This document shows, piece after piece, positions 1 through 32,967 of a DNA stretch of 32,967 nucleotides. Location of the stretch: the IMG/VR virus record IMGVR_UViG_3300009104_000682, positions 1-32,967 of that record; one strand, 5' to 3'. The notes below the pieces were generated by a model. That model was not told the DNA's origin, did not search any database, and saw only the letters and a list, made by a program, of their open reading frames with translations. The stretch is from a virus. Numbering within the stretch: position 1 is the first letter of the stretch; each line of letters opens with the position of its first letter. Made by a program: the position numbers and the translations under genes.

Positions 1-240
1 GTTGGGAGTGATAATGTCAGATGCCATTTCATAAATCTGTATCATCAAACTCATTGCAATACCAGCAAGTCTCTGGTCTGGAGCTCCTTGGCCACCGATG
101 ATTTCTAACTTTGCGTGTTTCTCATCGAAAGGAGTGTTCAAGGGATACTTAAAATTCCATCGGTCACTCTGCTCTACTTGGTGTCGCACAAAGTCCAAGA
201 ACAATGGACTACAACAGTTCTCAACTATTCTCACCGCCAT
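1..240 (-). CDS. possible 2OG-Fe(II) oxygenase-family protein, N-terminal part (runs off the window)
   Basis: An open frame of 80 codons starts at the ATG at 240 and continues without a stop to the left window edge, so only the N-terminus is visible. It overlaps the last 20 bases of uvsX, as expected for a translationally coupled gene. The visible part has a 'DRWNFKYP' stretch and a hydrophobic helix around '[14 protein letters not shown]'. From memory this resembles marine-phage proteins annotated as 2OG-Fe(II) oxygenases, but the metal-binding part would lie outside the window. The coding call is firm because of the open frame and overlap; the family call is weak. In T4 the gene after uvsX is the helicase gene 41, and this is not recognisably gp41. 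Confidence 0.5.
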
Positions 241-1246
241 ACTTGAACTCCTTGTTTGCAGCTTCATCTAACCGTTTCATGATCTCATCCGTAAAGTAAG
301 TCTCTGGGTCATTCAATATTGCTTTTCCAAACTGTTTACTTCCGTCTGGTAACTCATAACGAGTTGATACCTTTTTGAAGATGTCATACTTCTCTGCGAG
401 TTCGAGTAGTCCGTAGTATTTGTCCAGACCTTTATCGTAGGTCAGTCGTAAATCAACCATCTTATTCTCTACGGTCAATCGTGACTTGTGATTCTTACAG
501 TGTATGATATTTCCAACAACTTCAGTTCCGTCTTTTTCTTTCTTTTTGGATAGATACACGATTGATGAAGCTGCGTACTTCAATCCAGAACCGCCTCCCA
601 TTTCTTTTGTCGAGAAAAGTCCCATTGATTCATATGTGTGATTGGTAACAACCATCGGTATCTTTGCTTTACCAAGTTTCAAAGTCAATACACGAAATGC
701 AGCTTTGAGAACTTGTGCTCTGGTCATGTCTCTGGTTTCTTTACCGTCAGTTGTATCCTCGACCTCTTTAGTCGTGCTCAGCATGCCCAATGAATCTAGG
801 CACAGAAACATTGGTTTACGATCTGCTTCGTTCTGTGCGAGATAGGTATCAAGAACTTTTATCGCTTGTGTTCTAAATTCTTGCACTGTGGTCACAGGAA
901 CAATCACCATTCGTTTTGGATCGATACCTCTGTCTATGACCATTTGTTTTGTGATTGCAGATTCACTTTCAAAATAAATTACGCCTGCATCAGGATTTGC
1001 ATCGAGAAAGTTTTTAACAATACTCATAAGAACAAAAGTTTTGGCTGTTGAAGCTTCGCCCGCAATTGCCGTGATCTTGTTTGATGGTAATCCACCATGT
1101 ATAGAACCTGATAGTAGTGCGTTGAGAGCGTAAGCTCCTGTGTCAATATAACTTTCGACATCTCCCGCCTCTACACCGTCCTCAACAAGTGATGCGTATT
1201 CATTACCTGTTGACTTAATTATATCTTTCAAAAAATCATTTACCAT
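221..1246 (-). CDS. uvsX: UvsX RecA-like recombinase
   Basis: This is the phage RecA/Rad51-type strand-exchange protein. It coats single-stranded DNA and drives recombination-dependent replication and repair with UvsY, UvsW and gp46/47, all encoded in this window. The Walker A region is GEASTAKT at residues 63-70; it lacks the usual Gly before Lys, as T4 UvsX does from memory. The Walker B strand is FLCLDSLG at about 147-154. The protein has 341 residues, shorter than T4 UvsX at about 390. The ATG at 1246 is preceded by AGGTGA about 6 nt upstream. A strong hairpin terminator at 1259-1286 lies between the upstream DUF262-HNH gene and uvsX, and no promoter of the repeated class was seen in that 47-base gap. 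Confidence 0.95.
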
Positions 1247-1258
1247 ATTTTCACCTAT

Positions 1259-1287
1259 AAAAAAAATGGGGGAGTAAAACTCCCCCC
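1259..1287 (-). terminator. rho-independent terminator after the DUF262-HNH gene
   Basis: On the minus strand GGGGGAG and CTCCCCC form a 7-bp stem around a 5-nt loop, followed by a run of eight U residues. It ends transcripts of the 1294-2766 gene before uvsX. Confidence 0.85.
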
Positions 1288-1293
1288 TTTAAA

Positions 1294-2766
1294 TTATGCA
1301 GCTTCCAAATCTTCTGGCATCGTGTTTGACTTTGCCGTATTTATAGCTGCTGATATTATTCTACCATTTGACACCACTGTTTTTCCACCTTTATCGTAAG
1401 GGATAATGTGGTCTGCCTGCCAAAGTTTTGACTCGTAAAGTTGATCAAGTGGAATCTTTTCCTTTGTTTCTGGACAAATAGCATCAGACTTACCTACAAC
1501 TCCACCTTGTTCTTTCCACATTTGAAATTTTTGGGTTGTGGTAAAAAGTCTTTGTGGATCTACTGAAATTATTAAGTCTGTATCACAAAGAGCTTCAAGA
1601 TACAATCCTCTTGACCAAATTAATTGATCTGGACTTCTTCTACTTGCAGACTTGTAAGTAAATACTTTTCTAATTGTATCTCCATCAGCTTCATATTGTT
1701 TCATTTGAATAGTTGGGTCATTTAACATTGCAGTATGTTGATCTTGAACCCATCTATCAAACTTTTCATTATCAACAATTTTACTGTCATTAGCTTCAAT
1801 TTCTACACGCAACATAAAGTTCATGAACAATGACCTCAAATCCTTTATACAAAAAGACCTTGATGCTTCCAATTTGTCATCCTCACCCTCTTCCTTAGCC
1901 TTTATTGTCTTTGTCGTTGTTCCAGACTTTAACAATCTTTTTATAATTTCTTCACTAAATCGAAAAGAAGTTTTTAGTCCAGATATATCTTTATTATAGT
2001 AAAAATCTCTTGATTCTCTCGACCAATTCTTTACAAATTTAGTATGTGTAAACATAATACAATCTAAAATAAATTCATCATGCACCCTTCTGTTACAATC
2101 AAGAGGTTTTAAAAGACCTTGTTTCTTAGAACCATCTCCAGTTGCCATAAAATATGGTTGTAGATCAGTAGCTAAATTTCTTATTAGTTCTGCGATATCT
2201 GTCTTAAATGCGTTTCGTAGTTCCATAGCATTTTGTGCAACTAATGTATTAACACCAACAAAGATTTTTCCCAAATCTTCTCTTGTTGCTTTTTCAATAA
2301 ATGTTACTGGAACTTTTAAAGAATCAATTAAAACTCTATCTGAACGAGATAGATTTTCTTTTGTTGAATCTTTTTGAATTTTGATTTGATATCCACCCTC
2401 TTGTTCGTAGATTCCCTTTTTCAAAAGAACCTTATTATTTGCATATTTGGATGATGTAGTGTTCCGATTCCAACCGTCACAGGTAATATATTGATAACCT
2501 TGTTTTAATAGGTCATTAAAATAATCCCAATCGTCAGTTCCTTCAATACAATGAGATAAACATTTCTTTATGTCTACCAACACCAAAGGAGTCATACACA
2601 TTCCAGCAACTAAACTTACTAGCCACTCTTGTTCATTGATAATGTCCCATCTCCCTCTGGACATGAAACTTTCATCTAAAAATGTTACTTTCTTGTATGT
2701 TTGAATGTCTGAAAACAATGCAGTTTTGGGAGATTTCCCAATGTATCGATAAAAAGGCAAGCTCAT
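1294..2766 (-). CDS. DUF262 + HNH nuclease-type protein (GmrSD-like architecture)
   Basis: The 490-residue protein has DGWNRNTT at 97-104, a variant of the DGQQR(L)TT motif of the ParB/sulfiredoxin-like DUF262 domain. An HNH-type nuclease motif sits at its C-terminus, with 'ADHIIPYDKGG' near 451-461 followed by conserved Asn residues in 'SNGR' and 'INTAKSN'. DUF262 with a C-terminal HNH is the layout of GmrSD-type nucleases that cut modified DNA, and of related defence nucleases. Here it is a stand-alone gene between the replication block and uvsX, with its own promoter (2889-2918), a leader of about 115 nt and its own terminator, so it behaves like an inserted cassette. The ATG at 2766 has AGGAG upstream. 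It could act in exclusion of rival phages, as a homing-type nuclease, or in host DNA breakdown. The domain call is good and the role unknown. Confidence 0.75.
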   Translation of the reverse strand: MSLPFYRYIGKSPKTALFSDIQTYKKVTFLDESFMSRGRWDIINEQEWLVSLVAGMCMTPLVLVDIKKCLSHCIEGTDDWDYFNDLLKQGYQYITCDGWNRNTTSSKYANNKVLLKKGIYEQEGGYQIKIQKDSTKENLSRSDRVLIDSLKVPVTFIEKATREDLGKIFVGVNTLVAQNAMELRNAFKTDIAELIRNLATDLQPYFMATGDGSKKQGLLKPLDCNRRVHDEFILDCIMFTHTKFVKNWSRESRDFYYNKDISGLKTSFRFSEEIIKRLLKSGTTTKTIKAKEEGEDDKLEASRSFCIKDLRSLFMNFMLRVEIEANDSKIVDNEKFDRWVQDQHTAMLNDPTIQMKQYEADGDTIRKVFTYKSASRRSPDQLIWSRGLYLEALCDTDLIISVDPQRLFTTTQKFQMWKEQGGVVGKSDAICPETKEKIPLDQLYESKLWQADHIIPYDKGGKTVVSNGRIISAAINTAKSNTMPEDLEAA

Positions 2767-2888
2767 AATATTTTCTCCTATGTTAAGCTCCAGATTTAAA
2801 TTATATTGTTTTGGTGCGTTATGCAGATAACAATAGTCTGTTTAAATCTTTTTATAAGTTATAAGTATATATAACGATTAAGTATACT

Positions 2889-2918
2889 ACTATACTACTA
2901 ATTAGTAAGTGATGTCAA
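2889..2918 (-). promoter_or_regulatory. sigma70-type promoter, TTGACA-18-TATAGT
   Basis: On the minus strand TTGACA (2918-2913) and TATAGT (2894-2889) are 18 bp apart. The -35 box overlaps the TGA stop of the upstream hydroxylase-GNAT gene. The start site would be near 2882, driving the DUF262-HNH gene. Confidence 0.75.
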
Positions 2919-3904
2919 GCCTTTTTTGAATATTTCCAAACAAGGCCAGGCATTTTTCCTTGAACCCAACTTATTTTACCGACTTGTTCCATTCCTATCT
3001 TCTTGTAAAATGCGTTAGCTCGATTATTATTTTCTCGCACCGTTAACCATACGTTTCCATTAACAAACTCAAAAAATTCTTTAATCGTTTTCTGTGCAGA
3101 GCCATCTCTTTCTTTTGCCACTATTTGATGTAAAATTGTATCCCCCTCTTTTGCTACAGCACTGCCAAGTTTGTTATCTCTTTTATACCGCTGGTATGTA
3201 ATTACAACATTATTCTTAAAGTACACTTGACCCCACATTAATCTATGTCTTATATGATAACTACGCACATGAGGAAACCATTCTTTATTTTGTTTAAAAA
3301 TTTCCCATACAGATTCAAAATCATCTAAATTTGGACGATTAAAATATTCCCTAATTGTATCATTATTAAAAATATCTATAACTAGATGTACTCTGTCTAC
3401 ATCAGAATTGTTATTTACTTCATGAGCTCGACTTACGTCTAACCACCAACATTCTCCCCTTTTGAAATTAGTTTCTACTGTCAAATTTTTTAACCATGAT
3501 TTCATGAGAATTTTTTTGTGAGTTATAACAGGAATATGTAACCGAATTATTTTTCCACTTTTTATATCCTTATCAACTCTATCATTGTGTTTTGATATCT
3601 TTGTTCCAGCCTTTAGTTTCATTAGTCGGACTCGTTCTGTCTCTGCTGGAATCTTTTCTAAAATTCTATGGATTTTTAATTCTCTGAATAAAGAAGTATC
3701 TTGTAATTCATCAACTTCGCCTGTACCTAAAACTCCACCTTTACCTATCTGGTAAATATCTTTGCCATATCCTCGTAATGATATAGCTGACCATTGCTTA
3801 TCCTTATTATATTTCGTTATAACAGGAGAAAATTCTATGTCATTTTCACACCAAGTTACAATCGGTTTTAATTCTTCTTTAAATATAATTGGTAGTCTAA
3901 GCAA
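2915..3904 (-). CDS. aspartyl/asparaginyl beta-hydroxylase-like domain fused to a GNAT acetyltransferase
   Basis: Residues about 95-178 follow the Asp/Asn beta-hydroxylase pattern: H106 in 'SKHND', R121 in 'RLHIPV', 'GECWWLD' at 150-156, H161 in 'AHEVNN' and R171 in 'RVHLVIDI'. The two His are the expected Fe(II) ligands and the late Arg the 2OG contact. Residues about 222-329 look like a GNAT N-acetyltransferase, with 'VRENNNRANAFYKKIGM' (289-305) matching its C-terminal acetyl-CoA motif. The start is a TTG at 3904 with GGAG 7 nt upstream; no ATG occurs before residue 95. It overlaps the methyltransferase gene by 8 nt. Family knowledge suggests hydroxylation and acetylation of an amino-acid or protein target; the substrate is unknown. 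Confidence 0.75.
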   Translation of the reverse strand: MLRLPIIFKEELKPIVTWCENDIEFSPVITKYNKDKQWSAISLRGYGKDIYQIGKGGVLGTGEVDELQDTSLFRELKIHRILEKIPAETERVRLMKLKAGTKISKHNDRVDKDIKSGKIIRLHIPVITHKKILMKSWLKNLTVETNFKRGECWWLDVSRAHEVNNNSDVDRVHLVIDIFNNDTIREYFNRPNLDDFESVWEIFKQNKEWFPHVRSYHIRHRLMWGQVYFKNNVVITYQRYKRDNKLGSAVAKEGDTILHQIVAKERDGSAQKTIKEFFEFVNGNVWLTVRENNNRANAFYKKIGMEQVGKISWVQGKMPGLVWKYSKKA

Positions 3905-5156
3905 AGAATTTCTCCAATGTATTTCTTTTTATATGTCTAAAAATATCTTTGTTTTTGTCTTTACTAAAATACCAGATATTTTCAATATATATTCTGTCCA
4001 TAAACTCGTTCATTGCATCTTTATCAAAGTTTCCATCTTCATCTTTGAACACAGATGCCCCTTGCGGCCGTTGCATAATTCTCATTCCGATTTGTCCCAT
4101 AAAGTTTGGAAGTAACATATCTACAAGTTCATCACCAGAACGATATCGTTTACCTTTTACTTTCGGGTCAAGAATATTAATCATCATAACACCAGTATCA
4201 TTTAATGAATCAAATGTTTTTTGTGATACTGGAAGGTAAAAATTATCTCTCCAAGATTCATATTCATTAAATTTAAACCATGACTGTAGCTCTTCTTTTT
4301 CTCCACCCTCGTTGTATCTCTCCGTAGAAAAATATGGTGGTGAAGTAAATGCACAGTCTACATTTTTAATTTCATCCCAAGGCAAGTCTTCTGCACCACA
4401 ATTGTATATCTGTATAGTCTTTTTGCCCCCTGTTAGTTTATCAAAAAACTCAATCATTTTATGATATCTTTTAAACGTGTTTGGATTAGGATCACAACCA
4501 ATGTAATGAGTTGCATTAGAAGCATAAAATGCTGTCAATCTATCACCCCAACCCATAGAAGTATCCAATACTACTTTTGCTTCAGTCATATCATAAATTG
4601 TTTTGGCAACAATCGGTTTAAACTGTGTTGCAATATAAGTTCCAAGTCTGAAAGACATAGTATAAGTATTGGGTCTTAATTCTTGTTTATCATTAACACC
4701 TCTCCAAATAGGCCCAAATGCACCCCAAATATTATCACCTTCATTCCATCTTTGAATTGGAGATTTAAAACCATAAGAACCACACTCCATTCTTAAATCA
4801 TTCATAAATGCATCTGCACAATAATTGAATGTACTAGGGCCATCTATCAAACCCAAACCATATTCTTCATATGAATATTTGTAATCATCATACTTTTCCA
4901 TGATATTATTTGGTTGACTTAAATATCTTGTAAAGTCTGCTTTTTGCAATTTACGAAAATTAGTAACTACCTTTTCCATGTTAAATTCTTTAAGTGGGTA
5001 AGGTGGTTTTTCGTTTGTAATGTATGCCGCAAGTGTTTTACGAAATAATTCTTTACCATATTTTTCTGTGGTATCAAGAAATAATTCTTTATGCATCACT
5101 GGAAGTCCAGTATGGTCTACACACTTTTTCAATAAATTATATAATTCTATATTCAA
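3897..5156 (-). CDS. DNA methyltransferase, SPPY-type (cytosine-N4 or adenine-N6 class)
   Basis: The 419-residue protein has a SAM-binding motif I region at about 195-225 ('VVLDTSMGWGDR', then 'YIGCDPNP') and the catalytic motif TSPPYF at 271-276. Motif I precedes the SPPY motif. TSPPY-type motifs are commonest in N4-cytosine methyltransferases, but the target base cannot be decided here. The start is a TTG at 5156 overlapping the polymerase stop as TTGA, with AAGGA about 9 nt upstream; the downstream gene overlaps its end. It is therefore translated from the same message as gp43. No partner restriction enzyme is adjacent. A role in protecting phage DNA from host restriction is inferred. Confidence 0.8.
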   Translation of the reverse strand: MNIELYNLLKKCVDHTGLPVMHKELFLDTTEKYGKELFRKTLAAYITNEKPPYPLKEFNMEKVVTNFRKLQKADFTRYLSQPNNIMEKYDDYKYSYEEYGLGLIDGPSTFNYCADAFMNDLRMECGSYGFKSPIQRWNEGDNIWGAFGPIWRGVNDKQELRPNTYTMSFRLGTYIATQFKPIVAKTIYDMTEAKVVLDTSMGWGDRLTAFYASNATHYIGCDPNPNTFKRYHKMIEFFDKLTGGKKTIQIYNCGAEDLPWDEIKNVDCAFTSPPYFSTERYNEGGEKEELQSWFKFNEYESWRDNFYLPVSQKTFDSLNDTGVMMINILDPKVKGKRYRSGDELVDMLLPNFMGQIGMRIMQRPQGASVFKDEDGNFDKDAMNEFMDRIYIENIWYFSKDKNKDIFRHIKRNTLEKFFA

Positions 5157-7669
5157 TTAAAAAATCCTTCAAGTGTTAACTGTGTCCCAAAACTCATATC
5201 TAAATTCCACTTTATTTTATCCGTAATAAACTTTAACGGTTCAGCCAAACTTTTTTCATACTGCATATCATAGTCAATTAATGGAGCAATATCAAGTTCC
5301 TTTGGTAACTCTGTGATAAACGATATACTTGTTGACTGATAAATGTTAGGTTCTCGTAAATGTAAGAATCGAATTTTTTCTCCATTTTGAATTAAGGGGT
5401 ACTTGTGTGTAAGTTTATTTTTCTTCAGAAGATAGTTGTAAAGTATTGCACCCTTACAATGTATAGGAGCGCCCTTCTTGAATAGATTGTGAGATTCAGT
5501 CCACTTATCAATCCCATTGACGGAACGTGGATACGCAATTTCTTCTGGACGCATTTTCATGAAGTCCGTTCTAAATTCCTGTATGAAGTCATTGAGTTCC
5601 TTTTCGTCACTGGACATAATAATCTTGAGAGCTTGTTTAATCTTCTCACGACAGGGTGCAGGCGTAGATGACTTGACTGCTTCAATACCCATAATCTTGA
5701 GAGAGGGTTCTTTATATCGAACACCCTCCACATCCCACGCATTGAGAATATATCTTTTCTTTGCAGTCCAGATACCCTTGTCTGCAATCACCTCACGTTT
5801 CATGAACATCTTTTGTTCGTATGCGTTTATGTGTTCAGCGAGCTCCTGATAACTCTTATCAATAAATGGTTCAATTTTCTCTCTAGCAAGACGATCCAAG
5901 AAATTGATGACTTCTCCAGTGTCTTGTTCCTGTATAGGGAGTTTGTCAATGAGTCTGTCAAAAGTAATATAAACTGAATCTGTATCTGATGCAATGACAT
6001 AATCCAAGTCATCGGTTTTAAGAGTCTGATTAAGATACCGATTAAGAGAGCGTTCAATCCATCTAATTGATAACTGACCAGAAGTAGTAATGGCCTCAGC
6101 AACCAACAGATCATAGTAACGAAACCAGTTATTACCAATGGCACCATAAGCACTATTGAGAGAAATCTTTTTGGCCATCTGAATATTGTTGTATCTAGAA
6201 ATGTCTTTATTGAGTTTAGGATCTTTTGTATTTTCATATTCCTGTTTTGCCTCCAACAACAATCGTTTGTACTTAACACGATCATCGTAAATACCTTGCA
6301 TTAACTCTGGAAGAAACCCTCTTATATCTTTTCTAAACAACGCACCGTTAGGTGTGAGAGTTACATTCTTATCCTTCAGAGATTGCATTATTGAGTCTTT
6401 GACTTCCCCATCTAACATCTTGTCTACGGTGATGTCCTTTTCTTTGAAAGGACAGCCCATAAGTGTCTCTGGTGAAATATTATATTGCATAATTAAATGT
6501 GGGTACAGAGAGTTTAAATCAAAAGACATCACCCACTTGTGCATACCGACAAGTGGATCTTTTACATATGCACCCTCATACTTTTCAGACTTTTCATGTT
6601 CTTTCTTTTGTGGTATGACTATATTCTTTTTACGCAAATGATTGTAAATTAGAATGTCCCAATATTTAGTTGTACCAAGAACATCAACATAATTAACCTT
6701 TGCATCATAAGCCATCGTCAAACACAGGTCAATCAACTTCATCTTATCTTCGAGTTTATCAACCAGCTCAACGTCTGTTATATTATATTCTATAAAAGAT
6801 TGGTAGTCTTTGATATACCATTCACTGAAAGTTTCATAAGGATTGCCTTCTTTACGTTCACCCAACTCGACAAATGCGATATGATCAAGTCGATAGGACT
6901 CTTGGTTTGTATAGGTAAACTTACGATACAGGTCAAGAAAATCTAAATTAGCTACTCCCATGATATCGTACACCTGATGCGAGCGACCCATCTTGTAAAC
7001 AGAACGAGCTGATACGTTGCTCCAAGGCGATAGTCTCTTGAGTTCCTTTTCGTCAAACTGATTTAATATACGATTGCAGATATAAGGAATATCAAAAAAC
7101 TCTGTGTTCCAGCCTGTGATGACATCTGGTTTATGTTGTTCCCAGAATGTAAGAAAATCTTGTATGAGATGTTTCTCTGACTCACACTTGATATACGAAA
7201 CATCATCACGACTGTTTTCAAAATCACCGATACCCCAGACAACAATCTTTTTGTTCTGGTGATTCTTTAGAGTGATTGATAGTAGTGGGTCATTTGCTTC
7301 CTCTGGTTTTGGAAAACCATTCTCGCACTCAACCTCAATATCAATCGTTACAATAAGTATCTGGTCAATATCCCAATCGACATTATTAGAATATTCATCT
7401 GCGATGTAACTGTATGGAAAAAGAGTGTTTCCATAAATTAGATGTGGTTGTTCTTTATATTTTTCAACCCACTCTTTTGCATCTTTGATGGTATCATGCT
7501 TTACAGGAGCAACATACTTACCCTCAAGAGTTTTGTATGGTGTCTCTTTTAAAACAGAAGCATATAGTGTGGGCGAATACTTAACCTTGCGATTAATTCT
7601 TTCACCGTTCACAACTTCTCTTAACAGTAGGTTGTTACCCCACTGTGTGATATTAGTATAAAACCTCAT
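5153..7669 (-). CDS. 43: family B DNA polymerase gp43
   Basis: This is the replicative polymerase with 3'-5' proofreading. Exonuclease motifs are Exo I 'TIDIEVE' (109-114), Exo II 'GWNTEFFDIP' and Exo III 'YNITDVELVD'. Polymerase motifs are A 'SFDLNSLYP' near 380, B 'KISLNSAYGAIGN' near 505 and C 'ASDTDSVYI' near 562; all catalytic Asp residues are present. The length of 838 is close to T4 gp43 (898). It works with clamp gp45 and loader gp44/62 encoded just upstream, and RegA lies between them as in T4. The ATG at 7669 has no Shine-Dalgarno. A promoter at 7676-7705 would start transcription at or within a base of this ATG, so a leaderless message is likely. Confidence 0.98.
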   Translation of the reverse strand: MRFYTNITQWGNNLLLREVVNGERINRKVKYSPTLYASVLKETPYKTLEGKYVAPVKHDTIKDAKEWVEKYKEQPHLIYGNTLFPYSYIADEYSNNVDWDIDQILIVTIDIEVECENGFPKPEEANDPLLSITLKNHQNKKIVVWGIGDFENSRDDVSYIKCESEKHLIQDFLTFWEQHKPDVITGWNTEFFDIPYICNRILNQFDEKELKRLSPWSNVSARSVYKMGRSHQVYDIMGVANLDFLDLYRKFTYTNQESYRLDHIAFVELGERKEGNPYETFSEWYIKDYQSFIEYNITDVELVDKLEDKMKLIDLCLTMAYDAKVNYVDVLGTTKYWDILIYNHLRKKNIVIPQKKEHEKSEKYEGAYVKDPLVGMHKWVMSFDLNSLYPHLIMQYNISPETLMGCPFKEKDITVDKMLDGEVKDSIMQSLKDKNVTLTPNGALFRKDIRGFLPELMQGIYDDRVKYKRLLLEAKQEYENTKDPKLNKDISRYNNIQMAKKISLNSAYGAIGNNWFRYYDLLVAEAITTSGQLSIRWIERSLNRYLNQTLKTDDLDYVIASDTDSVYITFDRLIDKLPIQEQDTGEVINFLDRLAREKIEPFIDKSYQELAEHINAYEQKMFMKREVIADKGIWTAKKRYILNAWDVEGVRYKEPSLKIMGIEAVKSSTPAPCREKIKQALKIIMSSDEKELNDFIQEFRTDFMKMRPEEIAYPRSVNGIDKWTESHNLFKKGAPIHCKGAILYNYLLKKNKLTHKYPLIQNGEKIRFLHLREPNIYQSTSISFITELPKELDIAPLIDYDMQYEKSLAEPLKFITDKIKWNLDMSFGTQLTLEGFFN

Positions 7670-7675
7670 TCAAAT

Positions 7676-7705
7676 ATAATAACAAAAATTTAGGGGTAAT
7701 GTCAA
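7676..7705 (-). promoter_or_regulatory. sigma70-type promoter of gp43, TTGACA-18-TATTAT
   Basis: TTGACA (7705-7700) starts immediately after the TAG stop of the 80-aa ORF. TATTAT (7681-7676) follows after 18 bp and ATG comes 6 nt later. The predicted +1 is the A of the gp43 start codon. Confidence 0.75.
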
Positions 7706-7948
7706 CTAAATATCTAATTCCTTTTGCTCACTTAATACTTGTGGATTTGTTGAGTTAGATTTAAAATTAGAATTTAGAGTTTTCAACTTGTCCTCTGCGT
7801 CTGCCAACTTCTCCATTTCACTATCTACTGCAGCAACAATATCAGGGTGTTCACCGATACCAGCTGAGTTTCTTAGATATACATCAATGTTAGCCTTAGC
7901 AGCTATAATTTCATATTCATACTTTTTTCTAAGTGCATCTACGATCAT
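7706..7948 (-). CDS. small conserved hypothetical protein between regA and gp43
   Basis: The product has 80 residues if read from the ATG at 7948, which has GAGAGG 8 nt upstream inside the end of regA. A longer frame to 8002 exists but overlaps regA and lacks that support. The middle ('AAKANIDVYLRN' then 'GIGEHPDIVAAVDSEMEKLADAEDKL') looks like two amphipathic helices with a short turn, and the C-terminus is Asn/Ser/Gln-rich and probably unstructured. From memory similar small proteins sit here in marine T4-like phages. No function can be given; the position suggests a replication accessory role. Confidence 0.75.
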   Translation of the reverse strand: MIVDALRKKYEYEIIAAKANIDVYLRNSAGIGEHPDIVAAVDSEMEKLADAEDKLKTLNSNFKSNSTNPQVLSEQKELDI

Positions 7949-7949
7949 T

Positions 7950-8354
7950 TTATGCCTCTCGTTTTTTTCCAATGTTATATTTTGTTTCAAGAATCCATTC
8001 ACTTTTTTCTTTAAACGAAATGATTTTTATTTGACTTAGGGGAGCCACTGGTTCTGCACTACCCATAATTGTAACCAATCCCCAATCTCTTAACAGATTC
8101 GCAATCGTATTACGTCTTGCAACATCGTTATCAGATAGGTTAGTTTGTTTTCCATCAAGTGCAAATAATTCCTTAAAATGCACGATGTAATATCGTCCCT
8201 GTTTATGTAGGATGTGACAGGACTGATATAGTTTTCTTTCTTTTCTAGAAGCAACACCAATGCGAGAAAGGGTTTCTCGTATTTTTAAAAAGTCATCTGG
8301 TTCTTTCAATCCGACTTCTAGCATCTGCTCCTGTGACCAGTTAATGCTATCCAT
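7950..8354 (-). CDS. regA: RegA translational repressor
   Basis: RegA binds start regions of early phage mRNAs and blocks ribosome binding, including those for clamp-loader genes in T4. Similarity to T4 RegA is strong over the whole length, for example 'LYQSCHILHKQGRYYIVHFKE' (split here as LYQSCHIL and GRYYIVHFKE), 'RRNTIANLLRDWGL' and 'ISFKEKSEWILETKYNIG'. A GTG nine bases upstream (8363) is possible, but the ATG at 8354 has AGGTGG at good spacing, giving 134 residues. It overlaps the end of gp62 by 8 nt. Position between gp62 and gp43 matches T4. Confidence 0.95.
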   Translation of the reverse strand: MDSINWSQEQMLEVGLKEPDDFLKIRETLSRIGVASRKERKLYQSCHILHKQGRYYIVHFKELFALDGKQTNLSDNDVARRNTIANLLRDWGLVTIMGSAEPVAPLSQIKIISFKEKSEWILETKYNIGKKREA

Positions 8355-8739
8355 TTTTTCCACCTTTATTCAAACTATTTTTAATAGTCTTTATCTGTTC
8401 ATCGTTTAGTATCTCAAGAGCAGACTTAGCTTTCTCATTACTGTATCCATAATACTCTTTCACATACTCAAGGTTTTTAACCTTGTTTGCTTTCGCCCAC
8501 GGCGTATATCTTTTGCGTGGTCTAATACTATTTAGTAAAAAGTCAAATTGTAGTTTGTTGTCTAAATGATGGTGGATGTTTATCTCATTGACCAACCCGA
8601 TAGTATCAGGGAATGGTGCAAGACATTTGTTAACAATGAATGATGGATACTTCTTCTCCCACATTTCATCGTCACCGTCCATGAGATTATTCTTTCTATG
8701 GTTTATAGAGTTTAGGTACTCTTTCAATTCATAACTCAT
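8347..8739 (-). CDS. 62: clamp-loader small subunit gp62
   Basis: This is the partner of gp44 in the sliding-clamp loader. The product has 130 residues, shorter than T4 gp62 (about 187). The family is poorly conserved; the call rests mainly on position between gp44 and regA and on the ATGA overlap with gp44. The N-terminal 'YELKEYLNSIN' and 'KKYPSFIVNKCL' followed by 'HHLDNKLQFDFLLNSIRPRKRY' are typical of gp62 proteins of marine T4-like phages. No enzymatic motif is expected. Confidence 0.88.
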   Translation of the reverse strand: MSYELKEYLNSINHRKNNLMDGDDEMWEKKYPSFIVNKCLAPFPDTIGLVNEINIHHHLDNKLQFDFLLNSIRPRKRYTPWAKANKVKNLEYVKEYYGYSNEKAKSALEILNDEQIKTIKNSLNKGGKNG

Positions 8740-9671
8740 TTGAACTTCACCTGAGCCATGATTTCAGTCATACACGCAAGGAGATTTATTTCTTGATCTG
8801 CGACAAATGCTGACTTATAGGAATATTCAGCCAAGATAACAACAGCATGAGGGATCGTAGACTTATCAATATGATCATAAAGAGAATCATAGAACCTCCT
8901 AAAAATACGGACAGGATCGTTGTCCAGATTATTGACAATCCACTTTCGTACATTTGTAAACTCTTGGTTTTTAAGTGACTCCATAAGTTCATTGATATTT
9001 ACCTCCGATAGATTTACAAGAATACCAGCATCGATTTGACCTGATGCAGAATACCTTTGAAGTTCGTTTAATACTCTTCTCCAATCTGGAAAGTATTTAT
9101 TGAGAAGTTCTGCAACTGCTTTCTGGTCAAACTTTACATTCTCATCTTTCAGTATTGTTTGGACACGACTAAAAAAATCAGCTGCAAGTTTTGGTTTATC
9201 ACTCTTTGGAATGATAAAGTCCACAACACTACATCGAGAGTGTAACGGTTCAATCAGACGGTTCTTATAGTTACAGGTTAGAATGAATCCACAGTTCTTG
9301 TGAAACTCTTCCATGAACCCACGCAGAGCTGGTTGAGTTGACTGTGGGTTTAGATAGTCTGCCTCATCAAGTATGATGTACTTGCGTCCACCCTCCAATG
9401 AAACAGTTGATGCAAAGTTTTTGATTTTAGTTCTAAGAACATCGATACCCGATTCCTCAGAACCGTTTATCATCATCCAAGTTGCACCTATTTCTTCCAC
9501 CATCGCTTTTGCAACAGTGGTCTTACCTACGCCTGGCCCACCAGACAGAATAAGATTTGGTATGTGTCCATCTTTTACAAACTCAGAAAAAGATTCCTTG
9601 AGAGAGTTTGGTAAAATACACGCATCAATAGTTGTGGGGCGGTATTTCTCCACCCACAAAAAAGTTTCCAT
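8736..9671 (-). CDS. 44: clamp-loader ATPase gp44
   Basis: This AAA+ ATPase opens and loads the gp45 clamp with gp62. Walker A is GGPGVGKT at 44-51 and Walker B is DEAD at 102-105. An SRC motif in 'HSRCSVVDF' (about 146) carries the arginine finger. The length of 311 is near T4 gp44 (319). The ATG at 9671 has GAGG about 8 nt upstream. It is followed by gp62 with a 4-nt overlap, which gives coupled translation. A 37-codon ORF separates it from gp45. Confidence 0.97.
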   Translation of the reverse strand: METFLWVEKYRPTTIDACILPNSLKESFSEFVKDGHIPNLILSGGPGVGKTTVAKAMVEEIGATWMMINGSEESGIDVLRTKIKNFASTVSLEGGRKYIILDEADYLNPQSTQPALRGFMEEFHKNCGFILTCNYKNRLIEPLHSRCSVVDFIIPKSDKPKLAADFFSRVQTILKDENVKFDQKAVAELLNKYFPDWRRVLNELQRYSASGQIDAGILVNLSEVNINELMESLKNQEFTNVRKWIVNNLDNDPVRIFRRFYDSLYDHIDKSTIPHAVVILAEYSYKSAFVADQEINLLACMTEIMAQVKFK

Positions 9672-9702
9672 AATATAAACCTCAAATTTGTTGGATACCT
9701 GT

Positions 9703-9816
9703 CTATCCTTCTTCTAATTCTTGTATCCTAGCTTCTAAATTACCATTCACTGATTGTAAGTCTATGACTTCTTGTTCAACTTCACGCAATCTTTCTATGA
9801 TTTCATCAATACTCAT
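9703..9816 (-). CDS. 37-aa coiled-coil-like small protein between gp45 and gp44
   Basis: An ATG at 9816 shares one base with the gp45 stop (TAATG) and has a perfect AGGAGG about 8 nt upstream. The 37 residues are almost entirely charged or aliphatic ('MSIDEIIERLREVEQEVIDL' is the N-terminal half), with I/L/V at heptad-like spacing, so a single amphipathic helix or short coiled coil is predicted. No homology is recognised. Its location suggests an accessory to clamp or loader, but this is inference only. Confidence 0.65.
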   Translation of the reverse strand: MSIDEIIERLREVEQEVIDLQSVNGNLEARIQELEEG

Positions 9817-10499
9817 TATTCAACCTCCTGATAAGATGATTCTGGTTCAAGGGCTATCCAATACTCGACTGCGTTACCAGCTTGACTTTTGAAGTGACTG
9901 ATATTTTTTGATGACACATTGACATCATAATTAGTCGGCAACAATTTTAAGTTATCAACTTTAAAAAAGAAGTTATACTCACCATTACCCTCAGCATCTA
10001 CGTCTAAAGAATAATTGTTTGCGGTGTCATTCTTTTTATCTTTAACAGTAAGGTAAGAACCAGTACCGTTCTTTTCAAGAACCAAGTCAGGTGAACCAAT
10101 CACACTGGCTGCACGTTGAACCTTAGACAAGTCACCACTGTCCAAAGAAAACTTAACCTCTGTCTCAGGCATTGTTATCTCACTGCTTGGAGTAGTAACA
10201 ACCGATGGGTCAGAGTAAAAGTATTTCAGAGAGTTTCCTGTTTTACCTTCCTCTGTTATCATCACATAGTTTTCAGAAAAATCTAGAACTGGATTTGTGA
10301 ATAAAGATAGAGCTGCAAGAAACTCATTCAAGTCATAGATTGCAATCTCTCTTGGAAAGTCTTCATCAACCTCTGCCTTTGCAACGATGTTCTTCATCGC
10401 AGACATTGTTGATATTGTTTTGCCTTCCTTAATCACTAGGTTCTGATTTATGGAAGCAAAGTTCTTCAGTACTGAAGTAGTGTGTTCACTTAGTTTCAT
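9816..10499 (-). CDS. 45: sliding clamp gp45
   Basis: This is the trimeric DNA-encircling clamp that tethers gp43 and, in T4, also activates late transcription together with gp55 and gp33. The 227-residue length matches T4 gp45 (228). Recognisable features are the N-terminal 'LKNFASINQNLVIKEGK', the Asp-rich 'IAIYDLNEFLAALSLF' and the C-terminal 'EYWIALEPESSY'. The ATG overlaps the stop of the preceding gene (ATGA) and has GAGG 7 nt upstream. gp55 (24.0-24.5 kb) is in the same window; no gp33 was recognised. Confidence 0.95.
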   Translation of the reverse strand: MKLSEHTTSVLKNFASINQNLVIKEGKTISTMSAMKNIVAKAEVDEDFPREIAIYDLNEFLAALSLFTNPVLDFSENYVMITEEGKTGNSLKYFYSDPSVVTTPSSEITMPETEVKFSLDSGDLSKVQRAASVIGSPDLVLEKNGTGSYLTVKDKKNDTANNYSLDVDAEGNGEYNFFFKVDNLKLLPTNYDVNVSSKNISHFKSQAGNAVEYWIALEPESSYQEVE

Positions 10500-10786
10500 T
10501 GTATATCCTCATTTTCATTAATATAGAGTGCTATGATACCATAATGTATCACCTTTAGCAAGTCCTTTCGATCCTTGCCGTTCTTCTTTCCATATCGCTG
10601 TGCATACTTGAGTATGTTACCGATACAAAATCCTTCGCCATGTCCACCGTCAATGATGAACTCTGTGGCTTGAAACTTATTCCGACTGTAATGTTCATCA
10701 TAAGTTTTATCAATATATTCTTTTAATTCCTCAAGAGCTTTATTTTCATTATACTTGTAGGGAATCATGTGTTTACTGTTACTCAT
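10496..10786 (-). CDS. DUF3310-like small protein
   Basis: The C-terminal half 'GFCIGNILKYAQRYGKKNGK' followed by 'DRKDLLKVIHYGIIAL' fits the DUF3310 pattern (GN.iKY..R...K....DL.K...Y), a small helical phage domain sometimes called nucleotide-kinase-like without proven activity. The frame extends to a TTG at 10798, but the ATG at 10786 overlaps the previous stop (ATGAGTAA) and is preferred, giving 96 residues. Neither has a strong Shine-Dalgarno. It sits just ahead of gp45 in the same operon. Function unknown. Confidence 0.75.
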   Translation of the reverse strand: MSNSKHMIPYKYNENKALEELKEYIDKTYDEHYSRNKFQATEFIIDGGHGEGFCIGNILKYAQRYGKKNGKDRKDLLKVIHYGIIALYINENEDIQ

Positions 10787-11609
10787 CGATTTTTGCAACC
10801 ATTATTCTGTCTTTGATGCGTGAAGAAGTTTCCTTTCTTTGTTTGTTATGTTCCTTTAGTACATTTGAATACTTTTCTTTCTCTTGTATAGAATCAAATA
10901 TATTAAAGTTGGCAACAAACGTCCTACGTTCACCCTCACCAAAAAAAGGGAACACCTCATGGTCTAACCAGTTAGGCCATATGAGTAATTTTCCTTCTGC
11001 TGGTTGTATCGCTTCCTGTGATTGACATTTCAATCTAAAAAGATCTTGAGCAGAATTTAATCCCCAAGTAAATTGTGTCCATCCGTCTATTATTCCAGAT
11101 GCACGATGCAAACTAATATCTTCAGATGGTTTCATATTTTTAATTGAATCGGGAACCTTTAACCACATAAGACTAGACAGACCAGCTGAAGTTGCAACTC
11201 CATGAGAATGTCTTGGATTATAATCACCAGCATAACTATGAACCGTCCATGCGTCATACGTTTCAGCATGAGATTGTTTTTTGTATGCTTGTTGTATATA
11301 ATTAGTTGCACAACTGTCTAATATCTTTTTAAACTCAACTGCAAACTCATGCTCGTCCATTGGAAACATTAGTTGTTTAGATTTCTCATCCTGTCGAACT
11401 TGTCCAACCAGACTGTGACTATAATCTTTATCAGAGGGAATAATCACTTCATCTATAAAAGTGTTTAACTCATCAACAAATGGTTTTGGAAAATCAACGG
11501 ACAGCATATGCAATGCAGGCCAAGTTTTGACTTTCATCTTTGCTTCAATCTTTGGTTTCCCCGATGGTTTCGGGGGTTGATTATTTGATGCGAGTTCTGC
11601 AAGTTTCAT
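10779..11609 (-). CDS. 2OG-Fe(II) oxygenase-like protein, copy 1 of a tandem pair
   Basis: The 276-residue product resembles its upstream neighbour (11609-12823) over most of its length; shared blocks include 'LVGQ(V/I)RQ', 'WTVHSY.GDYNP' and 'FFGEGERRT'. The putative iron site is 'NPRHSHG' near residue 133, with a distal His in 'WLDHEVFPFFGEGERR' near 225 and the Arg that would hold 2OG just after it. This copy has H-x-H where the neighbour has H-x-D, so activity may differ. The ATG at 11609 overlaps the neighbour's stop by one base. The likely reaction is hydroxylation of an unknown substrate. Confidence 0.7.
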   Translation of the reverse strand: MKLAELASNNQPPKPSGKPKIEAKMKVKTWPALHMLSVDFPKPFVDELNTFIDEVIIPSDKDYSHSLVGQVRQDEKSKQLMFPMDEHEFAVEFKKILDSCATNYIQQAYKKQSHAETYDAWTVHSYAGDYNPRHSHGVATSAGLSSLMWLKVPDSIKNMKPSEDISLHRASGIIDGWTQFTWGLNSAQDLFRLKCQSQEAIQPAEGKLLIWPNWLDHEVFPFFGEGERRTFVANFNIFDSIQEKEKYSNVLKEHNKQRKETSSRIKDRIMVAKIDE

Positions 11610-12823
11610 TATTCAGACTCTTCCACTTCTGATTCATCATCTACGTTTTGATTGTAACCTTTTTCAGATATCTCTTTTGCTTTTGGTAAAACATTTATAT
11701 TTGCAGACATTGTTCTGCGTTCACCTTCACCAAAGAACGGATTGACACCATGACGCAACCATGCTGGAAACATTAACATCGTACCCACTTCTGGTTTGAC
11801 GTATTCCTCAGTAATCGGTCTAAGCATATTGACATCCCTTACACCGTTTGTTCCCCATGTAAGATAGGTGAAACCATCTACTGCACCAGACGATTGATTG
11901 AGCCCACCAAATTCTTCTGATGGATTATCAAGTGCTGATATTTGCGGTGGAACTTTTAGATACATGATACAGGACAGTCCCATTTGAGTTCTAGTTCCAT
12001 GATCATGTACAGGGTTATAATCACCCTCATAACTATGCACCGTCCACATAGACTGCGTATCAATTTCACAAGGAAGTCCTACAGTTCTATCCATATACTC
12101 ATGAGCAAGTTTTAATAGGACAGTATTCAACTGTTCCCCATACTCGTCACCCTCATGTGGAAAGTGAAGTTGCTTGGATCGTTCACTCTGTCGAATCTGA
12201 CCGACAAGACCAGATGAAAAATCTACATCATTTGGAATAATGGTGTCATCGATATGGTCATTAATTTCCTCTATAACTTCTAACGGAAACTGAACACGCA
12301 TTACGTTGACTGCTAACTTAGGACGCATTGCAATCTGCATACCTTGTTTCTCTTGTGCAAGGTCTGAATCTGGATGTATATTACCATGAAATTCAGTTAA
12401 GTCCTCACCAGCTTCTTGTCTACGATTGTATTCAGCTGCAAGTGCTCGACTTCTCCTTTTACGATCTGCTTTCTCTTCCAATCGTTTCTTTTCTGCTTCT
12501 CTATCTGCATTAATATTATTTTCTGCATTGATAAATTCTTTTCGTTTAATTAGTTGGAAATCTTCAGACATTTGTTTGCCCTCCTTAGTTAGTGCATCTT
12601 TTGCTTTACGAGTCATTTCCTCGGCCCCCTTCTTATCTCCACCAAATGCTAATAGGTTAGAGTAATCTCCGATTGTAAAAGGTTTTTCTGGGGGTTTTTG
12701 GAGTTCAAGTTGACCATTATCAGTAAGGACTTCTACGCCCAATTGAACAGCAGGCAACTCCTGTTCTGTTACCATCACGTTCTGACTTCTGCCCTTTCTT
12801 GATTTTGTTTTTTCATCACTCAT
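11609..12823 (-). CDS. 2OG-Fe(II) oxygenase-like protein with a charged N-terminal extension, copy 2 of the pair
   Basis: The 404-residue protein has an N-terminal region of about 150 residues rich in Lys, Glu and Arg (for example 'ADREAEKKRLEEKADRKRR'), likely a long helix. The oxygenase-like domain follows: 'NPVHDHG' near 270 gives the H-x-D iron ligands, and 'WLRHGVNPFFGEGERRT' near 367 gives the distal His and 2OG-binding Arg. It is a paralogue of the next gene, which lacks the charged extension. It has its own promoter (12849-12878) and AAGGA before the ATG. The substrate is unknown; the charged arm could bind nucleic acid or a partner protein. Confidence 0.72.
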   Translation of the reverse strand: MSDEKTKSRKGRSQNVMVTEQELPAVQLGVEVLTDNGQLELQKPPEKPFTIGDYSNLLAFGGDKKGAEEMTRKAKDALTKEGKQMSEDFQLIKRKEFINAENNINADREAEKKRLEEKADRKRRSRALAAEYNRRQEAGEDLTEFHGNIHPDSDLAQEKQGMQIAMRPKLAVNVMRVQFPLEVIEEINDHIDDTIIPNDVDFSSGLVGQIRQSERSKQLHFPHEGDEYGEQLNTVLLKLAHEYMDRTVGLPCEIDTQSMWTVHSYEGDYNPVHDHGTRTQMGLSCIMYLKVPPQISALDNPSEEFGGLNQSSGAVDGFTYLTWGTNGVRDVNMLRPITEEYVKPEVGTMLMFPAWLRHGVNPFFGEGERRTMSANINVLPKAKEISEKGYNQNVDDESEVEESE

Positions 12824-12848
12824 AACAAATCCTTTTTCAATTTAATCT

Positions 12849-12878
12849 ATTGTATAAAAATATGGGGGGTATTGTCAA
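12849..12878 (-). promoter_or_regulatory. sigma70-type promoter, TTGACA-18-TACAAT, with the -35 box inside a terminator-like hairpin
   Basis: TTGACA (12878-12873) and TACAAT (12854-12849) are 18 bp apart; the start would be near 12842, 19 nt before the ATG at 12823. Confidence 0.78.
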
Positions 12879-12884
12879 CCCCCC
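12856..12884 (-). terminator. hairpin after hsp20 whose loop holds a -35 box
   Basis: GGGGGG (12884-12879) and CCCCCC (12869-12864) form the stem around a 9-nt loop TTGACAATA, followed by AUAUUUUUAU. It can terminate hsp20 transcripts while its DNA provides the next promoter. Confidence 0.65.
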
Positions 12885-12903
12885 AATAGAACATCACAAG
12901 ATA

Positions 12904-13341
12904 TTATTTAATGTCAATAAGTCTTGGCTTCTTTTCTTCTGGAACCACTTGTTCAAGTTGAACCAGTAGTAAACCGTTCTCAAGTTTTGCACCTGTAACA
13001 ATAATATCATCAGCAAGTGTATACTTTCGATTGAATTTACGATAGGAAATTCCACGATGAAGAACTTCGGATTCATCTGAATTATTTTTTACAGAACGAA
13101 TCGTTAGTACGCCATTCGCAACTTCCACTTCAATATCATCCTTACCGAAACCAGCCAGAGCCAGTTCGATCTCATAACCATAGTCGCCAACCTTTTTAAT
13201 GTTGTAGGGAGGGAAACCTGTAGAGTTCATGTTATTGTTAGTGTAATCCACAAGTCTGTCGAATACACGATCAAAACCTACAGCGTAGGGGGTAAGTTGA
13301 TTCACGTTAAAATTATCAAATAGTGCTTTAGTAGTAACCAT
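12904..13341 (-). CDS. Hsp20 / alpha-crystallin small heat-shock protein
   Basis: This ATP-independent holdase chaperone has 145 residues, as for IbpA-type proteins. The alpha-crystallin domain runs from about 45 to 135, with 'YEIELALAGFGKDDIEVEV', 'LTIRS' and 'HRGISYRKFNRKYTLADDI', closely matching bacterial IbpA. The final part carries the usual 'LENGLLLVQL' strand. The ATG has AAGGAG 7 nt upstream. Such genes are common in marine T4-like phages. It follows the tRNA-like element and a terminator and lies near the MoxR/VWA pair, so the region has a protein-folding or remodelling theme. Confidence 0.93.
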   Translation of the reverse strand: MVTTKALFDNFNVNQLTPYAVGFDRVFDRLVDYTNNNMNSTGFPPYNIKKVGDYGYEIELALAGFGKDDIEVEVANGVLTIRSVKNNSDESEVLHRGISYRKFNRKYTLADDIIVTGAKLENGLLLVQLEQVVPEEKKPRLIDIK

Positions 13342-13430
13342 TATAGTCTCCTTAAATTAAGCAAGATTAAAGTTGTAATCCCTAAAAAGGCAATTACATT
13401 ATTATATATAAGGTTTGTATATCTCATATT

Positions 13431-13458
13431 ACAAAAAGACCGAAATTTTTTCGGTCTT
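13431..13458 (-). terminator. rho-independent terminator after the tRNA-like element
   Basis: AAGACCGAAA and TTTCGGTCTT form a perfect 10-bp stem around a 3-nt loop, followed by UUUGU. Confidence 0.85.
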
Positions 13459-13464
13459 GGTTTT

Positions 13465-13539
13465 TGGTTGGAGTGGAAAGAATCGAACTTTCATTTCTAG
13501 AGGGATATCCTTTAGCGTAGTCCAAGCTACTTCACCCCA
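13465..13539 (-). tRNA. tRNA-like element with encoded CCA and irregular anticodon arm
   Basis: The 75-nt minus-strand element has a 7-bp acceptor stem (TGGGGTG with CACTCCA, one G-U), a perfect T arm (GAAAG-TTCGATT-CTTTC), a D arm (GTAG-CTTGGA-CTAC) and a 3' ACCA encoded in the DNA. The anticodon arm does not fold normally. CTAAA pairs with TCTAG with one mismatch but leaves a 9-nt loop. The shifted fold TAAAG/CTCTA leaves a 7-nt loop, GATATCC, with A instead of the universal U33. No anticodon is therefore assigned. It lies between a TATAAATA box and a terminator. It may be an unusual tRNA, a decayed tRNA, or a tRNA mimic. Confidence 0.5.
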
Positions 13540-13542
13540 AGT

Positions 13543-13550
13543 TATTTATA
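13543..13550 (-). promoter_or_regulatory. T4-type late promoter box TATAAATA before the tRNA-like element
   Basis: An exact TATAAATA lies on the minus strand, between the MoxR stop (13551) and the tRNA-like 5' end (13539). The expected start, near 13537, is at the very first bases of the element. Confidence 0.5.
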
Positions 13551-14750
13551 TTAGAATGGTGCTTCCTCTTCATCTTCATCTTCATCAGTCTCATTCACAG
13601 TCTCAGCGAGAGGGTCAACTCCAGCATCAATCTTAGTGTAGAGATCCATGAACGACTCTTTAGTATCGTCATCGAAGCGGTTGACGCATAACTCGATAGA
13701 CTTCATTTTGTCCTCGAAGATTGCAAACGCTTTTGCAATGTGGTCTAACCTACGAGTCGAGATAACTTCATCAACTCCACCCTCGAAGAAAGTCTTACGA
13801 ATGACCTCAGCCCAAGTGACTAGGTTGGTCGCAAACTCTTCATCGACAGAACCATACTTCTTCATTGAACCAAGAACAATCTTTTTCTCAGTCGCAGTAG
13901 TCGCATAGGGTTGTTCGATAGTGATTGCAAATCGTTCTAGGAACGCTTCGTTCAGAATGTTAGTTCCGATAAATCGTCCATCCTCAGAACCTTTACCCTT
14001 AGTGTTGGCAGTCGCCATCACATTGAAACCTTCTTTCGGAGTCACCCATTTGTTAACCTTCTTGAGATAGACACCCTTGCCTTCCAGCACTGGTTGAAGT
14101 GCGAGTAACTTGTTTGAACCCAAATCACACTCATCAAGGAGCAACGTGCAACCACGTTCCATCGCCTCGATAACAGGCCCAGGCACAAACTTGGTTTCAC
14201 CGTTTATCAATCGGAATCCACCGAGCAAATCATCCTCATCAGTCTCGATGGTGATGTTCACTCGAATCAATTCCTTTTTGAGTTTGGCGTGAATCTGTTC
14301 AATCATCAAAGTTTTACCGTTACCAGAAAGACCAGTAACAAACACTGGATAGAACATCTTAGACTCGACAATCTTTTTGATTGTCGCAAAGTGACCCCAA
14401 GGCACAAAACCTTCAAAGGGACTAGGAACTAAATTTTCTATTTCCATATTGGTCGCAACCAAACTCATAACTGCCTCTTGGGCAACTGGTTCTGCAACAA
14501 CAGGAGCTGGTGTTGAAACTGGTTTAGAAACTTTAATGTTCCTAGAAACCTTTTCAATATCCCCAAGAGAGGGCAACTTGTATTGAGCTGCACCTACTCG
14601 ATACTTAGGTCTTTTGAACCAAGATGGATTTGAAATGCCCGTAGACTGAACAAACTCATTGATTTGTGATCGACTAAGAACAGCACCATCACCAAATTTT
14701 TCAGTCGCAGATTCTACGAACTTTAATCGTTGTGGAGTTAATTTAATCAT
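13551..14750 (-). CDS. MoxR/CobS-like AAA+ ATPase
   Basis: The 399-residue protein has Walker A GLSGNGKT (140-147), Walker B 'LLLDEC' (203-208), sensor 1 'ATANT' (246-250) and an arginine-finger region 'LNEAFLERF' near 266-274. The first 70 residues contain a small helical domain, followed by a Pro/Val/Ala-rich linker at 75-95; the C-terminal tail is very acidic. Marine-phage homologues are usually annotated CobS (cobaltochelatase subunit), but MoxR-family ATPases more generally remodel target proteins with a VWA partner. That partner is encoded directly upstream (14847-17093), each gene having its own promoter of the same class. A remodelling role is more likely than cobalamin synthesis, since no other cobalamin gene is present. 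Confidence 0.85.
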   Translation of the reverse strand: MIKLTPQRLKFVESATEKFGDGAVLSRSQINEFVQSTGISNPSWFKRPKYRVGAAQYKLPSLGDIEKVSRNIKVSKPVSTPAPVVAEPVAQEAVMSLVATNMEIENLVPSPFEGFVPWGHFATIKKIVESKMFYPVFVTGLSGNGKTLMIEQIHAKLKKELIRVNITIETDEDDLLGGFRLINGETKFVPGPVIEAMERGCTLLLDECDLGSNKLLALQPVLEGKGVYLKKVNKWVTPKEGFNVMATANTKGKGSEDGRFIGTNILNEAFLERFAITIEQPYATTATEKKIVLGSMKKYGSVDEEFATNLVTWAEVIRKTFFEGGVDEVISTRRLDHIAKAFAIFEDKMKSIELCVNRFDDDTKESFMDLYTKIDAGVDPLAETVNETDEDEDEEEAPF

Positions 14751-14784
14751 AATGTAACCTCATCATTTTTCACACTATACATAT

Positions 14785-14814
14785 ATTATCGTTGATTTTG
14801 GGGGGCATTGTCAA
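14785..14814 (-). promoter_or_regulatory. sigma70-type promoter of the MoxR gene, TTGACA-18-GATAAT
   Basis: TTGACA (14814-14809) and GATAAT (14790-14785) are 18 bp apart. The -35 box forms the loop of a GGGGGC/GCCCCC hairpin (14801-14820). The start would be near 14778, 28 nt before the ATG. Confidence 0.75.
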
Positions 14815-14842
14815 GCCCCCTATAAGTTCCTGATTTATCAGG
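14801..14842 (-). terminator. double hairpin after the VWA gene
   Basis: On the minus strand CCTGAT-AA-ATCAGG is followed by GGGGGC-TTGACAAT-GCCCCC. There is no long U tract, so termination strength is uncertain; the second hairpin overlaps the next promoter. Confidence 0.45.
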
Positions 14843-14846
14843 GGTT

Positions 14847-17093
14847 TTACGCAACCATTCCAATGAATTTATTCAATAATGGGCGATTTAGAGTCTTACT
14901 GGTTGAGTTTTTCTTGAACGCACTCTTGAGGGCAGACTTACTCGCTCCAACCTCAACCTCGATACCCTTGTTCTCCAAGTCGATATCCATACTAGGTAGA
15001 ATGTAGTACTCATCATAACCAGCACTCTTACAAACCGCGACATTGTTTTTCTTTAGTTCTTTACGAATCTTTTGAAGATCGCAATCGTAACCAAACTTTT
15101 CTTGGAGAGTTCTCTTGGCCACCTTTCCATTCCTACCAGAACCAGCGATAAAGAATCCTACCACATTCATATCAGGAACCCTTTGTTTGAGTAGTGATAA
15201 AAAGAACGCAGTTCTCTTTTGAGAATAATCATCATAGTTGTAATAATTTCTAAAAGATTTATGTCTTAGTTTCTTACCAGTTACAGGGTCAGTCACGATC
15301 ATATCGTTTCTACGTTCTAGACGATTATGTCTATACTCACGATCATCATACTCGTCAGTTGGTATATCAATATACCAATCTATTGCTTGACTTTCACCGT
15401 CAGTCAGGAAAATAGTGTTGACTTTTTGAACACCAGTTTCAGACTTGAACTTTGGTAGAACATCCATAGCAACAAGAATCGCAGTATCTAACGGAGTCCC
15501 ATACAAGTCATAACCTCTTGGACATGATAAGAACGGTCTATCGTCATGACAATAATAACTTTGTCTGTGAGTGACAGTTCCTACCAGAGTGTGAAACTTG
15601 ACCATCGCTTCGTTAAACTCATTCGTACTCATGTTACTAGAAAAGAAGTTTAACAAATGTAAACCTTCTATAGCCAAATCATTTACTCTTGGTTTCTGAT
15701 AGTACTCTTTACTACCATTCTCATAACCAGCTCTTCGATAGTGATCAGAAAACGCATAGACCTCAAAAGGTATTTTTACTCTTTGACAGAACCACAACAG
15801 ATTGTATAACTGTTTGACGGTTCCCTCTAGATTACTATACATTGAACCAGACCAATCCAAGAATATCACCATTCCATGATTAGTGGCTCCAGGCAGAGTA
15901 GTAACTTTTGCAAACAAGTCATCATTGTACTTGTAAGTGTGAACCTTACTCAAGTCCAACTTACCAGTTTTAGAAGTAGACGCACGAGCATATTGTTCTG
16001 CAGCCTTCTTCATCTCAAACTCTTTGACCATGTAAGAAATAGTTTTTTTACTCTCAAGTTTTAACTTGGTTATGTCATTTCCGTAAAACACTTTAGACTT
16101 TTCATAATCACTTGGATATGTTGTTGACCAATATTGATCCAGTTCTTTCATAATCTCATCATAACGAACAATGATGTTTTTAAGATTTGCTTTGGGAACT
16201 TGATAGTATCCTAACTCTGGAGATTCCTCATCCAACATTTGTTTAGCAGACTCACTCGATGCGTCATCAGTGGTTGCAGTCATCGGTGTATCTGCACCAG
16301 CACCCTTAGAGTTTACTGTCTCTTGTTCTTCAGTTTCCTCACCATCTTCATCTTCATCAGATTCTTCAGTAGAGGATGCTTCAGTTTCTTCACCATCTTC
16401 GGACTCATCTTCAGCACCTTCAGTCACTTCGGTTTCCTCATCAGAACTTTCACTCTCATCGGAGGATTCCATATCCTGATCGATTTCTTCCCACTCATCA
16501 GAATAGTCTATCATTGACTCTTCTTGTGATTCTGGTTGTTCTTGTTCTTGTGACTCTGGATTTTCTTGCATCCACTTGTATAACTCTTCAGCGGTGTTCA
16601 GAACATCATCTTCAGTCTTACAAGCTGCAACACGATTCACCCAGACTTGTTCCTCTGGAGTGAATTGTATATCGGGAGTTTTTTTGAAGTATAGGTTGAT
16701 TCGGTCAATCAAATTTAGTTTGTTGACATCCTTACCTTGAGTCTTGAAAAAGTTTTGTGCAATCAACTGGGCGTAACCAAGTCGAAAGATTTTTCTTGAG
16801 CCCGCATATCGTGATTGAACCATCTTTTCGATACGAGCATCTTCAATGACATTGACAAAAGACTTCTCAATCTTTCGCTCTCTCATCTTATCTAGCATAT
16901 CCAAAGAAGTCCACAATGCGTGACCAACCTCATGCAACGTCATCAAGTCTTGAATCGTTTTGGGCATTTCCTTCCATTGTGGAAGAATCAACTCTCTACG
17001 TTTAACATCGAACGCAGCTGTTGGAACTTTTTTGTGAACGACAGAAATATCTTCTTCTGCAAGTAACTTCGCAAGTGTAGAATTGTCTCTCAT
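14847..17093 (-). CDS. VWA-domain protein with HExxH motif (CobT-like partner of the MoxR ATPase)
   Basis: The 748-residue protein has three parts. Residues 1-180 contain HEVGH (54-58), a zinc-metalloprotease-type motif, followed by 'NVIEDARIEKM', a plausible downstream Glu ligand. Residues about 190-275 are almost pure Asp/Glu/Ser/Thr. A von Willebrand A domain begins near 405 with the MIDAS motif in 'FLDWSGSMYS' and later 'FLTDGES'. CobT of cobaltochelatase shares the acidic linker and C-terminal VWA. The adjacent MoxR/CobS-like ATPase supports a two-component complex in which the ATPase works on the VWA protein. The HExxH domain suggests a peptidase or peptidase-derived scaffold. The ATG has AAGG about 10 nt upstream. 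Confidence 0.82.
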   Translation of the reverse strand: MRDNSTLAKLLAEEDISVVHKKVPTAAFDVKRRELILPQWKEMPKTIQDLMTLHEVGHALWTSLDMLDKMRERKIEKSFVNVIEDARIEKMVQSRYAGSRKIFRLGYAQLIAQNFFKTQGKDVNKLNLIDRINLYFKKTPDIQFTPEEQVWVNRVAACKTEDDVLNTAEELYKWMQENPESQEQEQPESQEESMIDYSDEWEEIDQDMESSDESESSDEETEVTEGAEDESEDGEETEASSTEESDEDEDGEETEEQETVNSKGAGADTPMTATTDDASSESAKQMLDEESPELGYYQVPKANLKNIIVRYDEIMKELDQYWSTTYPSDYEKSKVFYGNDITKLKLESKKTISYMVKEFEMKKAAEQYARASTSKTGKLDLSKVHTYKYNDDLFAKVTTLPGATNHGMVIFLDWSGSMYSNLEGTVKQLYNLLWFCQRVKIPFEVYAFSDHYRRAGYENGSKEYYQKPRVNDLAIEGLHLLNFFSSNMSTNEFNEAMVKFHTLVGTVTHRQSYYCHDDRPFLSCPRGYDLYGTPLDTAILVAMDVLPKFKSETGVQKVNTIFLTDGESQAIDWYIDIPTDEYDDREYRHNRLERRNDMIVTDPVTGKKLRHKSFRNYYNYDDYSQKRTAFFLSLLKQRVPDMNVVGFFIAGSGRNGKVAKRTLQEKFGYDCDLQKIRKELKKNNVAVCKSAGYDEYYILPSMDIDLENKGIEVEVGASKSALKSAFKKNSTSKTLNRPLLNKFIGMVA

Positions 17094-17124
17094 CCGTAAT
17101 AACCTTTTTTCTCAATACTTATAT

Positions 17125-17154
17125 AGTATCGGTCATTTCGGGGGGTATTGTCAA
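17125..17154 (-). promoter_or_regulatory. sigma70-type promoter of the VWA gene, TTGACA-18-GATACT
   Basis: TTGACA (17154-17149) and GATACT (17130-17125) are 18 bp apart, with CCCCCC in the spacer start as in the 12.9 and 14.8 kb copies. The predicted start is near 17118, 25 nt before the ATG. The flanking hairpin here is weak (3 bp). Confidence 0.72.
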
Positions 17155-17166
17155 GCCCTATGTAAG

Positions 17167-17688
17167 TTATTGATTTTCAACAAGTTTTGACCTCTTCACC
17201 ATCTTGGATCTACGTTTTAGAGCCCGATTTAACTTAATTTTGGACACTTTTTGGGTGAAATTCGTTCCTTCCATATGATCATACTCATGCAGAAAGATTC
17301 GACACTCCAGACCAAACATCGCTTGGTTTTGTATCTCACCAGACTTGTCCTCATATTGTACCTCAATACCATCTGGACGTTTTACCTTCAACCATAAGCC
17401 AGGATAGGTAAGGCAACCCTCGTCCATAAGAATTTCTGTATCGGACTTGGTTACTATCTCTGGATTAAAACAGGTAATTGTTTCTCGTTTCTTTACATCA
17501 GAGTACATCACAAATACTCGCTCCATGATACCAATCTGGTTTGCAGATAAACCAATACCGTTATAATTTTTCATAGAGTCCAATAATTTTTCTTCTACAT
17601 CATCCCTATCTAAATCAGGACTGCACCCCGACAATCGAACTTTCATAATAGGGTTTTCAGCTTCAATTAGTTTGCATATTTTACTCAT
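17167..17688 (-). CDS. def: peptide deformylase
   Basis: This enzyme removes the N-terminal formyl group from new proteins. All three family motifs are present in 173 residues: GIGLSANQ (44-51), EGCLT (90-94, the Cys being a metal ligand; usually EGCLS) and HEYDH (134-138, two His ligands and the catalytic Glu). The C-terminal tail is basic. Marine myophages often carry deformylases, which may speed maturation of phage or host proteins during infection. The ATG overlaps the stop of the small upstream gene (ATGA). Confidence 0.95.
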   Translation of the reverse strand: MSKICKLIEAENPIMKVRLSGCSPDLDRDDVEEKLLDSMKNYNGIGLSANQIGIMERVFVMYSDVKKRETITCFNPEIVTKSDTEILMDEGCLTYPGLWLKVKRPDGIEVQYEDKSGEIQNQAMFGLECRIFLHEYDHMEGTNFTQKVSKIKLNRALKRRSKMVKRSKLVENQ

Positions 17689-17876
17689 TCACTTTCTTCC
17701 ATATATTTGTTGTAATCACGTTGAACATATTTTCCTCTTTCTTCCATTGGTAGTTTATTAAATTCTTCTCCACGCAAATCATATATAAAACCTTTTTCCT
17801 CACGAATTTTGGTTCGCATAAAAAACGTAGAAAGAAATAATCTTATCTTAAGAATAAACCTTGTTATACTGGTCAT
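17685..17876 (-). CDS. small basic/hydrophobic hypothetical protein
   Basis: A frame of 63 codons runs from the ATG at 17876; a GTG at 17888 and an ATG at 17819 are alternatives. The start overlaps the end of the SGNH gene and the stop overlaps deformylase (ATGA), supporting real translation. The N-terminal 20 residues ('MTSITRFILKIRLFLSTFFM') are hydrophobic with Arg/Lys and could be a short membrane anchor or amphipathic helix. The remainder is charged and Tyr-rich. No family is recognised. Confidence 0.55.
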   Translation of the reverse strand: MTSITRFILKIRLFLSTFFMRTKIREEKGFIYDLRGEEFNKLPMEERGKYVQRDYNKYMEESE

Positions 17877-18669
17877 ACAAAATCTCACTTATTATTTCTT
17901 GTGCTTCCTCATTAGGATGCACATCCTCTGGACTTATTCTTAGTGCGGTTCTATCAGGGTCAATCAAGTCCAGATGATTATCAATATTTGTTCCTGATAT
18001 TTGTGGCATGATTGGCCAACCTAAAAATGTTTTCTTGTTTATTTTGTCAAAGTAACAGCTGTCCAAAATATAATGACACAATTCTTTCTGACCACGATTA
18101 CCTGTCTTACTCATGATCGGAATACAACCTTGCACCTGTAAGTGTGGTATGTCCAGACTTTCACATATAGTTTGAAAAGAATACATCATTCGGATTGAAT
18201 CATATGTTCCACCCTTCATGCCACCCAAACCATGTTCTCTAATCACCTTACTAACTTTATAAACGTAATCTTTTTTTGCTGGATTTTTTTCTGCGTCATC
18301 ATAAAACTGGTCATGCCATTCACCTTCCAAATAATCTCTTTCGGGATGAAAACACGACCACAACATTTTTTCGTCTATACCTTTTGGAAGATTACCTTCA
18401 CCCATATAAAATGATACACGTTGAAACTCTGACCACATTGAAATAGCCAAACCAACATTTTTTTGACTAACCACTTGGTCAATTAGTGTACTGTATATTG
18501 CTTTATTACCAAACGCAACTTTGCCTACATTGATACATTCCATATCAAGTTTTTCTGCAAGCAACTCTGGCCAAAGTGGAAACGGTTTTAAGTTTTGTGT
18601 CGTTGCATAATCATCCGTATAGCTGCAACCAGAAACTATCAGTTTCTTTTTTCTAGAAAACAGGGACAT
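17848..18669 (-). CDS. SGNH/GDSL-like hydrolase
   Basis: Starting at the ATG at 18669 (GAGAGG 7 nt upstream) the product has 273 residues. Block I is 'IVSGCSYTDD' with the presumed nucleophile Ser16, 'GKVAFGNKAIYS' supplies Gly and Asn of blocks II/III, and 'EDVHPNEEAQ' near the C-terminus supplies the Asp-x-x-His-like pair. SGNH enzymes hydrolyse or transfer acyl esters on carbohydrates or lipids. The gene overlaps the carbamoyltransferase by 17 nt, so the two may act on the same molecule, for example a sugar or modified base. The substrate is unknown. Confidence 0.72.
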   Translation of the reverse strand: MSLFSRKKKLIVSGCSYTDDYATTQNLKPFPLWPELLAEKLDMECINVGKVAFGNKAIYSTLIDQVVSQKNVGLAISMWSEFQRVSFYMGEGNLPKGIDEKMLWSCFHPERDYLEGEWHDQFYDDAEKNPAKKDYVYKVSKVIREHGLGGMKGGTYDSIRMMYSFQTICESLDIPHLQVQGCIPIMSKTGNRGQKELCHYILDSCYFDKINKKTFLGWPIMPQISGTNIDNHLDLIDPDRTALRISPEDVHPNEEAQEIISEILYDQYNKVYS

Positions 18670-19978
18670 TATATTTCCTCTCAAATTCTTTCGCATCTTC
18701 CCAAGTGTTAACGATTGGTTGTCCTTTTATATTTAGGGAAGTGTTCAATAACATCGGACATCCAGTTTGCTCATACCATTCTTCTAGGATTGGTCTGAGA
18801 ATTGATACGTTGTCTTTCTCTACCAGTTGCACTCTCGCAGTTCCATCAACGTGAGTCACCGACTTGTGATCGTGTTTTGCATTTGCGACAAACTGCATAT
18901 ATCGATTCATCGGGCCATCAAAGTAATCGTCTGCGTATTCTTCTAGGATTGCTGGTGCGAATGGTCTGAACATCTCACGTTGTTTTATTTTGTTTACTGT
19001 GTCTTTGATGTCGTATCTTGGATCACCCAACAGAGAACGATTACCAAGTGCTCTTGGCCCAAACTCTGCTCGTCCGTTTGCAACTCCACACAGTTGATTC
19101 TTTAGTAACTCTTTCACTACGTCTTTCGGATTTACATCTCTGGATATATTATATCCCAGATAGGGGTGCTTCCATTTTACCTTTTTCTTATACACCAGTG
19201 CAGCTGCACCTAACGAACTTCCAGAATCGCCAGGCGATGGCATAATCCAAATGTTCTTGTCCTTCACCTTACTGTTTGCAACACAGTTCAACGCACACCC
19301 ACCCATGATAATCAAATTTTTCTTGGGACACATATCAACCAGTTCCAGAAACTTCTTTTCATAAAGTGCCTGCACCGATGCAGCCAAATCTACTTTCTTT
19401 ACCATAGGTAAGATGTTTCCAACTCCCATGTGATTGTTCTGGTGCAACAAGTGTTCCAAGTCGTGAAGTGGTTCTCCAAATGCAGCCATACCCATTGTAA
19501 TGTATTCATGCTCGTTTGGTTTTAGTCCTAGTCGTTGCGTAATCGCAGAATACAAAAGTCCAAGTGAGTAAGGATACTTCCATGACTTTATCTTTTTCAT
19601 GTTGTCCCATATCGTTATCGTATCCCATTCACCGATTGCATCTATCACCAGAATATTGCAATCATCAAATGGTGCAGTATAGTAACCAGCAGCTGCATGA
19701 GACTGATGGTGTCCAAAGGAAACATCATACTTGGTGCGTACCTTTTCCCAACCCTGACCAGCATACAATCGTCTTAGGTTTTTCCAGAATGGTTTCTCAT
19801 AATATGCAACCGTATCATTTTCATCTTGCACATTCTCTAATATTTGGTCAACGTGAATAAACGGATCGTTCTTGACTCTACTGTATCTCTCACTGTGAGA
19901 TGCATGAGTAATTTCATCACCGTCCAAAACACAGTAACCAGCATCATGATACCCTTCCGATATTCCAACAACTCTCAC
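18653..19978 (-). CDS. NodU/TobZ-type O-carbamoyltransferase
   Basis: The 441-residue protein has the N-terminal YrdC-independent Kae1-like fold hallmarks 'GISEGYHDAGYCVLDG' and the metal-binding HHQSH (90-94), then 'GGCALNC' near 226. The C-terminal carbamoyl-phosphate domain has 'EFGPRALGNRSLLGDPR' and 'NTSLNIKGQPIV'. Family members transfer a carbamoyl group from carbamoyl phosphate, via carbamoyl-AMP, to a hydroxyl. Phage relatives that carbamoylate 5-hydroxymethylcytosine in DNA have been reported (from memory). Here it directly follows a DNA methyltransferase and precedes an SGNH hydrolase. A GTG start overlaps the methyltransferase stop (GTGA) with GGAG upstream. No hydroxymethylase is visible in the window, so the acceptor is open. 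Confidence 0.85.
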   Translation of the reverse strand: MRVVGISEGYHDAGYCVLDGDEITHASHSERYSRVKNDPFIHVDQILENVQDENDTVAYYEKPFWKNLRRLYAGQGWEKVRTKYDVSFGHHQSHAAAGYYTAPFDDCNILVIDAIGEWDTITIWDNMKKIKSWKYPYSLGLLYSAITQRLGLKPNEHEYITMGMAAFGEPLHDLEHLLHQNNHMGVGNILPMVKKVDLAASVQALYEKKFLELVDMCPKKNLIIMGGCALNCVANSKVKDKNIWIMPSPGDSGSSLGAAALVYKKKVKWKHPYLGYNISRDVNPKDVVKELLKNQLCGVANGRAEFGPRALGNRSLLGDPRYDIKDTVNKIKQREMFRPFAPAILEEYADDYFDGPMNRYMQFVANAKHDHKSVTHVDGTARVQLVEKDNVSILRPILEEWYEQTGCPMLLNTSLNIKGQPIVNTWEDAKEFERKYNVPVF

Positions 19979-21219
19979 GCAAAAAACTCCGATAGTGGTG
20001 CAGTTGTTTTTATTCTTTGCTCTGATATTTCAAAGTATTCTTTTTCTCTTTCGATACCGATAAAATCAAACCCCTCATCTTTTGCAGCCATACCTGTCGA
20101 ACCCGAACCCATAAACGGATCGAGAACTGTTCCACCCTTCGGTGTTACAAGTCTGCATAGATACTTCATCAACTCAACTGGTTTGACTGTTGGGTGACTA
20201 TTTTTAGATATACTTTTGTTTCTCTGGTATGGATTTTCAATCGACTTCTTTCTACCATCATGGCTGTATTGTTTATCATCAAACTCAACCAACCCCTGAT
20301 TTCTTTCTGACTTTGATGTTTTCGGACAATAGAAATATCTTGATGCAGAACCCTCATCACCATATGCAGGCATCAAACCACTATCTACATTGTTATGTTT
20401 GTTCCAACCAGAACTTTGACCAAATTCAGTTCCTGCTTTTCTTTCTCTTGAAACATTACTACTTTTTGTATTTGGAAATATATCTTGCACAACATCACTA
20501 CCATCATGCATTACGTTTGATGGAAATCTGCCTTCTCTTTTTGGTGTTATCATGTTTTTTCTTTCAAATGTTCCTATTTTATTACTCCGACCTGCTATCT
20601 GTTCTTCAAGTATTTCTTTCCCAACTCTACACTCATCAATATTGATGCCACCCACTCCATGTTCCAATACGTTATCTACAACCGTTCCTTCGAGCGGTTT
20701 TCTTGCCATCACAATCGGTTCGTGTGCGGGCTTGAGTGCAGTTCCCCAACCTTCCCACTCTGTATTACCTTTTGTGTAAATATGATTTCCTGTTGTATTA
20801 TTCGAGTTCCAACCATTATCATCATCAAATGGTTTTACATTTCGAGTTCTTTCTCCCACTGTAACTCTTTCATTACCTTGTTTCTTATCAACACCCATTC
20901 CAATATTCAAACTCTTTGGAAACCCACTTCCATATATCCACATAATCTGGTCACGAATTTCAAACCCAGCATCCTCTACTGCGACAGCCATGCGATGATA
21001 ATTTCTTGACGCAGAGAACGCAAGTAGATAACCGCCTGGCTTCAATAACTGAAATGCAAGTTTCCAAGTCTTTTTGTCAAATGCGATTCCACTCGCATCC
21101 CAACTCTTACCCATGAATCCAAGTTCGTAAGGGGGATCAGTAACAACTGATTCTACTTGCACACCTTCATCAATTAGTTTTTGCATTTGTTCAATGCAGT
21201 CTCCATTAAGTAACAACAT
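19975..21219 (-). CDS. DNA methyltransferase, DPPY-type (beta-class order)
   Basis: Starting at the ATG at 21219 (AAGGAG 13 nt upstream) the product has 414 residues. The catalytic motif TDPPY is at 27-31, the target-recognition region lies in the middle, then 'HPTVKPVELM' and SAM-binding motif I 'DPFMGSGSTG' near 367. DPPY before motif I is the beta-class order of adenine-N6 and cytosine-N4 methyltransferases. It overlaps gp46 by 14 nt and the carbamoyltransferase by 4 nt. No cognate nuclease is adjacent, so it is a solitary phage methyltransferase, probably for restriction avoidance. Its motif order differs from that of the 3897-5156 enzyme, so the two are not recent duplicates. Confidence 0.88.
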   Translation of the reverse strand: MLLLNGDCIEQMQKLIDEGVQVESVVTDPPYELGFMGKSWDASGIAFDKKTWKLAFQLLKPGGYLLAFSASRNYHRMAVAVEDAGFEIRDQIMWIYGSGFPKSLNIGMGVDKKQGNERVTVGERTRNVKPFDDDNGWNSNNTTGNHIYTKGNTEWEGWGTALKPAHEPIVMARKPLEGTVVDNVLEHGVGGINIDECRVGKEILEEQIAGRSNKIGTFERKNMITPKREGRFPSNVMHDGSDVVQDIFPNTKSSNVSRERKAGTEFGQSSGWNKHNNVDSGLMPAYGDEGSASRYFYCPKTSKSERNQGLVEFDDKQYSHDGRKKSIENPYQRNKSISKNSHPTVKPVELMKYLCRLVTPKGGTVLDPFMGSGSTGMAAKDEGFDFIGIEREKEYFEISEQRIKTTAPLSEFFA

Positions 21220-22915
21220 GACTAAAGTTTTTCTCCTTTGCAAACTTGATAGTGTCTTTGAACTTATCTACCAGAACATCTTGTTTGTGACTAATCACAA
21301 ATACGTTCTCACCAGATAACGTGTTCAGTATTTTTAGAAACTCATCTGTTCCAGTTCCGTCCAGAGAGCTGTCAAAGATTTCATCAAGTATCAACAGGTT
21401 TGTGTTGGTGCTGTTCTTCATCTTTGCAATCGCTCTCCAAGTGAAAAGTAACGCAAGGTCAATACGCATCTTCTCACCTTCACTGAATGACGCATAGGTA
21501 AAGTCATCACGAAACCTTGACTTGATGGTTTCCTCAAAGTTTTCATTCAGTGTGAAGTTTACATAGAACTCCATCGATGTGAGATACTTGTTTATCAACT
21601 TGTTCATAATCGGTAGATACTGTTTGATAATCTTGGTCTTGATACCAGTGTCCTGTAACATTATCTTTGCAGCCTCTACATAGTTACGTTCTTCTTTTGC
21701 AGACTGTCGTTCACCGTCAATCTTCTCATGTTCATTTTTTAGGTTTTTCAGTTTGTCGGTATCAGACTTACTGACACCACCACCATTGAAAGATTTTATT
21801 TCGTCTTTTAGTTTATGATTAAATTTTTCCAACTCAATGATAGACGTATTCAAAGACATGATTGATAATTGATTATCACGAAACTTATCTGCAATTGCTT
21901 TAATTTCTTTGAGTCGTTCTTTGGTTGACAATAACTCTGACTTCATCTTATCCATACCAGATTGGTACTTCTCAACTTCCTGTTTTTGTTTGACCATCAT
22001 TTCTTCTTTGAACACTTCATCGATGTGTTGCTGACACGTTGGACAATCCTCGTTATCGTTAAAGAATCCAAGCATAGATGAATGTGATTTGTGTTTCTCT
22101 GCAAGTGTCGCACGAAGGTCTTTGAGTTTTCTTTCTTTCTGTTCTGTGTCGTTTTGATCTTTTATTTTGTCCCGATAAATCTTATTCTGATCTTCCATCT
22201 CTGTACGTTGTTCTGTTCTTACGTTTATTGCTTTGGTATTATTTTCTATTGAGTCCTTCTTGGTCTTAATTAATTTGTCTTTATTCTTTTTTAAATCGTC
22301 AATGTAGTTCTCTTGCAGACTAATCTTTTCAACATTTAACTCATAACGATTATCAATAGCTCTTAGTTCCTCTTGCAAGTCTTTGAGTTTTTGTTTGAGT
22401 AACATATTCATCAAAGAGAAAATCTGTATGTCCAGTATTTCCTCCACGACCTCTCTACGATGTCGAGCCTTCAACTGCATGAATGGAATGAATGTTGAAC
22501 TACCAAGTATCACTACCTGTGTGAAAGAGCGATAATTTAGTTTGAGTATTTGTTGCTCAAGTATCTTTTGATAATCCCTAACACTGGCTTCCTGATTCAT
22601 TGGTTTGTCGTTATCGTAAATCTGAAATACGTTTGGTTTGATACCTCGAATCACTTTGTAATTACGAGAACCAATCGTAAACTCAACCTCCACAACTAAA
22701 CCACTCGTATTGATTGAGTTTACCAGTTGTGCTTTGTTGATGGTACGAAACGGTTTACCAAACAAACCAAAACACAACGCATCAAGAATGGTTGACTTAC
22801 CTGAGCCATTCTCTCCGATGATGAGTGTTGTTGAATTTTTTGTTAGGTCAATTTCAGTAAAAGTATTTCCAGTGGAAAGAAAATTCTTCCACCGAACCAT
22901 TTTAAAATTTATCAA
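21206..22915 (-). CDS. 46: Rad50-like recombination ATPase gp46
   Basis: This is the SMC-type subunit of the gp46/47 complex that processes DNA ends for recombination and degrades host DNA. Walker A is GENGSGKST (34-42); long coiled coils flank a zinc-hook CPTC near 292. The ABC signature 'SFSEGEKMR' lies near 478 and Walker B 'LLILDEIFD' near 510. The length of 569 equals that of T4 gp46 (560) within a few residues. The start is a TTG at 22915 that overlaps the gp47 stop (TTGA) with AGGA upstream; an ATG at 22900 would remove conserved residues. Confidence 0.97.
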   Translation of the reverse strand: MINFKMVRWKNFLSTGNTFTEIDLTKNSTTLIIGENGSGKSTILDALCFGLFGKPFRTINKAQLVNSINTSGLVVEVEFTIGSRNYKVIRGIKPNVFQIYDNDKPMNQEASVRDYQKILEQQILKLNYRSFTQVVILGSSTFIPFMQLKARHRREVVEEILDIQIFSLMNMLLKQKLKDLQEELRAIDNRYELNVEKISLQENYIDDLKKNKDKLIKTKKDSIENNTKAINVRTEQRTEMEDQNKIYRDKIKDQNDTEQKERKLKDLRATLAEKHKSHSSMLGFFNDNEDCPTCQQHIDEVFKEEMMVKQKQEVEKYQSGMDKMKSELLSTKERLKEIKAIADKFRDNQLSIMSLNTSIIELEKFNHKLKDEIKSFNGGGVSKSDTDKLKNLKNEHEKIDGERQSAKEERNYVEAAKIMLQDTGIKTKIIKQYLPIMNKLINKYLTSMEFYVNFTLNENFEETIKSRFRDDFTYASFSEGEKMRIDLALLFTWRAIAKMKNSTNTNLLILDEIFDSSLDGTGTDEFLKILNTLSGENVFVISHKQDVLVDKFKDTIKFAKEKNFSHVVT

Positions 22916-23973
22916 AGTTCTAAGTCCTGTGCTTCAGTATATAACGACCTCATCATAGTTTTGAGTCGGGTCTTGTCAAGATTAACACTAAGGTCATCAA
23001 TGTATTTTCCTAACAATGTCATTGTATCTTCTGTATTCTCAACGATATCATCAGACACAGTATTTGCATCAAGGTCTGAAAAGTCCTCAATGATTTTCAC
23101 CTCATGACAATCAGCCTGAAGTAATCGGTCAGTAAACTTGTCGAACCCATACAGGTCTTTCTTGTTTACAACAATTAGTTTAACATACTGGTTTCGGTAT
23201 TGCTTAACATCATGTTCCTCATAGTTCTCATTACTATCATCATAGTAAATCTTACTGAACATCTTGTAAGGATTGATTATGCGATGCAGTTCCCTTGTCT
23301 CTGTATCGAAAACGTGAAACCCTTTCGGATCATTATAATCACTCCAAGTAATCTCATACGGGCAACCCAGATAAAAGATTTGACCGTCATCAGACTTGTG
23401 ATGAAAGTGGCCACTCATTACAGTATCGAACCTTTGAAACTCTTTCTTCGATAATCCACCTTGAGATTCATAACCAGCATACATCTGAAAACCATCAATC
23501 TCTAAATGACCTAACATCGTATCAGCTCGTGTGTCATCCATCATACCTAACGCATAGATCTCATTCTGTGGATTGATCCAAGGCATTAACAATATCGGAA
23601 AACCATCGAAGTCTACCTCTTGTGCCTCTGCGTAGATATGCACATTGTCGAACTTATCTGAAAGTAATTCGGTCAATGAGTTTACATCATTCGTATTCTT
23701 AAAATAGATGTCATGGTTTCCCACGATCATATGCAACTGCACTTCAAGATGATTGAATGGCTGAATAAATCGTTCACGAAAATCTTTTGCAATACGATAG
23801 GAAATATACTTGCGTCTATCAAGTACATCGCCTAAATGTATGCAATGCTTTATATTATTCTGTTGTAGAAACGGAAAAAATAATCCTTCATAAAATTGGT
23901 AGAAATATTCATTAAAATTTAAGTTATCATTACGAGCACCGAAATGGGTATCGGTTATCAAAGCAATTTTCAA
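22912..23973 (-). CDS. 47: Mre11-like nuclease gp47
   Basis: This calcineurin-type metallophosphoesterase is the nuclease partner of gp46. Metal-binding motifs are 'DTHFG' (8-12), 'HLGDVLD' (46-52), GNHD (85-88) and 'SGHFHHK' near 190. The 353-residue length is close to T4 gp47 (339). The start is a TTG overlapping the gp55 stop (TTGA), with GGAG 8 nt upstream. The gene order gp55-gp47-gp46 is that of marine T4-like phages. Confidence 0.97.
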   Translation of the reverse strand: MKIALITDTHFGARNDNLNFNEYFYQFYEGLFFPFLQQNNIKHCIHLGDVLDRRKYISYRIAKDFRERFIQPFNHLEVQLHMIVGNHDIYFKNTNDVNSLTELLSDKFDNVHIYAEAQEVDFDGFPILLMPWINPQNEIYALGMMDDTRADTMLGHLEIDGFQMYAGYESQGGLSKKEFQRFDTVMSGHFHHKSDDGQIFYLGCPYEITWSDYNDPKGFHVFDTETRELHRIINPYKMFSKIYYDDSNENYEEHDVKQYRNQYVKLIVVNKKDLYGFDKFTDRLLQADCHEVKIIEDFSDLDANTVSDDIVENTEDTMTLLGKYIDDLSVNLDKTRLKTMMRSLYTEAQDLEL

Positions 23974-24509
23974 GTATCAGTCTCCATAAAATTTTCTAGA
24001 CCCTCAGTTTTTTGTTGGGGTTCTTTTTTCTTTGTCTTGTACACAGCTTCATCGGGTAACATGATTGTTGGATCAAAACCTTGTACAGAATATTTTGTGT
24101 CATCACCTTCTAGTGTAACATAATCTATGTACTCTTGATTCTCAATCATCTTATGTTTGATGTGAGTTTGTTTCTTTTCTTTTTGTATTCTACGAATAAA
24201 TGCGTAGTATATAATTTGTGTAAAGTAAGCAAAAGGATTTTTAGATTTCTCAGGATTAAAGTTGTGTATGTATTGCAAACAGTTTTCTATACCGTCAGAA
24301 ATCATTTCCTGTTTGTAAGTATAGTTAATAAAATTTGGTCTGTATGAAAGACCGTTTGCAATCTTTAAAAAACATTCCCCGATATAATTTGTCACCTGTG
24401 GAGTTGGTTCTCCTTCTTCTTCAGCTTCTCTACACCTATCATTCCAGTTTTTTAGTTCTTCTAGGAACTTTGCATTGTTAACATAATGAACGCCTTTTTT
24501 TCTGGCCAT
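23970..24509 (-). CDS. 55: late-transcription sigma factor gp55
   Basis: gp55 directs host RNA polymerase to TATAAATA late promoters; five such boxes occur in this window. The 179-residue length matches T4 gp55 (185). Conserved stretches include 'VNNAKFLEELKNWND', 'ANGLSYRPNFINYTYKQEMI' and 'SDGIENCLQYIHNFNPEKSK', then 'NPFAYFTQIIYYAFIRRIQKEKK', corresponding to the sigma region-2-like core. It has a promoter of the TTGACA-18 class at 24557-24586 and AAAGGA upstream of the ATG, so it is expected before late genes. Confidence 0.95.
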   Translation of the reverse strand: MARKKGVHYVNNAKFLEELKNWNDRCREAEEEGEPTPQVTNYIGECFLKIANGLSYRPNFINYTYKQEMISDGIENCLQYIHNFNPEKSKNPFAYFTQIIYYAFIRRIQKEKKQTHIKHKMIENQEYIDYVTLEGDDTKYSVQGFDPTIMLPDEAVYKTKKKEPQQKTEGLENFMETDT

Positions 24510-24556
24510 TATTCATTGTCCTTTGGTTATGTACATTTGTACTTAATTAGTCATCT

Positions 24557-24586
24557 ACTATACAGTATAAGATAGGGTAATGTCAA
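24557..24586 (-). promoter_or_regulatory. sigma70-type promoter of gp55, TTGACA-18-TATAGT
   Basis: TTGACA (24586-24581) and TATAGT (24562-24557) are 18 bp apart; the start would be near 24550, 41 nt before the ATG. Confidence 0.78.
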
Positions 24587-24603
24587 GTGTTGACAATGCC
24601 CTA
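24573..24603 (-). other. large imperfect hairpin overlapping the gp55 promoter
   Basis: Outer arms TAGGG/CCCTA enclose inner arms TTGTCAA and TTGACA around a CAC loop, so a second, inverted copy of the -35 sequence faces the first. It could weaken read-through from the 24645 gene or bind a dimeric regulator. Confidence 0.5.
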
Positions 24604-24644
24604 ACTAATCTGTATAATTTTATATACCCAGAGGGGAGATAATA

Positions 24645-25121
24645 CTAATGAAGAGTTCTTGTTTTCTTTTTTAGAAACTCAGAGGTTTCTTCCAACAGTC
24701 TTTCTAAATCTTCTTCTTTGTGCCAAGAGTCAAGTTCTTTTTGTATACGTTCTTCCAAAGCTATTTCATCTAGTTCCTCGTCAGTTGGTTCTTCTATATC
24801 TTCCGTTGTAGACGAAACCAACTTCATTCCCTTTATACTTTTTAAAACGTATTCATAATATTTACTCATACCCATAGAAGCTGGAACCATTGTTACTATT
24901 GTCGATTTATTAATCTGAATATTTTTTTCATCTGTAAAAGGTTGTACCCAGCGAGTAAGAGATAGTCCTTCCTGTATTCCTTTTTTAGTCATGCGGCTCA
25001 TAACGTCCATCTTCAAAGGTGCAACCACCTCTAAACTAGGTTCACTTCCACTTTGTTCTTTAATATCGCAGATAATATTTTCACCATTTGATAATTTTAT
25101 TATTTGGTAATTAGTATTCAT
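24645..25121 (-). CDS. conserved hypothetical protein between uvsW and gp55, possibly Sm-like
   Basis: The product has 158 residues. The N-terminus 'YQIIKLSNGENIICDIKE' and the strand pattern that follows ('SLEVVAPLKMDV', 'LSLTRWVQPFTDE', 'IQINKSTIVTMVPAS') resemble a small five-stranded Sm/LSM-like barrel. From memory this is a recurrent annotation problem for a gene at this place in marine T4-like phages. The C-terminal 50 residues are acidic and helical ('EEPTDEELDEIALEERIQKE'). The ATG overlaps the uvsW stop (ATGA). RNA binding is a structural guess only. Confidence 0.75.
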   Translation of the reverse strand: MNTNYQIIKLSNGENIICDIKEQSGSEPSLEVVAPLKMDVMSRMTKKGIQEGLSLTRWVQPFTDEKNIQINKSTIVTMVPASMGMSKYYEYVLKSIKGMKLVSSTTEDIEEPTDEELDEIALEERIQKELDSWHKEEDLERLLEETSEFLKKKTRTLH

Positions 25122-26578
25122 AGTTTTACTCTATCGATTTTGTAATTGAATTGTTCCTCGTTGTATATATTTATTCGTTCGTAAAAATGGTTTAATGTAT
25201 AATTTGTGCGACTCTTGTAGGTAAGATCATCAGAGATGTCGAAGAGCCTAACGGCACGTTTACTTTCAGTTTTACGCAACCCTCGTCCAAGCGATTGGAG
25301 CACTCTAATCTTAGATTTACTTGGACTTGCGAACACGATGTTGTGCAAGTTCCGAATATTAACACCAGTACTAAATGTACCGTATGACGCAACAATGATA
25401 GCGTTCTTTTCCTTCTCTGTAATCGCACGAATGTTTTCCCTTGTCTCTGCGTTTGTACCTCCGTAGACAAAGAAAACCTGTCTATCAAAGTTCTTCATTT
25501 CATCATATAAAAGTTTGCCGTGTTTTAAAACCAGTTGAAACAAACATAGTGTGTTTCCCTCCAGATTATCGCTAAGATTAATAATAAACCTATTACGCCT
25601 GTCATTCCCCACCAAGTAGTTAATTTCTTCAGCATAGCTAAGCCCCCTTAAATTTTTACTTTCTTCTTCGGTATGTTTTAAAACGATACATTTTATTTCT
25701 AAATCTGCTAGTGTTCCACTCTCCATCAGTTCTTTTGTTGTAGTAACTTTCTCTACAGAACCAAACAACCCTTCTAAGACTAGTCGATGTGTTTGCGTTC
25801 CGTCTAAAGTTCCTGTCAATCCGAACCTATATTTACACAAATCAAGTTTTGTTAATATACTGGTGAGAGACTTCGACTTAAACAAATGAGCCTCGTCACC
25901 TATCACACAACCAAACTGTTTGAAGTATGGTTTTTTCATTTTGTATAACGACTGCCATGTAGAGATAACCACTGACTTGTTTGTATCTCTTTCATGTCCA
26001 GCGTATATGCGGTGTAAGTAATCATCACTCCAACCATAATCAATAAAATCAGAATACATCTGCTCTACCAGTGATGTAGTTGGAACAAGGATCAACACCT
26101 TCTGTTCCCCTAGTAAAATGTCGTAGTATCTTACCAGTGCATAGATGATTAACGATTTACCAGAAGCGGTAGGGCTAAGAAATAGACCACGATGCTTTCG
26201 TATTGCTGAATGTACGGCATCAACCTGATAATCACGAAGTTCCAAAAGTTTTCCGTTGGAAGTGGGCCTGAGAGATTTGATAAAGTCCTCCGCCGTACTT
26301 CTCTGTAAATTGAGCTTCTCATCTTTTAAGTTATCCTCTATTATATATTCGACTTCGTTTGCGACACAAAACTGTTCTATGTATGTCAGCAATCCAAAAT
26401 AAATTTTTCCTGTCTGTGCAGAAAATAATCGTATCTTACCATCCCAAATTTTGTTACGGTATGCGGGCATGAACCGAGCGCCTGGCACTTCAAACGTAAA
26501 ATAATCTGACAGTTCTCTTGCGAGTCCAGAGTCAGTTTCAACTTTTAAATAAACCTCATTGAGTTTAGATATGTGCAT
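25118..26578 (-). CDS. uvsW: UvsW helicase
   Basis: This superfamily 2 helicase unwinds D-loops, R-loops and stalled forks. Similarity to T4 UvsW is clear throughout: N-terminal 'YFTFEVPGARFMPAYRNKIWDGKIRL', Walker A 'SPTASGKS' near 134, DEAH box 'GDEAH' near 228, motif VI 'LQSLGRGLRKTESKR' and C-terminal 'FNYKIDRVKL'. A GTG at 26608 would add ten residues, but the ATG at 26578 starts where T4 UvsW does and is chosen. Neither has a clear Shine-Dalgarno; the gene overlaps the upstream oxygenase, so coupled translation is likely. Confidence 0.95.
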   Translation of the reverse strand: MHISKLNEVYLKVETDSGLARELSDYFTFEVPGARFMPAYRNKIWDGKIRLFSAQTGKIYFGLLTYIEQFCVANEVEYIIEDNLKDEKLNLQRSTAEDFIKSLRPTSNGKLLELRDYQVDAVHSAIRKHRGLFLSPTASGKSLIIYALVRYYDILLGEQKVLILVPTTSLVEQMYSDFIDYGWSDDYLHRIYAGHERDTNKSVVISTWQSLYKMKKPYFKQFGCVIGDEAHLFKSKSLTSILTKLDLCKYRFGLTGTLDGTQTHRLVLEGLFGSVEKVTTTKELMESGTLADLEIKCIVLKHTEEESKNLRGLSYAEEINYLVGNDRRNRFIINLSDNLEGNTLCLFQLVLKHGKLLYDEMKNFDRQVFFVYGGTNAETRENIRAITEKEKNAIIVASYGTFSTGVNIRNLHNIVFASPSKSKIRVLQSLGRGLRKTESKRAVRLFDISDDLTYKSRTNYTLNHFYERINIYNEEQFNYKIDRVKL

Positions 26579-27140
26579 TTTGTAAAGTGTTTGGTTCACC
26601 GTAATCACCTCTAATGATTACATTCCATGATACGCTGACCCTTTCTCCATTTGTGGGTGGAACCCAATGCATCAACCAAGACGGAAATATAAAACCTTTA
26701 CCCTCGACAGAATCAAATTGAATCATACTAGAGTTATTCCAGTTTGGACTGTTTCTTGGTTTGAACACCGATGCTTGTGGTCTGGGATCAAAAAATTGTA
26801 TGGGTGCAGTTTGGTCAGAAGCTCTCAGGTAATAGACACCTGAGAATATATTATTTGAATGAGTGTGTGGTGGGTGGCTTTCTTTTTCACTCAATAGATT
26901 GCCCCACATATTTGTTATCTCAATATCCTCAAAAAAATATTGATTGATATGTAATATTTCTTTGGTACATTCTTTTACTGTTTTTGCAAAAGAAGTAAAT
27001 GCGAGATGTTCATGCAAATTATTATCAGGGTTTTCAAAGTCGAGAATGTTCAGCATATTTGCATGATTTTGTTTTGATAGTCCACCATCAAACTCGTACA
27101 CCATTGTTGGAAAACAGCTGTATGATTTTACATTAACCAT
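26565..27140 (-). CDS. 2OG-Fe(II) oxygenase (PF13759-like)
   Basis: From the ATG at 27140 (GGAG 9 nt upstream; a second ATG lies at 27155) the product has 191 residues. The pattern 'MWGNLLSEKESHPPHTHSNN' (78-97) then 'FSGVYYL' is the signature of the small phage/marine-bacterial 2OG oxygenase family. The iron site is H92/H94 with H158 in 'WLMHWVPPTNGERVSVSWN' and the 2OG Arg at 167. Substrates of this family are unknown. It overlaps both the P4H-like gene upstream and uvsW downstream, within the uvsY-uvsW segment. Confidence 0.85.
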   Translation of the reverse strand: MVNVKSYSCFPTMVYEFDGGLSKQNHANMLNILDFENPDNNLHEHLAFTSFAKTVKECTKEILHINQYFFEDIEITNMWGNLLSEKESHPPHTHSNNIFSGVYYLRASDQTAPIQFFDPRPQASVFKPRNSPNWNNSSMIQFDSVEGKGFIFPSWLMHWVPPTNGERVSVSWNVIIRGDYGEPNTLQNAHI

Positions 27141-27685
27141 GATACTACGCTCCATCTTGTACCGTACTCTATCTTGTTTACCTTGTGAGGAAACATAAAA
27201 TTAGACGGAAAAATAATTGCAGAACCTTTTTCGGTTTTATACTCGTTGTCTGCGACAACAAACTCACCACCCTCATAGTCCTCGTTCAAAAAAAGTAACA
27301 CCGACAAATGAGGATAACCATACTGTTGGCCGTGCGAGTGATGTATGTTGTCTATGTGTTCCGACATATATCCACCGCTACCATAACGGTTTACTCTGAA
27401 GTCTGTATATCTTTGACAGGCAACATTGTGAACCTTTTGATATACACTAAGAACCTTGAGTGTGTATTCTTTCATTTCCTCGTAGTATCTATCTTCACCG
27501 AACCGAAACCACACATCGTCCATATATACCCTCTGAGCACTCCTAGAACTCTCTCCAGTGTGCGTAGAATATTTAGATGGTGTCAACTCCTTACTTTCTA
27601 CAGTATAAGATATAATGTCATTACACAGTTCATCGGGAACTATATTTTCATAGTACCCAATCCACTTACCAAGAAAAACGCTCAT
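27128..27685 (-). CDS. prolyl-4-hydroxylase-type 2OG-Fe(II) oxygenase
   Basis: The 185-residue protein shows the complete P4Hc domain: 'FRVNRYGSGGYMSEHIDN' with the H110-x-D112 iron pair, 'HLSVLLFLNEDYEGGEF', distal H167 in 'FPHKV' and the 2OG-binding Arg177 in 'GTRWSVVSW'. Phage homologues are common in marine myoviruses and are suspected to hydroxylate proteins, though DNA demethylation/oxidation has also been proposed for this fold. The ATG overlaps the uvsY stop (ATGA). Confidence 0.9.
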   Translation of the reverse strand: MSVFLGKWIGYYENIVPDELCNDIISYTVESKELTPSKYSTHTGESSRSAQRVYMDDVWFRFGEDRYYEEMKEYTLKVLSVYQKVHNVACQRYTDFRVNRYGSGGYMSEHIDNIHHSHGQQYGYPHLSVLLFLNEDYEGGEFVVADNEYKTEKGSAIIFPSNFMFPHKVNKIEYGTRWSVVSWLM

Positions 27686-28113
27686 ATCATTCCAGATTCA
27701 AACTGTCTCCAACTGATTGCGTTTTTAATATCCCATTGTCGATTACTAATTGATTTGAGAATACCGTCAATATATTTAATTACCGATTCCAGATACGCAA
27801 CCTTGTGCTCTGATTTGATAATGTCCTCATCGGATTCTATGTAAACGTGCAAGTCTGTTTTGAGAACTTTTAGATCGAAAGGTTTAGTCGCATAAATTTT
27901 TGCGTCAGCCTTACCACCGTAGTATTCCCATTTCTCACGATACAAAACTTTATACTCACCTTTTGAACGGTGCAGTAAAAGTTCAAAGTTTGTTTTGTAG
28001 TCTAGATACTTGGAATAAAGTTCTTGGTTTCTTAGGGATTCAGTGTCTAGTCGTTCATCATTTAATACTGGCAAGTCTTTTTGAACTTGCGCCTTCAATT
28101 CATCAAGGGTCAT
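27682..28113 (-). CDS. uvsY: UvsY recombination mediator
   Basis: UvsY loads UvsX onto gp32-covered single-stranded DNA. The 143-residue length matches T4 (137). Similar blocks in the same order include 'LYSKYLDYKTN', 'YREKWEYYGGKAD', 'VLKTDLHVYIESDEDIIK' and 'SNRQWDIKNAISWRQFESG'. The ATG has GGAG 5 nt upstream. It lies between the gp3-position gene and uvsW, the arrangement known from cyanophages. Confidence 0.92.
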   Translation of the reverse strand: MTLDELKAQVQKDLPVLNDERLDTESLRNQELYSKYLDYKTNFELLLHRSKGEYKVLYREKWEYYGGKADAKIYATKPFDLKVLKTDLHVYIESDEDIIKSEHKVAYLESVIKYIDGILKSISNRQWDIKNAISWRQFESGMI

Positions 28114-28123
28114 AAAGTCTCCG

Positions 28124-28726
28124 TTATAATGTTACAATCTCATATATTTTGTAACTAAAGTCTGCTGTTACAGATATATATTCGACATCTGTAGCAACTT
28201 GTGTAAAGTCTAGGGCTCCAAGTGCAACAGGAAATAAATCTTGAAAACGAACTTCCACCACTGGATTATTTTTGTTGGTAAGTATGGTAAGAATTGCATC
28301 TCCAAACATTCCTCTCGCAGATGTTGATAATTGAGAACTACCAGTTGTCAAACCCCTGTCATATGAAACACCTTGAGTTATAACTGGTAAATCTGCTGTT
28401 GACGATCTAAATGTCGTAAATTGTTCTCTGTCTTTAGGAAACCCAATCGCAGTTAACCATTCATGCAATTCAATATAGTTCTCTAAATTCTCATCCACAA
28501 TAAAGGATATTGAAAGATTGTCATAGGTAAGTGTGTCACCCATTACTGGTATTTGTTTATACGGTGTAGGAAAAATTGCTTCACCCAAATTTATTGCAGG
28601 CACGTTTGCAGCTGTACAGAAAAATTCAACCTTCGGTAATTGATGAATGTTAAACTTAAACTGCGTTGGACTTAGATAATCTAAATTATCTGGTTGTCGA
28701 GATAATGGTGATGTTGATGTTGCCAT
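28124..28726 (-). CDS. tail structural protein at the gp3 (tail completion) position
   Basis: The 200-residue protein begins 'MATSTSPLSRQPDNLDYLSP' and contains 'TQFKFNIHQLPKVEFFCTAAN', 'VPAINL' and 'VDENLENYIELHEWLTAIGFP'. These features recur in marine-myophage virion proteins of tail-tube or tail-terminator type. The position after gp23 and before uvsY is that of gp3, the tail completion and sheath stabiliser, so gp3 is the first guess. A tail-tube-like fold (gp19/gp54) is the alternative. A TATAAATA box lies 5 nt before the ATG, with no Shine-Dalgarno, so a leaderless late message is predicted. Confidence 0.65.
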   Translation of the reverse strand: MATSTSPLSRQPDNLDYLSPTQFKFNIHQLPKVEFFCTAANVPAINLGEAIFPTPYKQIPVMGDTLTYDNLSISFIVDENLENYIELHEWLTAIGFPKDREQFTTFRSSTADLPVITQGVSYDRGLTTGSSQLSTSARGMFGDAILTILTNKNNPVVEVRFQDLFPVALGALDFTQVATDVEYISVTADFSYKIYEIVTL

Positions 28727-28731
28727 ATATC

Positions 28732-28739
28732 TATTTATA
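28732..28739 (-). promoter_or_regulatory. late promoter TATAAATA for the gp3-position gene
   Basis: Exact TATAAATA. With the T4 spacing (box at -13 to -6) the start site is the A of the ATG at 28726. Confidence 0.75.
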
Positions 28740-28740
28740 A

Positions 28741-28767
28741 GGAAAGGGGGAGAACATTATCTCCCCC
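28741..28767 (-). terminator. terminator after the 32-aa ORF
   Basis: GGGGGAGA and TCTCCCCC form an 8-bp stem around a 6-nt loop, followed by UUUCCUU. The late box of the next gene follows at once. Confidence 0.78.
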
Positions 28768-28774
28768 AAAGTTT

Positions 28775-28873
28775 CTAATAATATTTATCCCAAACAGTAT
28801 ACTCCAGATAATATTTTTTACCATCTAGAATTATATACGGATTTGGGGGATAATCACTGTTACAATTAGCCAT
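28775..28873 (-). CDS. 32-aa Tyr-rich small ORF between pqqA-like gene and gp3-position gene
   Basis: The ATG at 28873 has AAGGAG about 8 nt upstream and the frame ends with TAG. The peptide contains 'NSDYPPNPYIILDGKKYYLE' followed by a Trp and two final Tyr; about a fifth of the residues are Tyr. It has its own late promoter, a 124-nt leader and a terminator, so it forms a separate unit. No family is recognised. Its small size and neighbourhood allow a modified-peptide or virion-accessory role, but nothing proves either. Confidence 0.6.
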   Translation of the reverse strand: MANCNSDYPPNPYIILDGKKYYLEYTVWDKYY

Positions 28874-28997
28874 GATACCATCTCCTTTTTACTTGAGATG
28901 CGTTCCTTCAGCGTACTACACTTACTTCCGTTCACAATTAAGTGAATGAACGATGTTGTAGTCTTTTGACCCATGACTTATGGAGCATCGAATGATG
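28874..28997 (-). other. long leader of the 32-aa ORF, possibly structured
   Basis: About 124 nt separate the predicted late start (28997) from the ATG. On the minus strand it begins with a perfect GCATC-ATTC-GATGC hairpin (28986-28999 region) and contains GTTCA...TGAAC arms further on. Other late leaders here are about 25 nt, so this one may be regulatory or a small RNA. Confidence 0.4.
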
Positions 28998-29002
28998 CGT
29001 AT

Positions 29003-29010
29003 TATTTATA
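29003..29010 (-). promoter_or_regulatory. late promoter TATAAATA for the 32-aa ORF
   Basis: Exact TATAAATA placed directly after the U tract of the pqqA-like terminator. Start expected near 28997. Confidence 0.65.
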
Positions 29011-29036
29011 TAAAAAAAGGGGTCTTGCGACCCCTT
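29010..29036 (-). terminator. terminator after the pqqA-like gene
   Basis: AAGGGGTC and GACCCCTT form an 8-bp stem around GCAA (a stable GNRA-type tetraloop context), followed by seven U. Confidence 0.88.
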
Positions 29037-29042
29037 GTGAAT

Positions 29043-29117
29043 TTATCGGTTCATAATGTACATAGTAACTTCAAATCCGAAACGAATGTCTTTATAACTA
29101 GGTTTTTCCCAAGACAT
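29043..29117 (-). CDS. pqqA: PqqA-like peptide (pyrroloquinoline quinone precursor homologue)
   Basis: The 24-residue product reads in order W3, K5-P6, Y8, D10, R12 and then GFEVTMY (14-20) ending NR. Bacterial PqqA peptides (23-24 residues) have the same layout, W.KP.Y.DLR.GFEVTMY...NR. In them the Glu and Tyr of E-V-T-x-Y are cross-linked by the radical SAM enzyme PqqE with PqqD and then cut out to make PQQ. Here these are Glu16 and Tyr20. The ATG at 29117 has AAGGAG at 7 nt. The gene lies between the gp23 terminator (29135-29165) and its own terminator, with no promoter of its own in the 18-nt gap, so expression would come from gp23 read-through. No pqqB-E is in this window. Homology is strong for so short a peptide; function in phage is inferred. 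Confidence 0.85.
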
Positions 29118-29134
29118 AGTACTTCTCCTTTTAG

Positions 29135-29165
29135 AAAAAAAAGGGGAACAAAATGTTCCCCTTTT
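29135..29165 (-). terminator. terminator/attenuator between gp23 and the pqqA-like gene
   Basis: AAAAGGGGAACA and TGTTCCCCTTTT form a perfect 12-bp stem around UUU, followed by more U. It lies before the pqqA-like Shine-Dalgarno, so it would set the capsid-to-peptide expression ratio. Confidence 0.88.
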
Positions 29166-29198
29166 ACATCAAGGCGGTTGGTTAACCAACTCTTATTA

Positions 29199-30530
29199 TT
29201 ACATAAGGTTTGTAACTTTAACCTTCCTGTAGTACTTGTTAGTTGCACTCGAAATCGAGATTGCACCTTCAGCGGTTGCAGCAACTGTACCAGTATGGAA
29301 AGGATTAGCAGCAATACCATATCGGGTCTTGAAGCCAATCTTCGGTTGGAAAGTATGTTCTCCAACTGCACGAACCATTTGTAACGGAACGTATGGGCAG
29401 TAGAACATTCCAGCGTCATACGGTGAAGTACCTTTGTATCCCACAACGTAGTACTGAGAAGCAGCTACGTTTGCAGCGTAGGGGTCAACGTACACTCGAT
29501 AACGTCCATTAAGAACACCAGCGAATGTTGTAGTTGTGTCATCTACGTTTATACCTGTGGAAAGAGCAGGAGTGTAATCCAATTGTCCAGACATTTGCAA
29601 TGCAGAAGCAACGTCAGCAGAACAAAGAACCATATTACCCTTTCCTCTACGAGTTTGTTGACCAACTGCGTTTGCATCTCTCTCTAATTGAAAGAGAAGT
29701 CCTTTAAATTTTTCAACAGACCATCGACCGTTAGAGTCTGTATCTAAGTCGAAGATACCAGCAGTCGTTGTATTGACTTGAGCACCTTGAACCGCAGATA
29801 CATAAATGTTACGGACAACTTCTCGGTTGATTTCTGCAAGTATTTCAGCAGACAGAATATTTGCAAGTTCTGTTTCTGCGTCAAGACCATGAATTGCTTT
29901 AAGGTCTTGTGCAAGTTCCATTGAATACTCGGCTTTGAGGGCACGTGTTACCGCAGTAACCGTATGCTTCTCGATACTGAACGCCATTTCTCCGAATACG
30001 TTAGTACTAGAGTTATCACCTAATGCTTCACCCTGAGCAGCAGTCATACCTGTTGCACTGGTGTATGTTCCAGCAGAAGGACTATCGTTAAGAACAGCAG
30101 GGTTAGTTTCTGTAGAACCAATATCCCCACCACCGATAGTTCCAGCAGCGTTCTGGTTAGATATATCAGGAAATGCTTCGTCTGCGAGCGCTTCTGCACC
30201 AGTTTGAGAACTGAAACGTGAACGCATTGCGAAGATAAGTCCTGTTGGGCCAGTCATTGGCTGAACACCGCATATATCATATGCGATTAGGTTCGGCATT
30301 GAACGTCTGACCAGTGATATTAGAATTGGATCCCAATTATCAACTGAACTTCCTGTTGAGTTAGTTGGTGCGGCTTCTGAAAGAAACGCACGATCTTCTC
30401 TGAGAGCCTTTTCTTGGTTCTCTAAGATTACTGTAGTGACTGCCCGCTTGTAACTATCCGCAATCTCTGGGAGATCGGGATGTTGAAGGACTGGCTGCCA
30501 CTTTTCTTGTAGATGTTCTGTTTGAAACAT
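29199..30530 (-). CDS. 23: major capsid protein gp23
   Basis: The hexameric shell protein has 443 residues (T4: 521). Diagnostic stretches are 'SSVDNWDPILISLVRRSMPN', 'LIAYDICGVQPMTGPTGLIF', 'ELAQDLKAIHGLDAETELAN' and 'YVDPYAANVAASQYYVVGYK'. The N-terminal about 60 residues are helical and would be cut off by the gp21 protease in the prohead. It has a late promoter (30561-30568), AAGGAG before the ATG, and a strong terminator after it. It is expected to be the most abundant late product, which matters for the small gene behind it. Confidence 0.98.
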   Translation of the reverse strand: MFQTEHLQEKWQPVLQHPDLPEIADSYKRAVTTVILENQEKALREDRAFLSEAAPTNSTGSSVDNWDPILISLVRRSMPNLIAYDICGVQPMTGPTGLIFAMRSRFSSQTGAEALADEAFPDISNQNAAGTIGGGDIGSTETNPAVLNDSPSAGTYTSATGMTAAQGEALGDNSSTNVFGEMAFSIEKHTVTAVTRALKAEYSMELAQDLKAIHGLDAETELANILSAEILAEINREVVRNIYVSAVQGAQVNTTTAGIFDLDTDSNGRWSVEKFKGLLFQLERDANAVGQQTRRGKGNMVLCSADVASALQMSGQLDYTPALSTGINVDDTTTTFAGVLNGRYRVYVDPYAANVAASQYYVVGYKGTSPYDAGMFYCPYVPLQMVRAVGEHTFQPKIGFKTRYGIAANPFHTGTVAATAEGAISISSATNKYYRKVKVTNLM

Positions 30531-30560
30531 TAGAGCTTCTCCTTATTATTTTTCTACTTT

Positions 30561-30568
30561 TATTTATA
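30561..30568 (-). promoter_or_regulatory. late promoter TATAAATA of gp23
   Basis: Exact TATAAATA in the gp22-gp23 gap; the predicted start is near 30555, 25 nt before the ATG. Confidence 0.85.
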
Positions 30569-30584
30569 AATTAACTTTTTTGCA

Positions 30585-31859
30585 CTATTTGACCGTTCTA
30601 CCTATGGCAGACATATACGCATCCATAGATGGAGTTAGATCAATGTCCTGTGCGGTGCCAGTTTCTACATCATCAACTGTTTCAGTCGATTCTGATATTG
30701 GTGTCTTTGGAAAATAACTTTCTTTCAAAGTACCTAACTTTTCACGAAAAGAATCTTCGTCAGAATAATCAACATCGTCTATCAACGACTTAAACTTTTC
30801 AATTTCTGTGTCAGCCAAATCTTCAGAAACCTCAGATATGACTTGTTCCTTAACCAGTGTAGCATTGTTGTCCTTTAATGATACATTCTTCTCGATTGTT
30901 TCACTAAGTTTGCTCTCTAGTTCAGAAATCTTTTCAGACTGTGCTTCTAACACATCATATTTCTCGTCTGGAATATCAATGTAGTGATCTTCAAATAGTT
31001 GTTTCAAACCAGAAATGAAATCTTCTGCAATCTCACCTTTTAATCCACGTTCGATTGCGAGTTCATTTTCCTTCATCCATTCCTCAGTAACATAATTGAG
31101 ATATGTATCGACTTTATCAGTCATCTCTTCTGTTGCTGATTGTACATCTTCTTTCAGTTTTTCTTCGTATTCGTTTTCGAGTCTTACGATCTCTGTACGA
31201 ATCTTAGATTTAACCGCGGCTTCAAACACTGTTGCAGCCTTACGTTTAAATTCTTCGGATAAGTCACCTTCACCATTTACGAGTGCTTCAACGTGTTCTG
31301 CAACGTCTACTTCCTTAACTCGTTGTTCAATGGCTTCCTTCTTGACTTCATCCATATCATCTTCTTCGTCATCGTCATGTGCAGCATTTTTCATGTACAT
31401 TGCATAAAGATCTTTCTTTTCAGTAGCACTCATTTTCTTCATCGCTTTTAACATCATCTCTTGTGCTTCTTTACCATTTTTTGGCATTTCTTCTTCAACT
31501 TCTTTTTCTTCTTCGTCATCTTCATGTTCTGCTTCTGCCATAACTTGACCATCGTGATCTATTTCATCACCAGCAGCAAGTTTATCCATCTTGTCGGGTT
31601 TTCCTTCACCCTTCTGCGGTGCTTGACCACCAACTTCTTTTGCTTTAGCTGCAACCTTCTTTGCAGGCGCATCTTTTTGTTCTGGGTCAACTACTGCTTT
31701 ACCTGTATCTTGGACTTCACCGTCTACTTTGTCCATCTTGTCAGCAGGAGCGCCACTTTTTGCAGGAGCATCTTGACCATTGGCCTCTTCAAGTTCTAAT
31801 TCTGCGAGAACTTCAGCTTCCAGCTCCTCAATTGATTTATCTAATTCGTTGTCCGCCAT
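30585..31859 (-). CDS. 22: prohead core scaffold protein gp22
   Basis: The internal scaffold around which gp23 assembles is later digested by gp21. The 424-residue protein is very acidic and mostly helical or coiled-coil. Residues about 30-100 are an Ala/Lys/Asp-rich, low-complexity stretch with repeated '(A/P)DKMDK' units; residues about 105-170 hold poly-Asp/Glu runs. A Glu/Lys/Leu coiled coil (about 200-390) follows and a short conserved tail 'PSMDAYMSAIGRTVK' ends the protein. The identity follows from position between gp21 and gp23 and from composition, since sequence conservation is low. AAGGAG precedes the ATG. Confidence 0.9.
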   Translation of the reverse strand: MADNELDKSIEELEAEVLAELELEEANGQDAPAKSGAPADKMDKVDGEVQDTGKAVVDPEQKDAPAKKVAAKAKEVGGQAPQKGEGKPDKMDKLAAGDEIDHDGQVMAEAEHEDDEEEKEVEEEMPKNGKEAQEMMLKAMKKMSATEKKDLYAMYMKNAAHDDDEEDDMDEVKKEAIEQRVKEVDVAEHVEALVNGEGDLSEEFKRKAATVFEAAVKSKIRTEIVRLENEYEEKLKEDVQSATEEMTDKVDTYLNYVTEEWMKENELAIERGLKGEIAEDFISGLKQLFEDHYIDIPDEKYDVLEAQSEKISELESKLSETIEKNVSLKDNNATLVKEQVISEVSEDLADTEIEKFKSLIDDVDYSDEDSFREKLGTLKESYFPKTPISESTETVDDVETGTAQDIDLTPSMDAYMSAIGRTVK

Positions 31860-31890
31860 GGGGATTTCTCCTTATATTCTTATTAACGAT

Positions 31891-31898
31891 TATTTATA
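31891..31898 (-). promoter_or_regulatory. late promoter TATAAATA of gp22
   Basis: Exact TATAAATA just downstream of the gp21 coding end; the predicted start is near 31885, 26 nt before the ATG. Confidence 0.82.
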
Positions 31899-31900
31899 AA

Positions 31901-32560
31901 TTATAACATTTTGAGGAACTTTGCAAACTCCAAAGCGTCCTCTTTTGCGTGTCTAGACCGAACTCTTTGTTCAACTCGTCCTTTCATACGCACTAGTTCG
32001 GCCTCTACAAGAGATCCATGATTCCAAACCCACTCTTTTCCTTCCATCATCCCTTCAACAAATGCGTTGGGAGCGGAAGGATCTGCAACAATGTCTGCCG
32101 CAGTTGCAAGGTAGAAATCACTTCTAACGTAGTTCGCACCATTCTTTTGATCCAAACTACCCATTCCTCTAGAGGACACGCCTAATTTTGCACCTTCGTC
32201 CATGAGATTTTTTACAATCTCACCCATAGGTGTTTTTAGTATCTTTGCTTCACCGATGAAGTTCTTTCCATCGGGATATAATGCAGTAATTAAATGTGAT
32301 GCACGTTCTAGATTTACCGTTGGGCCATCTGGGTGTCCCAACTCACCAAACGCACGTTTCTCGTTGATATACTCTTTGTTATATCTCTTAACTTCTTTCT
32401 GCAATACTTCCATTGGATATACTCGACCATTACGGTTCTTAATATCCGCTTGCATAAAGATACCTTTAATTTTGTAATTTTTATTACCGTTCTCTTTTTC
32501 TTCGCAGATGTATTCTACCTCATCTGAAAATTGTTCCGAAAATAACTTAACTGTTTCCAT
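31901..32560 (-). CDS. 21: prohead protease gp21
   Basis: This serine-type maturation protease (U35/herpes-assemblin-like fold) cleaves the scaffold and trims gp23 during head maturation. The 219-residue length matches T4 gp21 (212). The catalytic His lies in 'AFGELGHPDGPTVNLERASH' (H76) and the Ser in 'KLGVSSRGMGSL' (S129 or S130). The N-terminal 'IKGIFMQADIKNRNGRVYP' is typical. It is followed directly by gp22. AGGA lies upstream of the ATG at 32560. Confidence 0.95.
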   Translation of the reverse strand: METVKLFSEQFSDEVEYICEEKENGNKNYKIKGIFMQADIKNRNGRVYPMEVLQKEVKRYNKEYINEKRAFGELGHPDGPTVNLERASHLITALYPDGKNFIGEAKILKTPMGEIVKNLMDEGAKLGVSSRGMGSLDQKNGANYVRSDFYLATAADIVADPSAPNAFVEGMMEGKEWVWNHGSLVEAELVRMKGRVEQRVRSRHAKEDALEFAKFLKML

Positions 32561-32569
32561 GATCCTGTC

Positions 32570-32967
32570 CTATGCGTTCTGTACAAACGTAACTTCTTCA
32601 ACGTGTACACCACCATCTGAACCGTTTGTTTCGTTCTTAACAGATAGTGTGAAGTTGTCCTCTGCTCGATTGTATTGTAGGACAGTCTTACCAGTTGAAT
32701 CCACACCAGACTCAGCAGTAATCTAATCACCAGCATTAGAAGAACTAGAATCTGTTCCGTCTAGTAAAATATTACCAGGCCCAAGATGCGGTTTTTCTTC
32801 TGGGTGTATGATTAAAGAAGTAGATGCTTTTACATAAGTTCCGTTCGTTGCGGTTACAGCAGTACCAGCGAGAGTGAGTTTGACAAACACATCATTTCCA
32901 GCAAACTCATTAATCCTTATACCACTGTTAGGACTCAGAACTAGTCCAGTTAAAGTGTGTGCGGCAT
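32570..32967 (-). pseudogene. structural-type ORF with an in-frame TAG, running off the right edge
   Basis: Reading from the right edge, a frame codes Gly/Asn/Thr-rich sequence ('VFVKLTLAGTAVTATNGTYV' and later 'NILLDGTDSSSSNAGD') up to a TAG at 32723-32725. The same frame then continues with 'ITAESGVDSTGKTVLQYNRA' and more to a TAG at 32570-32572. Composition is alike on both sides, so it looks like one gene broken by an amber codon: a real nonsense change, a sequencing error (one base from TAT or CAG) or a true stop. The content resembles beta-rich virion proteins of marine myophages. Its place before gp21 is where gp20, gp67 and gp68 neighbours sit in T4, but it is not recognisably any of these. 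Confidence 0.5.

Follow-up and report, generated by a model that had tools for sequence, protein, structure and literature searches.

A stand-alone pqqA gene behind the major capsid gene of a T4-like phage may supply substrate for PQQ synthesis in methylotrophic hosts

The stretch of DNA analysed here (the window) is a complete IMG/VR virus record of 32,967 bases with a GC content of 37%, and its gene content identifies it as a fragment of a T4-like phage. Its proteins include the major capsid protein gp23, scaffold, prohead protease, UvsY, UvsX/RecA and a family B DNA polymerase, together with Hsp20, peptide deformylase, carbamoyltransferase and DNA methylase. Because gp23, scaffold, protease, UvsY, UvsX and DNA polymerase stand on one record with it, the small gene studied here lies in a genuine phage genome, and the T4-like affiliation proposed in the first-pass annotation holds. 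The DNA polymerase is closest to that of Methylophilales phage Melnitz (64%; the next match is at 55%), and gp23 is closest to those of Melnitz and pelagiphage Mosig (74%). Peptide deformylase is encoded at 17167-17688 (-) and carbamoyltransferase at 18653-19978 (-). The features around the small gene are collected in Table 1.

Table 1. Features at the pqqA locus of the window, and the methanol-oxidation gene set of a second pqqA contig.
Feature	Position	Strand	Remarks
pqqA ORF	29043..29117	minus	24 aa, ATG (29117) to TAA; matches PF08042 and TIGR02107
Shine-Dalgarno AGGAG of pqqA	29125..29129	minus	7 nt 5' of ATG; direct reading of the sequence
Terminator-like hairpin between gp23 and pqqA, AAAAGGGGAACA-TTT-TGTTCCCCTTTT plus T run	29139..29165	minus	kept in 6/6 close relatives
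gp23, major capsid protein	29199..30530	minus	upstream neighbour of pqqA; PF07068, 476.6 bits; phrog_138
T4-type late promoter element TATAAATA before gp23	30561..30568	minus	putative role
Second terminator-like hairpin	29017..29036	minus	directly 3' of pqqA; counterpart of the single gp23 terminator of L002
TATAAATA behind pqqA	29003..29010	minus	opens the following late unit (riboswitch and small ORF); also present in L002 and L388
Glutamine riboswitch behind pqqA	28897-28954	minus	RF01739, 58.5 bits (Rfam scan)
32-aa ORF MANCNSDYPPNPYIILDGKKYYLEYTVWDKYY after the riboswitch	28775-28873	minus	ends before tail-tube gene
Methanol-oxidation set with pqqA	L492 2990-11790		contig IMGVR_UViG_3300025120_009955; adjoins curli-like genes

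The 24-codon ORF behind gp23 scores 44.4 bits against the Pfam profile PF08042 (E=1.5e-11; cut-off 21.1) and 45 bits against the NCBIfam equivalog TIGR02107 (E=6.2e-12; cut-off 20), the full profile (1-21/21) being covered, and it is the single PF08042 match in a six-frame search of the whole record. Its length falls within the typical PqqA size (about 23-30 aa), AGGAG provides a ribosome-binding site, and both cross-link residues of the E-x3-Y core, Glu16 and Tyr20, are present. The first-pass annotation had recognized a PqqA-like peptide that has a strong Shine-Dalgarno sequence and keeps the Glu and Tyr that become pyrroloquinoline quinone (PQQ), and each of these readings is upheld. By both profiles, the ORF is a genuine member of the PqqA family. 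No model in PHROGs matched the peptide, and no Pqq enzyme was found among the scanned proteins of the window, which is a genome fragment.

The 81 nt from the end of gp23 (29199) to the start of pqqA hold, in this order, a terminator-like hairpin, AGGAG and the ATG. Matches to the TATAAATA-type late promoter number six in the window against 2.44 expected, and terminator-like sites number nine in a 2.1-kb region against 1.4 expected, several of them overlapping. The pqqA stretch folds better than its shuffles (z -3.0), chiefly owing to the two hairpins. The TATAAATA element before gp23 is likely to be the promoter for gp23 and, by read-through, for pqqA. A search of the minus strand for a sigma-70-like promoter between gp23 and pqqA found none, so read-through transcription from gp23 is what we infer for this copy. 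Conserved non-coding sequence behind pqqA prompted the Rfam scan, which identified a glutamine riboswitch, a feature separate from pqqA. This riboswitch is placed behind a late promoter element in the gap between gp23 and the tube gene, and it is common to the loci L388, L002 and L402.

Six IMG/VR loci whose gp23 is 95-100% identical to that of the window carry the same pqqA ORF 83-88 nt behind gp23, and they share the hairpin and the Shine-Dalgarno sequence as well. The peptide is identical to that of the window in L388, L414 and L424, and in L431, L413 and L425 the substitutions are confined to residue 7 (S to T, D or E) and residue 21 (I to V). Across the seven sequences, pN is 0.028 and pS is 0.146. 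A chance ORF is excluded, because six relatives keep pqqA in place and synonymous changes are in excess; a missing profile match, a disrupted ORF in close relatives or a lack of synonymous excess, which the first-pass annotation had named as signs against a real gene, were none of them seen. The comparison demonstrates a signature of purifying selection on pqqA. For all viral pqqA among the matches listed, the pooled pN/pS is 0.23, a value biased low because the search patterns anchor several residues, so the case for selection is built on the genus-level comparison and the positions left free.

The locus L002, with a gp23 93% identical to that of the window, is without pqqA. Behind its gp23 lie a single terminator, then TATAAATA, then downstream sequence closely similar to that of the window; the terminator arms, GGGGTC...GACCCC, are those of the hairpin behind the window pqqA, and the window is ~135 nt longer in this gp23-downstream region. 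In L196 and L338 (gp23 89-90%), pqqA occupies the same place and the flanks differ, so the difference from L002 may be due to either gain or loss of pqqA. When 80 loci were retrieved by gp23, PqqA was found in 0 of the 79 records searched, L002 included. The possibility that adjacency to gp23 is private to the window was nevertheless rejected, as pattern scans gave at least 6 close and at least 23 more distant relatives with pqqA beside gp23.

Searching IMG/VR with three degenerate DNA patterns yielded at least 278 loci, at least 276 of them with an extractable PqqA-like ORF, both counts being lower bounds. Among the matches listed, a Shine-Dalgarno-like sequence precedes 274 of 276 viral ORFs, and the remaining two have AAGGGGAA. 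Glu and Tyr are kept in 240/240 of the listed viral PqqA found by patterns that leave Glu-Val-Thr-Met-Tyr free, and the only core changes in these are V to I (4) and M to L (5). In the loci examined, viral pqqA was never seen accompanied by pqqB-E (pqqB, C, D or E in 0 of the 276 listed, by tblastn), and the same search found pqqB-E in 29 of 116 host pqqA loci. These results agree with the earlier suggestion that the phage carries only the peptide substrate.

gp23 and pqqA occur together in at least 29 loci, with pqqA 83-456 nt behind gp23 (24 same-strand, five convergent), a closeness that partly reflects short loci; gp23 identity to the window across these 29 listed loci runs from 100% down to 31%. 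In the longer contigs G134 and G136 the two genes lie many kb apart, in Melnitz they are about 52 kb apart, and other T4-like places of pqqA are near hsp20/polymerase/gp62 and near uvsX. Synteny behind gp23, which the first-pass annotation had suggested examining, is thus only partly borne out: judging from these loci, the place is recurrent in several T4-like lineages and is not general. Given the varied distance from gp23 and the other T4-like places, pqqA has been gained by T4-like genomes, or relocated in them, on several occasions.

Against 50,697 phage records, PqqA queries of three types gave the same 12 matches: Melnitz (four records), Venkman, MEP301, MEP401, MEP402, P19250A, the podovirus MW202481 and two contigs labelled 'Acinetobacter phage'. 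Nine of the 12 are Methylophilales/Methylophilaceae phages, and MW202481 is an environmental podovirus whose peptide is identical to a common Methylophilaceae sequence. Both contigs labelled Acinetobacter phage MD-2021a were set aside: CAKLQF020000010.1 (L088), the larger one, which has a full pqqABCDE operon, ppk and a nucleotidase, looks like a bacterial chromosome deposited as a phage, and CAKLQH020000055.1 is the second record under this label. By these matches, the named phages with pqqA are almost all phages of PQQ-dependent methylotrophs. Venkman, MEP301 and Melnitz were the only OM43 phages before MEP401 and MEP402 were added, according to PMC10580990; pqqA is present in each of the five and also in P19250A, an LD28 phage from fresh water. 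None of these Methylophilales phages has a PqqA annotation in the matching records. The annotations deposited for Venkman, MEP301, MEP401/402 and P19250A list no gene at pqqA, and in Melnitz (MZ577097.1) pqqA at 76100-76195 (L082 3461-3556) is unannotated, an antisense hypothetical ORF being listed instead at 76134-76205 (+). pqqA is also unmentioned in the auxiliary metabolic gene section of PMC10580990 and in the Melnitz paper.

On the host side, a pattern scan of cellular genome contigs gave mainly Methylophilaceae and Methylophaga, the pattern itself selecting RFGFEVTMY types. PqqA was present in 100/100 Methylophilaceae genomes at 1-12 copies, and 97 had two or more; an earlier study describes 3-12 pqqA copies alongside one set of the remaining pqq genes in this family (PMC4109929). 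The genome of Methylophilales bacterium LSUCC0135 (G107, the genome of L272) holds twelve copies in 2.1 Mb, the most seen, and two gammaproteobacterial MAGs have tandem arrays of three pqqA with identical peptides at ~260-290 nt spacing (L290 393-987 and L292 2291-2894). pqqB-E were absent within the fetched stretch in 87 of 116 host pqqA loci and present in only 29, so pqqA normally stands alone in these hosts as well. The closest cellular peptide found, which agrees with that of the window at 18 of the 21 positions compared, occurs in two MAGs labelled Methylococcus, and a search for a cellular twin, with a pattern opening W[DE] followed by 16 further letters, found none among 369 genomes sampled from the class of these MAGs. 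The host of the window phage would be a methylotroph, and because its peptide is nearest to that of the Methylococcus-labelled MAGs, OM43 and a methane- or methanol-oxidising gammaproteobacterium are equally possible.

A link to methanol oxidation was found in the 72-kb contig G129 (L137/L492), where pqqA lies within 9 kb of three methanol-oxidation-related genes, encoding a PQQ-dependent methanol/ethanol dehydrogenase (TIGR03075, 608 bits), formate dehydrogenase alpha (FdhA; TIGR01591, 885 bits) and a quinoprotein dehydrogenase-associated SoxYZ-like carrier (TIGR04557, 197 bits). The contig also has viral markers, namely phage-type exonuclease, ribonucleotide reductase, tail-fibre and endolysin genes. 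It was the only one of 50 tested pqqA contigs with methanol dehydrogenase, and no such enzyme was found among the scanned proteins of the window. The combination has a precedent in VP_266, a T4-like Methylophilaceae phage population of Lake Baikal for which PqqA and methanol dehydrogenase were reported in 2020 (PMC7678222).

We therefore favour, at a probability of about 75%, the reading that the phage pqqA is an auxiliary metabolic gene for substrate supply, whose product would feed host PqqD and PqqE and sustain PQQ-dependent methanol oxidation during infection. pqqA would be expressed late as part of the gp23 transcript, a leaky terminator allowing read-through; host PqqD would bind the 24-aa peptide, PqqE would link Glu16 to Tyr20, and a host protease, PqqB and PqqC would complete PQQ. 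The chemistry has support in work that describes cross-linking of Glu and Tyr of PqqA by PqqE and cites conversion of purified PqqA to PQQ by Gluconobacter extract (PMC9851590). One PqqA is spent for each PQQ made, whereas the enzymes turn over, and a substrate gene alone could thus raise or maintain PQQ output, and the multiplication of pqqA, not of the enzymes, in methylotrophs points to the same logic as in the phage. Extra PQQ could keep methanol dehydrogenase (XoxF/MxaF) charged and energy flowing through a long infection; the latent periods of OM43 phages MEP401/402 are given as 17-20 h in PMC10580990, and over such a time cofactor upkeep could pay. The invariance of Glu and Tyr, and the occurrence of methanol dehydrogenase next to pqqA in one phage, speak for a peptide that works as a precursor. 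Several observations count against substrate supply: the hairpin between gp23 and pqqA, with no own promoter found; late expression, an odd timing for cofactor synthesis; the small addition that one pqqA makes in many-copy hosts unless late transcription is very strong; and the rarity of methanol dehydrogenase in pqqA contigs (1/50), with none found among the scanned window proteins.

The first-pass annotation had offered a boost of host PQQ synthesis alongside two other roles; the boost is now the lead hypothesis, and nothing seen favours the other two. A phage with only the substrate could in principle titrate PqqD and PqqE, and a peptide variable at several non-core positions might compete for these proteins and divert or stop PQQ synthesis, for host takeover or superinfection exclusion. 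Such a decoy is improbable, as a blocking peptide could do without the reactive Glu and Tyr, which are nevertheless invariant in the 240 listed peptides; methanol dehydrogenase beside pqqA would be pointless with PQQ blocked, and phage peptides are close to host peptides, to the point of identity in MW202481. The position behind gp23 with predicted co-transcription, recurring in several T4-like lineages, could instead suit a peptide packaged with the capsid, or a non-PQQ signal or product made by host PqqE chemistry. We consider this slightly less probable still: pqqA lies elsewhere in other phages (near a gp5-like gene in Melnitz, near hsp20/polymerase or uvsX), in non-T4 phages it is near recombination genes, and it tracks PQQ-using hosts, not capsid type. 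Recent functionless host DNA that hitchhikes in the phage, which the patchy distribution (absence from 79 related-gp23 records, including L002) might suggest, is the least probable of the three, being contradicted by purifying selection in pN/pS, invariant reactive residues, a conserved Shine-Dalgarno sequence, persistence over several phage families and all cultured Methylophilales phages found, and the lack of visible flanking host DNA.

The evidence also tilts towards a broader statement, namely that stand-alone pqqA is near-universal and repeatedly acquired in phages of PQQ-dependent methylotrophs, across T4-like phages, Zobellviridae and other tailed phages, and has been missed at 23-24 codons, below the length cut-off of gene callers. 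If substrate supply is the role, the consumed PqqA peptide, and not the enzymes, would be the PQQ-supply step worth phage DNA, and the presence of pqqA on a viral contig could cheaply mark its host as a methylotroph. Methylotrophs form a step between methanol, in the sea and in fresh water, and CO2; should pqqA be routine in their phages, infection would act directly on one-carbon flux. Cultured phage-host pairs exist, which makes the question of whether PqqA supply limits PQQ tractable.

The first-pass annotation knew of no established role for PqqA in a phage; PqqA in phages of methylotrophs was in fact already known in 2020, and the gene proves widespread. Like the window, VP_266 combines PqqA with a T4-like phage and has peptide deformylase; it was assigned to Methylophilaceae, and its PqqA was proposed to support methanol dehydrogenase, in the portions of the report available (PMC7678222). 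VP_266 is a freshwater contig with methanol dehydrogenase, whereas the 33 kb of the window show none, and those portions do not describe the place behind gp23, the breadth over phage families or selection. Virus-encoded pqqA is also listed in a 2026 reservoir study (PMC13188868). Within the open-licence literature, what appears to be new is how widely the gene occurs, that every cultured Methylophilales phage found has it, that its place behind gp23 recurs, and the evidence for selection. The stand-alone pqqA of Methylophilaceae and Methylophaga resembles that of the window in its 23-24 aa and E-x3-Y core, and host copies, like those of phages, lie mostly away from pqqB-E, with many per genome (PMC4109929). 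The window copy differs from them in its phage location and predicted late-phage transcription, and its N-terminal part differs from the common host forms MWTKPAATEM and MWTKPEYSDM. Melnitz, Venkman, MEP301, MEP401/402 and P19250A share with the window a stand-alone PqqA with a Shine-Dalgarno sequence and no pqqB-E listed nearby, but their genes occupy other genomic places, mostly in other phage families, and their peptides are 59-68% identical. Cyanophage psbA is a host-derived auxiliary gene that sustains host energy metabolism in infection. pqqA resembles it as a host-derived energy gene and differs in its product, which is not an enzyme or subunit but a 24-aa RiPP-type cofactor substrate that is consumed.
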